From Nitrospinae bacterium CG11_big_fil_rev_8_21_14_0_20_45_15 (GTDB lineage: Bacteria; Nitrospinota; Nitrospinia; Nitrospinales; VA-1), in NCBI GenBank assembly GCA_002787235.1, contig PCWG01000042.1, positions 124,001 to 188,000 on the forward strand: a DNA stretch of 64,000 nt, in the 5' to 3' direction. Shown in pieces: positions 1-64,000 of the stretch. Within the stretch, counting starts at the first letter, position 1. Each line of letters begins with the position of its first letter. The notes beneath the pieces are model-generated. The model did no database searches and was not told the DNA's origin. It saw only the letters and a program-made list of their open reading frames with translations. A program made the position numbers and the translations under genes.

Positions 1-436
1 GATTCAATTTAGTTTGTAATTCTTTGGATGGCTGGTTCAGCTCGGCATGATAAAACCAAACGAGTGCCTCGCCGCAATTTCCAAGTTTTTGATAGAGCCG
101 ACCGGCTTTATGCGCCGCTGTGGCTCGCTCTGGACCCCGCACCGATGCGGTTTCCAGATATTTTATGTATTGCTGTACCGCTTGTTCATAGAGACCCGCT
201 TCGTCCAGCCGGGCACCGAGTAATGGAAGTTGCTCGGTCCAAATGGATAAAGAAGGTGTCTCTGCGGGTGTGGAAGAATTCTTTTTGTTATTCACAATAG
301 GTGATTTCAGAAACTTCGTGAACACCGCACCCATTGCGATCAACGTCAGTAACGTTAAAATGATGATAGGAATCTTTATGGAGAGTCCCACTTTATTTTT
401 TTGCTTGTAGGGATTTTCTATTTCCATAGGGTACAT
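1..436 (-). CDS. Membrane-anchored protein with TPR-like repeats, C-terminus cut off
   Basis: The frame opens at ATG 436 (a second in-frame ATG lies at 427) and runs off the left edge after about 145 codons, so the C-terminus is missing. Residues 1-17 are polar and basic, followed by one hydrophobic segment (about residues 18-40). A short linker then leads into helical text with the spacing of TPR-like repeats (QAVQQYIKYLE, AHKAGRLYQKLGNCGEAL). It is probably a single-pass inner-membrane protein with its repeat region outside the cytoplasm. It lies 37 bp downstream of the DUF58 gene on the same strand, an arrangement seen in MoxR/Bat-type operons where TPR membrane proteins follow MoxR and DUF58. 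The exact family is not recognised. Confidence 0.6.
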   Translation of the reverse strand, partial: MYPMEIENPYKQKNKVGLSIKIPIIILTLLTLIAMGAVFTKFLKSPIVNNKKNSSTPAETPSLSIWTEQLPLLGARLDEAGLYEQAVQQYIKYLETASVRGPERATAAHKAGRLYQKLGNCGEALVWFYHAELNQPSKELQTKLN

Positions 437-473
437 TAGCCTTTGCAGTAAAAAAGGGTGACACATCCGCGCA

Positions 474-1424
474 TCAGCGTCTTTTTTCTCTTTGTTTGAA
501 GAAACGGATGATCGGTTGAGTCAGTGATTTTCGCGTGTCGATATCAATCACACCCACACCCAGAGAACGAAACAGTTTTAGAAAATCAGTATGTGCCTGC
601 TCGGCGATTTGACGATACTGTTTTCGCAAAGCGTCATTGCCAGAATTTGCCAGATATTTTTCACCCGTTTCTTTATCTTCCAGGTACAGCATTCCCACAT
701 TGGGCCAATCAAATTCACGTGGATCGCGAATACAGATAGCGACCAGATCGTGCTTTTGGTTGGCAAGCTTCAAACTTTTTTCAAATCCGGAATCCTGAAA
801 ATCTGAAATCAGGAATGCGACGCTTTTACGTTTTTGAATTCGCGTCAAGTATTCCAGAGGAAGTTTGAGGTCGGTTCCCTTGCCCTCTGGATTGAATTCA
901 AGGATAGAGCGTATGATATTCCAGATATGCGCTTTGCCTTTTTTGGGTGGAATGTAACGTTCGATACGGTCTGAAAATACGATGAGGCCGACTTTGTCGT
1001 TATTTTTGATCGCAGAAAATGCCAGTAGAGAAGCGATCTCGGCGGCGATTTCACTTTTTGAATGTTCTCCCGTTCCAAAATTTCCAGAGGCACTGACATC
1101 GACGAGCAGAGTCACCGTCAATTCACGTTCCTCGATAAATTCTTTGATGAAGGGATGGCTCATGCGCGCCGTTACATTCCAGTCGATCAGGCGGACATCG
1201 TCACCGGGAGAATACTCCCGAACTTCGCTGAACTCCATACCACGGCCTTTAAAGGCCGAGTGGTACTCGCCCGTCATGAAATCATCGACGAGATGATTGG
1301 TTTTGATCTGGATCGCTCTCACCTTCTTCAAAAGATCCGAAGAGGTAACATTTTCTGCCGGAGCAGAAGGTGACAGGGGAGGGGCAAACCAATCTTTAAG
1401 TTTTGTAAACGGGGCGAAAGTCAT
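474..1424 (-). CDS. DUF58 domain protein, MoxR partner
   Basis: 316 residues, the usual length for this family. The DUF58 core is clear around residues 60-125: GRGMEFSEVREYSPGDDVR, then IDWNVTARM, then a VWA-like first strand LLVDVSASGNFG whose DxSxS arrangement resembles a MIDAS metal site. A later strand (SVAFLISDFQDSGF) fits the rest of the VWA fold. There is no signal peptide, so it is probably cytoplasmic. It follows the MoxR gene by 16 bp on the same strand. In the known families, MoxR ATPases act with VWA-type partners in maturation of metalloenzymes or envelope complexes. The client here is unknown. Confidence 0.88.
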   Translation of the reverse strand: MTFAPFTKLKDWFAPPLSPSAPAENVTSSDLLKKVRAIQIKTNHLVDDFMTGEYHSAFKGRGMEFSEVREYSPGDDVRLIDWNVTARMSHPFIKEFIEERELTVTLLVDVSASGNFGTGEHSKSEIAAEIASLLAFSAIKNNDKVGLIVFSDRIERYIPPKKGKAHIWNIIRSILEFNPEGKGTDLKLPLEYLTRIQKRKSVAFLISDFQDSGFEKSLKLANQKHDLVAICIRDPREFDWPNVGMLYLEDKETGEKYLANSGNDALRKQYRQIAEQAHTDFLKLFRSLGVGVIDIDTRKSLTQPIIRFFKQREKRR

Positions 1425-1440
1425 AACTTTCGATCAGAAT

Positions 1441-2433
1441 TCATGGAACTTCAATGGTGTCAAAAATCTTCTTCAATAATTGGTCAGAATCGACATTCTC
1501 AGCTTCCGCTTCGTAAGACAGGATAACACGGTGGCGCAATACATCCATGCCTACCGTTTTGATATCATGCGGGACCACATAGCCTCTGCCCTGTACAAAG
1601 GCATGTGCCTTGGCGGCCCGGTGCAGAAAAATCGAAGCACGTGGCGAAGCCCCGAATTGAATCAATGCCGAAAGATCCGAAAGGCCGTATTCGGCAGGGA
1701 TCCGCGTTGCGGCTACAATGTTCACGATATAATCTTCGAGATTTTCGTCGATGTAAATAGTGTCAAACACTTTACGCGCACGCACCAGATCCTCAGGCCC
1801 TATGACAGGTTGAGCGGTGACATGTTCCTTTTGCGAAGACATCATCTGCATGATTCGTTTTTCTTCCACTTTTGAAGGATAGTCGACTTTGAGCTTGAAA
1901 ATGAAGCGATCTACTTGTGCCTCTGGAAGAGGGTAGGTGCCTTCTTGCTCAATGGGATTTTGCGTGGCGATGACCATGAAGGGCGATTCGAGTTGAAACG
2001 TTGTTCCGCCAATGGTGATTTGTCGCTCTTGCATGGCTTCCAAAAGAGCACTTTGTACCTTTGCAGGGCTTCGATTGATTTCGTCCGCCAAAATGATATT
2101 CGCAAACAGAGGACCTTTTTTTATGGAAAACTGCCCGTTTTGAGGCTGATAGACCTGCGTTCCCAAAATATCTGCCGGAAGGAGATCGGGCGTAAACTGA
2201 ATGCGGCTAAACGTCGCCCGTATAGAATTGGCAAGGGTTTTGACGGATGTGGTTTTCGCCAAACCGGGAGCTCCTTCCAGAAGGACGTGTTCACCGGTCA
2301 GCAGGCCTAGTAAAAGTCCTTCGAGAAGGTCTTTTTGTCCTATAATGACGCGCGACCATTCCTCCATGATTCGAGGAATGAAATGTCCGGCCTGTTTGAC
2401 TATTTGGGTGACTTCTTCGATGTTTTGCGACAT
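1441..2433 (-). CDS. MoxR-family AAA+ ATPase
   Basis: 330 residues, typical for MoxR. The Walker A is GAPGLAKTT (about residues 54-62), the Walker B is IILADEINR, and sensor 1 lies in VIATQNPIEQEGTYPLPEAQ with the MoxR-characteristic PEAQ(V)DRF. The C-terminal lid holds GASPRASIFL. It is first gene of the minus-strand group MoxR, DUF58, TPR membrane protein. MoxR proteins are chaperone-like ATPases that remodel partner complexes. The partner here is presumably the adjacent DUF58 protein. Confidence 0.92.
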   Translation of the reverse strand: MSQNIEEVTQIVKQAGHFIPRIMEEWSRVIIGQKDLLEGLLLGLLTGEHVLLEGAPGLAKTTSVKTLANSIRATFSRIQFTPDLLPADILGTQVYQPQNGQFSIKKGPLFANIILADEINRSPAKVQSALLEAMQERQITIGGTTFQLESPFMVIATQNPIEQEGTYPLPEAQVDRFIFKLKVDYPSKVEEKRIMQMMSSQKEHVTAQPVIGPEDLVRARKVFDTIYIDENLEDYIVNIVAATRIPAEYGLSDLSALIQFGASPRASIFLHRAAKAHAFVQGRGYVVPHDIKTVGMDVLRHRVILSYEAEAENVDSDQLLKKIFDTIEVP

Positions 2434-2600
2434 GGATCTATTGAATTAGGTTAATGTACAGATTATAGGAAGTTTGAACAGAATACGAGGTGTATGTGAC
2501 TGATAGAAAGTTTAATTTAAAAATTCCCTAAAAAACAATTAAATTTTCGGATTTTATTTTGTATAGTAGAAAGCTTAATCTCAAAATTGGAGAATGCTGA

Positions 2601-3509
2601 ATGAGTGGAAAATCCGACAGCGAAATTGAGAGTCTTATAAGTCAGGGTCTCAATGAGGAAAACTCGGAACTGGACTTGAGGGAAAAAGAACTGAACGATG
2701 ACGATCTTATAAAAATCGTGCAGTCAGATTCCACCAAGGGAGTAACGGCGTTATTTTTGGAATTTAATGAAATTGGTGATGAAGGGGTCCGAGCCATACT
2801 GGATTCGGAGAATATGAAGTTTTTGACGGCTTTAAACCTCTTCAAAAATAATGTTTCTGATGCAGGCGTTAAGGCGATGTCCAATTCTAAAACTCTTTTG
2901 AACCTGAAAGAGCTGATATTGAGTGATAACAATATCACCGAAGCGGGAGCGATTGCGATTGCCGGGTCGAGTGTATTGGGTGGTCTGGTCAGTTTGTGGG
3001 TGGGAGATAAACTGGGCGATGAGGGTGTTATTGCCCTGGCACAGTCTAAAACTTTAACCCGACTCACTCAGCTCTCTCTCTATCGCAATAATATAAGTGA
3101 TCAAGGTGCCATCGCGATTGCCAATTCAGAAAATTTTTCCAAATTAACGGAATTGAATCTAAACTGGAATTACATAGAAGGAGCGGGGACACAAGCTTTG
3201 GCAGGATCAAAGTATTTGGCGAACCTCGATCAATTGACAATGACGTACAATCAAATTGGCGATCAGGGTGCCAAAGCCATCGCAGAGTCCGAGTATTTCA
3301 AGAAACTGAGTCTTCTGGATCTGTATGAAAATGAAATCGGAGATGAGGGAGCGCAGGCGATTGCAGAGTCCAACAATCTCCCTGAATTGAAGACGCTGAT
3401 TCTTATTCGAAACGATATCAGTTCAAAAGTTCAAGAACTCTTCAAAGATTCTAAAAATTTACCCAAGTTGTCCAACGTTATGTTTCGTGTTGTGAACCCC
3501 GATGCCTAG
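2601..3509 (+). CDS. Leucine-rich repeat protein, ribonuclease-inhibitor type
   Basis: 302 residues with no signal peptide or membrane segment. Nearly the whole chain is a solenoid of about 28-residue repeats of the ribonuclease-inhibitor type, pattern L..L.L..N.IgdeGa.aIA.S (for example LTALNLFKNNVSDAG, LTELNLNWNYIEGAG, LSLLDLYENEIGDEG). A GGAG lies 9 bases before ATG 2601. Such repeats bind proteins in known families, but no effector or nucleotide-binding domain is attached here. A related LRR protein with a signal sequence is encoded at 15710-16507, so the cell appears to hold a cytoplasmic and an exported version. The function is unknown. Confidence 0.85.
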   Translation: MSGKSDSEIESLISQGLNEENSELDLREKELNDDDLIKIVQSDSTKGVTALFLEFNEIGDEGVRAILDSENMKFLTALNLFKNNVSDAGVKAMSNSKTLLNLKELILSDNNITEAGAIAIAGSSVLGGLVSLWVGDKLGDEGVIALAQSKTLTRLTQLSLYRNNISDQGAIAIANSENFSKLTELNLNWNYIEGAGTQALAGSKYLANLDQLTMTYNQIGDQGAKAIAESEYFKKLSLLDLYENEIGDEGAQAIAESNNLPELKTLILIRNDISSKVQELFKDSKNLPKLSNVMFRVVNPDA

Positions 3510-3524
3510 CAAATGAGCTAGGCA
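3503..3524 (+). terminator. Perfect 8-bp hairpin at the stop of the LRR gene
   Basis: TGCCTAGC and GCTAGGCA form a perfect 8-bp stem with a 6-base loop and include the TAG stop codon. No T-run follows, so it may be an RNA 3'-end stabiliser rather than a true intrinsic terminator. The remaining 150 bases before the next gene show nothing else that I can name. Confidence 0.3.
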
Positions 3525-3674
3525 CCGAGGCCATTGGACTGTTGATTGTAAATAGTCCCGTGAATCGTAGCGTCTTTACGAATCGCTCGTGAGTTTTATG
3601 ATTAAAATTTCTGGATAACGCTTTTCAGTGATTCGTTAGCTATCCCCATTAACTGGTTTTAAGAGGAACTCCTC

Positions 3675-4517
3675 ATGTTTGTTGGCGATCAGCCGGATTT
3701 GCTGGATCTGTGGGTATTTCGAGAGGATAGTATTTACGCTGTAGGGAAAGATGGTATTCCTCGACATTTTGATGGAAAAGTTTGGTCGGCGGTACACACC
3801 GAAAACGCCAACCCCCTGATGGGGATTTGGGCGGCTAACGAGAATTTTATTTTCGCCGTCGGTATCGGTGGGGTGGTGCTAAAATTCAACGGTAAAGTTT
3901 GGGAGCAACTGGATACGGGAAATTACGACTCACTCAATTCTGCGTTTGGATTCAGTGAAGATAGTTTCTTTATCTTTGGCGTTGGCGGGCGGATGCTCTA
4001 TTGGGGAGGCTCGGCTTGGGAATATCGTGAACCCAAAACCATTCACGATCTGTTCTGCATGTGGGGCGAAGATCTTGATTGTCTTCATGCCGTTGGCGGG
4101 GAGGGGGTTTACCGGGTTTACGATGGCAAGGAGTTTGATCGTCGGGATGAATTGACCTCCGAGGAAATCTCTTTGTACGGAATCTGGGGATCGAGAAAAG
4201 ATAATATTTTTATCGTTGGGTCGCACGGAACCATTCTTCGATACGATGGTGAAGAATGGAAACCTATGGAATCTGGAACTGAGGAATACCTCCTGAGTGT
4301 ATGGGGAGCTTCTGAAGACAGCATCTTTGCGGTGGGCGATAATGGTGTCATTCTGCATTTTGACGGGAATCGCTGGAGTCCGATGGAGTCAGGGACGGAA
4401 AAATATTTAACAAAAGTGCGTGGCCTGAATGCCAACAGTGTTTACGTCGTGGGAGACGATGGTTGCGTGCTCCACTATGACGGTAAATCCTGGAATGATA
4501 TGTCTCTTCAAAATTAA
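3675..4517 (+). CDS. Seven-repeat beta-propeller protein, copy 1
   Basis: 280 residues made almost wholly of seven repeats of about 39-40 residues. The consensus is close to (S/G)xWGxxxDxIFAVGxxGxILxYDGxxWxxMxSGT, best seen in repeats 5 and 6 (residues about 160-240). Seven WG/AVG/YDG/W units fit a closed seven-bladed propeller of the kind annotated as BNR-like or sialidase-like repeats. There is no signal peptide, membrane segment or catalytic signature, so it is presumably a cytoplasmic binding scaffold unless exported by a route I cannot see. AGAGGAACTCCTC before ATG 3675 gives a good ribosome site. It is paralogous to the next gene, 22 bp downstream. Confidence 0.8.
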   Translation: MFVGDQPDLLDLWVFREDSIYAVGKDGIPRHFDGKVWSAVHTENANPLMGIWAANENFIFAVGIGGVVLKFNGKVWEQLDTGNYDSLNSAFGFSEDSFFIFGVGGRMLYWGGSAWEYREPKTIHDLFCMWGEDLDCLHAVGGEGVYRVYDGKEFDRRDELTSEEISLYGIWGSRKDNIFIVGSHGTILRYDGEEWKPMESGTEEYLLSVWGASEDSIFAVGDNGVILHFDGNRWSPMESGTEKYLTKVRGLNANSVYVVGDDGCVLHYDGKSWNDMSLQN

Positions 4518-4539
4518 ACCGGGGATCTAAACTTATCAA

Positions 4540-5376
4540 ATGAGTTCAATCACAGAGAAGCATCTTTTGTCTATTCATGCTTTTGCGCCGGATTCTATTT
4601 TTGTCGGTGGAGCCGAAAGCGCACTCTTCGAGTTCAATGGTTCGGATTGGAAGCAGATGGATTTTGTAGAAGCCAAGAGCCGCTGGACTATAAAGAATAT
4701 TTGGGGCACGGCACCCGACAATGCCTACGCTGTATGCACCGACGGTAGAATTCTTCATTACGACGGCAAAGCCTGGGCAATTGAAGATACTGAAAAACTT
4801 CCACCCATGACAGGCCTGTGGGGATTGGCGGATGATGAAATTTACGCCTGCTCCCGATTGGGAAAAATCCTGAAGTATGACGGTACGTCATGGAAGTTTC
4901 TAAACACAGGGACCGATGTCGATATCACCCGTCTTTGGGGAAGTAAAGAAGCTGGAATGTTCGCGGTAGGATACGATGGCCTCGTATTACGGCAGGAAGG
5001 TGATAACTGGAAGCGTCTCACGTTTAATTCCAATGCCGAGTTTTATGGGCTGTATGGTTTTGGTCCGAATGAAATGTATATGGTGGGTTCCGATGGCGCA
5101 ATATTCAAATTCGACGGCGCGGAGTTCACGGAAATGCCCTCTCAAACGATGGAGTTCTTTCTCGACGTTTGGGGACCCTCAAATGAGATGATATTTGCGG
5201 TCGGTGATTTGGGAATGATTCAATTTTTGAATGACGGTCAATGGACTCGCATAGAATCTAATACGGAAGAATACCTCACGGCACTTGGTGGTTTATCAGA
5301 AGATGATGTCTATGCCGTAGGGGACAATGGTTTGATCCTGCACTGGAATGGCGAAGACTGGTCACCCGTGGAATAA
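4540..5376 (+). CDS. Seven-repeat beta-propeller protein, copy 2
   Basis: 278 residues, again seven repeats of about 39 residues (IKNIWGTAPDNAYAV, MTGLWGLADDEIYAC, LDVWGPSNEMIFAVGDLG and so on). It is clearly a tandem paralogue of the gene before it, but divergent at most positions, so the duplication is not recent. No export signal is visible. The two genes are 22 bp apart and probably cotranscribed. trpE starts 72 bp downstream, so read-through into the trp operon is possible. The molecular role is unknown. Paired propellers could form a heteromeric platform, which is inference. Confidence 0.8.
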   Translation: MSSITEKHLLSIHAFAPDSIFVGGAESALFEFNGSDWKQMDFVEAKSRWTIKNIWGTAPDNAYAVCTDGRILHYDGKAWAIEDTEKLPPMTGLWGLADDEIYACSRLGKILKYDGTSWKFLNTGTDVDITRLWGSKEAGMFAVGYDGLVLRQEGDNWKRLTFNSNAEFYGLYGFGPNEMYMVGSDGAIFKFDGAEFTEMPSQTMEFFLDVWGPSNEMIFAVGDLGMIQFLNDGQWTRIESNTEEYLTALGGLSEDDVYAVGDNGLILHWNGEDWSPVE

Positions 5377-5448
5377 ATTTTCCTCCTCCCTGGTTGCAAA
5401 TTTTAAATTAAGAATGGGGTTGAGCCCAAAAGAACGATTTGATTTTTC

Positions 5449-6939
5449 ATGATCTCTCTATCATTTGAACAGTTCGAAGAGAAGGCCAAGCTTGGCAACG
5501 TGATTCCTGTCTATAAGGAAATCCTCGCCGATCTGAATACGCCTGTATCCGCTTATTTAAAAGTGTGTGGGAACGACCACTCTTTTCTGCTGGAAAGCGT
5601 CAAAGGCGGCGACAAATGGGGGCGATATACCTTCATAGGATTCAACCCGCGATGGACCCTCCAATCCCGGGCCGGAGTTGTAGAAAAGTTGGAAAATGGA
5701 AGCTGTGAGATTCTGGCATCCAATCTTGACAATCCTCTTGTCGAAGTAAAAAAAATTCGTGAAACATTCCAGCCTGTTCCCGACCCCCGTTTGCCGGGGT
5801 TTTTTGGAGGGCTGGTCGGTTCTATGAGCTACGATGTGGTGCGTTTTTTTGAAGACATTCCCGATCAGACAGAAAATGATCTGGATGCGCCGGATTTCGA
5901 GTTCATGCTGACGGACAATCTCCTGATTTTTGATAATGTGTCTCTGACGATAAAAATCGTTTGTAATGTCCATACCGAGGATGGAGATTTGAAGGCGATT
6001 TATGACAAGGCCATTGCCAAAATTGAATCTGTCGAAAAAAGTTTGAGCGGAAATTCTCCTCAACCTAAAAACGGGAACGGAGAACGATTTTCAAAAGACA
6101 AGGTAGCTTCCAATTTCAAGAAAGAAGCGTTTCGAGATTCGGTATTAAAGATCAAGGATTACATTCGTGAGGGCGACGTGATTCAGGTTGTTTTGGCACA
6201 AAGATTAACCTTCCCCGTCGCAGTAGACCCTTTCAGTGTCTATCGTCAACTGCGAACGGTCAATCCTTCGCCTTATATGTATTACCTGAATTTTGGTGAA
6301 CGTCAGATTATTGGTTCGTCTCCTGAAATTCTTGTCCGCATGGAAGGGGCTAAAGTGGAAGTACGGCCCATAGCGGGAACGAGAAAAAGAGGCGTGAGCA
6401 AAGAAGAAGACATCGCCTTGGAAAAGGAATTATTGGCCGACCCCAAAGAGCTGGCCGAGCATCTCATGTTGTTGGATTTGGGAAGAAACGATGTCGGGCG
6501 CATTGCAGAAACAGGGTCGGTGAAGGTGACTGAGGAATTTATTGTGGAACGCTACTCACATGTGATGCACATCGTTTCCAATGTCGAAGCAGAAATTGAT
6601 AAAGAAAAAATAGATTGTTTCGATGTTTTGGCGGCGACTTTTCCGGCTGGAACGGTTTCCGGTGCCCCTAAGATTCGCGCAATGGAAATCATCGACGAGT
6701 TGGAACCTCACCGGCGAGGCGTTTATGCGGGATCGATTGGCTACATAGGTTATTCCGGGGATATGGACACGGCGATTGCTATCCGGACTCTGGTTGTTAC
6801 AAAAGGAGTGGGTTACTTGGGAGTTGGTGCAGGAATTGTCGCTGACTCGGACCCTGAAAAAGAATTTGAAGAAACAATGAGCAAGGGAATGGCGGTTCTC
6901 AAAGCGGTCGATTTGGCGGAAAAAGGGTGTGACAAATGA
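5449..6939 (+). CDS. trpE: Anthranilate synthase component I
   Basis: 496 residues, full length. It converts chorismate plus ammonia (from TrpG) to anthranilate. The N-terminal regulatory motif LLES lies at residues 47-50, and the tryptophan-binding NPSPYMYYL is present, so feedback inhibition by tryptophan is expected. The chorismate-binding core has [19 protein letters not shown] and the [14 protein letters not shown] region. The start is set by the usual N-terminus ([20 protein letters not shown]). It is the first gene of trpEGDCFBA and overlaps trpG by 4 bases (ATGA). There is no ordinary Trp-rich leader peptide upstream. A 12-codon reading frame at 5414-5452 ends on the trpE start. Confidence 0.97.
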
Positions 6940-7523
6940 TCTTGATGATCGACAATTACGATTCTTTCACCTACAACCTCGTGCAATATCTGCGCGAACT
7001 GGGGGCGGATGTTGTCGTTCACAGAAACAAAATCACGCTCGATGAAATTACTAATTTGAATCCGGAAAAAATTGTCATTTCTCCAGGGCCCTGCAATCCG
7101 GATACAGCAGGCGTTTCTGTCGATGTGGTGAAACATTTTTCCGGAAAAATTCCTTTGCTGGGTGTGTGCCTGGGGCATCAATCGATTGGCGTTGCATTTG
7201 GCGGAAAGATGATGAAGGCCAAACATATCATGCACGGCAAAGCTTCCAAAATGCTTCATAGGAAATTTAAAGATGAGCAATCCATCTTTCGCGGACTGCC
7301 TGAAGCATTCAGCGCGATTCGCTATCACTCACTTGTTTTGGATCGCGATACCTTGCCCGATTGTTTGACCATCACCGCAGAGAGTGAGGACGATGGCGAA
7401 ATCATGGGAATCCGACACAAAACGTTGGCCGTTGAAGGCGTGCAGTTTCATCCAGAGTCTATCAAGACCGAACATGGGATGGCGTTGTTGAAAAATTTTC
7501 TGGATCAACCTAACGCGAACTGA
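6936..7523 (+). CDS. trpG: Anthranilate synthase component II, glutamine amidotransferase
   Basis: 195 residues, a class I amidotransferase that hydrolyses glutamine and hands ammonia to TrpE. The catalytic nucleophile is Cys78 in [10 protein letters not shown], with the His172/Glu174 pair in FHPES. The oxyanion region is [11 protein letters not shown]. It is not fused to TrpD and is not obviously a dual-purpose PabA, because it sits inside the trp operon. It overlaps trpE by 4 bases, implying translational coupling of the two subunits. Confidence 0.96.
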
Positions 7524-7525
7524 AG

Positions 7526-8548
7526 ATGACACTTGTCGAGGCTTTAAAAAAGATTGTAGAAAGTCAAGACTTGACTGAAAGTGAGATGGTTTCCGTGATG
7601 AACCAGATCATGGAAGGAGAAGCTTCCCCTGCATTGTTGGCGGCTTTTCTTACGGCCTTGCGGATGAAGGGCGAGAGTGTTGGAGAAATTGTGGGCGCGG
7701 CCCGTGTCATGCGGGAAAAAGCAGTTGCGATTGTAGCCAGATCAGAAAATATTGTGGACACCTGTGGCACCGGTGGCGACGGGGCCGATACCTTTAATAT
7801 CTCTACCGCTTCAGCATTTGTTGTAGCCGGTGCCGGTGCGATCGTTGCCAAACACGGCAACCGGGCGGTTTCCAGTCGTTCGGGGAGTGCCGATGTCCTG
7901 AAATGTTTGGGGGTTGAAATTTCGGCATCGACAGAAACTGTGGAAAAAGCATTGCAAGAAATTGGCATCGGTTTTCTTTTTGCCCCACTCATGCATGGAG
8001 CGATGCGCCATGCCGCACCGGTCCGCAAAGAGTTGGGCATTCGTACGCTGTTCAATATTCTGGGACCATTGACCAATCCGGCTGGCGCACGCGCGCAGGT
8101 GATTGGTGTGTACGACAAATCCAAGTTGCGTTCTATGGCATTGGCGTTGTCCGATTTGGGAAGCCATCGGGCTTTTGTGGTGCACGGTTCGGATGGTTTG
8201 GATGAAATCACACTCACCGGGAAAACGCATGTCTGTGAATTGAATGCAGGCAACGTAGAGGAATACGATTTCGATCCACGAGAACTTGGTTTTGAATATT
8301 GCAATGCAGAAGAGATTAAAGGTGGGTCACCGGAAGAAAATGCCGGTTTGATTCGGAAAATACTTTCGGGATCAAAAAAAGGGCCTTGTCGGGACATCGT
8401 GGTTTTAAATGCCAGTGCCGCTCTGCTTGCAGTGGGGCGGGCTGAGAGTTGGAAGGAAGCCATCGAACTTGCGCAGAAGTCGATCGAGTCGGGCTCAGCA
8501 TCAGAAAAACTGGCCGCTCTCGTTCGCGTTACCCATACTGGAACATGA
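7526..8548 (+). CDS. trpD: Anthranilate phosphoribosyltransferase
   Basis: 340 residues, full length. It transfers the phosphoribosyl group of PRPP to anthranilate. The glycine-rich PRPP loop is CGTGGDGADTFNIST, followed by KHGNRAVSSRSGSADVL, both diagnostic of TrpD. Two bases separate it from trpG, and its stop shares ATGA with the trpC start. A long reverse-strand reading frame covers almost the whole gene but is a shadow of its codon pattern. Confidence 0.97.
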   Translation: MTLVEALKKIVESQDLTESEMVSVMNQIMEGEASPALLAAFLTALRMKGESVGEIVGAARVMREKAVAIVARSENIVDTCGTGGDGADTFNISTASAFVVAGAGAIVAKHGNRAVSSRSGSADVLKCLGVEISASTETVEKALQEIGIGFLFAPLMHGAMRHAAPVRKELGIRTLFNILGPLTNPAGARAQVIGVYDKSKLRSMALALSDLGSHRAFVVHGSDGLDEITLTGKTHVCELNAGNVEEYDFDPRELGFEYCNAEEIKGGSPEENAGLIRKILSGSKKGPCRDIVVLNASAALLAVGRAESWKEAIELAQKSIESGSASEKLAALVRVTHTGT

Positions 8549-9348
8549 AAAATATTCTCGATCAAATATTCACTGCCCGTAAGGAAGATGTGGCGAGTGA
8601 TAAAAGAAAAGTTCCTCTTGAAGAGTTAAAGAGTAAAATTTCTTCAGCGCATCCCGTCCGTGATGTCAGTCGCGTGTTGCGTCAAAAAATCAGAACTCGA
8701 ATCATTTCTGAAATCAAGCTGAGAACGCCTTTTAAAGGTGTTTTACGTGAAGGAGTGGAAGCACAAGAGATCGCTCGTATTTATGAAGAGGGGGGAGCTT
8801 CGACGATTTCAGTATTGACCGAAACCCGTCATTTTGGTGGAAGCGTCGATATTTTTTCTCGTGTGCGTTCAGCAGTGAATATCCCTTTATTGCGTAAAGA
8901 TTTTATTTTTTCAGAGTATCAGGTTTACGAAGCCAGGGCGATGGAGGCCGATTGGTTTTTGCTGATAGCGACCTGGCTGGACAAAAATCAAATGACCGAC
9001 CTCGCAGAGCTGGGAAAAGAATTGGGCATGCAGGCTCTGATCGAAACGCATAATGAAGCGGACTTGGAGAAGGCCTTTCATACCGGTGCGCCGATTTTGG
9101 GGATCAACAACCGCGACCTCACTTCTGGACAAACGGATTTAGATATTTCCCGCCGGCTCATACCCATGGCCTTGCAGGAAGAGGGAAAGATTGTAGTTTG
9201 TGAAAGCGGGATACATGGACGCAAGGAAATCGAAGAGTTTGAAGCGATGGGTGCACACGCATTTTTGATTGGAGAGAGTTTGATGAAGGCACCCGACATT
9301 TCAGCTAAATTAAGGGAATTGTTGAACGACAATGGGGCAAACCGTTAA
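8545..9348 (+). CDS. trpC: Indole-3-glycerol-phosphate synthase
   Basis: 267 residues from ATG 8545, chosen over an upstream in-frame ATG because MKNILDQIFTARKEDV is the normal N-terminus and it makes an ATGA junction with trpD. The TIM-barrel enzyme closes the indole ring of CdRP. Visible motifs are SEIKLRTPFKG (substrate lysine region), LLRKDFIFSEYQVYEARA, GINNRDL and CESGIHGR near the phosphate site. It is a monofunctional protein, with TrpF encoded separately and overlapping by 17 bases. Confidence 0.96.
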   Translation: MKNILDQIFTARKEDVASDKRKVPLEELKSKISSAHPVRDVSRVLRQKIRTRIISEIKLRTPFKGVLREGVEAQEIARIYEEGGASTISVLTETRHFGGSVDIFSRVRSAVNIPLLRKDFIFSEYQVYEARAMEADWFLLIATWLDKNQMTDLAELGKELGMQALIETHNEADLEKAFHTGAPILGINNRDLTSGQTDLDISRRLIPMALQEEGKIVVCESGIHGRKEIEEFEAMGAHAFLIGESLMKAPDISAKLRELLNDNGANR

Positions 9349-9952
9349 AATAAAAATTTGTGGCAACACAAATTTAGAGGATGCCAAAAAAGCCGCAGAA
9401 TTGGGTGCCGATGCGCTGGGTTTTATTTTTTATAAGAAAAGCCCTAGAAATATTTCTGCCTCGGATGCAAAGGCAATCATTGCGACTCTGCCGCCATTTG
9501 TGCAGACCGTTGGTGTTTTTGTGAATGAAACCGTTGATAAAGTCAATCGGACGGTTGAATACTGCAAGTTGGACGCAGTACAATTGCATGGAGAAGAATC
9601 ACCAGCGTATTGTAAAAAAATTCGCGCACGTACAATACTTAAAGCGATTCGTGTGGATGGATTGGAGTCTGTTTCTGGTCTGGACCAATACCCTGTGAGT
9701 GGTTTTCTGCTCGACGCGCATTCCGACACGGCGCATGGGGGGACGGGAAAAACTTTCGAATGGACCCTGGCATTGAAAGCGAAACGAAGTGGACCTGTCA
9801 TCGTGGCAGGAGGCTTGAGTCCTTCTAACGTGCACCGTGCGATCAATCAAATCAAACCCTATGGTGTCGATGTGTGCTCAGGTGTCGAAGCGTATCCGGG
9901 AGTAAAAGACCTGGCAAAACTGGAAGCTTTTTTTCAGGCAGTACGAGGATAA
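9332..9952 (+). CDS. trpF: Phosphoribosylanthranilate isomerase
   Basis: 206 residues, a small TIM barrel that isomerises PRA to CdRP, the step before TrpC. KIKICGNTNLEDA at the N-terminus carries the catalytic Cys, and LLDAHSDTAHGGTGKTF the catalytic Asp and phosphate loop. VIVAGGLSPSNV and VDVCSGVEAYPGVKD complete the family signature. The start lies inside the end of trpC (17-base overlap). A 41-base gap separates it from trpB, the largest inside the operon. Confidence 0.96.
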   Translation: MGQTVKIKICGNTNLEDAKKAAELGADALGFIFYKKSPRNISASDAKAIIATLPPFVQTVGVFVNETVDKVNRTVEYCKLDAVQLHGEESPAYCKKIRARTILKAIRVDGLESVSGLDQYPVSGFLLDAHSDTAHGGTGKTFEWTLALKAKRSGPVIVAGGLSPSNVHRAINQIKPYGVDVCSGVEAYPGVKDLAKLEAFFQAVRG

Positions 9953-9993
9953 TTTTATTAAGATTTTTCGCAGGGACTCATTAGGAAAATAAT

Positions 9994-11190
9994 ATGGAAT
10001 ATTCATTTCCCGATCAAAGGGGACATTTTGGTGCTTTTGGTGGCAAGTACGTGATCGAAACGCTCATGCCGGCTTTGGAAGAGTTGGAAAAGCTGTATGA
10101 GGAAGCGCGTAACGATCCGGAATTTGTCAAAGAACTGAATCACTATTTGTCCAAATATGTCGGTCGTCCGACACCGCTATATTTTGCCGAGAATCTGACT
10201 CGTCATCTGGGTGGGGCCAGGATTTATCTCAAAAGAGAAGACCTCAATCACACCGGGGCTCACAAGATCAATAACACCATTGGCAGTGCTTTGCTGACTC
10301 GCAGGATGGGTAAAAAACGAGTGATTGCAGAAACCGGTGCGGGACAGCATGGCGTGGCGACGGCGACGGCGGCGGCGTTGTTCGATCTGGAATGCGATGT
10401 TTTTATGGGCGAGGAGGACATGCGGCGACAGTCCCTCAACGTTTTCCGCATGAAGTTGCTGGGCGCACGCGTGATACCGGTTACAGCAGGGACTCGAACG
10501 TTGAAAGATGCGACCAGTGAAGCGATTCGCAACTGGATCACGACGGTGGAGACGACGCATTATATCATTGGCTCGGTCGTGGGACCGCATCCCTATCCGA
10601 TGCTGGTGAGAGATTTTCAAAAGATCATCGGCGAAGAGACCAAACGTCAAATTCAGGAAGAAGAAGGAAGATTGCCCGATCTTTGCATCGCCTGCGTGGG
10701 TGGCGGTAGCAATGCGATGGGTTTGTTTTATCCCTTTGTAACCGACACCGAAGTGCGCTTGATGGGCGTTGAAGCGGCGGGACACGGGATAGAGTCGGGC
10801 AAGCATGGCGCGTCTCTGAACCACGGATCCAGCGGTGTATTGCATGGGATGATGAGTTATCTTTTGCATGATGAAGATGGACAAGTGAAAGAAGCGCACT
10901 CGATCTCAGCCGGATTGGACTATCCGGGTGTGGGTGCGGAGCATAGCCACCTGAAAACTACGGGACGGGCAGAGTATGCGATGATCACCGATAAAGAGGC
11001 TTTGGAAGGATTTAAATTATTGTCAACAACAGAGGGAATCATTCCTGCATTGGAATCGGCGCACGCGATTTCACAGGTCGCAAAAATTGCACCGGGTATG
11101 AAAAAGGATGAGATCATTGTTGTTTGCCTTTCGGGGAGAGGCGATAAGGACGTGACGCAGGTTGCAGATATCCTGGGAGAGAATTTATGA
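9994..11190 (+). CDS. trpB: Tryptophan synthase beta chain
   Basis: 398 residues, TrpB1 type. It condenses indole with serine. The PLP lysine is Lys91 in [10 protein letters not shown], the PLP phosphate loop is GGGSNAMG, and [13 protein letters not shown] is the usual active-site stretch. The protein starts with the standard [18 protein letters not shown]. It overlaps trpA by 4 bases (ATGA), in keeping with the alpha2beta2 complex. Confidence 0.98.
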
Positions 11191-11990
11191 GCCGCATTGA
11201 AACGCGTTTTGAAAGTTTGAAAGCCAAAGGGCAAAAGGCTCTGGTGGCTTTTATCACTGCGGGTGATCCCGATATGGAGGCGACTCAAACCTTGTTCAAG
11301 AAAATCGAAGAGCAAGGGGCCGACTTGATAGAGTTGGGAGTTCCATTTTCTGATCCTTTGGCAGATGGCCCTGTGATACAGGCGGCTTCCCAGCGCAGTT
11401 TGGAGGCTGGCACCACGTTGAAAAAAATCATCGCGCTGGTTAAGGAAATCAGAAAGACATCGCAATTGCCAATCATTTTGATGAGCAGTTTCAATCCGAT
11501 TTATGTGTACGGTGAAGAGACTTTCGTGCGTGATGCGGTTTCCGCCGGAGTCGATGGTGTTATTATTCCCGATTTACCACCGGAAGAAGCGGGAGATTTT
11601 CTTGCGTTGGCAGATGCAAAAGGATTGGACATGATCATGCTCATGGCTCCTACTACCTCGGAAGCGCGTGTTCGTATGATCTCTGAAAAGAGCCGAGGTT
11701 TTATTTATTACATCTCTGTGACAGGAACAACGGGCACCCGGAACAAATTGAGTGAAGGGATAAAAGAAAAGGTTGAATCTATTTGCAAAGTAACGTCGTT
11801 GCCTGTTCTGATTGGTTTTGGTATTTCTGGGCCCGAACAAGCTGAAGAGGCTATAAAATTTTCAGATGGTGTGATCGTGGGGAGTTCTATCGTGAAAATC
11901 ATTGCCGGCGAGGAGTCTTTGGCAGACAGAGTTGAGAAGGTGGGGCAATTGGTATCGGATATCAAACGAGCCATATCTTCAAGCCATTAA
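11187..11990 (+). CDS. trpA: Tryptophan synthase alpha chain
   Basis: 267 residues. It cleaves indole-3-glycerol phosphate and channels indole to TrpB. The catalytic Glu49 and Asp60 are both present in [15 protein letters not shown] at the canonical positions. [12 protein letters not shown] and GFGISGPEQ supply the phosphate-binding loops. It is the last trp gene, and 10 bases later a glycosyltransferase begins on the same strand. Confidence 0.97.
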
Positions 11991-12000
11991 TTTTTTTAAA

Positions 12001-12693
12001 ATGTTCCCGCGTATTTCGGTCATTATTCCCGCCTACAACGAAGCATCTTCCATCGGACTGGTATTAAGAGACCTGCCTGATAACTTTCTTCAGGAAATCA
12101 TTGTTGTTGATAATGCGTCAACAGATGGTACCGCCGAGGCCGCGACAAAGGAAGGTGCTAGAGTTGTTAGAGAAATGCGGCGTGGTTACGGCTCTGCTTG
12201 CTTGAGAGGGATGGCAGAGTTGACGGATCCAAACATCGTTGTTTTTCTGGACGGTGACTACAGTGATTATCCTGAAGAAATTGAAAAAATTGTTGAGCCT
12301 ATCATCTCTGGCGAGGCAGATTTTGTACTGGGTAGCCGGATGATTTTACAGGAAAGCCGTTCGGCATTGTTGCCGCAGGCGCGTTATGGAAACAAACTGG
12401 CAGTTTTTCTTATTCGTTGTCTGTTCGGACAAGTCTTTAGTGACCTGGGTCCATTTCGTGCGATTCGCAAAGATTCGCTGGACGCGTTGAAAATGCGGGA
12501 TGTGGATTTTGGCTGGACTGTCGAAATGCAAATCAAGGCGGCACTGGCAGGATTGCGCATTCGTGAAATACCCGTTCGCTATAGAGAGAGGGTAGGGGTA
12601 TCAAAGATCACAGGAACTGTTTCAGGGACTTTTAAGGCAGGGGTAAAAATCATTTACACGATTTTCAAATACGGTTGGTTACAAAAAAAATAA
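12001..12693 (+). CDS. Family 2 glycosyltransferase, dolichyl-phosphate-mannose-synthase-like
   Basis: 230 residues from ATG 12001. This start is chosen because MFPRISVIIPAYNEASSIG is the normal GT-A opening, and an in-frame start at 11902 would lie inside trpA. Motifs are DNASTDGTAEAA, the metal-binding DGDYSDYPEE and VLGSRM. There are no transmembrane helices, so it is a soluble or peripheral enzyme using a nucleotide sugar, probably to charge a polyprenyl phosphate. It follows trpA by 10 bases and may be cotranscribed with trp, although no link to tryptophan is evident. The sugar and acceptor are unknown. Confidence 0.85.
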   Translation: MFPRISVIIPAYNEASSIGLVLRDLPDNFLQEIIVVDNASTDGTAEAATKEGARVVREMRRGYGSACLRGMAELTDPNIVVFLDGDYSDYPEEIEKIVEPIISGEADFVLGSRMILQESRSALLPQARYGNKLAVFLIRCLFGQVFSDLGPFRAIRKDSLDALKMRDVDFGWTVEMQIKAALAGLRIREIPVRYRERVGVSKITGTVSGTFKAGVKIIYTIFKYGWLQKK

Positions 12694-12705
12694 AAGCAAA
12701 CGGTA

Positions 12706-13014
12706 TCACTCTTCAATCTTGGCCAGACCCTTTTCGGTAATGATTCTGATGGCCAAGGCCCCAAGGTAAACCATTCCAACGGTGATCACGGGCGCACCGA
12801 ATCCGTCAGCAGGGGGGCGTACCATCGCTACCAAAAGGGCAAATAAACAAGACCCTGAAACAGCGGATAAAATCGCGAGCCGAATTTTTAATGTTCGAAA
12901 TAATTCGAGATTGTTTTGGTTTGTTGAAATTTGCAACGGATATTTACAGGTTGGGCAAGCTTCTTCACCGTCCCACACATCCCGGTCGCAACCGGGGCAG
13001 GTAATGATAGCCAT
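12706..13014 (-). CDS. Small zinc-ribbon membrane protein
   Basis: 102 residues. The N-terminus holds a zinc ribbon, CPGCDRDVWDGEEACPTCKYPL region (two CxxC pairs, residues 6-9 and 20-23). Two hydrophobic segments follow at about residues 48-66 and 73-91. AGGAG lies 10 bases before the ATG. Topology suggests a cytoplasmic ribbon on a two-helix membrane anchor. It is convergent with the glycosyltransferase, 12 bp away. The function is unknown. Confidence 0.7.
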   Translation of the reverse strand: MAIITCPGCDRDVWDGEEACPTCKYPLQISTNQNNLELFRTLKIRLAILSAVSGSCLFALLVAMVRPPADGFGAPVITVGMVYLGALAIRIITEKGLAKIEE

Positions 13015-13057
13015 TAAAACAATCTCCTGTGATAAAAAATTGGAGGGACTTCTGGTC

Positions 13058-13513
13058 TCATTTTTCTAGCTCAGTACATTGACAACCGCCGTTGGTTCCC
13101 CATGTTACGGAAATATAGGCTGGAAGTTTTGTTTCTTTATCAAAGTTAGCGAGCTCAAGTTGATCGCATGTCAGGTTTTTAACATCTGTCAAGTTGGCAC
13201 CGTGCAAATAGGTGTCAGACAATTCGGCAGATTCCAGATTGGCTCCCGATAAGTCAGCATCGCTCAACACTGCTTCGGTCAAGTCGGCGTTTGTCAGATC
13301 GGCATTTTGCAAATTGGCTTTGATGAGATAGGCGGATGTAAGATCTGCCCCAGTCAAATTGGCGGAACTGAGGTCTGATCCCATCAATTTTAAATTACTC
13401 AAGTCAGCTTCTTGCAAATCTGCTTTGGAAGCTTCTATTTTTTTTCGTTCTTGTTCCCATTCAGCAACGATTTTATTTCCTTCAGCTTGCAGAGATTCTT
13501 TATTTTCAAACAT
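13058..13513 (-). CDS. Pentapeptide-repeat protein
   Basis: 151 residues. The middle (about residues 35-112) is a run of A(D/N)LXX pentapeptides such as ADLSNLKLMGSDLSSANLTG, enough for about four turns of a right-handed beta-helix. The N-terminal 30 residues are charged and helical. The C-terminus ends in a short Cys-containing tail (GGCQCTELE). No signal peptide is seen. Pentapeptide proteins have varied roles, and nothing here points to gyrase protection in particular. It is transcribed toward the zinc-ribbon gene. Confidence 0.82.
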   Translation of the reverse strand: MFENKESLQAEGNKIVAEWEQERKKIEASKADLQEADLSNLKLMGSDLSSANLTGADLTSAYLIKANLQNADLTNADLTEAVLSDADLSGANLESAELSDTYLHGANLTDVKNLTCDQLELANFDKETKLPAYISVTWGTNGGCQCTELEK

Positions 13514-13633
13514 GATTTTTTATGGGATGAGTTATATATTTTTATACTTTAATTCCTATCTGATAAGGTATTTCAGCAGGGCGCAGATGTCAAGCACGAG
13601 TCATTGCTCTGAGCAGTTATTAAAATGTTCAGA

Positions 13634-13663
13634 AGGGGTTTCTACAGGGTTATAATAACCCCT
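13634..13663. other. Nested inverted repeats between divergent genes
   Basis: AGGGGTT (13634-13640) can pair with AACCCCT (13657-13663), and an inner GGGTTAT/ATAACCC pair competes for the same bases. It lies upstream of both the pentapeptide gene (minus) and the methyltransferase gene (plus). It could be an operator or an RNA hairpin. There is no clean T-run. Confidence 0.25.
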
Positions 13664-13695
13664 GATTTTAATCATTTTGAGTGAAACTAATATTT

Positions 13696-14460
13696 ATGGA
13701 AACTCAACAAATTACGGAGCGGGGAAAAAAGGAGAGGGAGCAGTATAACCAGGGATTGAAGAGAACGGGTTATGAAAACTTTTTAGATCATTGTCGTTAT
13801 TTTTATATCCAGAGAAGGATGGAAAAAATCAACGAGGCAATGAAATTTGCGCAGGGTAAAAATGTTTTGGAAATTGGTTCCTCAGCTTGGATGGGGTGGC
13901 TTGAACGCTATTCGATTTATCCTGCTTCTTTGACTTGCATCAATATTTCAGAGGCAGAACTTCAGTTAGGCAAAGATTCTGCTGTTGAAAGCAAAATTGT
14001 TCCACGGTTTGTGTTGATGGATGCTCATCATCTTCAATTCGAAGACAATTCGTTTGACCTCGTTTTTGGAGGAGCCATTTTGCACCATTTGAACATGGTT
14101 ACTGCATTGAACGAGATCAACCGGGTGTTAAAACCTGGAGGGAGAATTTTATTTGTTGAACCTCTGGGGATGAATCCTTTTGGGAATATCGTGCGGGCTT
14201 TGACTCCAGACGCTCGAACGATAGATGAACAACCATTTAGGCGGCAGGAGTTGATGGAGATAAACAAACGGTTTGAAACTGAAATTTATTATGAAGAATT
14301 TTTATCCGTTCCATTAGGAATTTTATCCCGAATATTTTTTAGAGATCCTTCTAATAGTTTGATGCGTTTTGCTTTTCGTGCGGACAAGTTTTTGGATCGA
14401 AATTTTGGCTGGACCAGAAACTGGTTTCGCCACGTTCTTATTTTAGGCAAGAGAAAATAA
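13696..14460 (+). CDS. Class I SAM-dependent methyltransferase
   Basis: 254 residues from ATG 13696. A GTG five codons upstream is also possible, and neither has a convincing ribosome site. The Rossmann methyltransferase core is Methyltransf_11-like. Motif I reads NVLEIGSSAWMGWL, where the usual GCGxG is replaced by GSS. Then come the acidic-loop aspartate in VLMDAHHLQFEDNSFDLVFG, ILHHLN, and LKPGGRILFVEPLG. The C-terminal 90 residues are basic and aromatic. It sits 9 bases before an O-antigen ligase-like gene, so a polysaccharide or lipid substrate is plausible but unproven. Confidence 0.8.
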   Translation: METQQITERGKKEREQYNQGLKRTGYENFLDHCRYFYIQRRMEKINEAMKFAQGKNVLEIGSSAWMGWLERYSIYPASLTCINISEAELQLGKDSAVESKIVPRFVLMDAHHLQFEDNSFDLVFGGAILHHLNMVTALNEINRVLKPGGRILFVEPLGMNPFGNIVRALTPDARTIDEQPFRRQELMEINKRFETEIYYEEFLSVPLGILSRIFFRDPSNSLMRFAFRADKFLDRNFGWTRNWFRHVLILGKRK

Positions 14461-14469
14461 ATCCCTCTT

Positions 14470-15663
14470 ATGAGCTTAAATTTTACTATGGATCGTCGTT
14501 TGGTTTTCTTGGATAGGGTGATTTCCTTCAGTTTGATGGGTTTTGCTCTTTTTTCATTTTTTTCTATAAGTCTGACTCAGATATCTTGCGGATTGGGTGG
14601 CCTTGCATGGATGACAAAATGTCATCTGACTGGGACATGGCGGAATCAACGACTCCCATTGAAAATACCATTCTTGCTATTCATATTGGCTTGCCTTGTT
14701 GCAGTTGCCGGAGCGGTTGATGTTGAGGGAAGTTATAAATCTCTCAAGCGTTTGTTAGAAATTCTAATTTTCTTTTGGGCTGTTAATTGTATCGAAAACG
14801 AGGATCAGCGTGACCGTCTCATATTGTTATTTATTGGTTCTGCCACTTTGTCAACGCTAACGGGATTTTATGCCGTTTTGCAGACAGGTATCACAATTCA
14901 GGCCAGAGTAGAAGGGACTATGAGTGTTTACATGACTTATGCCGGACTTCTAATGCTGGCTCTTCTTGTGACTTTGGGCAATCTTATTTTTTCCGGTAAA
15001 GATATTAAAGCGAATAAGTGGCTATTGGGTGCGGTGGTATTCATGGCATTCTGTCTGATGCTTACTTATACCCGGCAGGCATGGCTGGGTTTGATGGCAG
15101 GGATTGTTTTTTTAATTTGGTTTCGAAAGAAAATTTTACTCTGTCTGCTCCCGGTGTTGATGATTGTTTTGTTCGTTATTTCTCCGGTTCATGTCAAACA
15201 GAGGATGACCAGTATATTTGATTTTAGTGATAAAAACCTTGTGGCCCGATTAGCTCTTTGGCAGGGGGGATGGCTGGTTTTCAAAGATCATCCATTGACA
15301 GGGTGTGGGTTCAAGTGCATTGACGCGGTCAATCATCTATATCCTGATCCGACGGGATGGATTAAAAAATTGCGTGGACTGCATAATAATTTTATTCAGC
15401 TTGCGGTGGATACTGGAATCTTTGGTCTGGGTTCCTGGATTTCAATTTGGGTGTTTTATTTTATGACTTTATTCAAGAGGAGAGAGCCAGGGTATTCCAG
15501 GCAAAATGCCTGTTTGATGGGCAGTTCTGCGGCCGTGTTTGGGTTTCTGGCAGCGGGTCTTTTTGAGACTAATTTTTATGATGCAGAGGTGAGCATGGCT
15601 CTTTACTTTGTGATGGCTCTTCCCTTCGCAGGTTCACAAACCTCTTATGATGTGCGAACATAA
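14470..15663 (+). CDS. O-antigen ligase / polymerase-like membrane protein
   Basis: 397 residues with about 10-12 hydrophobic segments. The family signature of the Wzy_C/O-antigen ligase domain is the loop in the second half: LARLALWQGGW, HPLTGCGFKCIDAV and LRGLHNNFIQLAVDTGIFGLG, with the conserved arginine and histidine region. The preceding MLTYTRQAWLGLMAG helix is also typical. Such proteins transfer or polymerise undecaprenyl-linked glycans at the periplasmic face. No other O-antigen genes surround it except a methyltransferase and, further off, two family 2 glycosyltransferases, so WaaL or Wzy cannot be chosen from sequence alone. Confidence 0.82.
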   Translation: MSLNFTMDRRLVFLDRVISFSLMGFALFSFFSISLTQISCGLGGLAWMTKCHLTGTWRNQRLPLKIPFLLFILACLVAVAGAVDVEGSYKSLKRLLEILIFFWAVNCIENEDQRDRLILLFIGSATLSTLTGFYAVLQTGITIQARVEGTMSVYMTYAGLLMLALLVTLGNLIFSGKDIKANKWLLGAVVFMAFCLMLTYTRQAWLGLMAGIVFLIWFRKKILLCLLPVLMIVLFVISPVHVKQRMTSIFDFSDKNLVARLALWQGGWLVFKDHPLTGCGFKCIDAVNHLYPDPTGWIKKLRGLHNNFIQLAVDTGIFGLGSWISIWVFYFMTLFKRREPGYSRQNACLMGSSAAVFGFLAAGLFETNFYDAEVSMALYFVMALPFAGSQTSYDVRT

Positions 15664-15709
15664 TTGTCTATTGATTTCTTGTCCTTAAATTTTCTGTATT
15701 TGAATACTT

Positions 15710-16507
15710 ATGAATATTTTAAAAAATAATGCGATTTGCTGGATTTTGATTCTCTTGGGCTGGGCATTCATTCCGCCTCAAATTTCATTCGGGGAAAATG
15801 ATTTGGAGTCTTTGGTGATTTCCCGGTTGAGCGAAGATGGTAAATCGCTTGATTTGAGTGGTGCGAATATAAAGGTTTCGGGTGCTAAAGCATTGGCGAA
15901 AATGAAGGTTCTTGAAAATCTGGAAACTCTCATTTTGTCCGGCAATAAGATTGAGTATGCTGGTATGAAAGCACTGGCTAAATCGGAGTATTTGAAGAAC
16001 CTTAAGATGCTGGATTTATGGGGTAATCTTCTTGGAGATTTGGGGCTGAAAGCATTGGTGGAATCGCCATTTTTAAAAAATCTTGAAGTGCTGAAATTAT
16101 GGAAAAATGAAATCGGCGAAGCGGGTTTGGAAATTTTCAGTGCTTCCGATCATTTTGGAAAACTTAAAATACTGATGTTGAACGGTAATTTGATCAGCCC
16201 AGAGGGGGTTAGGTATCTTGCCGATTCGAGTCAATTCGAGTCTCTGGAAACTCTCAATCTTTTTAGCAATGAACTGGGCGATGAGGGTGCTAAAGCATTG
16301 GCAAAAGCGCAGTCTTTAAAAAAACTGAAGGAAATATATTTGGGGCAAAACAGGATTTCAGATGCGGGCGCGGTGCCAATCATTGAATCGAGTGGTTTTC
16401 CTGAACTGGAGATTCTGGATTTGTCACAAAATCAATTGGGAGAAGATTCTTTGATTGCCGCTTATGAGAGAAGTCGTACAAAGAAAATTCAAATTATAAC
16501 TCGATAA
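15710..16507 (+). CDS. Exported leucine-rich repeat protein, ribonuclease-inhibitor type
   Basis: 265 residues. Residues 1-27 form a signal peptide (WILILLGWAFIPPQISFG then ENDL). The mature chain is about seven 28-residue LRRs of the same type as the 2601-3509 protein (LETLILSGNKIEYAG, LKMLDLWGNLLGDLG, LETLNLFSNELGDEG). There are no transmembrane anchor or lipobox, so it is periplasmic or secreted. It lies downstream of the O-antigen ligase-like gene with a 46 bp gap. The function is unknown. Confidence 0.82.
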   Translation: MNILKNNAICWILILLGWAFIPPQISFGENDLESLVISRLSEDGKSLDLSGANIKVSGAKALAKMKVLENLETLILSGNKIEYAGMKALAKSEYLKNLKMLDLWGNLLGDLGLKALVESPFLKNLEVLKLWKNEIGEAGLEIFSASDHFGKLKILMLNGNLISPEGVRYLADSSQFESLETLNLFSNELGDEGAKALAKAQSLKKLKEIYLGQNRISDAGAVPIIESSGFPELEILDLSQNQLGEDSLIAAYERSRTKKIQIITR

Positions 16508-16609
16508 AATGCTAACGATTAAAATTCTTTTAGACTTGCATTAAACTTTCAGATTTTTGAGTCGTTGAGGGAATCAGGGTAGTTTGTTTTTTTTATTGAG
16601 GTTTGTTAT

Positions 16610-17326
16610 ATGCGCTTAATTTTAATTTTTGTATTTACTTTAAATTTGTTTTATGGAAATGCATGGGGGGATGAGTCTAAACCTTCGGGTGTTTTTGTGA
16701 ATTTTATTCAGTTTGAAGGCAATACCTTATTGGATCATGATACCTTGGCCCGTCGCGTTCCTATAGGCGAGGGGACAATACTCTCCAGAGAGTTCATGCG
16801 ATTATTTGCTGAGGAGATTCGAGGTTATTATTCGTCTCAGGGATTTCATCACGTCATCGTCCATCCCGACTATAGAGTCAGGGATGGAATTTTTACGATT
16901 AAAATATACGAAAATCAAGAACGCCCGGAAAATCCCCAAAAAGCTTATCGTGAAGTGCAGAGGATGATGGCGCGTGATAATGTAGATCTTGATTTTGATG
17001 CAGTAAAGACAGCGGTGCGCCAGGTTATGTTGGCTTATCAGAAGGATGAGCGTATCTTGGCCGAGAAAATTCTTCGTCAACGTGAGAACATTTTGCTGTA
17101 CAATTCTCTTCAATTGAAGGAACAACGCGAGCGAGTTTTGGCGATAATGGCTTTGAGAGAGAGAATCCAGGATCAAATGAATATGCTTATTGTTAGAATG
17201 AGAGAAAATGCGACCCGGCGATTGGAGCAGATGAATATTATTCAGTCGTATCTTGACAGTCACAAAGAAGATGATCTGACTTTGCCATATTTGGATACCC
17301 GGCAAGAGGCAAAATTTTTACCGTAA
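16610..17326 (+). CDS. Exported protein with one POTRA-like domain and a helical tail, no barrel
   Basis: 238 residues. The signal peptide is about residues 1-20. Residues 28-105 resemble a ShlB/FhaC-type POTRA domain: VNFIQFEGNTLLDHDTLARR, then GEGTILSREFMRLFAEEI, GYYSSQGFHHVIV and DGIFTIKIYENQ. The rest (about 110-238) is highly charged and helical, probably coiled coil. In known two-partner secretion transporters the POTRA domains precede a beta-barrel, which is absent here. The frame ends naturally at TAA with no barrel-like text downstream. It may be a periplasmic chaperone or adaptor. A small lipoprotein gene follows. Confidence 0.65.
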   Translation: MRLILIFVFTLNLFYGNAWGDESKPSGVFVNFIQFEGNTLLDHDTLARRVPIGEGTILSREFMRLFAEEIRGYYSSQGFHHVIVHPDYRVRDGIFTIKIYENQERPENPQKAYREVQRMMARDNVDLDFDAVKTAVRQVMLAYQKDERILAEKILRQRENILLYNSLQLKEQRERVLAIMALRERIQDQMNMLIVRMRENATRRLEQMNIIQSYLDSHKEDDLTLPYLDTRQEAKFLP

Positions 17327-17376
17327 ATGTTTAGTTGAACGCTTGATATAGAAACGATTGATAAAGGAGAATTTTT

Positions 17377-17556
17377 ATGGGGTCAAAAACTGTTTTGGGA
17401 TTGCTGGTCTTGACGGCGTTCATCATTGGGCAAGGTTGTATGACGCCTTATAATCAGACTACTTTGGAACAAGATCAGGCCGAGAGCAATAAGGGTGAAG
17501 TAAAGGACAAAACGCAGAACACGGTTCAGGAAGAAGGCAAGGGGATGTATCCGTAA
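17377..17556 (+). CDS. Small predicted lipoprotein
   Basis: 59 residues starting at ATG 17377, with a strong AAAGGAG ribosome site 7 bases upstream. The N-terminus is a hydrophobic export signal (VLGLLVLTAFIIGQGC). Its cysteine at residue 21 could be lipidated, although the lipobox IGQGC is imperfect. The mature part is about 38 polar residues rich in Gln, Glu and Lys. It lies 50 bp after the POTRA-like gene and just before a strong terminator, so it probably ends that transcript. Homology is not recognised. Confidence 0.6.
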   Translation: MGSKTVLGLLVLTAFIIGQGCMTPYNQTTLEQDQAESNKGEVKDKTQNTVQEEGKGMYP

Positions 17557-17598
17557 AAATTAAGAAATGAACGTGGTTTAGAAAGTTAAAAGCAGGTA

Positions 17599-17628
17599 GG
17601 GGGCTCCTTATGGAGCCCCCTTTTTTTT
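17599..17628 (+). terminator. Strong intrinsic terminator
   Basis: A perfect 9-bp stem (GGGGGCTCC with GGAGCCCCC, loop TTAT) is followed by eight T. It ends the plus-strand transcript carrying the POTRA-like and lipoprotein genes. The T-run overlaps the last codon region of the convergent metK gene. The reverse orientation has only a poor U-tract, so it may work weakly for metK. Confidence 0.9.
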
Positions 17629-18787
17629 ATAGTCCTGCGTTTTTTCTAATTTGTTCGGCTTTGTCAGTTGCTTCCCATGTGAACGATTTCTCGCTTCTTC
17701 CAAAATGCCCATAAGCGGCACTAGGAGAATAACGGGGTTTGAGCAAATCGAGTGAGCTTATGATCCCCGCTGGTTTGAGTAGAAAGTGAGATCGGATAAG
17801 ATCTTCGAGTTTCTTCGGATCAATTTTGCAGGTTCCGAAGGTCTCGACAAAAACTGAAACGGGTTCTGCCACGCCAATGGCATAAGCAAGTTGTACTTCG
17901 CATCGGTCTGCCACGCCTGCGGCTACCAAATTTTTCGCGACGTAACGAGCCATGTATGCGGCGGATCGATCAACTTTGGAAGGGTCTTTCCCAGAAAAAG
18001 CACCGCCACCGTGTCGTGCGAATCCACCATAGGTATCGACGATTATCTTTCTACCGGTGAGTCCGCAGTCTCCATGAGGTCCGCCGATCACAAATCGACC
18101 TGTGGGGTTGATATAAATTTTCATCTTCTTATGGCGAAACTTCTCGGGGATCACTTTGTAAATCAGTTGTTCTGTGATCTGCTTTTGAATTTCTGAATTT
18201 TTTACTTCTGGTGCGTGTTGGGTTGATAGGACGACGGTTTCGATAGCTACGGGTTTATTGTTCTCATAGCGCACGGATACTTGAGATTTGCTGTCGGGAC
18301 GCAACCAGGGCAGTGTGCCTTTTTTCCTCAATTGCGCCAGGGTTTTGACCAGTTTGTGCGCGTACACAATGGGCATGGGCATGAGTTCTTTTGTTTCATT
18401 GCTTGCATAGCCGAACATCATGCCTTGATCGCCTGCACCTTGTTCGTGTTTGTCGTCATCCACACCGCGCGCAATGTCCTTGGATTGGGCATCTAATGAC
18501 ACCAGAATGCCACAAGTTTCGGAGTCAAATCCTTTGGAAGAATCGTCATAGCCTATATTTTTAATGGTTTTACGGGCAATACTTGGAATATCAACATAGC
18601 AGTCTGCGGTGACTTCTCCGCTGATGGTGGCAAACCCTGTTGTTATCATGGTTTCGCAGGCAACTCTTGCCTTTGGATCTTTTTCCAGAATTGCATCGAG
18701 AACTGCATCCGAAATTTGATCGGCCATTTTATCAGGGTGACCTTCTGAAACAGATTCAGAAGTAAATAGATAATTATCGGGATTCAT
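17627..18787 (-). CDS. metK: S-adenosylmethionine synthetase
   Basis: 386 residues, full length. It makes SAM from methionine and ATP. Signatures are [13 protein letters not shown], the nucleotide loop [12 protein letters not shown] and the P-loop-like [19 protein letters not shown]. It follows ptsI on the minus strand with a 66 bp gap. I looked for a SAM riboswitch before the start and saw none. AGGAG-type purines (GAGGAGCCCC) lie just upstream of the ATG. Confidence 0.98.
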
Positions 18788-18853
18788 GGGGCTCCTCTTT
18801 TGGTAAGGTTAGGGTGTTTGATTATATTGAGATTTATTACTGGAGTCTTTTAT

Positions 18854-20662
18854 TTAAAAAATATTTTCGGGTTCATCTTCTGAATCCATTGGTGCCAAGG
18901 GGGATTCTTCCAAATAGTCTAAGTTATGATCAAAATCATCAGGGAATTTATTTTTCATTTCAGAAATGATGAACTGATTGATTTCGGATACAGATTTTAA
19001 ACTCAATGCTTTTTGGGCAAATGCCTGTGCCTCTTGCTGAGAGGTCTTGCGCAGTATTTTTTTTACTTTTGGGATAGCATGAGGATCCATGCTCAACTCG
19101 TCGACTTGTCCCAATCCAATCAACAAGAGGGTCGCTATGGGGTCGCCTCCCAACTCTCCGCAGATAGAAACTTTTTTCCCGTGATTTTGCGCGGCCTGGA
19201 TCACTTTTTTCAATGTCTTCAACACAGCGGGGTGAAAAGGCTGATAGATATGCGCTACGTTCTCATTGATACGATCCACAGCTAATAGATATTGTATCAA
19301 GTCGTTGGTTCCGATGCTGATGAAGTCGACTTCTCGAAGGATATCGTCGATACAGATTGCGGCGGCAGGGGTTTCTATCATGGCCCCAATTTCTATATTC
19401 TCATTAAATGGGATTTGCTTGTCCCGTAGTTCTTGTTTTACTTTTTCGAGATGCTGGTTCGCTTTTCTGATTTCGGAGACGGATACAATCATGGGATATA
19501 AAATCTTGACTTTACCATAGAGGCTGGCTCTTAAGATGGCTTTGAGCTGGCAAATAAAAATATCGGGGTATACCAGAGAAAGTCGTATGCCGCGTAACCC
19601 GAGCGCGGGATTGTTTTCTTCTTCAAGCTGAAGATTGCGTAAGGGCTTATCTGTTCCCACATCGAGGGTACGAAATATTACGGGGTAAGGATCGCTGGCT
19701 TGGGCAACTTTTTTGAAGTTTTCGTAAAGAAATTCCTCTGTAGGTAATTGATCTACTCCTAGATAAAGAAACTCGGTTCGGTAAAGCCCAACGCCTTCAG
19801 CACCAAATTTCTTAAGTGCGTTTAGCTCGTGCCCTGACTCGATGTTTGCCATCAATTTGATGACTCGTCCATCCAATGTTTCGGCTGGCTGATGAATGTT
19901 TTTCAATAATTTTTTCTGATATAATGCGTAACTCTCTGACTTTTTTTGAAAATGTGTCAGCAATTTTTCTGAAGGATGGGCGAGAACGTGCCCATCAATT
20001 CCGTCTACGATAATGGTATCGCCTGAATTGATTTTTAATGTCAGGTCTTTTACGCCTACGACAGCAGGGATGCCCATCGCAGATGCAAATATAGCCAAGT
20101 GCGATGTTTTCCCACCAACCTCGGTTGCAAGCCCAAGGATGAGAGAACGCGGCATGATCAATGTGTCGGATGCACTCAGAGAGTGGGCGATAAGAATCAC
20201 AGGCTCCTGTATTTCAGAAAGGGATTCTTGATGGTGTCCTATCAAATTTCGAAGGATCCCTTGAACCACGAGGTCTAGATCATCCTGTTTGCCTTTCAGG
20301 TATTCGTCGTTGATGTTGTTGAAAAGCGCGGTAAATTTTTCGTGAATTTGGGTCAGTGCCCATTCGGCATTGACTTGTTCTTTGCAGATCTTTTCAATGG
20401 TCTCGTTAACGAGGATATCGTCATCAAGTAACAGGAGGTAGGTGTCGAGAATCACAGCGTATTTATCCGCAACTTTCCCCGCACGCTGTTTGATCTCCAG
20501 CATCTGGTCCTTGGATTTTTCTATCGCTGTGCGTAAACGTGATATTTCACCTTCCACATCATCGGGGGCTATATTGTACTTCATGATGCAGAATTTTGAT
20601 TGATCCAGCAGGTGGGCTTTGCCGATAGCAACTCCTTTTGATGCTGAAATTCCTCTAAACAC
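18854..20662 (-). CDS. ptsI: Phosphoenolpyruvate-protein phosphotransferase, enzyme I
   Basis: 602 residues. It autophosphorylates from PEP and starts a PTS phosphorelay. The phosphorylated histidine is His188 in GGKTSHLAIFA. The PEP-binding barrel has LYRTEFLYLG, FRTLDVGTDKP and the catalytic cysteine in VSICGELGGDP. No GAF domain precedes it, so it is a plain EI rather than PtsP. It lies 29 bp downstream of ptsN in the rpoN-hpf-ptsN group, so its output is probably the regulatory PTS-Ntr chain. No HPr gene is visible in the window. Confidence 0.92.
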   Translation of the reverse strand: MFRGISASKGVAIGKAHLLDQSKFCIMKYNIAPDDVEGEISRLRTAIEKSKDQMLEIKQRAGKVADKYAVILDTYLLLLDDDILVNETIEKICKEQVNAEWALTQIHEKFTALFNNINDEYLKGKQDDLDLVVQGILRNLIGHHQESLSEIQEPVILIAHSLSASDTLIMPRSLILGLATEVGGKTSHLAIFASAMGIPAVVGVKDLTLKINSGDTIIVDGIDGHVLAHPSEKLLTHFQKKSESYALYQKKLLKNIHQPAETLDGRVIKLMANIESGHELNALKKFGAEGVGLYRTEFLYLGVDQLPTEEFLYENFKKVAQASDPYPVIFRTLDVGTDKPLRNLQLEEENNPALGLRGIRLSLVYPDIFICQLKAILRASLYGKVKILYPMIVSVSEIRKANQHLEKVKQELRDKQIPFNENIEIGAMIETPAAAICIDDILREVDFISIGTNDLIQYLLAVDRINENVAHIYQPFHPAVLKTLKKVIQAAQNHGKKVSICGELGGDPIATLLLIGLGQVDELSMDPHAIPKVKKILRKTSQQEAQAFAQKALSLKSVSEINQFIISEMKNKFPDDFDHNLDYLEESPLAPMDSEDEPENIF

Positions 20663-20691
20663 GTTTTAGCCCCTTGCTAATTTTGAGAAGA

Positions 20692-21156
20692 TTAAATGAA
20701 TTTGGCATCTTCATCCATCAAAATGGAGTAAATTTCCTCATCATCTTTAGCCGCGAGTATTGCATCTCTCAATTGGGGATTTTTGAGCAATCGCGCAATT
20801 CGAGCCAATGCTTTTAAGTGGAGGCCGGTGGATTGCACAGGGGCTATCACGAGACAAACAAAATGGACCGGTTTTTTATCCAGAGAATCAAAATCCAGTC
20901 CGTTGATTGATCGCCCAAACAGAGTGGTGATGAATTCAACTTCATCGGATTTGGCATGGGGAATGGCGACATTGTCGCCAATTCCTGTGCTACCAAGATT
21001 TTCCCGTTCCATCAGTGCTTTGTGAAGACCTTCTGGATCTTTTATGACTCCATTTTTTGACAAAAAATCAGCGAGTTCTTTTAAAACATCTGCTTTATCA
21101 TTGTTTGCCAAATCGGGAATAATGAAATTCTTTTTTAGAATTTCGGTCAGTTTCAT
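20692..21156 (-). CDS. ptsN: PTS EIIA-Ntr regulatory protein
   Basis: 154 residues, a single EIIA domain of the fructose/mannitol type. The phosphorylatable His67 lies in VAIPHAKSDEV, preceded by RENLGSTGIGDN. In proteobacteria it regulates potassium transport, nitrogen and envelope responses rather than sugar uptake. Its place between hpf and ptsI downstream of rpoN is the classic cluster. No EIIB or EIIC is encoded nearby, which fits a regulatory role. Confidence 0.94.
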   Translation of the reverse strand: MKLTEILKKNFIIPDLANNDKADVLKELADFLSKNGVIKDPEGLHKALMERENLGSTGIGDNVAIPHAKSDEVEFITTLFGRSINGLDFDSLDKKPVHFVCLVIAPVQSTGLHLKALARIARLLKNPQLRDAILAAKDDEEIYSILMDEDAKFI

Positions 21157-21184
21157 AACTCTTTGAGGTAAATTTGGTTTGAGA

Positions 21185-21514
21185 TTATGCCAAAGGAATA
21201 TTTTTTGAGGAGCTTCCCTCTTTTATGCGTTTGGTCAGATTTTTTTCTTTGTGTTTTTTGATTTGTTTGTCTGTTTTCATCAAGGCATTGTCGATTGCGG
21301 TGTACAAGTCTTTTGTCTGATCTTCACCGAAAATGGAAAGGTTTTTACCTTTTACGGTGATTTCTGCGGTGTGTCGATATTTTTCTACGGAAAGTATGAC
21401 ATGGATATCGGCTTCTTCACCTAAATCTTGGATGAGCTTTTCCATCTTCGCTTCCAAGTGTGTTTGAATTGCAGGGGTAATTTCGATGTGTCTACCTGTA
21501 ACGGTAAGCTTCAT
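21185..21514 (-). CDS. hpf: Ribosome hibernation promoting factor, short form
   Basis: 109 residues of the HPF/YfiA (sigma-54 modulation) family. The text is MKLTVTGRHIEITPAIQTHL, then a region with VILSVEKYRHTAEITVKGKN and DLYTAIDNALMKTDKQIKKHK. It lacks the C-terminal dimerisation domain of long HPF, so it is a short form that binds the 30S decoding region in stationary phase. A GGAGACC ribosome site precedes the ATG. Confidence 0.94.
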   Translation of the reverse strand: MKLTVTGRHIEITPAIQTHLEAKMEKLIQDLGEEADIHVILSVEKYRHTAEITVKGKNLSIFGEDQTKDLYTAIDNALMKTDKQIKKHKEKNLTKRIKEGSSSKNIPLA

Positions 21515-21656
21515 TATTTTGTGGTCTCCTTAATGACTGACAACTTGATTTTAAAAGATTTACAACTTGGTCAAATTTACGAGTGTTACTTGTAGTTAAT
21601 GATCAATGATAACATTCCTTGGCGTTTGTAAAAACCATAAAGACGCAGGAGCAGGG

Positions 21657-22394
21657 TCAACGTCGATAATGAGATGAAAATGATTCGAGAAACATTTGCG
21701 TCATATAAGCGGCTCCCCATTTGAAAATTTGTAGTTTGCGTATACCTGCGATTCGCTCGGGTTCATCAAAGGGGAGCTCGTTAATGTGCATTTTCATTTT
21801 CGCGGCACGGATTGAAAGAAGTGGTTCGATTCCTATCACTGTGTTGTACAGCTTTTCTACGCGATAGCTTTTTTCCTGATCGAGGCCGAGTTCGTAAAAT
21901 AGTTGGGTGCGATAGGCTCGATAAATTACCATACAGTCTGTATACGGGTAACCGTGTAACAGTCGGATGATGACATTGAACATTTTATTCCCGAATGCTG
22001 TTATCAAATCATCGTCGATACTCTTCGCATTGTCTTTGTAACGGGACGCGATGACCATATCGTAACCCTTTTTTACTTCTTCAATCAATGCTGGGATTGC
22101 TGATGAAATGCAATTCCCATCGGGACTGAAGGTTATGACAAAGTCCCCTGTTATTTTTGGAAAACCTTCTATATATGCGTGGCGTATGCCGGGTTTTGAT
22201 TGAACAAAATATTCATAGCCTTCTGCTTTTAAATATTCTTGTGTGCCATCGGTCGAACCGCCGTCCCCAATCAAAATCTGGTCTACCCAGGCGGGATCGA
22301 TTTGAGGCATGATTATTTTCAGGCCCTCGATTTCGTTCAACGCAAGGACAAACAGGGTGATTTTGGTTCCACTTTTGTTTAAAGGGTCGGTCAC
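21657..22394 (-). CDS. Family 2 glycosyltransferase inserted in the rpoN cluster
   Basis: 245 residues. The start is GTG 22394, supported by AAGGA 8 bases upstream and the lack of a better ATG. The GT-A fold shows ITLFVLALNEIEGLKI, LIGDGGSTDGTQEYL and FVITFSPDGN, where the usual DxD is replaced by SPDGN. The C-terminal half carries YRVEKLYNTVIGIEPLLSIR. No transmembrane segments stand out. It lies between rpoN and hpf, where a glycosyltransferase is not usual. The substrate is unknown. Confidence 0.8.
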   Translation of the reverse strand: MTDPLNKSGTKITLFVLALNEIEGLKIIMPQIDPAWVDQILIGDGGSTDGTQEYLKAEGYEYFVQSKPGIRHAYIEGFPKITGDFVITFSPDGNCISSAIPALIEEVKKGYDMVIASRYKDNAKSIDDDLITAFGNKMFNVIIRLLHGYPYTDCMVIYRAYRTQLFYELGLDQEKSYRVEKLYNTVIGIEPLLSIRAAKMKMHINELPFDEPERIAGIRKLQIFKWGAAYMTQMFLESFSSHYRR

Positions 22395-22527
22395 TTTTGA
22401 TTCCTTAAGCTTCTCATATTTATCATGATGGATCGGGTTATATGTTTTTCCTCAATATTTTGACAGGACGTGAGGGAAGTATTCATTAAGGTATGGGTAT
22501 CAAGGGAGTTTCGAGTTTGGTCAGGTA

Positions 22528-24033
22528 TCAAACCAGGCGTTTTCGTTTATTGGCCGGGGGGATCTTGAATTCTTTTCGGTATTTGGTAACTGTCCTGCGG
22601 GCAATTTTTGCATTTTTTTGTTCAAGGGCCAGAACCATTTGATCGTCTGTCAAAGGGTGTCTTGGGTCTTCATTGGCAATGATTTCCTTAATCATATTTT
22701 TAACACGAATCGAGGACATGTCATTGCCCTGACATGATTTTATGCCACTGTGAAAGAAAAATTTCAGTTCAAAAGTGCCTTGAGGTGTATCAATGTATTT
22801 GTTGGTTGTGATTCTGCTGACGGTGGATTCGTGCATCTCAATATCTGTTGCAACGTCTTTTAAAACCATGGGGCTCAGATAGGCTAATCCTTTATCCAGA
22901 AAATCTTTCTGCAATTTAACGATACTTTTGCCCACCTTGTATATGGTTTGACTCCGTTGGTCAATACTTTTAATGAGCCACACAGCTGCTTTGAATTTTT
23001 CTTCAAGATATTCCCGGGCTTCTCCCTGCTGGGCTGTTTTTAGCAGGTCATGGTAATAGGGGTTGATTCTGAGCCTTGGCACGTCGTCGTCGTTTAAGAC
23101 CAAATCATATCCATTTTCGGTTTTTACAACGACGATGTCGGGAACGATGTAATCGATCTTTTCTGAAGTGAACCTGTTACCGGGGCGGGGGTGGAACTCG
23201 CGTATGGTATGGAGCGCATCGAGTGCTTTGGAAAGATCAATCTTCAATTCGGAGGCTATTTTAGCGAGATAGCGGTCTTCCAGACGCTCGAGATAGTTTT
23301 CTATCAGCTCTTCAACCAGTGGCTGGCGTGGTGACAGGGCTTTGGCTTGAATCATCAAGCATTCTTTCAACGATCGAGCTCCTACGCCTAAGGGATCAAA
23401 TGTCTGGATCAGGCTCAAAACTCTTAGAATGTCTTCTTCTGGCTGATTGCAGTCTTCTGCGATATCTGAAATAGGGACTTTGATGTATCCGTCGCTCTGA
23501 ATATTGCCGATGATGCAGAGTCCTATATGGCGATCCTGATCGTTGTCTACGGACAGACCCAACTGCCATTGAAGATGCTCCGCCAGAGTTGTTTCCTTTT
23601 GATAGGTGGCTTCTATAGAGGGTCTTTCGGTATAACTGTCTGCCGACATGCCGCCGTCTATATTATTTTGAATAAAATTATCCCAGTCGATTTCCTGTTC
23701 GGCGGATGTTGGGTTTTCGTCCGTTTCGGAGGGTTTTGCTTCCGGGAGGTTTTCTTCGACTGAAAATTCTTGCAGAGAGGGGTCTTCGTTTTCAGTTGAG
23801 GGTTCGGTGTTGTCTTCGTAGGTGTCGTATGGATCTTGGTCTAACGGTTCTTCCGGGTTGTCATCATCGACAGATTCTTCGAGTAAAGGATTATCTATGA
23901 CTTCCTGTTGGACAAGTTGAGCTAGTTCCAGTCGAGCCAAAGGCAATAACTTGATGGCTTGCTGAAGCATGGGCGTCATGACCAGCTTTTGAGTCAATTT
24001 CAGACCCAAACCCATTTTCATTTCCATGCCCAT
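22528..24033 (-). CDS. rpoN: RNA polymerase sigma-54 factor
   Basis: 501 residues. Region I is the activator-interaction domain: LGLKLTQKLVMTPMLQQAIK, then LLPLARLELAQLVQQEV. An acidic region II follows (about residues 55-120). The core-binding and DNA-binding domains end in the RpoN box ARRTVTKYRKEFKIPPANKR. It serves promoters that need enhancer-binding ATPases. It is the gene after lptB in the usual lptCAB-rpoN-hpf-ptsN order, 16 bp away. Confidence 0.97.
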   Translation of the reverse strand: MGMEMKMGLGLKLTQKLVMTPMLQQAIKLLPLARLELAQLVQQEVIDNPLLEESVDDDNPEEPLDQDPYDTYEDNTEPSTENEDPSLQEFSVEENLPEAKPSETDENPTSAEQEIDWDNFIQNNIDGGMSADSYTERPSIEATYQKETTLAEHLQWQLGLSVDNDQDRHIGLCIIGNIQSDGYIKVPISDIAEDCNQPEEDILRVLSLIQTFDPLGVGARSLKECLMIQAKALSPRQPLVEELIENYLERLEDRYLAKIASELKIDLSKALDALHTIREFHPRPGNRFTSEKIDYIVPDIVVVKTENGYDLVLNDDDVPRLRINPYYHDLLKTAQQGEAREYLEEKFKAAVWLIKSIDQRSQTIYKVGKSIVKLQKDFLDKGLAYLSPMVLKDVATDIEMHESTVSRITTNKYIDTPQGTFELKFFFHSGIKSCQGNDMSSIRVKNMIKEIIANEDPRHPLTDDQMVLALEQKNAKIARRTVTKYRKEFKIPPANKRKRLV

Positions 24034-24049
24034 GTATGCCTGGCTCCGT

Positions 24050-24772
24050 TTAAAAAGTAAATTGGTCGCCCAAATAGATTTTCTTTACCTTCTCGTCCTG
24101 GGCTACGTCGAATGGCTGGCCGGAGGAGATGATCTCGCCTTCACTGATGATATATGCCCGGTCTGTGATGCTAAGTGTTTCCCTCACATTGTGATCGGTG
24201 ATGAGGATTCCGATGCCTTTATCTTTTAGTTGTCTGATAATGGACTGAATATCAGCGACGGCGATGGGGTCAATGCCGGCAAAGGGCTCGTCCAGAAGCA
24301 TGAAAATTGGAGAATTTGCCAAAGCTCTGCTGATTTCCACTCGGCGCCGTTCACCACCTGAAAGGGTGTAGGCTTTTGCATTTTTGATATGTAAAATATT
24401 CATTTCTCTCAACAAGGCCCGGGCTTTCTTTTTGCGGTCAAAGCTGGATAATTTATGCGACTCCAAGACTGCGAGAATGTTTTCCTCGACAGTGAGTTTT
24501 CTGAAAACAGAAGCTTCTTGCGGAAGATAACCGATGCCTTGATGCGCTCTCTGATGCATGGGCACATGGGTGATGTCAGTATCTTGAAGAAAAACGTTAC
24601 CACCGTCGGGTCGGGTCAGGCCAACGACCATATAAAATGTGGTTGTTTTACCGGCTCCGTTGGGTCCCAGTAGCCCAACAATTTCTCCTTTTCCCACTTG
24701 GATGCTGATATCTTTTACAACTTTTCGGTTGCCGTAGGTCTTGCTCAGATGTACCGCTCGTAATCCTTCCAC
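24050..24772 (-). CDS. lptB: LPS export ABC transporter ATP-binding protein
   Basis: 240 residues. It powers extraction of LPS from the inner membrane together with LptFG (not in the window). Walker A is GPNGAGKTT, the signature is [15 protein letters not shown], and Walker B is [13 protein letters not shown] with the switch [12 protein letters not shown]. It follows lptA by 21 bp. Confidence 0.97.
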
Positions 24773-24793
24773 GTGATGGCTTTTTAAAGTGGT

Positions 24794-25357
24794 TTAACTG
24801 TTGCCAATGGGTTGAGTTGCAACCGATTGGGGAGGATGGGGTAGAACAAATGAACTGACCCGTTCAGGTTTCTTTTGATCGTCTTTCGATTTTGGAAATA
24901 ACTTCATGCGAACGCGTTGGTTCACTACAAATCGATCTTTATCCAGCAAGAAAATCATTTCCCGCCCTTCAATGATATCTTTGCCTTGCCAGGCTTTTGC
25001 CTGAGGCGTTCCCGTGAGAATGATTTTTTGCATGGCGTCGAGATAAACCGCTCGATCTCCTTCGGCGCGAGTTTCTCCACGAGTGATTTTCACACTTCCC
25101 AGGGCCACAATTTCCTGGGTTCCTTTTTTATCCTCTGTATTGTAAACCTCCAGCACATCGGATGAAATACTCAGCTCCCCCCAGACTCCAGTGACATTCC
25201 CAGAGAAAATTATTTTTTGTCCGCTATTTTCTGACCGCATGCGATCGGCAACGATTTCTATGGAAGACTGGGGTGTGGGTTCCTGGGCTTGCGCTGAGCA
25301 GAGGGGCAATAAGAAGGCGACAGCGATGCTGAGAAAAAGTTTTTTACAAATTTTCAT
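24794..25357 (-). CDS. lptA: LPS transport periplasmic protein LptA
   Basis: 187 residues. The signal peptide is about residues 1-24 (KLFLSIAVAFLLPLCSAQAQ). The OstA-like beta-jellyroll follows (IEIVADRMRSENSGQKIIFS, GNVTGVWGELSISSDVLEVY, VKITRGETRAEGDRAVYLD). It forms the periplasmic bridge for LPS between LptC and LptD. It overlaps the end of lptC by 4 bases. The C-terminal tail of about 35 residues is basic and Pro-rich. Confidence 0.94.
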   Translation of the reverse strand: MKICKKLFLSIAVAFLLPLCSAQAQEPTPQSSIEIVADRMRSENSGQKIIFSGNVTGVWGELSISSDVLEVYNTEDKKGTQEIVALGSVKITRGETRAEGDRAVYLDAMQKIILTGTPQAKAWQGKDIIEGREMIFLLDKDRFVVNQRVRMKLFPKSKDDQKKPERVSSFVLPHPPQSVATQPIGNS

Positions 25358-25788
25358 TGTTTTTTCTCAAGGGAACCGGCTTTGGTTCCAGTTGCGAGGC
25401 GTTCGGCGAGTAAGTCTGGACCCCCTATAAGTCGCACATTCCCTTCCAGTTGAAAATCGTCGGTCTTGTTCTGGAGCAGGCCAACATCGGCGGATATGCT
25501 GTATTTTGCACCGTTATCTCGGTTCATGAAAATTTCTACTCGTTTTAAATGAGTGGTCTCTTGCTCATTATTGATTTGGGCTAACTGGGCTTGCAACTCC
25601 CATTCTTTTTTCCCATTCGATTCATGGCTCAGGTTGAAATTTTCAATTTGAACATCAATTCCTTTTTCAAGGTTGCTCAATTGAATTTTTCCCACAGGAC
25701 TTTCAAGCCCATCAAATAGTTTGTAGCCGGCCACTGCGAGGAGGGCTGCTACAGCTAAAAGAAGGAAACCTCTGATTTTATTAATCAT
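25354..25788 (-). CDS. lptC: LPS export protein LptC
   Basis: 144 residues from ATG 25788, chosen because the N-terminal membrane helix begins right after MINKIRG (FLLLAVAALLAVAGYKLF). A longer in-frame reading to 25935 has no such logic and runs into tsaE. The periplasmic part has the LptC jellyroll (VQIENFNLSHESNGKKEWEL, DVGLLQNKTDDFQLEGNVRL). It is anchored in the inner membrane and passes LPS to LptA. Place and overlap with lptA support the call, since LptC sequences vary widely. Confidence 0.87.
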   Translation of the reverse strand: MINKIRGFLLLAVAALLAVAGYKLFDGLESPVGKIQLSNLEKGIDVQIENFNLSHESNGKKEWELQAQLAQINNEQETTHLKRVEIFMNRDNGAKYSISADVGLLQNKTDDFQLEGNVRLIGGPDLLAERLATGTKAGSLEKKQ

Positions 25789-25861
25789 ACAGGTTTTTAG
25801 ACAAACAGGGTCAAGGTGAATGCAATTGCCATACCAACCTGAATTCTGCCACAGGGAGCTA

Positions 25862-26404
25862 TTATTGTAAAGTAGAATTTGGCCACTCTCTTTGACTGAG
25901 GCCGATAGCTTGGATGTTGAAGTGGCGGAAATCATTTGAAATAGGGGTTATCTCGATTTCCAAGTGTGCGCTGATATGAAAGGGATTGGATGAGTGAAGT
26001 GGAGATTTTTGAGAAGCAGAGCTGTTTTTCTCTAAAGGATTTTGATCTTTTGTCATCGCACGGGGAACCTCCAGTTTTTCAGCCCATTCAATCAAAGTAA
26101 TGCCATCGCCGAAAAGGTATTCCTCCAGTCCCAGATTTTCAATTTCAGCCAGGGTATCGAGCCGATAAAGGTCAATATGATAAATGGAATGTTTGGCCTG
26201 ATACTCGTTGATCAGAGTGAAGGTGGGACTGCGAACCGGAAGTTCGGGAGCCAGTTCCAACCCACAGCAAATGCCTTGAATCAAAGTGGTTTTTCCGGCC
26301 CCCAGGTCGCCATACAGGAGAACAATGTCACTGGGAACCAGTTGCTTACCCAGTTGTTGTCCGAGTTCAAATGTTTCTTCAGGCGTTTTACATTGAAATT
26401 TCAT
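25862..26404 (-). CDS. tsaE: tRNA threonylcarbamoyladenosine biosynthesis ATPase TsaE
   Basis: 180 residues. Walker A is GDLGAGKTTLIQG (about residues 33-45), then SPTFTLINEY, HIDLYRLD and ITLIEWAEKLE, the standard TsaE order. It supports TsaBD in forming t6A37 on tRNA. The protein is about 25-30 residues longer than many relatives, with a Ser/Asn-rich stretch near residues 120-140 before the last strand. It is the first gene of the minus-strand run toward lptC (73 bp gap). Confidence 0.93.
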   Translation of the reverse strand: MKFQCKTPEETFELGQQLGKQLVPSDIVLLYGDLGAGKTTLIQGICCGLELAPELPVRSPTFTLINEYQAKHSIYHIDLYRLDTLAEIENLGLEEYLFGDGITLIEWAEKLEVPRAMTKDQNPLEKNSSASQKSPLHSSNPFHISAHLEIEITPISNDFRHFNIQAIGLSQREWPNSTLQ

Positions 26405-26684
26405 AGGTATTGAAGTGGTTGGCTGGTTTGAGGTTTAAAAATCAAGCTACGTTATTGTTTCAAAATATATTCTGTATACTTGTATCATTATAAGTTCTTA
26501 TTTCAATCTAAAGAGCAGAATGCTAGAAAAGTTTCTGCGCCAGAGATTCATATGAATCAGGATAGTAAATATATTTATTTTTATTACTTTCTTAGAGTAG
26601 AATAGACCAACAAAGTTACTGGAATCTTTTTGTTTCCAGATTTCATTTGTTTGTTTTGCCCTTCATTATCATCTTGCCGATCTC
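26405..26684. other. Divergent intergenic region, 280 bases
   Basis: AT-rich gap between tsaE (minus) and the porin gene (plus). TTGTTT near 26454 and TATACT at 26475-26480 form a possible plus-strand sigma-70 promoter but with only a 15-base spacer. A short TGGAA/TTCCA hairpin lies at about 26620-26640. No RNA gene or ORF is seen. Confidence 0.3.
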
Positions 26685-27758
26685 ATGAATTCCAAATTCA
26701 TTCATATATCGTTACTGGCAATCTTTGTTTTCGTAGCCGGGGTTTTGTTCCCAACGACCAGTAAAGCGGTGTCCCTTGATGCGCTCAGGATATATGGTTA
26801 TTTTGATTTGGAGTATGAACAGGCCAGCAACAGCCAAGGTAATAAAAATGGCTCGTTTGACAATCATCACTTCAATTTGTTGATGGATTTTCCTGTTTCC
26901 AACGAGCTGATTGTGAAAACGCATGTTGAATTTGAGCATGGTGTTGACTCTGGCAATAGTTTTGGAACGGTCAAATTGGAATGGGCCTTTTTCGAGTATA
27001 GTTTTCAGGATGCATTCCAACTCAGAGGTGGCAAACATTTCAGCCCCTTTGGTTTTTATAATGAGATCAGAGATTCAACTCCCGCCTTTCTTTCTCTGGA
27101 TGTTCCCGCTTCTATTTATTTTTCGCGTTTGAGAGGCGGTTACGATTTTGTTTTCGAACAGAACACGGGCATCAATCTGTTGGGACAATCCATTTCCTTG
27201 AATCCGTTTGGACAAAACTGGGAGATGGATTATTCGGTGTATGTTGGAAACGGTGAGAATACAGCCACGACGAATCCTGCCGAGTTTGATGATAATTCTA
27301 ATAAGGCTGTTGGAGGAAGGGTCAACCTGTATCCCAGTGAGACATTTCGGGTAGGGCTTTCTTTTTTTACAGGTGATAAGGCCGTCAATGCCAATCAGGA
27401 TGCGGCTCATAATACTCTCGCTGTTTCCATGGGGTTTGACAGCGAGTTATTTTTCCTGGTGAGTGAAGGGGCCTATTCAAAATTTAATGGAACCGAACAA
27501 TATGCCGGTTATTTACAAGCTTCTATGAACCGGGGTATTTATTCGCCTTATTATCGCTACGAAATTTTAAACCCAGATACTTCGCTCCCGGATGATAATT
27601 GGAAAACTCATATCATCGGCCTGAACTCCAATTTAACAAAGGGCATGTATTTGAAAACTGAAATCGATTATCACGACCGAGGCAAAGGCAATCGTTTTGT
27701 TACAAAAGGTCAAACCACATATTTTGAGTACAAAGCCGCAGTGGTTGTTGCTTTTTAA
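26685..27758 (+). CDS. Outer-membrane porin-like beta-barrel
   Basis: 357 residues. The signal peptide runs to about residue 28 (LLAIFVFVAGVLFPTTSKAV). The rest alternates amphipathic strands and ends in a C-terminal aromatic residue (AAVVVAF), typical of BAM substrates. FQLRGGKHFSPFGFYNEIRD and DFVFEQNTGINL resemble phosphate-selective porin-like (OprO/OprP) or related barrel families. It starts a four-gene run (porin, binding protein, hybrid kinase, HD-GYP) with overlapping ends, so it probably supplies the solute that the binding protein and kinase respond to. Specificity cannot be read from sequence. Confidence 0.82.
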   Translation: MNSKFIHISLLAIFVFVAGVLFPTTSKAVSLDALRIYGYFDLEYEQASNSQGNKNGSFDNHHFNLLMDFPVSNELIVKTHVEFEHGVDSGNSFGTVKLEWAFFEYSFQDAFQLRGGKHFSPFGFYNEIRDSTPAFLSLDVPASIYFSRLRGGYDFVFEQNTGINLLGQSISLNPFGQNWEMDYSVYVGNGENTATTNPAEFDDNSNKAVGGRVNLYPSETFRVGLSFFTGDKAVNANQDAAHNTLAVSMGFDSELFFLVSEGAYSKFNGTEQYAGYLQASMNRGIYSPYYRYEILNPDTSLPDDNWKTHIIGLNSNLTKGMYLKTEIDYHDRGKGNRFVTKGQTTYFEYKAAVVVAF

Positions 27759-28188
27759 AAGGGCTTTCTACCATCCATTTTTTCGTCTGGTCCTTTCGCT
27801 CTCCTTTATCCTTTGCCATTCTATGGCGGGAGCGGAGGAGTTCAGGATAGTGGTCCACCCGGACAACCCCTCTGTGTCTTTGAAGCTCAGTGATTTGACA
27901 AAGATATACCTTGGGAAAAAGTCGTTTTTTGAGAGCGGCGGCAGGATTGTCCCTCTGGATTTGACAATTCACAAACAGTCATTTTACGAAGACGTGCTGA
28001 ATAAAAATATAAGGTTGATCAGTCAATACTGGACCAAGGCAATTTTTTCTGGAAGAGGCACCCCACCCAAAGAATTTTCCAATGCAGAGCAATTGATATC
28101 TTTTTTGAAAATAACTCCAGGGGGGCTCGCTTACTTGCCGGTAGAAATTAATATCACGCCTCTCAAAGAGCTTAAGATTAATCCTTGA
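27745..28188 (+). CDS. Small PstS-like periplasmic binding protein
   Basis: About 147 residues if started at TTG 27745. No ATG gives an intact signal peptide, and TTG 27748 is equally possible. The start lies inside the last codons of the porin gene. The export signal KRAFYHPFFR plus LVLSLSFILCHSMAGA ends before AEEFRIVV. The mature part has the short phosphate-binding-like pattern LKLSDLTKIYLGKKSFFESG, IVPLDL, YWTKAIFSGRGTPP and TPGGLAYLP. This half-size PBP family is often annotated as phosphate ABC substrate-binding, but no transporter genes are present, so a sensory role with the next kinase is likely. Its stop overlaps the kinase start. Confidence 0.75.
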   Translation: MLLFKRAFYHPFFRLVLSLSFILCHSMAGAEEFRIVVHPDNPSVSLKLSDLTKIYLGKKSFFESGGRIVPLDLTIHKQSFYEDVLNKNIRLISQYWTKAIFSGRGTPPKEFSNAEQLISFLKITPGGLAYLPVEINITPLKELKINP

Positions 28189-30380
28189 AAAAAAAATTCC
28201 CTCGAAAAAACAGTTTCAGGAAAAGGATTTGGGTTGGCGCTGCGGTTTTTCTGTTTTGTTTGATTGCAGAAGGGGCGACGACTCTTATTCTGTCTGTGAA
28301 AACCAGAGAATTTCTGGACCCCATTCGCGTGGATCATGTTTCCCAAACCAATGAACTCAAAGTCCGGGCGCAATTACTCAAAGATGCGTTGGAAGAATAT
28401 GCTATTACCGGTGAAGATTTTGCGCTGGAAGAATTGGATAAAAATAAAAAAGCATTTTTTACTTTATTCAACAGATTGCAGGAGACTTCCAAGGAAAATA
28501 ATAATACCTATGAAAATATCCAACGTTTGATCGAGTTGTATTTCAATTCGGGTCGGGATCTCGGCAAGGCGATCTCGCAGGCACAACCGATCGATCCACA
28601 GTTGGCTCAAACGGTTCAAGATACCTACAATCAATTGGCAGTAAAAATTGATGATGAGATTGCCAGAGAACATGCGCATTTGCTCAAAGTATTCCACGAA
28701 GCAAATATTAACTTTGAACGCAGTGTGAATATTTCATTTTTTCTGACGGTTTTAATCACCATCGTCGGCATGATCTATGTCCCCTTTCTGATTCGTAAAA
28801 TTACCCGCCCGATCATTCAGCTGGAAGAGGCCACTCAATCATTGAGCTCTGGGGATCTCGACTTCAAAGTCGATATCACCTCAAATGATGAATTTCAGGA
28901 TCTAGGAAATTCTTTTAATTTTATGGTGAAGAGCTTGAGGGAAAAGACGGCGCACCTAGAGGATGCAAAAGTCGATTTGAAGAATGCAATGGAAGCCGCA
29001 GAATCTGCCAATCGCGCAAAAAGTACTTTTCTTGCGAGTATGAGTCATGAAATCCGCACGCCTATGAATGCGATTCTTGGTTACTCGCAGATTTTAATGC
29101 GCGACCAAAACCTTACTCCGAAAGAGCAAAAGGCGGTGCATGCAATTCAGAGGGGAGGGGAGCATCTTCTCAGCTTGATTAATGAAATTCTTGATATTTC
29201 AAAAATTGAAGCCGGAAAAATGGAGCTGAAGTGTGGGGACTTTGACCTATCCGTGTTGATGGAAGATTTATCCTCCATGTTCAGCTTTCGGTGCGAACAG
29301 AGAAATTTGACTTGGAGTGCGGTGGGTCTTAAAGAAGGTGAACCTTCCCTGGTATTTGGAGATGAGGGTAAATTGCGTCAGGTTCTGATCAATCTTTTGG
29401 GCAACGCCTTGAAGTTTACCGAGACGGGCGGAATCTCCATAAAGATGGAGTCCTTGGGTAACCATCGTTATTTATTTGAAGTGAAAGATACCGGTATTGG
29501 AATCGATTCTTCTGCCTATAAAACCATTTTTGAGCCCTTTCATCAAGCTGAAGCGGGATTCAAAAAGGGCGGCACCGGCTTGGGTTTGGCAATTTCCCAA
29601 AAACAAGTGCATTTGATGGGGGGAAATCTGATTATGGAATCGGAGCTTGGCAAAGGCTCGCGTTTTTATTTTACGATTGATTTAGCTAAAGGTAAAGAAC
29701 AGGTGCTTTTGAATGATCAAAAATGGCAGTGTGTTACGCGCCTTGCTCCAGGCTTTAATGTGAAGGCACTGGTTGTTGAAGACGACCCCGTGAACCGGCA
29801 GATTCTGGAAACGTTTCTTTCCGATGTGGGTGTGTCTGTTCGTTACGCAGAGGACGGTTATAAAGCTATTGAATCTATTCGTGAGGAGATTCCTGATATC
29901 ATTTTCATGGACTATCAAATGCCGGGGATGGATGGATTGCAAACGATGCGCAAGTTATATCAGGAGTTTGGAAAGGGACGTTTTAAAGTTGTGATTGTGT
30001 CGGCATCTGCTTTTCAGCATGAAGTGGATTTATCTTTTCAGGAAGGCTGTCACGAATTTATACCCAAACCCATCCATGTGGAACGAGTTTATGAAACACT
30101 TGGAAAATTATTGAATGTTGAATTTGAATACAGAGACGAAGTGAAGAACCAGCCAGAAGATATTACATCCGAAGTAAATTTTTTGCTTCCAGCGGATGTT
30201 TACCTTAAATTAAAAGAGGCTGCTCAATTTGGACAAATGACGGAATTGGAAGAAATATTGACCGAACTTGAATCTAAATTCCCAGAATCTTCAGCACTGG
30301 CAAACCACTTACGTGGACACATTGAAAGATTTGATATGGAAGGTCTACTGCATGCATTGGATGGTATAGCTCATGGATAA
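28185..30380 (+). CDS. Hybrid sensor histidine kinase with receiver domain
   Basis: 731 residues. Start is TTG 28185, overlapping the previous stop as TTGA. Domains in order: TM1 about 15-37; an extracytoplasmic helical sensor about 40-180; TM2 about 183-204; HAMP about 205-258; HisKA with His288 in SMSHEIRTPMNAILGY; HATPase with NALKFTETG and GTGLGLAISQ (to about 505); and receiver about 525-645 with phospho-Asp in IIFMDYQMPGMDG. The C-terminal 65 residues are helical but lack an HPt histidine motif. It probably senses the adjacent binding protein and signals to the HD-GYP regulator that overlaps its stop. Confidence 0.93.
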   Translation: MKKKFPRKNSFRKRIWVGAAVFLFCLIAEGATTLILSVKTREFLDPIRVDHVSQTNELKVRAQLLKDALEEYAITGEDFALEELDKNKKAFFTLFNRLQETSKENNNTYENIQRLIELYFNSGRDLGKAISQAQPIDPQLAQTVQDTYNQLAVKIDDEIAREHAHLLKVFHEANINFERSVNISFFLTVLITIVGMIYVPFLIRKITRPIIQLEEATQSLSSGDLDFKVDITSNDEFQDLGNSFNFMVKSLREKTAHLEDAKVDLKNAMEAAESANRAKSTFLASMSHEIRTPMNAILGYSQILMRDQNLTPKEQKAVHAIQRGGEHLLSLINEILDISKIEAGKMELKCGDFDLSVLMEDLSSMFSFRCEQRNLTWSAVGLKEGEPSLVFGDEGKLRQVLINLLGNALKFTETGGISIKMESLGNHRYLFEVKDTGIGIDSSAYKTIFEPFHQAEAGFKKGGTGLGLAISQKQVHLMGGNLIMESELGKGSRFYFTIDLAKGKEQVLLNDQKWQCVTRLAPGFNVKALVVEDDPVNRQILETFLSDVGVSVRYAEDGYKAIESIREEIPDIIFMDYQMPGMDGLQTMRKLYQEFGKGRFKVVIVSASAFQHEVDLSFQEGCHEFIPKPIHVERVYETLGKLLNVEFEYRDEVKNQPEDITSEVNFLLPADVYLKLKEAAQFGQMTELEEILTELESKFPESSALANHLRGHIERFDMEGLLHALDGIAHG

Positions 30381-31431
30381 TCGTGGGATGGAATTAAGAG
30401 GCATGGGTATTTTGCTGGTAGATGATAATCCTGAAAATTTATCCGTACTAAGCGAAACCTTAAAGCCTGATGGATATAAACTGGGCTTTGCACCGAATGG
30501 TGAAAAAGCTCTGGATGTCGCCGCGCACATGATGCCTGATTTGATCCTGTTGGATGTGATGATGCCTGGAATCGATGGATTTGAAACCTGTCGAAGGTTG
30601 AAGGCCAATCCAGAGACACAGAATATTCCGGTTATTTTTATCACAGCAAAAAAAGAAGAAGACATCATGGAAGGGTTTGATGTGGGCGGCGTCGATTATA
30701 TCTCCAAGCCCTTTCGTCATAAAGAAGTATGCGCCCGGGTCAGGAGCCACCTGGAGTTGCACCTTTTAAAAAACAAGCTCGAACAGAAAGTCAAAGAGCG
30801 TACGCACGAATTGAACGTAACCCGACTGGAGGTGATCGATCGTTTGGGACGTGCGGCGGAATATCGTGACAATGAAACGGGACTTCATGTCAAGCGCATG
30901 AGCCACTTCAGTGCTTTGTTAGCGCGAGCGGTTGGGATGAGTGACGAAGAATGCGATCTCCTTTTGTATGCCAGCCCGATGCATGATATCGGGAAAATAG
31001 GTATCCCGGACCATATTTTGTTGAAGGCCGGAAAATTGGATGCGGAAGAATGGGAGACCATGAAAACGCATACAAAAATAGGTTCTGAAATTTTACAGGG
31101 AAGCTCCTATCAGCTGATGCAGTGGGCGCAAATCATTGCTCTTACACATCAAGAGAGATGGGATGGCAGTGGATATCCAAAGGGATTGAAAGGTGATGAA
31201 ATCCCTCTGATCAGCAGAATCGTTGCCATTTCGGATGTTTTTGACGCTCTGACTTCTGATCGGCCTTATAAAACGGCCTGGACCGTCGAGGATGCGATGA
31301 CGGAGATAGAAAACAAAAGTGGTGTGGATTTTGACCCATCTCTGGTTATCAAGTTCAGAGAAATTCTTCCGGAAATTCTGGATGTCAAACAACGATTCAT
31401 GGAAGAACAGACAGATAGCAGTGGGCGTTAG
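30373..31431 (+). CDS. Response regulator with HD-GYP output, c-di-GMP phosphodiesterase
   Basis: 352 residues. Receiver domain about 12-128 with the acidic pair DDN, phospho-Asp in ILLDVMMPGIDG and the Lys of SKPF. A short coiled linker (LEQKVKERTHELN) leads to an HD-GYP domain about 155-340 containing MHDIGKIGIPDHIL, THQERWDGSGYPKGL and DVFDALTSDRPYK. The HD and GYP residues are intact, so hydrolysis of c-di-GMP is expected. It overlaps the hybrid kinase by 8 bases and is the presumed output of that kinase. Confidence 0.93.
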   Translation: MDNRGMELRGMGILLVDDNPENLSVLSETLKPDGYKLGFAPNGEKALDVAAHMMPDLILLDVMMPGIDGFETCRRLKANPETQNIPVIFITAKKEEDIMEGFDVGGVDYISKPFRHKEVCARVRSHLELHLLKNKLEQKVKERTHELNVTRLEVIDRLGRAAEYRDNETGLHVKRMSHFSALLARAVGMSDEECDLLLYASPMHDIGKIGIPDHILLKAGKLDAEEWETMKTHTKIGSEILQGSSYQLMQWAQIIALTHQERWDGSGYPKGLKGDEIPLISRIVAISDVFDALTSDRPYKTAWTVEDAMTEIENKSGVDFDPSLVIKFREILPEILDVKQRFMEEQTDSSGR

Positions 31432-31493
31432 GCGGAGCAACAGGTTTCACTTGCAGTGGTTAAGATTTAATCGTATTCATGCTATTTCGCTGT

Positions 31494-34337
31494 CTAAATG
31501 TTTTTTAATTTTTGAATGGGCAAGGTTATTGTAAAAACAGAACCACGCCCCAATTCACTTGTCACCATTATGTTACCCCCGTGGTCTTTGATAATCCCGT
31601 AGCTGATTGAAAGCCCGAGTCCGGTTCCTTTCACCCCTTTCGTTGTATAAAAAGGCTCGAAGATAGATTCTATATCGTCTTCTGAAACCCCCATACCTGT
31701 ATCCTGAATTTTAATCAGAACATAGATGCCGTGTTTTGCTGTTGATATGGTGATTTCCCCTTCATTTGCATTGATGGCATCGGCCGCATTCTGAATCAGA
31801 TTGAGCAAAACCTGTTTGATTTGGTCTTCCACCGCTTCAACTTTTGGAAGTTGACGTGAAAAATGCTGGATGACTTGTATGTTTTTTTCTTGCAGGGATT
31901 TTATTTGAAGGGCAATCACGTCTTCTAGACATTTGTTGATTGATACCAGTGTGATTGTAGACGATGTGGGTTTGTAAAAGTTTTGCAGACCACGGATCAT
32001 ATTTGCCATTCGGTCACATTCTTTACGCCCCAAAGTAGCCAGCTTCAGTTTTTCCTTACTCATCCCCGAGTTTTCAAAAATTTCCATAATGCTTTTGATT
32101 CCCTGGAGAGGGTTGTTGAACTCATGCGCTATGGATCCGGTCAATTTTCCTAATGCCGTCAGCTTTTCGACATGAATCAGTTTTGATTGAGAGTCTTTGA
32201 TATTTTGCTCGGCTTCAACTTGCTTCGTAATATCGGTGATGTAGCCTTCGATGGCCTCAAGTTCACCCTTGTCAGAATAAATACCCCGCCCTTGTTCCCA
32301 AACCCATTTTTCAATTTTTTGTGAAGTTATTATCCTATAGGTCAAAACGAAAGGAGCTTTTTTATTTATAGCGATTTGTACTTCGTCCCATATTCGTTCT
32401 CTATCATCGGGGTGAATGATTTCGTTAAAGTTAATTATTTTATCTGGTCCGTATTCCTCAGATTCGTACCCAGTAAGTTCGTAGGCCCCCTTACTTACAA
32501 ACTCCGTTGTCCATTGGCGGTCATTCTTGCAGCGATACACCATTCCTTTGAGGTTGCTTAATAAATTGGAATATGTTTTTTGACTGGCTTCCAGAGCATT
32601 TTTAGCCAACTGAATTTCAAGGGTTCTCTCATCAACAAGTTCTTCCAGATGGTTTTGATATCGTTGCAATTCTTTTTCAGCCTCTTTGCGTGAGGTGATG
32701 TCTTCATAAGTTGCAATAACACCTGTAATATCTCCTTCGATATTTTTTAAGGGTACTTTGCTGGTTTGGACCCAGAGTTCTTTTTCATTTTGCAAATGCA
32801 ACGGTTCCTCATAATGCAGTTTGGGCTTCCCTGTGGTAATGATCTCATAGTCATCTTTACGATAGGAATCCGCATATTTATTCCAGATAAGAGAATAATC
32901 ATCTTTGCCTATGATCTCTTCAGGAGAGCCCAACCCAGCCGTTTTAGCTGTATGTTGATTACAGCCAAGATAGCGAGAATTTCTATCCTTCCAAAATATA
33001 CCGATCGGAATGGTGTCTATGACCAACTGCAACATATTTCGGGATTCTTTGAGTGCATTGACTGTATTCTTGCGTTCCAACTCCGATTCAGCTTGCCTGG
33101 CAAAGATGGAAAGTATGATTTTAGCGTTCTCTACATCAACGATAGGGCCGTCGTGCATCACAGCCAGAATTCCTTTTGATTTATGGTGCGAGTCAAAAAG
33201 CGGAATACCCAAATAACCTTCTACATTCATTTCCTTGAGTAAGATATCTTTAGGGAATAGTTTCTGAATATTTTGAGGATAGCAACATAAAGATTTTGTC
33301 AGTACTTTTTCGCAAGGAGTATCCGCTAGCGAGTAACCAAAGTTTTCGATATTATCCTCTCCAGCCCAAACGGCTAGGGTTTTTATCTTGTCTGGATTTT
33401 CTGTTTCCAGTTCTCCAATAAATGCATAACGCATGTTCAAGGAGTTGGCAAGGTGTTGTGTCAACAGTCTAAAAAATTCTTTGCTGTCTTTAGAGGACGT
33501 TTCCTCTACGATTGAGCGGAGTTGTCCAAAAAGTTTGCGGTAATTTTTTTCACTCTCTTGCAGTTTTGTTTTGGACTGAATACGTTTTTCGGCCATGTCT
33601 GCAAAGGCTTTTGACAAGACGGTGATTTCATCATTTCCACCCACCTGGATTTTGGGAGGATGATTGCCTGAAGAAAATGATTCAATTGCCAAGATCAATT
33701 TTTGAATTCTGCGCGTTACCTGAAAGTGAATGAAAACGCCCAATACAACCATCAACAGGCTTAGAAAGGAAAAAAACTGAATGATCTGGTTCTCCACCAA
33801 ACTCAATACCATCTGTTTTGGGATAACCAGATCTATTTCCGCGACCAATGCTCCTGTTTTCGTGGGGCGAATATTTGACTCGTCGAAACCAATTTTAACG
33901 GGGTAGACCCCCCACAGAGTGTTTTTATCAGGACTTGTAAAAACTATCCCGGAGAATTTTGATTTGAATGTTTCTATTTTTTTATTGAGGTCAATCCTGT
34001 CCGCATCTGAAAGAGCATCTTTTACATTAAGTCCGATTTGAGCAAACTTTATCCCGCTTAAAATTTTTCCATCATGATCCATCAAGAATAAATTTTTAAT
34101 GTGAGTGCCAGAGCCAAAATCAGAGATTTCCTCCTGTAATCTTTCTAAATTATTTGTTTGAAATCCATATTCAACTTCACCCTGAAGCAAGGTCAAGGCA
34201 GTGATAAGCTTGGTTGAAAGATCATTCTGGAATCTTTCCAACGCAATTCTCCCATTGATTTTTAAACTCAACACCCCCAATACAATAGTGAAAATGAGAA
34301 GGATGATTGGAATGGTGTAACGCAAAGAAAATTTCAT
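31494..34337 (-). CDS. Membrane sensor histidine kinase with GAF and two PAS domains
   Basis: 947 residues. Order: TM1 about 7-27; periplasmic region about 28-185; TM2 about 186-208; HAMP about 209-262; GAF about 285-430; PAS 1 about 438-560 (IGIFWKDRNSRYLGCN, VIATYEDITSRKEAE); PAS 2 about 590-715 with PAC (EGYITDITKQVEAE); HisKA with GSIAHEFNNPLQGI; and HATPase to the end (LIQNAADAINANEG, GTGLGLSISYGI). It is a plain kinase with no receiver, so a partner regulator must lie elsewhere. Its ATG overlaps the stop of the binding-protein gene (TGATG), strongly suggesting that the binding protein is its sensor partner. Confidence 0.92.
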   Translation of the reverse strand: MKFSLRYTIPIILLIFTIVLGVLSLKINGRIALERFQNDLSTKLITALTLLQGEVEYGFQTNNLERLQEEISDFGSGTHIKNLFLMDHDGKILSGIKFAQIGLNVKDALSDADRIDLNKKIETFKSKFSGIVFTSPDKNTLWGVYPVKIGFDESNIRPTKTGALVAEIDLVIPKQMVLSLVENQIIQFFSFLSLLMVVLGVFIHFQVTRRIQKLILAIESFSSGNHPPKIQVGGNDEITVLSKAFADMAEKRIQSKTKLQESEKNYRKLFGQLRSIVEETSSKDSKEFFRLLTQHLANSLNMRYAFIGELETENPDKIKTLAVWAGEDNIENFGYSLADTPCEKVLTKSLCCYPQNIQKLFPKDILLKEMNVEGYLGIPLFDSHHKSKGILAVMHDGPIVDVENAKIILSIFARQAESELERKNTVNALKESRNMLQLVIDTIPIGIFWKDRNSRYLGCNQHTAKTAGLGSPEEIIGKDDYSLIWNKYADSYRKDDYEIITTGKPKLHYEEPLHLQNEKELWVQTSKVPLKNIEGDITGVIATYEDITSRKEAEKELQRYQNHLEELVDERTLEIQLAKNALEASQKTYSNLLSNLKGMVYRCKNDRQWTTEFVSKGAYELTGYESEEYGPDKIINFNEIIHPDDRERIWDEVQIAINKKAPFVLTYRIITSQKIEKWVWEQGRGIYSDKGELEAIEGYITDITKQVEAEQNIKDSQSKLIHVEKLTALGKLTGSIAHEFNNPLQGIKSIMEIFENSGMSKEKLKLATLGRKECDRMANMIRGLQNFYKPTSSTITLVSINKCLEDVIALQIKSLQEKNIQVIQHFSRQLPKVEAVEDQIKQVLLNLIQNAADAINANEGEITISTAKHGIYVLIKIQDTGMGVSEDDIESIFEPFYTTKGVKGTGLGLSISYGIIKDHGGNIMVTSELGRGSVFTITLPIQKLKNI

Positions 34338-35410
34338 CAGTAGCGGTCCCTCACATCCAATGACGCGGATGATTGCACTTGTCCAGACTTGGCAAGTTTT
34401 TCTAAAATTTCTGGAATGATAAAATCTTCAGGATCAACTTTTTTTTGCAAAAATTTATTTTTGAGCATGACATCAGAAAGTTTTTTAGCAATTTTTTTTA
34501 GAGGAGATTCCGGTTCAGCCATGAGCTCCAAAACATTTGTTATATCAGGGAAGATCAATCCCTTGTAGGAATCGAGAACTTCTTCAGGTGATAGCTTTAA
34601 TCTATGAGCCATTAATGGAGCCGCTTTTTCAGGGTATGTTTTTAAATAATCCAAAGCTTTAAACCAGCCGACCAGAAGAGTATTCACCTCATCAGGGAAT
34701 AGCTCAAGAGAGTCTTTTTCGATGATTAAAACATCAACGATCTCCCCAGGTATTTTAGAACTGTCAAAAATTTGCTTTGCCCCTTTGGCTATGAGGCGCG
34801 ATCGAATCGGTTCAAAAGTAACAACAGCATCCAGCTTTCCCGTTAGAAATAAACGCTCCTGTTCATTGATTTCTGCTGAAATAATTTCAATTTCAGATAG
34901 GGGTATATTTGACTTTTGAAGAGTTTCACTGAGCAAAAATGCTCCAATAGCTTCTCTTTCTACTCCGACTCTTTTGCCTCGAAGATCGTTCAGGCTTTTG
35001 ATTCCAGGCTTTGCGAGAATGGCATCGCCGCCATTCGAAATATCCATTACCAGAATGACATTAGCATTGAGACCACTTTCTAAAAGCAATAGAGTCTCAT
35101 TAAGTGTGAGAGCGGCAACCTGTATTGCATTATTTCTATACGCACGTGCCACTTGCGAGGCAGACGTGTATTCGACCAGACGAATGGAGCTGTTATCATA
35201 AAATCCAAGTTCACGGGCGAGATAAAGTGGCTCATATCCAGCCCAAACATTGGTTCCAATTTTTAAAGGAGGGGAGGGGGGAGCGGAACCAAAGGGAATA
35301 CTCGATTTGCTAAAAATTGTGGTGAAGAAATTAACTATAAAGATCAAAAGAAGCGACAAACCTGCGATGGCCACCAATGATTTAAATTTTTCAGGTGTGC
35401 TCATTAGCAT
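34337..35410 (-). CDS. Membrane-anchored NMT1/SsuA-type substrate-binding protein
   Basis: 357 residues. A single hydrophobic helix at about residues 11-33 without an evident cleavage site suggests a membrane anchor. The periplasmic part is an NMT1/TauA/SsuA-like fold: IGTNVWAGYEPLYLARELGF, LTLNETLLLLESG, SLNDLRGKRVGVEREAIGAF and LDAVVTFEPIRSRL. Such proteins bind nitrate, taurine, sulfonates or thiamine precursors in ABC systems, but no permease or ATPase is encoded here. It is translationally joined to a histidine kinase, so it is best seen as a receptor. The ligand is unknown. Confidence 0.82.
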   Translation of the reverse strand: MLMSTPEKFKSLVAIAGLSLLLIFIVNFFTTIFSKSSIPFGSAPPSPPLKIGTNVWAGYEPLYLARELGFYDNSSIRLVEYTSASQVARAYRNNAIQVAALTLNETLLLLESGLNANVILVMDISNGGDAILAKPGIKSLNDLRGKRVGVEREAIGAFLLSETLQKSNIPLSEIEIISAEINEQERLFLTGKLDAVVTFEPIRSRLIAKGAKQIFDSSKIPGEIVDVLIIEKDSLELFPDEVNTLLVGWFKALDYLKTYPEKAAPLMAHRLKLSPEEVLDSYKGLIFPDITNVLELMAEPESPLKKIAKKLSDVMLKNKFLQKKVDPEDFIIPEILEKLAKSGQVQSSASLDVRDRY

Positions 35411-35571
35411 TATTCCGTCTATTTGAAATGAGAAAAAATTGTTGCGTAAGGCTCATCGACTGTTCAAATCAATGCATGATAAACCATGTTAAGAAAATAT
35501 CCCATAAACATTCACATACAAAATGGTGGATTAAATAAGCTTAGATTCTTATAACATCAGGAGACGGGATA

Positions 35572-37287
35572 TTAACGGAATATTATATAAGCACCCCCAC
35601 AGGCACTGCGTTGATTGTTCCTGATGATTCCCGGAGCACCTATCAATATGTCTTTGCGCCCATCCCCGTTGAAATCCCCTAAGGCCATGGATTTGCCAAA
35701 TGATTCGCTGGGACCAAGGCTGGGTGGTTGAAAAATACCGGAAGATTGCGACCTGCGTTTATCATTGTTTGATAAAAAGAAACTCATAGCACCTGCCCCA
35801 AAATCAAATATTTTTTTTGGGGCACCGGGAACTCCTATCAACAGATCATCAATTTTGTCTTTATTCAAGTCGATGGCAATCACACTTGAACCAAAATCTA
35901 ACAAACTCTTTCCTGACATTGCAGACTCATAGTTATCACCGGATGTCCAAAAATTACTGATATAAACTTTGTTGGGTTTGTCCTTGGAAAAAATTGATTT
36001 GTCCCAGGCATTCCTGCCGGGAATCCCAAAAACAATGCCATTTAAAAATCGGTCCTTTGATTTAATTTTTGCGCCAGGAGAACTGATCAAAATGTCTGTG
36101 ATACCATCGCCATTGATATCTCCCGAACTGAGATGTTTCCCAAAAAACTCCAAATTTTTTGAACCAAAAATTATAGCATCCGCATCACGGTTCAAATCCA
36201 GATGAGGTGGAAGTATTTTTTTACCGAGAACGACATAGACCTCGCCAACCTCCTCACCTTTGTTAAGAAATCCATCCGCAAAAGGGGCACCGATTAAAAT
36301 ATCATCGAGACCATCCGCATTGACATCAGACAACAGCACAGAAAAGCCAGCCTGGTCGGCCATGTTCCCTGACAGAGCCATTCTATTGGAGGCCCCATCA
36401 ATGCCAGCCAAACGGACATTGTTATTTTGAGACAGATCAATGACCTTGGGGAAATTCTTCCTGCCATATAAAATATACACGGACCCAACCTTGGACATGG
36501 ACGAATCATCCATTTGAGAGCCTGGAGCCCCGATGATTAAATCCATTTCCGTATCACCGTTTAAATTCCCGGCAGCAATAGAAAATCCTGTCAGATCCCC
36601 TGTGTTAGCACCTAGAATAATCAGATCGGCCATTCGAGAAAGATCGACCACTCCACTGAGATTGGATTTTCCAAAAACAACAAAAATGGCACCCGAATGT
36701 ATTCGTTGATTGCCTTGTCCATTGTGGTGGGGAGCACCCATTATAAGATCTTTGATGCCATCCCCATTTAAATCAGCAAAAGTCAATGCATGTCCCAATC
36801 GGTTTCTTCCAGCATCATCACCTGTCCAAAAGCTCAAATCGACATCACTCTTCAGATCGATACTTTTAGAAAAATTTTTCTTGCCAAAAATCATGTAAAC
36901 CCAACCAGAAATGGATGTATCTTTCAACACCCCATCAGATTCAGGAGCACCCAAAACAATATCGTCCAGACCATCATTGTTAAAGTCACCCGCGGAAACA
37001 GAAATCCCTGTTTCCCCGCCAGCGTCATTCAGCATTAGAATTTGACCATCCCGATTTGGGATTCCAAAAATCTTGGAAAACGAATCAATTTTTTTATTAT
37101 TTATCTGTAGAAAATTAGAGTTTGGTTCAAACATACTTGAAGATAAATTTTCAGAGGCAATTTCAGAAGATGAAGACTCCAATGGAATTACAATTCGCCC
37201 CCAAGTCCCAAAAAAGGTATTTGGCCCACAAGCTGGAAACAATATTAATGTGGGCATTAATAAAATCAGGAAAATGAATTTTTTCAT
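35572..37287 (-). CDS. FG-GAP repeat lipoprotein, integrin-alpha-like propeller
   Basis: 571 residues from ATG 37287, chosen because MKKFIFLILLMPTLILFPAC is a lipoprotein signal. The longer in-frame extension to 37401 overlaps a divergent promoter. Seven FG-GAP units follow, each with a calcium-loop-like DxNxDGxxD and an (I)GAP end: DFNNDGLDDIVLGAPESD, DLNGDGIKDLIMGAPHHN, DVNADGLDDILIGAPFADG, DFNGDGRKDILIGAPG and others. One loop (NLNGDTEMDLIIGAPG) lacks the second acidic/Gly pair. Seven units fit a closed propeller exposed at the cell surface or periplasm, probably for adhesion or calcium-dependent binding. It appears monocistronic. Confidence 0.87.
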   Translation of the reverse strand: MKKFIFLILLMPTLILFPACGPNTFFGTWGRIVIPLESSSSEIASENLSSSMFEPNSNFLQINNKKIDSFSKIFGIPNRDGQILMLNDAGGETGISVSAGDFNNDGLDDIVLGAPESDGVLKDTSISGWVYMIFGKKNFSKSIDLKSDVDLSFWTGDDAGRNRLGHALTFADLNGDGIKDLIMGAPHHNGQGNQRIHSGAIFVVFGKSNLSGVVDLSRMADLIILGANTGDLTGFSIAAGNLNGDTEMDLIIGAPGSQMDDSSMSKVGSVYILYGRKNFPKVIDLSQNNNVRLAGIDGASNRMALSGNMADQAGFSVLLSDVNADGLDDILIGAPFADGFLNKGEEVGEVYVVLGKKILPPHLDLNRDADAIIFGSKNLEFFGKHLSSGDINGDGITDILISSPGAKIKSKDRFLNGIVFGIPGRNAWDKSIFSKDKPNKVYISNFWTSGDNYESAMSGKSLLDFGSSVIAIDLNKDKIDDLLIGVPGAPKKIFDFGAGAMSFFLSNNDKRRSQSSGIFQPPSLGPSESFGKSMALGDFNGDGRKDILIGAPGIIRNNQRSACGGAYIIFR

Positions 37288-37355
37288 GGTCAATAAGGCT
37301 AAAGCAAAGAAGATTGTCGATTTAAGGGTAAAATTTCCTGTTGACAGAGGCGTTG

Positions 37356-37383
37356 TTGACGTAGTAATAGTATACAATATAAT
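37356..37383 (+). promoter_or_regulatory. Sigma-70-type promoter before the DUF2292 gene
   Basis: TTGACG (37356-37361), a 16-base spacer and a perfect TATAAT (37378-37383). Predicted transcription starts near 37390, about 68 bases before the microprotein ATG at 37458. No other plus-strand gene could use it. Confidence 0.65.
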
Positions 37384-37457
37384 TTTGATAATGAAAATCA
37401 TTTATATTATTGAGTTTTAGGATTCGGATTTATTGTTCCTGAGTGTCTTGGATAAAG

Positions 37458-37577
37458 ATGGAAAAAGTAATCAATTGTATTAAAAAACTAGTGAATGCGA
37501 TGTTCACAGGAAAAGTCATCCTGCATTTTCACTTGGGCAGAATCAAAAAGATCACTAAGGAGGAAGAAATAACTTAA
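37458..37577 (+). CDS. DUF2292 (YezD-like) microprotein
   Basis: 39 residues with ATG 37458, TAA 37575 and a GGA-containing ribosome site 5-7 bases upstream. The sequence opens MEKVINCIKKLVNAMFTGKV and continues ILHFHLGRIKKITKEEEI. That matches the DUF2292/YezD pattern of a short helix, a G-x-V strand, a (D/G)G-x-I turn and a terminal Glu/Lys-rich tail. Members are 38-60 residues, of unknown function, and are often near sulfur or anion metabolism genes. It has its own promoter and is followed by a terminator before the haem-porin gene. Assignment is from pattern memory. Confidence 0.6.
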   Translation: MEKVINCIKKLVNAMFTGKVILHFHLGRIKKITKEEEIT

Positions 37578-37633
37578 TACCAGCTAGTTACAGATTTTAA
37601 GCGGAATATTTTGCGGAGGCCAATCCAATGGAC

Positions 37634-37682
37634 GCCCCGACCGGTTTCACCGAAAGGTGATTTCTGGTCGGGGCTTTTTTTT
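37634..37682 (+). terminator. Intrinsic terminator between DUF2292 and haem-porin genes
   Basis: Stem GCCCCGACC (37634-37642) pairs perfectly with GGTCGGGGC (37666-37674). The loop itself contains a small TTTCACC/GGTGATT hairpin, and eight T follow. It would end the DUF2292 transcript. The downstream gene starts only 24 bases later, so either read-through or conditional termination must supply it, unless a promoter overlaps the hairpin. Confidence 0.85.
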
Positions 37683-37705
37683 GGTTTTAAAAGGGGAGAA
37701 CGGAA

Positions 37706-38854
37706 ATGATTAGATTGATTAACGGTTTTTTAACGATTGTGTTTGTGACAACAATCTTTTTAACAGCGATTCCTGACAAGGCAGAAGCCTTACCGGCTTT
37801 TGCAAGAAAGCACGGTTTCCCATGCACCCAATGTCATGTTCAGTTTCCAAAACTGAACAAATTTGGGATCGCATTTAAAAATCGTGGCTATCGACTGGCG
37901 GATGAAGAAGGTAAGTTTGTATGGGAAGACAAAGTTTGGCCTGTTGCCGCAGTGGGTCGTATGGGTTTCAGGTCAACAAATGATCGTACGGGCAATCCTG
38001 GAGGTGTTAGCAATGAATTCGTTTTTGAAGGATTGGAATTATTCAGCGGTGGAACGCTTGCACCTCGAGTTTCTTATTTCATTGACGCATTGACTGTCGA
38101 TAATTTCCCACTTCTGCAATTCAATGACATCCTTCCCGACAGTGCCTTGAATATCAAAATAGGGCAATACAATGTTGATAATTACGCACTGTCTCATCCA
38201 AGAAGACTTACATTTTCAACTTACCTGGTCCAAACAACCTCATCCCGAACCGATAATGTAACTTTTGGCAATCAGGGAATTGAGATCAACGGTCAATTCG
38301 AAAAGTCCGGGATACGGTACATACTGGGTGGCGGTGATGGCTCTACCACAGAGACCGAAGATAAAATGTTCAAATCGTTCTTTGGATATTTTATGAAAGA
38401 TTTTGGTGAAGCAGGCCATACCTTTTCCATCATGTTCCGAACCGATGAAAGCGGAACAAAAACCAATAGCGGAAAATCATTCACCGCAGGAGGCGGTGTG
38501 CAACTGTTTGGAGAAAAATGGGAGCTGATAGCCCATGCCTATCATTTCAAGGGAGGGGATGATTTGAATTTTACCGAAAATGCAAAAATCCATGGCTATC
38601 AAGCTGTCAGTGGAACCGTCGAAGGAACCTATAAATTCACCGAAAAATTACTAGCCGTGGCCCGTTATGATTGGCATGACACCCTTGGCAGTAAGGCCAA
38701 AGAGTATGCTGTCGTTACAGCCTTACAGTATCACTTCGTGCCCAATATCAAACTCAATCTGGAATATCGAACTTCTGATGTGAGAGTAGGGGGGACAAGC
38801 AACACTGCTGGAGACGAACAGTCCCTCAGAACCTATCTGCGCTTTGGATTTTAA
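37706..38854 (+). CDS. Monohaem cytochrome-porin fusion, outer membrane (Cyc2-like architecture)
   Basis: 382 residues. Signal peptide about 1-28. The mature N-terminus is ALPAFARKHGFPCTQCHVQF, a single CxxCH c-type haem site followed by PKLNKFGIAFKNRG. The remaining 320 residues alternate as a beta-barrel and end in YLRFGF with a terminal Phe. Proteins of this layout sit in the outer membrane with the haem at or in the barrel; Cyc2 iron oxidases are one known example. Many relatives have no tested function, so electron transfer across the outer membrane is plausible but not shown. The ribosome site is GGGGAG before ATG 37706. Confidence 0.75.
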   Translation: MIRLINGFLTIVFVTTIFLTAIPDKAEALPAFARKHGFPCTQCHVQFPKLNKFGIAFKNRGYRLADEEGKFVWEDKVWPVAAVGRMGFRSTNDRTGNPGGVSNEFVFEGLELFSGGTLAPRVSYFIDALTVDNFPLLQFNDILPDSALNIKIGQYNVDNYALSHPRRLTFSTYLVQTTSSRTDNVTFGNQGIEINGQFEKSGIRYILGGGDGSTTETEDKMFKSFFGYFMKDFGEAGHTFSIMFRTDESGTKTNSGKSFTAGGGVQLFGEKWELIAHAYHFKGGDDLNFTENAKIHGYQAVSGTVEGTYKFTEKLLAVARYDWHDTLGSKAKEYAVVTALQYHFVPNIKLNLEYRTSDVRVGGTSNTAGDEQSLRTYLRFGF

Positions 38855-38885
38855 TCAAAAAGAAGAAGTCTGAAAAGTTACCATC

Positions 38886-38941
38886 GAGGCCTCCCGGACC
38901 GAGTCTCCTCCATTGCATGAAATGCATGCCGGGAGAGCCTC
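38886..38941 (+). terminator. Long imperfect hairpin after the haem-porin gene
   Basis: GAGGCCTCCCGG (38886-38897) pairs with CCGGGAG-A-GCCTC (38929-38941) with one bulged A. An inner GCAT/ATGC element caps it. The T-tract after it is weak, so it may be a processing or stabilising structure. The other 230 bases up to the tRNA hold nothing I can identify. Confidence 0.5.
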
Positions 38942-39178
38942 CTTGGTGTATTTTCAATTCATTGAGGTCACGGATCGATTGTGATCAGTCTTGGATGATG
39001 ATTACTTTTAAAAGCGGGGGAACTCTCTGCCAGGGTATTAAATGAAGATGTATTTGTTTTTGAAGACGACTGCCTGTGTGATATTATCCGCAGGAAGTTG
39101 AAATACCTTTAAGCCGTTTGATTCCCATACGTACACTGATTCGTTTTCTAATTTTTTTAAATCATTGATAAATAGATT

Positions 39179-39252
39179 GCCCCCGTAGCTCAGCAGGATA
39201 GAGCACCGGATTCCTAATCCGTAGGTCGTGCGTTCGAATCGCGCCGGGGGCA
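39179..39252 (+). tRNA. tRNA-Arg (anticodon CCT)
   Basis: A 74-base cloverleaf. The acceptor GCCCCCG pairs with CGGGGGC and the discriminator is A. D-arm GCTC/GAGC, anticodon loop TTCCTAA, T-arm GTGCG-TTCGAAT-CGCGC. The anticodon CCT reads AGG arginine codons. The lowest anticodon-stem pair is a C-T mismatch, a small oddity in an otherwise normal tRNA. CCA is not encoded. A GCCGGA/TCCGGC hairpin lies about 20 bases downstream. Confidence 0.96.
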
Positions 39253-39353
39253 CTCTTCCGCAGAGGGCGAATTGGCCGGAACCAGATGATAAATCGGGTC
39301 CGGCTTTATAGCTTTGGTTCGAAGTTTCTCTATCTGAGGGCACTTGATATATT

Positions 39354-39385
39354 AAGGGGTTATGTTCATTCATAACCCCTTTTTT
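39354..39385 (+). terminator. Intrinsic terminator downstream of tRNA-Arg
   Basis: AAGGGGTTATG (39354-39364) pairs with CATAACCCCTT (39371-39381), with a T-run reaching 39385. It probably ends the tRNA transcript about 100 bases after the mature tRNA. Confidence 0.8.
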
Positions 39386-39449
39386 GTGTTCATAGTTTTC
39401 TGGCAACATCAAAATTTGGTATAAATAATTGGGCCAGGCTGATTGCTAT

Positions 39450-39509
39450 GAAAGTGAGACATTCCTAAAAGCAAAGAGTGTCACTTTCTTTAAGATAAAA
39501 TCTCACTTT
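39450..39509. repeat. Three copies of a GAAAGTGA-type motif
   Basis: GAAAGTGAGAC at 39450-39460 is repeated in inverse orientation as GTGTCACTTTC (39478-39488, one mismatch) and TCTCACTTT (39501-39509, perfect 9-base match to the first). The spacing suggests a possible operator upstream of the short outer-membrane gene remnant at 39559. Alternatively these are arms of alternative RNA hairpins. Confidence 0.4.
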
Positions 39510-39558
39510 GATACAATTATCATTGCTGAAAATCCAGAATCTTCTCATTTGAATTTTG

Positions 39559-39771
39559 ATGCTTTATTCCGTACTTAAAAAAACGATCGCAAGCGTTTCT
39601 CTTATTTTAGGAATTTTAGGGGTCGCATCTCCGGGCTATTCAGAAACCTATATTGGAATTGGAGCCGGGGCGTCCATCCCTGAAAATTTCAGGCATGTTT
39701 CACTTGATGGATCGGCTTCTGCTTCGCACTCCCTCAACGTCATCCTGATGCAGTCCATTGCGTCGAAATAG
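39559..39771 (+). pseudogene. Truncated outer-membrane protein remnant
   Basis: 70 codons from ATG 39559. The first 31 residues are a good signal peptide (VSLILGILGVASPGYSE), followed by TYIGIGAGASIPENFRHVSL, which looks like the first barrel strand of a small outer-membrane protein. The text then turns to SASASHSLNVILMQSIASK and stops, too short for a barrel. No continuation of barrel-like text is convincing in the other frames before the convergent dehydrogenase gene 79 bases later. It is probably a deletion product, though a short secreted peptide cannot be excluded. Confidence 0.45.
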
Positions 39772-39849
39772 ATGGTTGCTCCTTAAAAGTGAAAGGCAGT
39801 GTTTCCTCGTATAAGCCGGCGGGGCGCGAATATATAGTTTTAGTATCTG

Positions 39850-40956
39850 CTAAATATGTGCGCGCAGTGCCATGGCTTTGGTCAATCTCTCTACCGCCAT
39901 TCGTTGTGCGGCTTCATGAGGCACTATTTTCTCTGCTTTGACTCTTTGGAAAATTTCTTCGGTATTGTGACCGATGGTTTTTTTGATTCGTTCGTAGGCT
40001 TGAATTTCTGTCATTTTTTGGTATTCGGTTGCGGCGCAAATAACGCCACCGGCATTGGCAACCACGTCGGGCACGATCATGATGCCTCGATTGTGCATGA
40101 TCTCGGCGGCTTTGTGGGTGATCGGTATGTTGGCCCCTTCTAACACCAGTCGCGTTTTTAAAAGGTGCTGGTTTTCTTCTGTGAATATGTCGGGCCGGGC
40201 CGCAGGAATGAAGATATCGGATTCGATCTCCAGCATTTTTTCATTACTGATTTTCTCTCCCAAATCCGACTCTTGAACGCATCGGTCGTTGTTGACGACT
40301 GCGGTCAGCGCGGGAACATCGATTCCGTCGGGATTGTAGATGGCTCCTTTGTAGTCACAGGTTGCGATGATTTTTGCACCGCGTTCTTCCAAAAATTTGG
40401 CGGCGGCTTTACCGACGTTTCCAAATCCCTGTATGACAACGCGTGCGCCTTCTAAAGGTAGATCCATTATTTTACTGGCGACGTCTGCCGCAATGGCGAG
40501 GCCATAACCGGTCATTCCCAGTTCATCGAGTGGAATCCCGCCTAAAACTGTTGGCAGACCAGCGGCTCGACCGATCTCATCGTAAATATAGGCCATGCAG
40601 GTTTCGTCGGTTCCCATATCGGGTCCGGGGGTGTAGTCGGTGAGTTCTTTGATCGATTGTGCGAACTGACGAACGAGTATTTCTTTGTTCGGCGATCTGG
40701 GGTCGGCCAGTATGGCAGATTTTGCCCCGCCATGTGGCAAACCACTCAAGGCATTTTTCAATGTCATGGCTCGCGCCAGGCGAAAGACTTCCTGTGTGGT
40801 GACATCCTCTGCCATGCGGCAACCGCCCAGAGAGGGGCCCAGAGCAACGTTGTCAATGACCACAATGGCTTTCATTTTTGATTTTGGCAGATTGATATGG
40901 ATGATTTTTTCGGGACCAAAGTCATCTGCAAAGCTATCAATATAGTGAGAGCTCAT
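39850..40956 (-). CDS. Glu/Leu/Phe/Val dehydrogenase
   Basis: 368 residues from ATG 40956, supported by AGGAGGAG upstream and an ATGA junction with the preceding gene. It catalyses NAD(P)-dependent oxidative deamination of an amino acid. The N-terminal domain has GPSLGGCRM and the catalytic lysine stretch MTLKNALSGLPHGGAKS. The second domain has the Rossmann loop VVIQGFGNVGKAAAKF. The GGCRM and MTLKNA text is nearer to leucine/phenylalanine dehydrogenases than glutamate dehydrogenase, while HGGAK is glutamate-like. The substrate is left open. Its place after a 2-oxoacid oxidoreductase suggests that it supplies 2-oxoacids. Confidence 0.87.
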   Translation of the reverse strand: MSSHYIDSFADDFGPEKIIHINLPKSKMKAIVVIDNVALGPSLGGCRMAEDVTTQEVFRLARAMTLKNALSGLPHGGAKSAILADPRSPNKEILVRQFAQSIKELTDYTPGPDMGTDETCMAYIYDEIGRAAGLPTVLGGIPLDELGMTGYGLAIAADVASKIMDLPLEGARVVIQGFGNVGKAAAKFLEERGAKIIATCDYKGAIYNPDGIDVPALTAVVNNDRCVQESDLGEKISNEKMLEIESDIFIPAARPDIFTEENQHLLKTRLVLEGANIPITHKAAEIMHNRGIMIVPDVVANAGGVICAATEYQKMTEIQAYERIKKTIGHNTEEIFQRVKAEKIVPHEAAQRMAVERLTKAMALRAHI

Positions 40957-43094
40957 GGTTTGTCTCCTCCTGGAATTATTTTGGTTGTCATTTTGGCATC
41001 CAAAACGACAAGTGAATTTGCATAGAGCCGGATCGGATTGAAATCCAGCGAGAGCAGTCGAGTTTCTTTTCCAATCCATTCTTGAATCAAATGGATGAAT
41101 GCCGAGAGTTTATTGATGTCCAAAGGCTCTTCACCGCGAACCCCTGCAATGATTTTTCCTGCCTGTGTGCGTAAGATGGTCTCCTGAATTTCGTCTTCAT
41201 CCGCAGGTAGGAGGAATCTTTCTATATCGTTGTAAACTTCCAGATATTTGCCTCCGGTGCCGAACAACAGGACGGAGCCGAATTCGTTGTCGCGGTACAC
41301 CCCAACCATCAAGTCCAGTCCGGGCGGCATTTGTTCCTCCGCCCAAATCTGATTCGGCCAGTTTCTATTCAAATCTTCCCATGCAGAAATCAGTTCTTTT
41401 TCATCGTACAGATCGGGACGAATCCCTTTTAATTCCGTTTTGTGCAAAATATTTTTTCCTATGACTTTTAGTATTATAGGAAATTTAACTTTGTTGACAA
41501 GCTCTGTCAGATCCTCGCGATTTTTAGTAAAGTGCCTTTCAGGAGTTTGAACGCCGCATTCTGAAAGTTTTTGCTTCATCTGCATTTCATCAAGCGTTTC
41601 ACGAGCCGTGTCCAGCGAATGGATCAAGGGCAGGGGATCATAGAACGTTGCATTCTTTGCAGAAATATTTTTGCGTGTCTTTTTTTGATTTCTACTTTTA
41701 ACAAGAAGGTTGATTGCCCACGCGGCTTCCTCGCCAGTAGGGAATACGGGGATGCCTTCTTTTTGAAAAGTGGCACACAGTTTCTGGTACATGTCTTTGC
41801 CGTAGGCTCCTAGCACTACTGGGAACTGGGGGGGCAGGATACTGCGCAATCGCGGTGCAATATCGGCATTGATACCTTCTGTTCCAGAAAGAATGACGAG
41901 CAGGAGACAATCGTAAAGATCTCGATTGAGAAGCTTGTCCAGCGCAAGAGCGCATTGCTCGTTGGTTCCGGACCCTGTCAAATCGACAGGATTTTTAAAG
42001 GAATAATATGCGGGAAGAATCTCTTTTAACTCCTGTTGCAGGGCTACTGGCGGTTCTTCTGCAAGGCAACCATTTTGTTCGCAGAGGTCGGTGAGCAGAA
42101 CGCCCATTCCTCCGCCGTTAGAGGCAATGAGGACTCGATTGCCTTTGGAGGGGGGCTGGAGAGACAAAACCTGTAACGCATTGACCAACTCACTCAAACC
42201 CTCTACTTCGAGCACTCCCGCCTGTTTGCAGGCGGCCTGAAAAACGGAGTACGATCCCGCCAGTGAGGCCGAATGAGCCTGAATGGCTCGATTGCCCTTT
42301 TCTGTTCTGCCGCCTTTGCAAATAACAATGGGTTTGTTTGGGGTGATCCTTCGGGCCGATTCAAAAAAACGTCGTCCATCCTGGACGCTTTCCAGATAGA
42401 TGCCGATGACTTTAACAGCGGGGTCGGCGGCAAAGGCTTCGATTGCCTCACACTCGCCCAAATCAATTCGATTTCCAAAGCTGATCGCTCGATGCACACC
42501 GAGACCGCGTCTGGCCAATTGATCCAGAACTGCGGACAGGAATGCCCCGCTTTGAGAGATGAAGGCAATGGAACCACAACCGGGCAATTGGACTTCTTTC
42601 TGGGACAAGAAAAAACTGTTGAAACGATCGGGCGCACTGAAGGTTCCCAAACAATTGGGGCCGATCATTCGTACCTGCCACTGTTGACTGGATTTTTGTA
42701 ATTCGTTCTGGAGTTTTCTTCCTTCTGTGCTTGTTTCAGCAAATCCGCCGCTGATCACAATCAGATTATGAATGCCTTTTTCTGCGAGAGGTTGGATGAT
42801 TTTCAGGACTTGAAGGGAGGAAACTGCGGCAATCGCAAGGTCGGTTTCCTCAGGCAGATCTTCGATACGGACAACGGCTTCACAACCAGGAAAAGGTATT
42901 CCCTGCGGATGGACGGTGGTGATACGTCCACGGAAACCCTGAGCGCGCAAACTTTCGACGATGCGTCCTCCCTGATTCCCAGGTTTGGCAGACGCTCCGA
43001 TGATGGCGACACTTTTGGGAGCAAAGAAAGGTTCTAAAAGAATGCCTGAAGGCTTGGATTCAATTTCTGAATTCAGGCAGACAGGATCACTCAT
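40953..43094 (-). CDS. Acyl-CoA synthetase (NDP-forming), fused alpha and beta domains
   Basis: 713 residues from ATG 43094 (TTG 43115 is an alternative). The N-terminal CoA-binding domain starts SVAIIGASAKPGNQGG. The ligase domains contain the conserved catalytic histidine region RAIQAHSASLAGSY. The C-terminal ATP-grasp is about residues 490-713 (FPIILKVIGKNILHKTELKG, WAEEQMPPGLDLMVG). These enzymes make ATP from acyl-CoA, ADP and phosphate, or run in reverse. It overlaps the oxidoreductase beta gene by 8 bases and the dehydrogenase by 4, so it is in the same operon. Confidence 0.9.
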   Translation of the reverse strand: MSDPVCLNSEIESKPSGILLEPFFAPKSVAIIGASAKPGNQGGRIVESLRAQGFRGRITTVHPQGIPFPGCEAVVRIEDLPEETDLAIAAVSSLQVLKIIQPLAEKGIHNLIVISGGFAETSTEGRKLQNELQKSSQQWQVRMIGPNCLGTFSAPDRFNSFFLSQKEVQLPGCGSIAFISQSGAFLSAVLDQLARRGLGVHRAISFGNRIDLGECEAIEAFAADPAVKVIGIYLESVQDGRRFFESARRITPNKPIVICKGGRTEKGNRAIQAHSASLAGSYSVFQAACKQAGVLEVEGLSELVNALQVLSLQPPSKGNRVLIASNGGGMGVLLTDLCEQNGCLAEEPPVALQQELKEILPAYYSFKNPVDLTGSGTNEQCALALDKLLNRDLYDCLLLVILSGTEGINADIAPRLRSILPPQFPVVLGAYGKDMYQKLCATFQKEGIPVFPTGEEAAWAINLLVKSRNQKKTRKNISAKNATFYDPLPLIHSLDTARETLDEMQMKQKLSECGVQTPERHFTKNREDLTELVNKVKFPIILKVIGKNILHKTELKGIRPDLYDEKELISAWEDLNRNWPNQIWAEEQMPPGLDLMVGVYRDNEFGSVLLFGTGGKYLEVYNDIERFLLPADEDEIQETILRTQAGKIIAGVRGEEPLDINKLSAFIHLIQEWIGKETRLLSLDFNPIRLYANSLVVLDAKMTTKIIPGGDKP

Positions 43095-44019
43095 AGCGAC
43101 GCCAGTATTCGTCAACGTGTTGTTGGATGAGAGCGATGATGTCGTCTCGTCGTTCGGGCTCGAACAAGTGACGAAATCTTTTTTGGCGTTCTAGAAATTG
43201 TTCGACCGGTAGCCTCTTTTTCGGCGGTTTGGTGTGAACGACTTTGCCTTCGAAATATTCCTTGATGGGGAAGATTCCTGTATCTACCGCGAGCTTCGCG
43301 ATGAGATTAGATTCTTTCGGGTCATAGCCCCAGCCTGTGGGGCAGGGTGACATGCAAATAAACATCCTCGGTCCTTGCAATGTTTTGGCCTTGGCAAATT
43401 TATTGGACAAGTCTACAGGCTCTCTGGGCGAAACGGTTGCAATGTAGGTGGGCTCCTGTGCTTTCCAGATTTCGAACAAATCCTGTTTGAACGATTCGGC
43501 ACCTGCCGGGTGAACCTTCGTTGTCGGGGCCGTTTGAGTGGCACTGCCTAAAGGAGATGCGGCGGATAATTGGAAACCGGTGTTGCCATAGGCCTCGTTG
43601 TCATAACAGAAGTATATGAAATCCAACTTCCGGTGCAAGGCCGCTGAAGTCGCACCCAATCCGATGTCATTTGATGAACCATCTCCCGCTACCGCCATGA
43701 CCAGTAAATTTTCGTCATTTGATAAACCCTTATGTGCCATGCGAATGTCGAGTGCATCTCGGACACCTTGCGCGGCCGGGACCGGGGCTCCCATTGTGGT
43801 GTAGAGCCAGGAGCTTTTTAAAGGTGTGAACGGGTAAACCGATAACAAAGTGAAACAACCTGCGGCATTGCAGATCAATACATTTTCTCCGAGTTCTTTC
43901 ATTGCGAGGCGCAGTCCTTCGAGGCCACCACATCCTGCGCAAAGTCCCGTACCCGGTGAAATCGCTTCTTTGGGGTGCAAATCTTTTATTTTTTTATAGG
44001 GATTCACAAAGGCAGTCAT
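43087..44019 (-). CDS. 2-oxoacid:ferredoxin oxidoreductase, beta subunit
   Basis: 310 residues. It binds TPP and one 4Fe-4S cluster. Cluster cysteines appear at residues 27 and 30 (GLCAGCGG), near 55 (NAAGCF) and in CMSPCPTGWGYD. The TPP/Mg site is VAGDGSSNDIGLGA followed by YDNEAYGNTGFQ. The length and text fit POR/VOR-type beta subunits. It overlaps the alpha gene by 4 bases. The substrate (pyruvate, branched-chain or 2-oxoglutarate) cannot be fixed from sequence. Confidence 0.92.
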   Translation of the reverse strand: MTAFVNPYKKIKDLHPKEAISPGTGLCAGCGGLEGLRLAMKELGENVLICNAAGCFTLLSVYPFTPLKSSWLYTTMGAPVPAAQGVRDALDIRMAHKGLSNDENLLVMAVAGDGSSNDIGLGATSAALHRKLDFIYFCYDNEAYGNTGFQLSAASPLGSATQTAPTTKVHPAGAESFKQDLFEIWKAQEPTYIATVSPREPVDLSNKFAKAKTLQGPRMFICMSPCPTGWGYDPKESNLIAKLAVDTGIFPIKEYFEGKVVHTKPPKKRLPVEQFLERQKRFRHLFEPERRDDIIALIQQHVDEYWRRYE

Positions 44020-45254
44020 GATGAACTCGGCTCCTCTTTTGGATTCGCAATATTCTGAATTTTTTGGAACGATGCCATATCTACATCGTCAAATAAATAT
44101 AGCGGACTGGGTGACTCGGGATCTTTAAAATGATTGATGATGGACATGAAATCGGATTCCCTGATGTCTTTTCCACCCAGACCTCCAATCACAGACAGAA
44201 TCCTCTTGGGACGGTTGGGGTGGGAATAAAGAGACGCGACGATTTCAGGATAGGTGATTCCTCCCATGCCGGGAGAAAGGTTTTGATCAATGATGGCTAC
44301 GTTTTTGTGACCGGACAGGGCTTCGGCTATAAAAGCTGAAGGAAAGGGCCGGAAGAGGCGGAGCTTCAAAAGTCCTGCTTTGATTCCCTGACGGCGAAGT
44401 TGCAGAACAGCCGCCTTACCTTTCGTTGCAAAAGAATTGCTCATTACAAAAACAAATTCTGCATCGTCCATGTGAAACTTTTCAGCCGGTTCATAAGTTC
44501 GCCCGAACTGTTCTGAAAATTTCTGGGCAGATTCATTGAACACTTTTTCAGCGTGGTAGGCCGCCAGATTGTGTTGCATTTTAAAATAAGAATAAGTCGC
44601 TCCGCCGAAAACGGCAGAGGCACGCGCCATGGGTTGCGAGGCCTGAAAAACGGGTTGTGCCGGTTTGAATGCGGTCAGGAAATTTGCAATGGCTTCTTGA
44701 CTGGGAATCAATACGGGTTCGCGGGTAAAGGACAAATAAAAACCATCCATATTGACCAGCACAGGCAAGCAAACATTGGGATTCTCGGCAATATGATAGC
44801 CCAGTAAGATAAAATCGAAGACTTCCTGACAGGTCTCCGCATGAAGTTGTATGAGCCCGCAGTCTCGGGTGCTCATCACATCATTGTGGTCGGGTTCGAG
44901 CGTGATCGGTGTTGCCAAAGCACGAGACACATTGACGATGACCAGCGGCACACGCCAGCCCGTCAGAGTGTAAAGAGATTCCATTCCATGCAGAATGCCT
45001 TGACTGGAAGATGCGGTAAAGACACGAACACCCGTAGCGGCTCCCGCTCCCGCCGCCATGAACATCGAATGCTCTGAGTCCATATTAGTGTATTTGCCCT
45101 TCATGGTTCCTTCAGCAAACCACTTCGCCAGTGTCTCCACAATTTCAGTTTGAGGAGTGATGGGGAAGGCCGGGACGTACTCCACCTGCGCCATGCGTGC
45201 GCCCCAGGCGGCCGCCTTGTTGCCTGTGAGCATGATTCTCTCATCCGTTGTCAT
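44016..45254 (-). CDS. 2-oxoacid:ferredoxin oxidoreductase, alpha subunit
   Basis: 412 residues from ATG 45254, chosen over an upstream frame because MTTDERIMLTGNKAAAWGAR is the normal N-terminus and it makes ATGA with the gene before. Motifs are VPAFPITPQTEIVE, TNMDSEHSMFMAAGAGAATG and TASSSQGILHGMESLY. The C-terminal domain has IAIIDQNLSPGMGG-like text (NVAIIDQNLSPGMGGITYPE). It binds pyrophosphate and substrate with the beta subunit. Confidence 0.92.
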   Translation of the reverse strand: MTTDERIMLTGNKAAAWGARMAQVEYVPAFPITPQTEIVETLAKWFAEGTMKGKYTNMDSEHSMFMAAGAGAATGVRVFTASSSQGILHGMESLYTLTGWRVPLVIVNVSRALATPITLEPDHNDVMSTRDCGLIQLHAETCQEVFDFILLGYHIAENPNVCLPVLVNMDGFYLSFTREPVLIPSQEAIANFLTAFKPAQPVFQASQPMARASAVFGGATYSYFKMQHNLAAYHAEKVFNESAQKFSEQFGRTYEPAEKFHMDDAEFVFVMSNSFATKGKAAVLQLRRQGIKAGLLKLRLFRPFPSAFIAEALSGHKNVAIIDQNLSPGMGGITYPEIVASLYSHPNRPKRILSVIGGLGGKDIRESDFMSIINHFKDPESPSPLYLFDDVDMASFQKIQNIANPKEEPSSS

Positions 45255-46156
45255 GACTCGGCTCCTGCTTCTCTGACCGTATTGATAAAATGCCCGGGGC
45301 ATTCTTGTGCGCAGATCATACAACCCTTGCAATGATCGTAATCGATTTCAGGATGGTCGTCTGCGTTCACACGAATCGCACCGTCTGGACAACGTGCGTA
45401 ACAAATCAAACATTTGTTACAATGCGAATAATCGATTTCAGGTCGCTGGATTCTCCAATCCCCCGTTTTTCGCAATGCCATATTGCCCGTTGCAAAAATC
45501 AATGGGGATGCGTCTCGGATACCTTTTTGTTCCATCACGATCAGCGAGTTTGCTTGCAGGTCGGCAGGTTGGCGAGCGGGGAAGGTTGTAGAGGGCAAAT
45601 CTAAAAAAATGGTTTGTGCCAGTTCATGATTTTTCTCAAGAGCCTTCTTTGGGATACCTTGCGCACCCAGTTCGGACTCAACCGCTTTCAATAAAGCCTG
45701 AAGACTGATCGTACCGATCAAACGAGCTCCGGTAGCCGCCAACGCGGTGCTCAATAACATTCCATGATTGAGGTATTGAATACAGAGCTCCGTCAGGTTC
45801 CATTGCAAAGGAAGCTTGGAGAGAGAATAATGTTTTTGCAGTTCTTCAGGTTTTTTTTCGGAATTTATAAAAATAACGGTTGATTCATCGGACCCGCAGA
45901 GAGGGGCCGCTTGAGGACTTTCCAGAAGTGTTTCATCTCCTATTAGCAATAAATCTGGAACGACAATCGGACCGCGCTCAAGGATAGCATCTTCGGAAAT
46001 GCGAGTGAATGCGACAATAGGAGCCCCTCTTCGTTCCGCACTGTAAAGTGGAAAATCCTGTGCTTGAAATCCAGAATTGAATGCGGCACTCCCCAATATC
46101 TGGCTGGCTGTTTTGATTCCTTGTCCACCGCGACCGTGCATACGTATTCGAAACAT
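45251..46156 (-). CDS. 2-oxoacid:ferredoxin oxidoreductase, fused gamma-delta subunit
   Basis: 301 residues. Residues 1-190 are the gamma domain (RIRMHGRGGQGIKTASQILG, DFPLYSAERRGAPIVAFTRI), which takes part in CoA and cluster docking. Residues about 235-301 are a delta-type ferredoxin with two 4Fe-4S sites, HCNKCLICYARCPDGA and HCKGCMICAQECPGHF. Gamma and delta are separate genes in many archaea and bacteria, so this is a fusion. It is the first gene of the five-gene operon, with GAGG before the ATG. Confidence 0.92.
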   Translation of the reverse strand: MFRIRMHGRGGQGIKTASQILGSAAFNSGFQAQDFPLYSAERRGAPIVAFTRISEDAILERGPIVVPDLLLIGDETLLESPQAAPLCGSDESTVIFINSEKKPEELQKHYSLSKLPLQWNLTELCIQYLNHGMLLSTALAATGARLIGTISLQALLKAVESELGAQGIPKKALEKNHELAQTIFLDLPSTTFPARQPADLQANSLIVMEQKGIRDASPLIFATGNMALRKTGDWRIQRPEIDYSHCNKCLICYARCPDGAIRVNADDHPEIDYDHCKGCMICAQECPGHFINTVREAGAES

Positions 46157-46479
46157 AAGAACCTCGCAGAGTGAAAATATTTATTTGACTCCCTGATATT
46201 AAGATACAACATATATTGTAAAAATTCCTTATTAAGATATGCAGTTTTCGATGAAAGGGATTAACTTACTATTGTGAGTATGCGATTGTTTTTTGTTTGC
46301 TTTCAAGCGCGTGGCGGTAAGACCCTGAAACAGGGTAGGTTTGGTGAGACATTAAGGTTCCAACCGGGTTTTATTTATAGAATCGTTTGCATTGAGATTG
46401 TTGTCGATTCAATAACCGGAATTTTTGATAAATTTGTCATTCTTTGATTCTGTTTGTTAACTGGAAAGGTGGGTTTAAA
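46157..46479. other. Divergent 323-base intergenic region with hairpins
   Basis: Lies between the oxidoreductase operon (minus) and the CBS protein (plus). ACCCTG-AAA-CAGGGT (46322-46336) is a perfect 6-bp hairpin, closely followed by GGTTTGG/CCAACC arms (about 46338-46366). The cluster of structure suggests an RNA leader or regulator site, but it matches no riboswitch that I know. A 55-codon reading frame from 46280 lacks a ribosome site and is not called. Confidence 0.3.
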
Positions 46480-46860
46480 ATGGACAAAGTTCACAAGTAC
46501 ATAGCCGAATCGTTACTGAGTATCGGGCCTTCAGCAAGTCTGTTGGATGCCATTCGCATGATGTCAGAGAATGAAATCCATTCTTTGATGGTAGAAGAGG
46601 GCGGGGAGTATATTGGTATCCTTACCAGTCACGATATCAGTCGAAAAGCGGTGACAATGAATTTAGACATCGAAATTGCCAAAGTTTCAGAAGTGATGAC
46701 TTTCCCACTCATTAAGTTGGACGCTGAAAAAAGTATGACAGATGCGGCAGAAATCATGCGTGAAAAAGGGGTTCATCATTTACTCATCACTGAAAATGAT
46801 CAGCCTTTGGGGATTTTGTCCATCAATGATTACATCGATTACCTCGTCGCAACACTTTGA
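46480..46860 (+). CDS. Two-CBS-domain protein
   Basis: 126 residues from ATG 46480 (AAAGGTGGG upstream). An in-frame codon at 46444 would add 12 residues with no support. Two tandem CBS motifs fill the chain: ASLLDAIRMMSENEIHSLMV...GILTSHDISRKAV and KSMTDAAEIMREKGVHHLLI...GILSINDYIDYLV. Such a Bateman module binds adenine nucleotides or SAM and senses energy state, usually by docking on a partner. No fused effector is present, and the neighbouring operons do not reveal the partner. Confidence 0.88.
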   Translation: MDKVHKYIAESLLSIGPSASLLDAIRMMSENEIHSLMVEEGGEYIGILTSHDISRKAVTMNLDIEIAKVSEVMTFPLIKLDAEKSMTDAAEIMREKGVHHLLITENDQPLGILSINDYIDYLVATL

Positions 46861-46980
46861 TGGTTCCTGTATTCCGAGATGTTCCATTCAGTATCAGGTG
46901 AGTGGTTGTGCAAAGTGATAAAAATCTGCAGATAAGGTAAGAATTTCCGTTCATTTTTCAGAACTCATCTCGATTGGTAC

Positions 46981-47009
46981 TTGACTCATTGAGTGGTCTT
47001 GTTTATCAT
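46981..47009 (+). promoter_or_regulatory. Promoter of the pyrimidine operon
   Basis: TTGACT (46981-46986), spacer of exactly 17 bases, TATCAT (47004-47009). Transcription should start near 47016, about 20 bases before the PyrR-type hairpin, so the leader RNA is about 130 bases. Confidence 0.72.
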
Positions 47010-47036
47010 CCAGCAAGCTTGTTAAATTCTTTAAAG

Positions 47037-47052
47037 CGGTCCCGAGAGGCCG
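47037..47052 (+). promoter_or_regulatory. PyrR-binding RNA hairpin in the pyr leader
   Basis: CGGTCCCGAGAGGCCG folds as a short hairpin (CGGTC with GGCCG, including one G-T pair). It contains TCCCGAGAGGC, which fits the PyrR-binding consensus UCCNGNGAGGY at every position. The stem ends directly before the ribosome site (AAAAGGAA, 47053-47060) of the leader reading frame, so bound PyrR would block ribosome loading. The downstream gene is pyrR itself, giving autoregulation by UMP/UTP. Confidence 0.78.
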
Positions 47053-47067
47053 AAAAGGAATATCCGA

Positions 47068-47151
47068 ATGAATAAATCCATCCCCATCACAGCCGATCTC
47101 TTTGCGTTTGCGCGAAGAGTTTTTTTTTGCTCTGAAAGCTCCCGAACATGA
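47068..47151 (+). CDS. 27-codon leader peptide of the pyr operon
   Basis: ATG 47068 has an AGGAA ribosome site 7 bases upstream, better than that of pyrR. The peptide MNKSIPITADLFAFARRVFF continues CSESSRT and stops at TGA 47149-47151, overlapping the pyrR ATG (47148) as ATGA. Its codons 11-21 cover the terminator hairpin and T-run. A translating ribosome would therefore stop the terminator forming and also deliver ribosomes to pyrR, which has no ribosome site of its own. This resembles the leader model described for the Thermus pyr operon. That the peptide is translated is inference. Confidence 0.6.
   Translation: MNKSIPITADLFAFARRVFFCSESSRT
47098..47128 (+). terminator. Attenuator terminator in the pyr leader
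   Basis: A 9-bp stem CTCTTTGCG/CGCGAAGAG (one G-T pair) with loop TTTG is followed by nine T (47120-47128), 20 bases before pyrR. Position ahead of the operon and inside the leader reading frame marks it as an attenuator and not a normal gene end. Confidence 0.85.
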
Positions 47152-47681
47152 GTGCTGATATTCTCAAAGCCAAAGACATTTCGCGAGCGATTACGCGCAT
47201 TGCACATGAAATTGTTGAGAAAAACAAAGGGGCGCAAAATCTGGCCCTGATTGGGATTCGCACACGTGGAGTTATTTTATCTCAACGGCTTCATGAAAAA
47301 ATAAAAGCCATCGAAGAGACCGACGTTCGGCATGGGATTCTGGACATCACCTTATATCGAGACGATCTTGGAACGGGCCTGGAAAATCCGGAAGTCAAAG
47401 CAACCGAGATTCCTTTTCCACTCGAAGGTATGGACGTGATTTTGTGTGACGACGTGCTTTTTACGGGACGCACCATTCGTGCCGCAATCGATGCGCTGAT
47501 GGATCTGGGTCGCCCGGCTTCCGTGCAATTAGCCGTTTTGATAGATCGAGGACATCGGGAACTGCCCATTCGACCGGATTTTGTGGGGAAAAATATACCG
47601 ACCGTCAAGACCGCACGTATTCAGGCCTTGTTTAAGGAAATTGATGGTAAAGACTTGGTCCAAGTCATTGAGCCTGAGTAA
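47148..47681 (+). CDS. pyrR: Bifunctional pyr operon regulator / uracil phosphoribosyltransferase
   Basis: 177 residues, normal for PyrR. The PRPP-binding loop is VILCDDVLFTGRTIRAAIDA, and the N-terminus holds LIGIRTRGVILSQRL. QLAVLIDRGHRELPIRPDFVGKNIPT is the typical C-terminal half. PyrR binds leader RNA in response to UMP/UTP and has weak UPRT activity. The start overlaps the leader peptide stop. It is first structural gene of pyrR-pyrB-pyrC-carA-orf-carB. Confidence 0.96.
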   Translation: MSADILKAKDISRAITRIAHEIVEKNKGAQNLALIGIRTRGVILSQRLHEKIKAIEETDVRHGILDITLYRDDLGTGLENPEVKATEIPFPLEGMDVILCDDVLFTGRTIRAAIDALMDLGRPASVQLAVLIDRGHRELPIRPDFVGKNIPTVKTARIQALFKEIDGKDLVQVIEPE

Positions 47682-47687
47682 AATTCT

Positions 47688-48623
47688 ATGCGACTCTCTG
47701 TTAAAAACTTATTGGGAACGCGGGATTTACCCCGCAAAGATATTGAAACGATTCTGAACTCGGCACTTTCTTTTCGCGAGCTCTCAACACGTCCCATTAA
47801 AAAAGCCCCCGCTCTGCGAGGCAAGACGGTGGTCAATTTATTTTTTGAGCCCAGTACTCGAACACGCACGTCTTTTGAAATTGCGGGGAAACGTTTGAGT
47901 GCCGACGTTATCAATATATCGGGTTCCACCAGCAGTACAGTGAAAGGTGAAAACCTGATTGATTCAGCGCGAGTGCTTGAGGCGATGAGCCCTGATATTA
48001 TGATTGTTCGGCACTCCTCCTCAGGTGCGGCGGAATTGATATCAAAACACGTACAATGTCCTGTGATCAATGCGGGAGACGGTTCTCATGAGCATCCCAC
48101 CCAGGCACTACTGGATTTGATGACCTTGCGCGATCATAAGGGTTCTCTGGAGGGTTTGAAAGCCGTGATCGTTGGAGACATTACCAACAGTCGAGTCGCA
48201 CGTTCCAATATATACGCGATGAATACCATGGGCATGTCGGTCACGGTGGTGGCACCGCCCACGTTGCTTCCCGCAAAAATCGAGCAAATGGGGGTCTCTG
48301 TTTCTTACAATTTGCAATCCTCACTCAAGGATGCGGACGTGGTTATGATGCTGCGAATTCAGACAGAGCGGCAGGATGGCTCACCGTTTCCCAATCTGCG
48401 GGAATACGCCAATCTTTTTTGTCTGACCAGTGAAAAATTGCGTGACGCGAAAGAGGATCTTCTGGTGATGCATCCGGGTCCGGTAAATCGAGGTGTTGAA
48501 ATTGCGATGGATGTGATGGAAGGTTCTCGATCCCTCATTTTAAATCAAGTGACCAATGGAGTGGCGGTACGTATGGCTTTGATGTATTTACTGCTGGGAG
48601 GAAAAGATGAAACGGATCATTAA
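47688..48623 (+). CDS. pyrB: Aspartate carbamoyltransferase catalytic chain
   Basis: 311 residues. It joins carbamoyl phosphate and aspartate. Carbamoyl-phosphate loop FEPSTRTRTSFEIAGKRL, then the HPTQALLD motif (DGSHEHPTQALLDLMTL) and VMHPGPVNRGVEI near the end. No pyrI regulatory chain is present. It lies 6 bases after pyrR and overlaps pyrC by 17 bases, consistent with ATCase-DHOase complexes known in some bacteria. Confidence 0.97.
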   Translation: MRLSVKNLLGTRDLPRKDIETILNSALSFRELSTRPIKKAPALRGKTVVNLFFEPSTRTRTSFEIAGKRLSADVINISGSTSSTVKGENLIDSARVLEAMSPDIMIVRHSSSGAAELISKHVQCPVINAGDGSHEHPTQALLDLMTLRDHKGSLEGLKAVIVGDITNSRVARSNIYAMNTMGMSVTVVAPPTLLPAKIEQMGVSVSYNLQSSLKDADVVMMLRIQTERQDGSPFPNLREYANLFCLTSEKLRDAKEDLLVMHPGPVNRGVEIAMDVMEGSRSLILNQVTNGVAVRMALMYLLLGGKDETDH

Positions 48624-49896
48624 AAACGGTCGTGTGATCGACCCTGCCAATAAAGTGGACGGTTTTTTTGATCTGCTGATCGAAAAGGGACGTATTTCGG
48701 CGATCGAGCCTAAAGGGGGTTTTGCGCCTGAGCTCTACGAAAAATCTTCGATCATTGATGCAGAAAACCAGATTGTTACACCCGGTTTGATTGATATGCA
48801 TGTGCATTTTCGTGAACCGGGCTTTGAATATAAAGAAACGATTGAGTCAGGTTGCCGATCCGCCGCAGTGGGTGGTTTTACTACCGTCGCGGTGATGCCC
48901 AATACCAATCCGGTGATTGACAATCGCTCCATTGTGGAATGGGTCAATGCCCGATCTCGGGAAACCGGATCGGTGAATGTGCTTGTCATCGGTGCGATCA
49001 CCAAGGGTTTGAAGGGCGAGCAGTTGTCGGATATGGCGGATATGAGCGAGGCGGGGGTTGTCGGCTTTTCGGATGATGGACGGCCGGTCATGGATTCCGG
49101 GGTGATGCGGCGGGCACTGGAGTATGCAAAAATGCTTGATTTGCCTCTCATCCAGCACAGCGAAGTTCTGGATTTGACCAAAGGTGGGAGCATGAATGAA
49201 GGTTTTGTGGCAACTGAATTGGGGTTGAAGGGGATGCCTGTTGCCGCCGAAGATATCATGGTCGCACGGGATATTTCTTTACTGGTGCCTACCGGAGGTC
49301 ATGTTCACGTGGCCCATATCAGCAGTGGCAACTCCGTCGATCTTGTGCGCGATGCCAAGGCAAAGGGACTCAAGATCACTTGCGAAGTTGCACCGCATCA
49401 CTTTATTCTCACAGACGAAGCCGTACGCGGGTATAATACCGACGCTAAAATGAGCCCACCGCTGAGAACTCAAAATGATGTGGATCGCATCAAGCAGGGT
49501 TTGGCGGATGACACCATAGATATCATTGCGACCGATCACGCTCCGCACCATGCGATGGATAAGGCAACGACTTTTGACTGCGCCTGTTTCGGCATTGTTG
49601 GATTGGAGACCGCCTTGCCTCTCACTTTAAATATGGTGCGGGAAAAGGTGCTTACGTTGAACAAGGCGATTGAAAAGTTGACGTCACGGCCAGCAGAAAT
49701 CTTCAAATTGGATCGCGGTACGCTGGGAGTCGGTAAGATTGCAGATATAACGATATTTGATCCCGACCGTGAATATATAATGGACAATTCCAAGCTCAGC
49801 TCATTGAGCAAAAACTCCCCCTTTGATGGTTGGACACTCAAAGGAAAAGCGACCCATACGTTGGTCGCTGGCAAACTTGTGTATTCAGAAAAATAA
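48607..49896 (+). CDS. pyrC: Dihydroorotase, class I
   Basis: 429 residues. Zinc ligands appear in [15 protein letters not shown], in the HSE/HISS region ([21 protein letters not shown]) and [16 protein letters not shown] is the family signature. The substrate arginine of HFREPG is intact, so it is active rather than a PyrC' pseudo-subunit. It is followed 4 bases later by carA. Confidence 0.97.
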
Positions 49897-49900
49897 AACA

Positions 49901-51034
49901 ATGACAGCAACGCTGGTTTTGGCCGATGGCCGTACATTTCAAGGTGAGTCTTTTGGTGCGTCTGGGGAAACAATGGGTGAAGTCGTTTTCAACACCAGTA
50001 TGTCGGGCTATCAGGAAATTTTGACCGATCCTTCCTATTGTGGCCAGTTGGTGGTGATGACTTATCCCCTCATCGGGAACTATGGGGTAAACCCGGAAGA
50101 TTATGAATCCGAAAAACCGCATTTGAGAGGATTCATTATCAAAGAGTTGAGTTCTATTCACAGCAATTGGCGATCCCGGGGGAGTCTGGATGATTTTCTG
50201 AAGGAACGCAATGTCATCGGCATCCAGGGCATTGACACACGCGCATTGACACGCCATATCCGCGAAAAAGGTGCTCAGCAAGCGATTATTTCTACCGAAT
50301 CAAATGACATCCCGGCTTTACTTCAAAAAGTCAGTTCCGCTCCCGGTTTGGAAGGGCGCGATCTGGTCAAGGAGGTGACTTGTAAAGCTCCCTACGATTG
50401 GACAGAAGGTGAGTGGGAAATCTTTGGCGGTAAAACCGTTATAAAAAATCCTCCCGAACTTCCGAATGGCAAGGAGCTGTTTGTCGTTGCTTACGATTTT
50501 GGGATCAAACGTAATATTTTGCGCAAGCTGAAGCAATCGGGTTGCCGTGTGCGAGTGGTTCCAGCGCATACATCGGCGGAAGAAGTTCTCGCATTGAATC
50601 CTGATGGTGTCTTCCTTTCCAACGGTCCGGGCGACCCTGAGGGTGTTCCTTATGCGATGGAAGCCGTAAAAAAACTGATAGGGAAAGTTCCCTTATTTGC
50701 CATATGTTTAGGGCATCAGATCGTATCTCTTGCCTTAGGGGGAAAAACTTATAAATTGCGATTTGGGCACCATGGCGGAAACCAGCCTGTGATGAATCTT
50801 GCAACGCGCAAGGTCGAGATCACTTCCCAGAATCATGGCTTTGCGGTGGACGCCAAATCCATGCCGGCGGGTTTGGAAATGGCTTCGATCAACCTGAACG
50901 ATCAAACGGTGGAAGGTATCCGACGAAAGGATTTATCCATCCTTTCGGTCCAATATCATCCTGAAGCTTCCCCGGGACCCTGTGATTCGGATTACTTGTT
51001 TGAGGAATTCGTTCAAATGATGAAAGCCCGTTAA
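49901..51034 (+). CDS. carA: Carbamoyl-phosphate synthase small subunit
   Basis: 377 residues from ATG 49901; an in-frame start at 49823 would overlap pyrC without reason. The glutaminase has the nucleophile in [16 protein letters not shown] and the HPE of [11 protein letters not shown]. The N-terminal CPSase domain shows [20 protein letters not shown]. It provides ammonia to CarB. The stop shares TAATG with the next gene. Confidence 0.97.
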
Positions 51035-51903
51035 TGCCCTGGTCGTTTCTGGAACAGTTGATCGAATTCGCTTCGTCCTACTCAAACGAGTTGATAACGG
51101 CTAAAACCGAGTATCAATCGATTGCCGGACAGGCGTATGAAGATGATCGGTCTTACGGAGCCCAAATGGCTTTGTTCCATGAGTGGTTTGTCTTCGATCG
51201 CATACTCCCGGAAACCGAACTCACAATGCTCGAGAAGATGTTGGAGGATCAGCAGGAGAATTGGGACCATCGACAACGTGAAATTTATGGGGCATTCAGG
51301 GAAAATATTTTTGGATTGTTTCTGGTCAAAAAAATAACCGCCACTGAAGTGACCGTTGTTAATTTGTTTGATGATGAGAAATATATTGTAAGTGAAACGG
51401 ATGGTCCGCTCATTTTTAATAAAGGCGACTTGTTTCAAGGACGACTGATTGCTTTTGATGGAATAAAGTACTTCACAAGAAATTTTTGCATCCATCCCAA
51501 GGGAGCCTGCAAGTATATCGAATCTGAAATAAAATCCCTGCTCAAAGAGCAAAGGCCGGATAGGGATAAATGGAAAGCTCTTTGCCGGGAATTTGACTAT
51601 TTGAAATCCGACGTGACCAAGAATCAGAACAAACTTGAGAAAATCCGCGAAAAAATTTTGAAAACCACAAATCCGGAAAAACAGATCAAACTAGAGGTCG
51701 AGCGTCAAGAATTTGAAACGTATGGCCGAGAGTTGAAACAAAGGATGGATGCACTGCAAGCCAGACAGAGAAGATTTACCATCGACACGTTTAAAATTGC
51801 ATTTCGTACGGCCCAATGTCGATTGGCTCACAGATTGAACTATATGAAGTTGAAATGGGAACGTTCCCGCCAAATAGACCTTCGCGATATTTATCAAAAC
51901 TAA
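51034..51903 (+). CDS. Unknown protein encoded between carA and carB
   Basis: 289 residues, not recognised. No signal peptide, membrane segment or cysteine pair motif. The N-terminal half is mixed ([56 protein letters not shown]). The C-terminal half (about 170-289) is highly charged and should form long coiled helices ([18 protein letters not shown]). It is joined by TAATG at both ends, to carA and to carB, so it is translated within the operon in step with them. The FxxxR...GDLFQGRL stretch recalls small beta-barrel domains of unknown function. Role could be assembly or regulation of CarAB, which is only inference. Confidence 0.8.
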
Positions 51904-54900
51904 TGCCTAAACGAGAAGACATAAAGAAGATCCTCCTGATCGGTTCTGGACCTATCATCATTGGTCAGGCCTGTGAGTTTGATTACTCCGGGACTCAAGC
52001 CTGCAAGGCTTTAAAAGAAGACGGTTATGAAGTGATACTGGTCAACAGCAATCCGGCTACGATCATGACCGATCCTGATTTCGCTGACCGCACTTATATT
52101 GAACCAGTGAATCCTCAGGTTGTGGAGATGATCATTGAGAAGGAGAGGCCCGATGCCATACTGCCGACGATGGGGGGACAGACCGGTCTGAATACCGCCA
52201 TGTCCCTCGCGGAATCGGGTGTATTGGAGAAGTATGGGGTGAAAATGATCGGTGCCACTGCGGAAGTCATACGCAAGGCTGAAGATCGTAATCTATTCAA
52301 AGAAGCGATGATCAAGATTGGTCAGAATATCCCTCCCAGTGGTCACGCACATAATTTAGAAGAAGCCAGGAGTATTGTTGAGGAAACGGGTTTTCCTGCG
52401 ATCATTCGTCCTTCGTTCACCCTTGGTGGCAGTGGCGGCGGTGTTGCTTACGACGAAACAGAATTTGAAGAAATGGTACTCAATGGGCTCAGTATCAGCC
52501 CGGCGCAGGAGGTGTTGATCGAAAAGTCACTCCTCGGTTGGAAAGAGTACGAACTGGAGGTCATGCGCGACATAAAAGACAATGTCGTTATCATCTGCTC
52601 CATCGAAAATTTTGATCCGATGGGGGTTCATACGGGCGACAGTATTACGGTCGCACCGGCGCAAACTTTGACGGATAAAGAATATCAGATCATGCGCAAT
52701 GCGGCGATAGACATCATTCGCGAAATTGGTGTCGAGACTGGCGGTTCCAACATCCAGTTTGCTCTCGACCCCAAAACCGGGGATATGATCGTTATTGAAA
52801 TGAATCCGAGAGTTTCCCGAAGCTCGGCTCTGGCCTCTAAGGCGACGGGTTTTCCTATTGCAAAAATAGCGGCAAAATTGGCGGTGGGCTATACCCTCGA
52901 TGAGATTCAAAACGATATCACTCGCGAAACCCCCGCTTCCTTTGAACCCACACTGGATTATTGTGTGGTCAAGATTCCCCGTTTCACATTTGAAAAATTT
53001 TCCAAGACCAAGCCGGTATTGACGACACAAATGAAATCTGTGGGCGAAGTTATGGCGATTGGCCGAACATTCAAAGAAGCCTTGCAAAAGGCGATACGTT
53101 CGTTGGAAATCGGTGTTTCGGGGTTGAGCGAAATTTTTATTTCAAAATTTGATGGAAGTCCCGATCTGGATCAATTGAGGAAATCTTTGGCACCGCTTTT
53201 TTGGGATCGCATGTGGTACGTTGCGGCGGCCCTGAGAAAGGGGATGAGCATTGACGAAATTTACGAGATCACCTGGATCGATCCCTGGTTTTTGCAAAAT
53301 CTTAAGGAAATCATTGATCTGGAACATTCCATTCGGGAAATAGGCAAACTTTCTTCTCTGCCTGATGCGTTATTGAAAAAAGCCAAACAATACGGCTTTG
53401 CTGATAAGTACCTTGCCGGTCTGCTTGCCTGTAAAGAGAGCGAAGTTTTCTCCCAACGCGAATCGATAAGATTGCTCCCTGTTTACAAGCGCGTTGATAC
53501 CTGCGCTGGAGAGTTTCAGGCTCACACACCTTATTTTTACTCGACTTATGAGGAGGAATGCGAGGCGGATGTGACCGATCGGAAAAAAATAATCATTCTT
53601 GGGGGTGGTCCCAACCGCATTGGACAAGGCATTGAGTTTGACTATTGTTGCGTTCACGCCTCATTTGCCTTAAAAGAAGATGGTTACGAAACCATCATGA
53701 TCAATTGCAATCCGGAAACGGTCAGTACGGATTACGACACTTCCGACCGATTGTATTTCGAGCCACTGACCCTTGAAGATACTTTGGGTGTGATCCGTAA
53801 GGAAAAACCCTTTGGCGTGATTGTGCAGTTCGGTGGGCAAACTCCATTAAAACTGGCACTGGGTCTGCTCAATGCAGGCGTTCCAATCATAGGAACGAGT
53901 CCTGAAAATATAGATCGCGCTGAGGATCGAGAACGTTTCAATAAGGTGATCAAAAAACTGAACCTGCTCCAACCCGAAAATGGGACTGCCGTGTCTGTTG
54001 AGGGGGCCATTGCCATTGCGAATTCGATTGGTTACCCGGTAGTGGTTCGCCCCTCCTATGTTTTGGGTGGTCGGGCGATGGAAATCGTATACAACGAGTC
54101 CAGCTTACAGAAATATATGGATCATGCTGTCAAGGCTTCTCCAGAGCATCCGATTTTGATCGACTGTTTTCTGCAGGACGCTATCGAATTGGACGTAGAT
54201 GCCATATCCGATGGAACCGATGTTGTCATCGGCGGTATTATGGAACATATAGAAGAGGCGGGCATCCACTCCGGTGACAGTGCCTGCTCTTTGCCACCCA
54301 ATTCGGTGGATGCGAAATTACTGACTGTCATAGAAGAGCAAACCAAAGCGTTGGCCAGAGAACTGAATGTGATTGGTTTGTTAAACATTCAGTTTGCGGT
54401 CAAGGACAGTCAGGTTTATTTGATTGAGGTCAATCCTCGTGCATCGCGTACCGTTCCTTTTGTCAGTAAAGCGACTGGAGTTCCGCTTGCCAAGTTGGCC
54501 GCCCGGGTGATGGGTGGAAAGACCTTAAAAGAATTAGGGTTCACAGAAACGGTGCACACGAAACATGTTTCCGTCAAAGAATCAGTTTTCCCGTTCAATA
54601 AATTTTCCGAGGTTGACACCCTGCTTGGGCCAGAGATGAAATCGACAGGGGAAGTCATGGGGATCGGTTCCAGTTTTGGAGCGGCATTTGCTAAAGCACA
54701 AATGGCGACCGGTATTCGATTCCCCAAAGATGGGGGAACGGTTTTTATCAGCGTGAAAGATTCTGACAAACCTTCCGCATTGAAAATCGCCCGGGATTTT
54801 GCAAAATTGGGATTCGATATTCTTGCAACGCGTGGAACGGCGAACTATTTTAATCAAAATGATTTGAAGACCACAGCCATCAATAAATTCTATGAAGGAC

Positions 54901-55127
54901 CTCCTCATATTGTTGAAGCTATTTTAACGAACAAAGTCACCGTGGTTGTGAACACTGTTTTCGGAGAAAAGCCGACGAGCGATTCTTTTAGTCTGCGTCG
55001 GGCTTGCCTCACTCAGAACCTTTCTTATTGCACGACGATCCGCGGAGCGCAAGCATTTATAAATTCATTGAAATCACTTAAAGATAGTGGCTTTAGTGTG
55101 ACTCCTCTGCAAGACTACTTGAAGTAA
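51903..55127 (+). CDS. carB: Carbamoyl-phosphate synthase large subunit
   Basis: 1074 residues from ATG 51903, the canonical start ([20 protein letters not shown]). Two ATP-grasp halves are visible: the first around 130-400 ([29 protein letters not shown]) and the second around 670-930 ([33 protein letters not shown]). The allosteric MGS-like domain is at the C-terminus ([23 protein letters not shown]). It makes carbamoyl phosphate for pyrimidines and arginine. Last gene of the pyr operon. Confidence 0.98.
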
Positions 55128-55217
55128 TTATCGGGTTTGTTCCGAGCGAAAAACTCTCTGTTCTCTGTCATAGAGAGTGGTAGGTCTGCAATCAATCTCC
55201 TTCCTGAGCGAAAAAAT

Positions 55218-55766
55218 ATGTCTGAAAAGAAATGGCTGATGATTGCCATGCCAAAAAATCAGTTCGATGAAGATGAGTTGTTTGGTGTTCGCAATTTCTT
55301 TGATTCGCGAGATGTGCATGTGATGGTGTTTTCTCCAAGCGGTAAGGAGGCAACGGGGAATCGCAAAACACGGTTCACTCCGGATGGCATGATCGTGGAC
55401 TGGAATAAGTTCCTGGAAGAAAGGGGGGGGAGGTATGCGGCCGTTTTGATAGTGGGTGGTAAAGGAGCCTGGAAATCACTTTGGTCGGATCAAATTCTAC
55501 CGCAAATACTTACAGATCATCACCGGGCCGGTTGCGTTATTGGAGCGATTGGTTGTGGTGTGCCTGTTCTTGCAAGTGCCTCTCTTTGCAAGGGAGAGCT
55601 TGCGATACCCAATGATGAACGTGTGCTGGCTCGACTCGATGAACTGAATGTCTACCCTTCAGAAGATGAAATGCTTTCAGACAATAGAGTGATATCAGCG
55701 AGTTCAGTGAATGTTCTGGAAAAATTCTGTACTGAGGTGTGGCGTGAGATGAATGCAGGGTCCTGA
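55218..55766 (+). CDS. DJ-1/PfpI family protein
   Basis: 182 residues from ATG 55218; an upstream in-frame extension to 55137 has no support. The fold is flavodoxin-like: KKWLMIAMPKNQFDEDELFG, the AAVLIVGGKGAW strand, and a nucleophile elbow IGAIGCGVPVLA with Cys near residue 114, the place of the reactive cysteine in DJ-1/PfpI. The family includes chaperones, deglycases and proteases, and the activity here is not predictable. It follows carB by 90 bp and converges with the CheX genes. Confidence 0.75.
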   Translation: MSEKKWLMIAMPKNQFDEDELFGVRNFFDSRDVHVMVFSPSGKEATGNRKTRFTPDGMIVDWNKFLEERGGRYAAVLIVGGKGAWKSLWSDQILPQILTDHHRAGCVIGAIGCGVPVLASASLCKGELAIPNDERVLARLDELNVYPSEDEMLSDNRVISASSVNVLEKFCTEVWREMNAGS

Positions 55767-55770
55767 GTTT

Positions 55771-56217
55771 TTAATTCTCGATGGCTTGGCGTACTTGCAC
55801 ATTGAAGGGGTGGCCACATTCCGACTTGAAGGTTGCACTCGCCAGAATTGGAAGGTTTTGGGGCCATTCGTAGTTTTGGGCGTCCCAGATAACCTTTGGT
55901 GTGGACAGTTGATTGGGCTCGGGAAGGATGGCTTTGATATTCCCACCAACCATGTTGATAACTTCTCCTATGGCATCCTGAACTTCACTTTTTGAGGAAG
56001 TACCTGCTTCCATAAAGAACATTTTTTCCGCCAGGCTGGAAGCCAGGGGTGAGGGGACGTAGATATTGATACAACCGTTCCACTGGCCGCTGATATCAAC
56101 GATAGCCAAATGCGATTGCGGGTCAACCTGACTGTTGTCGGGAGCGATACTTTGCTCAAAAAGCGTGCTCCAAACCATGTTCACATATTCTTTTATGCTT
56201 GTTTCGAGGTTTTTCAT
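55771..56217 (-). CDS. CheX-like chemotaxis phosphatase domain protein, copy 2
   Basis: 148 residues of the CheX/CheC phosphatase type (ChePase). The key helix is SEVQDAIGEVINMVGGNIKA, with the Glu and Asn pair that in CheX attacks CheY-phosphate. The central strands (AIVDISGQWNGCINIYVPS) also fit. It follows a paralogue by 14 bp in the order cheY, cheR, cheX, cheX. It probably dephosphorylates the neighbouring CheY-like regulator. Confidence 0.8.
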   Translation of the reverse strand: MKNLETSIKEYVNMVWSTLFEQSIAPDNSQVDPQSHLAIVDISGQWNGCINIYVPSPLASSLAEKMFFMEAGTSSKSEVQDAIGEVINMVGGNIKAILPEPNQLSTPKVIWDAQNYEWPQNLPILASATFKSECGHPFNVQVRQAIEN

Positions 56218-56231
56218 CAGGCAGGAGGCGT

Positions 56232-56702
56232 CTATTTTTTCTTATCGATTTTTTTCATCAAACGAACGACGAATAGATGTTTTTCATGTTTAAAGGTTGC
56301 TTTTGCAACTTCGCGAGTACCAGGAACGTGCATTTGATTGTCGGATTCGGCAACAGCTGGTAGAGAAAGATAACATTCCTGATCTTCATCATGTATGATC
56401 GACTTAATGTTTCCGCCCGTCATATTGGTCAGTTCCCCCAAGGCGTCTTTTATGTCTTCCTGAGAAGTTTCGTTCATATTTGTTCCAAACATTATGGATG
56501 CTGCTTTTTTAGCGAGTTCGGCAGGACAAAGTAATTCGACACTTCCTTCCCAGCTACCCATGATTTGAACACAACCAACGAGAGTGATTCCTTTTTCGGC
56601 AGGGTTAAAGCTTTCCTGAGTGGGCGTGACTTCAAGACCCAGGATTTGTTCCCAAATATCGCTCGTATAGCGCTGAATCTCAGTATTGTAATCAATCTCC
56701 AT
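56232..56702 (-). CDS. CheX-like chemotaxis phosphatase domain protein, copy 1
   Basis: 156 residues, paralogous to the gene after it. The active-site helix is QEDIKDALGELTNMTGGNIKS, with Glu and Asn again in place. ITLVGCVQIMGSWEGSVELL matches the central sheet. It starts on the last base of the CheR stop (TAATG), so it is translated with CheR. Two different CheX proteins in tandem suggest they form a heterodimer or serve different regulators. Confidence 0.8.
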   Translation of the reverse strand: MEIDYNTEIQRYTSDIWEQILGLEVTPTQESFNPAEKGITLVGCVQIMGSWEGSVELLCPAELAKKAASIMFGTNMNETSQEDIKDALGELTNMTGGNIKSIIHDEDQECYLSLPAVAESDNQMHVPGTREVAKATFKHEKHLFVVRLMKKIDKKK

Positions 56703-57529
56703 TACAGGCAGTCCTTTATTCTATAGCACCCGGATTGTTTGAAATTCATCCTTTCGTACTTATCGTCGAGATTCAGAGTGGTTTCTGCGGCACCCAAAAA
56801 CACATAACCATCGGGATACAAGTTCTCTCGCACTTTACGCAAAATCTCTTTTTTTGTGGGAACATCGAAGTAGATGAGTACATTTCGCATCATGACTAAA
56901 TCAAACTTGGGCATGAGAGGCCAACGCCCGGAAAGATTCAGTATTCTGAAATCAATCATTTGTCGGAGTTCTGGCTTGATTTGCCATTGCGCTCCATTTC
57001 GTTGAAAATATTTGACCATCAGCATTGCAGGCAATCCTCTGTTGATTTCCAACTGGCTGTAGACACCTTCTTGACATCTTTTTTGCATTTCAGTCGAGAT
57101 ATCGCTTGCTATGAAATCAATTTTCCAGTTTTTCAATTGGGGAAAATTTTCCGTGAGTAGCATGGCCAAGGTATAAGGCTCCTGTCCGCTGGAACTGGCA
57201 CCGCACCAGATGCTCAGTTTTTTCTGACTTTCTCTTTTTTGAATCAACTCGGGGATGATAGTATTTTTTAAGACTTCGAAGGGGTGTATGTCTCGGAAAA
57301 AAGAGGTCTCATTAGTGGTCATAGCCTCGACCACTTTAGCGATCAGCTTGCCCCCGACATCCCTTTTCATTTGCTGAGCCAGGTCTGCAATGGATTTGAA
57401 ATTTTCGGATGTCGCCAAAGGTGTGAGCCTGGCTTCAACAAGGTACTCTTTCCCTTTTTCAAGAACAATTGCGGATTGTTCTCTTACTATCTTGCTTATA
57501 TATTCAAAGTCGCCTGGATTTAACGCCAT
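56702..57529 (-). CDS. cheR: Chemotaxis protein methyltransferase CheR
   Basis: 275 residues. The N-terminal CheR helical domain (about 10-75) is followed by the SAM-binding domain with SIWCGASSSGQEPYTLAMLL, FIASDISTEMQ and MMRNVLIYFDVPTKKEIL. It methylates glutamates on chemoreceptors. No receptor, CheA, CheW or CheB is found in the window. It lies 91 bp after the CheY-like gene on the same strand. Confidence 0.92.
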   Translation of the reverse strand: MALNPGDFEYISKIVREQSAIVLEKGKEYLVEARLTPLATSENFKSIADLAQQMKRDVGGKLIAKVVEAMTTNETSFFRDIHPFEVLKNTIIPELIQKRESQKKLSIWCGASSSGQEPYTLAMLLTENFPQLKNWKIDFIASDISTEMQKRCQEGVYSQLEINRGLPAMLMVKYFQRNGAQWQIKPELRQMIDFRILNLSGRWPLMPKFDLVMMRNVLIYFDVPTKKEILRKVRENLYPDGYVFLGAAETTLNLDDKYERMNFKQSGCYRIKDCL

Positions 57530-57620
57530 TTAGTGTCCTGTAAGTTAGGCTTTTCCTTTAGCCTATAATTATGGGAATAGTAGGATTTTCTAATATTTAT
57601 TAAAAAAATCAGGTCGTGTT

Positions 57621-57992
57621 CTATTCCGGTGACAAACCAAGCAAAGTTAACTTTTCCGCGATCATTTCTTTAGTGAAAGGTTTCATGACATACTCGTTGG
57701 CCCCGGCTTCAAGAGCTTTGACAACTTGAGCCATTTCTGTTTCAGTTGTCACCATCATCAAGCGCATGTCATTGTACTGAGAGTCTTTGCGTGTATTGAC
57801 AACAAAGTCATAACCATTCATTACGGGCATATTCCAATCGACCAAAGCAATGTCGAATGGGCCGTCCGATTTTAATTTATTCAAGGCTTCCTGACCGTCT
57901 CCGGCATCTACTACTTCGAATCCAAGCTTTTTCATCACTTGTCCCAAGATAAGACGTATTGCTCTTGAGTCATCTATTACAAGTGCTCTCAC
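57621..57992 (-). CDS. CheY-like single-domain response regulator
   Basis: 123 residues, only a receiver domain. The acidic pocket is DDSRAIR at residues 7-8, the phosphorylation site is in IALVDWNMPVMNGY (about Asp 55), and the conserved Thr/Lys are in VTTETE and MKPFTKE. It carries no output domain. It heads the group CheY, CheR, CheX, CheX, so it should be the phosphatase target. A minus-strand TTGACA (58081-58086) with a weak TAGCCT 17 bases on could be its promoter. Confidence 0.9.
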   Translation of the reverse strand: MRALVIDDSRAIRLILGQVMKKLGFEVVDAGDGQEALNKLKSDGPFDIALVDWNMPVMNGYDFVVNTRKDSQYNDMRLMMVTTETEMAQVVKALEAGANEYVMKPFTKEMIAEKLTLLGLSPE

Positions 57993-58156
57993 AATCCCTC
58001 CTTAGTTGTACCTGTTTCGAGAGTTGCTAAACAGAGTATTTGAATGAATATCTATTAAGGCTAATGACAATGTATCTTGGTGTCAATAAAAATTTATTTA
58101 CGAGCGACAGGCAAATCATAAATATAGTTATACATCAAAAATTCAATGGAAAGTGT

Positions 58157-58192
58157 AAAAAAAAGGGGCCGCTTTGGTTAAAAGCGACCCCT
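58157..58192 (-). terminator. Intrinsic terminator of the Cys/His-rich gene
   Basis: On the minus strand AGGGGTCGCTTT pairs with AAAGCGGCCCCT, one mismatch, followed by eight T (58157-58164 on the plus strand as A). It lies 78 bases after the stop of the gene at 58270, so that gene has a single-gene transcript. Confidence 0.82.
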
Positions 58193-58269
58193 ATATTATT
58201 TACTCGGTTTAAAACTGTATTGCCAGCTAAATACAGCAGGCTATGCAGTTAAAGTGTAGAAGAAAGTAC

Positions 58270-59001
58270 TTATTCTGCATTTTCGTCCAAACCTTGCTCC
58301 AGTGGATGGATTTCCTGTGGGAAGATGTTGACGGCTTCCTTGGTTGCGCATTTTTCTTCGGACTTGCGAGCTTTAATTTCTTCTAACTCCTCTATACCTT
58401 CGGGAGTATAGGCCCATGGCGTTACATTGCCTGAATCGCGCACTCTGATGACGGTTGCTATGATTTTTTCAAGCTTGGGTCCATCCAGGTCGCGTATGGA
58501 AAGCAATGCGTCTTCGTGACCATCGTAAGCGCAAAAAGCCATTGTGTAACAATTGGTGCCAGCACGGATCATCTTCAATGTGATGTTAGCGAAATGACAA
58601 TGCACGCCAATCAAAGCACATACGTGAATTTTATTGTGTTGAATGGTCAAGTTCGGATGACAGGGGTTGATGACCGCTTCTGGATCAATTTTAGGGTAGA
58701 TCGGGCGGTAATCGGGCATTGGAATCAAGTTCATTCCGGGTACTTCGGCTTTAAGTTTCAGTACGAGCTCGGCCTTGTGGCGAGCATCTTCGTTCCATCC
58801 CCAAACAACCATTGGGCCCGGGAAAACAGTTGGGTTCCTTCGGGTCAAGAATTCATAGGCAAGTATTTCCATGGCTTTATCCTCAGAAACGTGCTCGCCT
58901 GCTACCAATTCCATTCCAGACCCTTTTAACGGTTGAAAAATTCCCATTGATGCAGCAGATGGGGGAAGTAAACCGATGGGTCCAATTTCTAATTTTGGCA
59001 T
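58270..59001 (-). CDS. Conserved Cys/His-rich protein, possible epsilon-type subunit of a 2-oxoacid:ferredoxin oxidoreductase
   Basis: 243 residues, no signal peptide. The core (about 110-175) is rich in Cys and His: VINPCHPNLTIQHN, VCALIGVHCHFANI and GTNCYTMAFCAYDGHED. The N-terminus is Gly/Pro-rich (KLEIGPIGLLPPSAAS). From memory it resembles proteins labelled carbon monoxide dehydrogenase beta-subunit family in Nitrospirota and Aquificota, which sit with five-subunit oxidoreductases as an extra (E) subunit. I cannot verify this. It has its own strong promoter (59122-59150), a GGAGAC ribosome site and its own terminator, which suggests high and separate expression. Confidence 0.45.
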   Translation of the reverse strand: MPKLEIGPIGLLPPSAASMGIFQPLKGSGMELVAGEHVSEDKAMEILAYEFLTRRNPTVFPGPMVVWGWNEDARHKAELVLKLKAEVPGMNLIPMPDYRPIYPKIDPEAVINPCHPNLTIQHNKIHVCALIGVHCHFANITLKMIRAGTNCYTMAFCAYDGHEDALLSIRDLDGPKLEKIIATVIRVRDSGNVTPWAYTPEGIEELEEIKARKSEEKCATKEAVNIFPQEIHPLEQGLDENAE

Positions 59002-59121
59002 CTTAAAAAAGTCTCCGTTTTTTATTTTTTATATAGAACGTTTGGTTATTCGTCTAAAATCAAAAGGAATTGACATTAATGTAATAAACGGTACTGCGTA
59101 CGTCACTAGCAAGAATCGGTT

Positions 59122-59150
59122 ATTCTATTATCATTAAATTATCCTGTCAA
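59122..59150 (-). promoter_or_regulatory. Strong sigma-70-type promoter of the 58270 gene
   Basis: On the minus strand TTGACA (59145-59150) is a perfect -35, the spacer is 17 bases, and TAGAAT (59122-59127) is the -10. The 5' untranslated region would be about 115 bases. Confidence 0.72.
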
Positions 59151-59203
59151 TCTCTATTTTAACAGGATTTTTCAGTCTATTCTAAGGGGGGGTGAAACAA
59201 TTT

Positions 59204-59869
59204 TTATTTGTTGTGCGCCCACTCGAATGGATTTTCCTTCCAGTCACTCAAAAGCTGGAGTTGATTTGGATTGAAACGCCCCATTGTTTTGCAATGTTCG
59301 AGAAGTTGGGGGAATGTCAGCAGGGTGTGGAGCTGGCAGTCCATTTTTTTAAAGGATTCTACGGCACGTTGGAAGCCATAACTGAATATGCACAGGCAAT
59401 GATCGACACTGAAACCGGCATCGCGTAGTGCCTGAATAGCTTTCAGAGCACTTCCACCTGTTGAGATCAGGTCTTCAACGACTACGATTCGACCGCTGGG
59501 TGGCAGTGCTCCTTCAATCTGGTTTTGCATTCCGTGTGTTTTGGGTTCGGGGCGAACATAGGCCAGGGGAGCTTGAATCAAATTAGCCAGAGTCACGGCG
59601 GGAGCGATGCCTGCGGTAGCGGTTCCAGCGATGCCATCGGCATCAATTTTGTGGTCTTGGAGAATTTGTTGAAAACCTTTGCCTACAAGCATGCGCGTTT
59701 CATAGCTTCCTAATAAGAGCCTGTTGTCATTGTAGATGGGCATTTTTGCGCCGGAGGCCCAAGTGAAGGGATGGTCGGGATCGAGTTTGATCGCACCGAC
59801 TTCGAGACTGGCTTCTATCAAATGTTCTATTTTATATTGGATTTCTGTATCAGGCTTTTTTATTGTCAT
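59204..59869 (-). CDS. pyrE: Orotate phosphoribosyltransferase
   Basis: 221 residues. The PRPP loop is IVVVEDLISTGGSALKAIQA, and the N-terminal half has FTWASGAKMPIYNDNRLLLG, typical of OPRT (substrate loop KxPxYxDxR). It forms OMP from orotate. It is separate from the pyr operon at 47-55 kb and lies 48 bp after lptD on the minus strand, so it may be cotranscribed with lptD and folC. No PyrR hairpin was seen in front of it. Confidence 0.94.
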   Translation of the reverse strand: MTIKKPDTEIQYKIEHLIEASLEVGAIKLDPDHPFTWASGAKMPIYNDNRLLLGSYETRMLVGKGFQQILQDHKIDADGIAGTATAGIAPAVTLANLIQAPLAYVRPEPKTHGMQNQIEGALPPSGRIVVVEDLISTGGSALKAIQALRDAGFSVDHCLCIFSYGFQRAVESFKKMDCQLHTLLTFPQLLEHCKTMGRFNPNQLQLLSDWKENPFEWAHNK

Positions 59870-59917
59870 TTTAGATTAGATAATGTGATTTAAATTTACT
59901 AAATATATATTACTATT

Positions 59918-62095
59918 TTAATAGTCATCAAATTCTCTGAGGGTGCGTCTGTTGATCTTTCCGCTGCTGATCGAACCGAGACCTTTCAGTTGGATGCCGA
60001 GCAAAAACTTGGTTTCGTCTCTCAGAGTTGGGCCAGTTCCGAGGGTTCTTTGAACGAAATCCAATGTGAATCCCCAGCAGGAACATTTGGCATCGTACAA
60101 CAAACTGAAATCATTTTCACGAAAAGTGCTGGATTGTTCGTCATATCTTGCGCTGTACTTGGCTCTCCATCCTTCCTTGAAAGCCCAGTCGATCGATGTG
60201 CCCCAGAATGTATTTTCATCTCGAGTATAACGTCGTTCTAATAACATCATCAGAGAAGAACTGGGTTTGATTCCGAATTCAAAATTGAAGGAACTGAGTC
60301 GATTTCGATGGACATCGTATTCGCTGTCGAAATTGATGATAAGTGGTTCGGCCAGGCGACTGTCTAAATCTATTCTGAAATTGGAAAAGGGGCGTTTTGA
60401 ATTGGGTGAAGAGGGTGCTTTTTCAGCTTCACGAAAGTCGTAAGACTGGCTGACGATGAAGCGTAGTATTTGTCGACTTTGCTCTATTCCATCTTCCGTT
60501 GTTTCTTTTTTCAGCAGACGTTGTGTCAGTGAATAGGACAAAACGCTGGTGGGATTGATTTGATCAATTTGGTCAAATTCACGGATTTTATCTCGATCTT
60601 TTTGATCTATATTGGGGACATAATCAAAAGTGAAACGCGGTTCTATGACATGTTTAAAAGCCCCGTATTTGCCTTCGCTGGCGCGAAAGATTTTGTTGAA
60701 CTTGGGTCCTTGCAGGATAGCTCGAAAATCTATGGATTCCCTTGAAAACCCTGAAAGTTCTTTGTTAGAGCTGTCGAGCCCTTTGCTGTACCAGGTTTCA
60801 CGCAATCCCAGAGTTGGCGTGAAGGTGAGCCAGGATGTGGGGTTGAGAGCGACACTGAGTTGCGGATGGAAGTCGACGCGCTGAACATTGAAATTGGTGT
60901 CAATCAATGGACTTGTATTCAAATCTACTAAAAATGAGGAAATATTGGATTCCTGATTAAAAAATACTCCGGTTTCTCCGAGTCGTATGCGTTGGGTTTT
61001 AAAGGTGATCTGGGGGAGTTGTCCCAGAGTGTCGTCTCGGTCGAGCTGGGAACTATGACGATAGCGCATCAAGGCATCCAGCGAGTTGTCGGTCCAGGTT
61101 TTGGTCAGCGAAGCGTATGAATCTGTTTGGCGCCGGGTACGTTGACTGGTGTCATCCTGAAACGTTTTGTTGAAACTATTGTCACTTTCGAGGTCGAGTT
61201 TGCCAGCTAAATTGAATCCATTGTTGAAATTTTGATTGTGGAGCATATCGACTTTCCAGAATTGCGTACCGCTTTTGTCATCCAGATACAATCCGGTAAA
61301 TTTTCCGTTGATATCTTTTGTTGGGGTATAGCGGTATTCAAGGCCCGGGCGTACGCCCCGCTTGTCCAGATAATCGATGGAGACTGTGGCGTCGGACCAA
61401 GGGTTGATTGCCCAAAAGTAGGAATTGCTGAGAGTGAATCCATCGGTGTTACTGGATCCTACAGAGGGTATCAACATTCCCGATTTTCGGGTTTGATCCA
61501 TGGGGATATAGCCAGCGGGCAGATAAAGGATTGGAACATCCCGGATTTTGAGCTTGGCTCCTTCGATCCAAATCCGATCATGGCGTTTGATATCCATCAA
61601 TTTTGTTTCTATCGACCAATCGGGTATTTTACCTCGGCAGGTAGTGAAGGCACCATCATTGAGAACATAATGGTCTTCGGACAGCCGTTTAACTTGTGCG
61701 GCGTGTACAAAATAAGTGTCAGCAATCGAACCTTTTGCTTGTGAAATGACGGCGGTTTCGGATTTCATATTAAAACGGGTGCGCTTGGATTTGAACTTTG
61801 TTCCGTCGGATGAGACGATGGAAACATTACCTGCCGCTTCACCTTTACCGGTTTCGGTATTGATGCTCACTTTATTCGCTTTCAGGGTTTTCTCCTGATA
61901 TACGATTACAACATTCCCCCAAGCTCGTATCGTATCTTTTTCTCCGCTTTGGGTGACGTGGTCAGCAGAAATTTGAATAGGAATTGAATTTTGGTCTGAC
62001 TTTGGATCTGCGTTTGTTTCGCTATGAGCGATCGACGATAGAAGCGTCAACGCAAGGGTCAGAAGGATTGCTAAGATTTTTATGCTTTTGTTCAA
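59918..62095 (-). CDS. lptD: LPS-assembly outer-membrane protein LptD
   Basis: 725 residues. Signal peptide about 1-25. An LptA-like OstA jellyroll spans about 38-150 (IPIQISADHVTQSGEKDTIR, GNVVIVYQEKTLKANKVSIN). The C-terminal barrel fills the rest (YLPAGYIPMDQTRKSGMLIP is a family signature). Cysteines lie near residue 172 (FTTCRGKIPDW) and in a CSC pair late in the barrel (YDAKCSCWGF), the arrangement expected for the disulfides that hold LptD active. It is the only lpt gene here away from lptCAB. Its start lies inside folC (74-base overlap). Confidence 0.93.
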   Translation of the reverse strand: MNKSIKILAILLTLALTLLSSIAHSETNADPKSDQNSIPIQISADHVTQSGEKDTIRAWGNVVIVYQEKTLKANKVSINTETGKGEAAGNVSIVSSDGTKFKSKRTRFNMKSETAVISQAKGSIADTYFVHAAQVKRLSEDHYVLNDGAFTTCRGKIPDWSIETKLMDIKRHDRIWIEGAKLKIRDVPILYLPAGYIPMDQTRKSGMLIPSVGSSNTDGFTLSNSYFWAINPWSDATVSIDYLDKRGVRPGLEYRYTPTKDINGKFTGLYLDDKSGTQFWKVDMLHNQNFNNGFNLAGKLDLESDNSFNKTFQDDTSQRTRRQTDSYASLTKTWTDNSLDALMRYRHSSQLDRDDTLGQLPQITFKTQRIRLGETGVFFNQESNISSFLVDLNTSPLIDTNFNVQRVDFHPQLSVALNPTSWLTFTPTLGLRETWYSKGLDSSNKELSGFSRESIDFRAILQGPKFNKIFRASEGKYGAFKHVIEPRFTFDYVPNIDQKDRDKIREFDQIDQINPTSVLSYSLTQRLLKKETTEDGIEQSRQILRFIVSQSYDFREAEKAPSSPNSKRPFSNFRIDLDSRLAEPLIINFDSEYDVHRNRLSSFNFEFGIKPSSSLMMLLERRYTRDENTFWGTSIDWAFKEGWRAKYSARYDEQSSTFRENDFSLLYDAKCSCWGFTLDFVQRTLGTGPTLRDETKFLLGIQLKGLGSISSGKINRRTLREFDDY

Positions 62096-63371
62096 AATAG
62101 ATTTTGGCTTCCGAAACGGTGTGTAAAGAACCGGTGATACATACTATATCGTCATCGTGTGTCTGGCTTTTAACCGCTTCTATGGCTTTTTCAATTTCCG
62201 GAATGACAGATATTTCCAGATGTTTGGGTTTCCCAAGAAAAAACTTCAATTGTTCGGGGTCTTCGCTTCTTTCCCCCTTGGGTCTTACCAGAATGATCTG
62301 ATTTGCCCACTTTGAAAGAATCTCCAGCATTTCATGGGTCGCTTTGTCCTTCATGACGCCAAAAATAACCCTGCGTTGCCCCTTGATGGGAAAAGTTTTC
62401 TCCAACTCGGACGTCATACTTTTGACGCCAGAAGGGTTGTGGGCGCAGTCGAAAATAATCAAAGGCTTTCTGGACCCTACTTCCATCCTTCCCGGCCAAT
62501 AGGTTGATTTCAATCCTTCCTTCACAGCTTTCGCAGTGATTGATGGAAATGTGTGCGCCAAGAGCCTGCAGGTTTTTACAGCAAGGCCTGCATTTTCGGC
62601 CTGGTACTTGCCTAAAAGAGGGAGTCCAAGCTCGGTAAATTTAAAATGGGTCTCCTCGTATTCGAGGCTCTGTTCATAAGTATTTGTGTTTAAAATGCGA
62701 ATTTTAAAATCGGAACCAAGACGCAACAGAGTCGCTGATTTCTCTTTTGCAAATTGCCGAACGATATTAAAAACAGGCTCTTCTTCTATATTAGCAAGAA
62801 CTGTACCTCCAACTTTTATTATGGAAGCTTTTTCGAAGGCAATTTGATGTAATTCTTCACCCAAATACTGCGTGTGGTCTTTGGCGATAGAAGTGATTAT
62901 GGAAACCAGAGGTTGGCATACATTGGTGGCGTCCAGGCGGCCTCCCAAACCAACTTCCAAAATATTGAGCTCAACGCCTTGTTCATAGAAATGGATGAAT
63001 GCGATGACTGTGCTAAACTCAAAAAATGTAGGAGTTATGTTCAGGTCTTCGGATGTTTTATGGACACGCCGAAAAATGTCTTCCAGGTTTTGAAAGGGGA
63101 TGGATTTTCCATTGACTTTGATGCGTTCGCTGAAATCTATCAGATGGGGCGATGTGAAGAGTCCCGTTTTTACTCCAGCCTGACGGCAAACGGATTCCGT
63201 CATTGCGGCGACAGAGCCTTTGCCATTGGTACCGGCAATATGAACACTTGGAATTTTCAAATGAGGATTGTCGAATGCTTCCAACAACTGAGTCACATTT
63301 TCCAGGCCGAGCTTTATACCGGTTTCAGACAGGCCAAACAAGTAATTCAGAATACCTTCTTTCGAATTCAT
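62022..63371 (-). CDS. folC: Bifunctional folylpolyglutamate / dihydrofolate synthase
   Basis: 449 residues, Mur-ligase fold. ATP loop VHIAGTNGKGSVAAM, then LFTSPHLIDFSERIKVNG, LEVGLGGRLDATNV and IVSIAKDHTQYLG-type text (SIIKVG follows). IIFDCAHNPSG and ITGSLHTVSEAKIYFE are in the C-terminal domain. It adds glutamate to folates. The last 24 codons overlap the start of lptD in another frame. Both ends look like real family ends or starts, so the overlap is genuine. The gene is first in its minus-strand run. Confidence 0.95.
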   Translation of the reverse strand: MNSKEGILNYLFGLSETGIKLGLENVTQLLEAFDNPHLKIPSVHIAGTNGKGSVAAMTESVCRQAGVKTGLFTSPHLIDFSERIKVNGKSIPFQNLEDIFRRVHKTSEDLNITPTFFEFSTVIAFIHFYEQGVELNILEVGLGGRLDATNVCQPLVSIITSIAKDHTQYLGEELHQIAFEKASIIKVGGTVLANIEEEPVFNIVRQFAKEKSATLLRLGSDFKIRILNTNTYEQSLEYEETHFKFTELGLPLLGKYQAENAGLAVKTCRLLAHTFPSITAKAVKEGLKSTYWPGRMEVGSRKPLIIFDCAHNPSGVKSMTSELEKTFPIKGQRRVIFGVMKDKATHEMLEILSKWANQIILVRPKGERSEDPEQLKFFLGKPKHLEISVIPEIEKAIEAVKSQTHDDDIVCITGSLHTVSEAKIYFEQKHKNLSNPSDPCVDASIVDRS

Positions 63372-63426
63372 AGGTCTATGGCTCTTAAGTTAGTAGCAAG
63401 TAAGGGTAGGGAACGTTTTTTGGGGA

Positions 63427-63456
63427 TTGCGTTGGCCTGATTTTTCTGTCTATAAT
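63427..63456 (+). promoter_or_regulatory. Possible promoter of the MBL-fold gene
   Basis: TTGCGT (63427-63432), 18-base spacer and perfect TATAAT (63451-63456). Transcription would start near 63463, 50 bases before the ATG. The gap is shared with the divergent folC gene. Confidence 0.45.
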
Positions 63457-63512
63457 TTTAGCAAAGAACGGAAGGGTGTCGTCTAAATTTTTTTTAATGT
63501 TAAGGGGATGAT

Positions 63513-64000
63513 ATGTCGGTATTGACTGAAGTTTTACCAGGAGTTTGGAAATGGTCGGTTTTCTCTGAAGAAAAGGGTTTGAATTTTAACGGTCATTTAT
63601 TGATTCATGGAGATGAGTCGGTGCTGATTGATCCTCCAGAGTTGGATGAGGATGGCTTGCAGGATTTACATGTTTTGATCGAAAGGCATCCCGATGCTGT
63701 TCCACAAGCTGTATTACTCACCAACGCACATCACGACAGGTATTCGTTCGAGTTGGCAAAACAATTGTCCATTCCGGTGTGCATCCATTCAAAGGACGCT
63801 GAACTTTTGCCCTTTGCACCTGCAAAGACCTTTGTGAATGGTGAATCTCTGTTTTGTGGCTTGAAGGTTGTAAGTTTTGAAAATCAGAAAACACCCGGGG
63901 AGTCCGCATTTTTTCTTGAAGAAAGCGGCATCTTGTTTATTGGGGATGCTTTAATCAGTAAGACTCAGGGCAGGGTACAGCTATTGCCTGAGGACAAGTA
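63513..64000 (+). CDS. Metallo-beta-lactamase-fold protein with altered metal motif, C-terminus cut off
   Basis: The frame opens at ATG 63513 with AAGGGGAT upstream and runs off the right edge after 162 codons. The N-terminal half of an MBL fold is visible (SVLTEVLPGVWKWSVFSE, GHLLIHGDESVLIDPPELD). The expected HxHxDH site reads NAHHDR at TNAHHDRYSFE. So the first and last ligands are replaced by Asn and Arg, while one His and the Asp remain. GILFIGDALIS supplies the later Asp. It may bind one metal or none. A TN..HxR variant occurs elsewhere in the superfamily, so this need not be decay. Confidence 0.7.
   Translation, partial: MSVLTEVLPGVWKWSVFSEEKGLNFNGHLLIHGDESVLIDPPELDEDGLQDLHVLIERHPDAVPQAVLLTNAHHDRYSFELAKQLSIPVCIHSKDAELLPFAPAKTFVNGESLFCGLKVVSFENQKTPGESAFFLEESGILFIGDALISKTQGRVQLLPEDK

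Follow-up and report, generated by a model that had tools for sequence, protein, structure and literature searches.

Gene organization of the locus

The window (i.e., the whole stretch of 64,000 nucleotides of DNA analyzed here) encodes a Cyc2-like cytochrome-porin with a single haem motif and, divergent from it, an FG-GAP β-propeller protein that is probably a lipoprotein. The region between the two genes includes a promoter-like site, a Fur-box-like site, a small ORF and a terminator-like hairpin (Table 1). The window is part of a Nitrospinaceae genome (G000; 3.37 Mb, 97.5% complete), a family of marine nitrite oxidizers, and relatives that carry the porin gene include the Nitrospinaceae MAGs OFTM135, OFTM387 and OFTM91. 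Judged from sequence conservation, the porin gene is real: its ORF is more than a chance reading frame because orthologues were detected at 76-78% identity across all 382 residues in three MAGs and at 55% identity (residues 18-382) in genome G029.

Table 1. Features of the porin and FG-GAP locus (positions are those of the window).
Feature	Position	Strand	Basis and remarks
FG-GAP β-propeller lipoprotein gene (probable)	35572..37287	-	PF01839, 185.5 bits; neighbour in 5/5 orthologue loci; lipobox by inspection
Promoter-like site, TTGACG-16-TATAAT, 11/12	37356..37383	+	such sites in region 5 vs 4.2 ± 2.1 in shuffled sequence, no excess
Fur-box-like site, GATAATGAAAATCATTTAT, 15/19	37387..37405	.	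consensus match; directly 3' of promoter-like site
Conserved 39-codon small ORF, weakly DUF2292-like	37458..37577	+	also in L003, L004 and L005
Terminator-like hairpin and T run	37634..37682	+	ends 23 nt 5' of porin ATG
Cyc2-like monohaem cytochrome-porin gene	37706..38854	+	382 aa, ATG start; orthologues; barrel predicted
Signal peptide, 28 codons, AEA at end	37706..37789	+	inspection and hydropathy
CTQCH haem-binding motif, codons 40-44	37823..37837	+	sequence

Haem motif and predicted barrel of the porin

The N-terminus of the porin is hydrophobic, with a best 19-residue mean hydropathy of 2.17 at residue 4 and values of at most 0.81 beyond residue 40. Since this hydrophobic stretch ends in AEA before LPAFARKHGFPCTQCHVQFPKL, where by inspection the mature chain begins, the sole CxxCH motif (Cys40-His44) lies just past the signal peptide; hydropathy and inspection thus agree with the earlier note, which had placed one CxxCH directly behind a signal peptide. 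The Cys, Cys and His residues of the motif were invariant across 26 aligned porin homologues. His36 was considered as a second haem ligand and rejected, as this position is Tyr in L009 and variable elsewhere. Searches of the porin against Pfam, NCBIfam and PDB sequences returned no match, and PHROGs returned only two (E 0.28-0.29).

The earlier note had also claimed a full β-barrel in the 382 residues. This was not confirmed, as sequence searches, AlphaFold2 and strand count were all unsupportive. The AlphaFold2 model of the porin, generated from 4 sequences, was unusable (pLDDT 27.7). By a home-made count, 16 amphipathic 9-mers were detected in the porin compared to 12.8 ± 2.3 in shuffled sequences, a number reached by 17 of 200 shuffles and not significant; the counts of the other orthologues were equalled in 15 to 56 of 200 shuffles. 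Speaking for a barrel are the aromatic C-terminal end YLRFGF, a hydropathy profile free of a second hydrophobic helix, a profile-profile comparison in which 26 Nitrospinota rows aligned over the full length with 6 plasmid Cyc2-like rows at 99.1% probability, and PDB profile matches that, though non-significant (E 0.25-0.94), were in seven of eight cases to outer-membrane barrels. When the five orthologues alone were compared to the plasmid Cyc2-like profile, only about the first 100 residues aligned. A β-barrel in the window porin is plausible.

Relationship of the porin to Cyc2

Cyc2 proteins, by the criteria set out in PMC8406198, have a single CxxCH motif behind a signal peptide, an upstream AXPXFAR[Q/K][T/Y] motif, PXL four residues past the CxxCH, a length of at least 365 residues and a fused barrel of 16 strands, and fall into clusters 1-3; sequences without PXFAR[Q/K][T/Y] were dropped from the Cyc2 tree of that study. 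The window porin resembles Cyc2 so described in its signal peptide (assigned by inspection) followed by a single CxxCH, in PxFARK before and PxL after this motif (CTQCH-VQF-PKL), and in its length of 382 residues; the wider porin family, in addition, can be aligned end to end with Cyc2-like proteins encoded on proteobacterial plasmids. Unlike the Cyc2 of that description, the porin has His in place of Thr/Tyr (ALPAFARKH, 8/9 positions), a Fur-box-like site and an FG-GAP lipoprotein neighbour, and no cytochrome partner was found for it in the 64-kb window. Among the 5 members of its clade, the [T/Y] position is satisfied only in L009 (FARKY). The Cyc2-like layout proposed in the earlier note is supported by CxxCH, PxL, a length above 365 residues, the motif at 8/9 and the full-length match of the family, although the five orthologues by themselves align over only ~100 residues.

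Of the 77 Nitrospinota genomes, 33 have a porin homologue at E ≤1e-3. The tree (31 rows) was limited to Nitrospinota and 5 plasmid sequences, with L011, L023, L028 and L068 (incomplete) excluded. The window porin formed a clade with the homologues of G064, G042, G041 and G029 (100/99), and this five-member clade joined the pair G028/G025 (99/98); a second homologue of the window genome (contig C9, L002) fell in a different clade. The five plasmid Cyc2-like proteins stood apart, where long branches meet and deep joins are unsure. Nine plasmid matches were obtained, of which seven were taken (L035-L041, with L041 repeating L035), and in all of these records (L035-L040 and L041) an annotated c-type cytochrome gene is located within ~2.1 kb of the Cyc2-like gene.

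A conserved FG-GAP lipoprotein gene adjoins the porin gene

The FG-GAP gene, overlooked in the earlier note, has its longest ORF start at 37401 and its likely start at the ATG at 37287. Its product has seven FG-GAP stretches above the Pfam cut-off (PF01839) and, by inspection, a lipobox, with CGPxTFxGTW kept in 4/4 sequences; a lipoprotein is probable from these sequence features. The protein sequence matched integrin alpha-5 (E 2.1e-9), and a low-confidence model (pTM 0.64, pLDDT 51.8) had integrin alpha chains as its structural matches.

Porin and FG-GAP genes are divergent in the window, L003, L004 and L005; in L009, the FG-GAP gene is on the opposite side of the porin gene, tail to tail. 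The remaining neighbours mostly differ among the five orthologue loci, with L004 and L005 sharing surroundings. When the 77 Nitrospinota genomes were searched with the FG-GAP protein, 14 were matched at E 1e-10, and the top 7 matches (E ≤2.8e-71) were the seven genes that adjoin the porins of the five-member clade and of G028 and G025. A contig end interrupts the eighth match (G014), and the others were at E 2e-22 or weaker, mostly in long frames. A check of 1.5-kb flanks at 31 loci detected the FG-GAP neighbour in 5, a count that cannot show its absence elsewhere because the sister-pair copies, lying further off, were missed.

Fur-box-like site, small ORF and hairpin upstream of the porin gene

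Upstream DNA was scored against a Fur consensus of the E. coli type. By this approach, a Fur-box-like site was detected in 5/5 orthologues at 15-17/19 (for each, 0-2 of 300 dinucleotide shuffles scored as high), and the site in the window was the weakest of the five. The other homologues tested (n=29, including the same-genome paralogue) scored at most 14/19, the closest being L012 (14/19; 1/300 shuffles) and L036 (13/19; 6/300). This count omitted L014 (short upstream DNA), L030, L034 and L038 (motif pattern missed) and L041 (the repeat of L035). Among the five upstream regions, four are homologous to one another. The Fur-box-like site of the fifth, L009, is partly independent, since the gene order there is different and the small ORF was looked for at this locus and not found.

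In a comparison of the small ORF between the window and L003, differences numbered 4, 5 and 21 at codon positions 1, 2 and 3; a weaker third-position bias was found between L004 and L005 (1, 4 and 5). Assignment of the small ORF to DUF2292 was rejected: the window copy gave no match, and those of L004 and L005 (E 0.036 and 0.041) fell short of the cut-off. The hairpin is conserved in 3 orthologues and is preceded by a conserved CAATCCAA stretch; two-sided changes were found in 3 of 9 pairs among 4 sequences, with 1 of 36 cells unpaired. Positioned before the porin ATG, it possibly acts in transcription attenuation. MDAPTGFTER, considered as a leader peptide encoded within the hairpin, was rejected, as its ATG is missing in L004 and L005. 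In Rfam searches, the gathering score was reached by tRNA only for positions 37300-39300, and by nothing for L003, L004, L005 and L067.

Genome-wide distribution of the Fur-box-like motif

The Fur-box-like site of the module (i.e., the porin and FG-GAP genes) was the best genome-wide match in G064, G042 and G029. In G041, this site had 2 mismatches, with one place better and two equal, and in G000 it had 2 mismatches and was tied with two other places. In G000, the motif pattern gave 11 matches at 10 places compared to 4 for a reversed control; matches and control matches were 20 and 1 in G047, 15 and 7 in G064, 16 and 5 in G042, 19 and 4 in G041, and 5 and 5 in G029. The 10 places in G000 comprised this module, FTR1, an unfamiliar secreted protein and 7 that were uninformative. 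Among the relatives, 22 of 27 loci were inspected, of which 4 were the module, 5 had iron-uptake-type genes and 13 had no identified iron gene. The motif was located 64 bp upstream of a cytochrome c-FTR1 gene in both G000 and G064, 111 and 341 bp upstream of MotA/TolQ/ExbB-family genes in G041 and G047, respectively, and 58 and 72 bp upstream of two ECF sigma factor genes in G047. In sequence, the locus has what a Fur regulon would be expected to show: a box next to the promoter-like site that is conserved among orthologues, a FUR-family protein encoded by the same genome, and further copies of the box at recognizable iron genes.

The window genome encodes two FUR-family proteins and a single FTR1 permease. 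FeoB_C had no match in this genome, an absence that is not final because the genome is not quite complete; the frames with FeoB_N matches (231-829 aa) were taken for other GTPases. On contig C32 (L115:1186-4868), the cytochrome c-FTR1 fusion is followed by a PepSY_TM/β-propeller protein, and these genes form a probable iron-uptake operon. On contig C26 (L114:2292-6186), a Fur-box-like site is located 44 bp upstream of the gene for an unfamiliar 431-aa secreted protein, with an FMN_bind protein encoded after it and genes for a DUF2325 protein and a FUR-family protein alongside.

Cytochrome genes near the porin and its relatives

Among the other ORFs of at least 60 aa kept after an overlap filter in the 64-kb window, none was found to have a CxxCH motif, which bears out the remark in the earlier note that no other cytochrome genes lie nearby. 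The sister pair keeps the FG-GAP gene and has c-type cytochrome genes between it and the porin gene, two in G028 and one in G025 (the Pfam search of these cytochromes covered the G028 pair). No Fur-box-like site was found in the sister pair (13/19 in G028 and 11/19 in G025). Two layouts are present among the porin clade and its sisters, one with cytochromes and one with a Fur-box-like site. Frames that by eye look like transposases lie beside the sister module of G025 (L065:5916-8955).

Haem-type genes were also observed at L071, L072 and L012. A di-haem peroxidase-type gene is ~3.4 kb from the porin gene of L071, and a similar gene with two CxxCH motifs is ~2.8 kb off in L072. At L012, from the same-genus genome G047, two CxxCH genes lie just downstream of the homologue, which has a weaker Fur-like site.

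A candidate module for iron acquisition

Taken together, the porin and FG-GAP genes are best explained, on sequence grounds, as a two-gene, probably Fur-repressed outer-membrane iron-acquisition module, a reading to which we assign a probability of about 0.58. We favour it because of the Fur-box-like site in 5/5 orthologues, the FG-GAP pairing, the one FTR1 and the lack of a FeoB_C match in the genome, the motif at iron genes, the two FUR-family proteins and the failure to find a cytochrome partner within the window. The position of the Fur-box-like site, immediately after a promoter-like site, argues that iron represses the module, as would be more fitting for assimilation than for respiration. 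Precedents add to this reading: psp porins behind Fur boxes in Geobacter metallireducens and Desulfuromonas were proposed for ferrous iron transport (PMC545781), and feoP, a putative porin, is part of the iron-regulated feo operon of Acidithiobacillus (PMC2621215). The likeness to psp is one of gene arrangement, a porin-type gene behind a Fur-box-like site; unlike the window porin, psp has no haem motif described in that account.

By this model, Fur would release its site when iron is scarce, and the porin and FG-GAP genes would both be expressed. Iron would cross the outer membrane through the porin part and exchange one electron with the haem, which would be located at the periplasmic mouth of the pore; the propeller lipoprotein, positioned next to the pore or on top of it, would serve as receptor or cap. 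From there, the iron would pass on to the sole FTR1-type permease, which has a cytochrome c domain and a Fur-box-like site of its own. The haem may oxidize entering Fe(II) for FTR1 or may reduce Fe(III); we think oxidation likelier.

Several findings run against iron acquisition. The haem of the porin needs explaining because iron porins need none; c-type cytochromes accompany the lipoprotein in the sister pair, as would be expected of an electron chain; and haem-type genes are near the L071 and L072 porins. In addition, promoter-like sites were no commoner than in shuffled sequence, motif matches in G029 equalled the control, the site of the window is the weakest of the five, and most motif places elsewhere (7 of 10 in G000 and 13 of 22 inspected in relatives) were uninformative or had no identified iron gene. 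The barrel is only predicted, and a Fur box can be hard to tell from a PerR box (PMC545781).

A first alternative is that the porin is a Cyc2-type iron oxidase: electrons from Fe(II) would enter at the outer-membrane haem and travel by way of periplasmic cytochromes to oxygen or into reverse electron flow, giving a cell of the nitrite-oxidizer type an additional source of energy. The Cyc2-like motif, the full-length profile match of the family and the c-type cytochromes beside the genes of the sister pair and those taken from plasmids are consistent with such a role, as is the origin of the orthologues from OFTM tunnel-biofilm MAGs, in which cyc2-like genes are described as potential iron oxidases (PMC11995701). 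We nonetheless consider it unlikely. The hint of Fe(II) oxidation in the earlier note is weakened by the Fur-box-like site that immediately follows the promoter-like site, by a separate decahaem MtrA/MtrB-type pair in the genome, and by the failure to find in the window a c-type partner such as G028, G025 and the plasmid genes have. The strict Cyc2 motif fails at one position, and genes of the rus operon rise on Fe(II), the opposite of Fur repression (rus of A. ferrooxidans is up on Fe(II) vs sulfur by log2 3.8 in qPCR; PMC2754497).

Less probable still is control by another Fur-family regulator, such as PerR or a manganese sensor, with a module that would deal at the outer membrane with peroxide stress or with another metal, e.g., Mn(II). 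In its favour, PerR boxes are similar to those of Fur (PMC545781), G000 encodes two FUR-family proteins that may differ in specificity, and the L071 copy has a di-haem peroxidase-type gene nearby; the motif before FTR1, ExbB-family and ECF sigma factor genes fits iron better. That the porin is an outer-membrane protein with a structural haem or none, paired with an FG-GAP adhesin for attachment or permeability and not for redox chemistry of iron, appears most improbable: FG-GAP propellers do resemble integrin alpha chains, and haem attachment and barrel are predictions, but the CxxCH Cys, Cys and His are invariant in 26 homologues and Fur-box-like control would be left unexplained.

Cyc2-like genes as markers of iron oxidation

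Genomes and metagenomes are scored for iron oxidation by the presence of Cyc2 homologues (PMC8406198, PMC11995701). The presence of Cyc2-like genes in Nitrospinaceae has already been published: several Nitrospinaceae OFTM MAGs from a tunnel biofilm were reported with cyc2-like genes and three others with MtoAB (PMC11995701). The genes described there are from the same bacterial family as the window, and the orthologues L003-L005 are from the same OFTM series, although the section on cyc2-like genes does not specify individual genes. Unlike the present reading, that report takes its cyc2-like genes as potential iron oxidases, and its section on these genes is silent on Fur sites and the FG-GAP gene. 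What is new is the context of the Cyc2-like gene, i.e., the Fur-box-like site and the adjoining FG-GAP lipoprotein gene. Among the papers listed on Cyc2 together with Nitrospinae, Fur or FG-GAP, none was seen, from its title, the opening of its abstract and its term counts, to describe a Fur-controlled Cyc2-like porin or an FG-GAP partner, which is a weak negative.

We tentatively propose, at somewhat less than even odds, that a branch of the Cyc2 type left energy metabolism to become a Fur-controlled, redox-active iron gate that, with an integrin-like propeller lipoprotein, feeds a cytochrome-fused FTR1. If true, a Cyc2-like gene could not safely be taken to indicate iron oxidation until its promoter and neighbouring genes had been inspected. 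Such an inspection is suggested as a cheap test of iron assimilation vs iron respiration by the present case, a Cyc2-like gene with a Fur-box-like site and a conserved lipoprotein gene in a genome that has an MtrA/MtrB-type pair as well. The module is also a concrete candidate for the iron supply of such bacteria in which FeoB was not found.

The decahaem pair of the window genome is located on contig C26 (L113:6300-9554; ~132299-135553 of the contig), where a DmsE/MtrA-type cytochrome with ten CxxCH motifs (TIGR03508, 265 bits) is followed by an MtrB/PioB-family protein (TIGR03509, 318 bits) in an MtoAB-like arrangement. The porin, if it moves electrons across the outer membrane, would be like MtoAB/MtrAB conduits in this respect; unlike the porin, these conduits put ten haems in a separate protein with a separate MtrB-family partner. 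If the host gains energy from iron, this pair is a simpler candidate than the porin.
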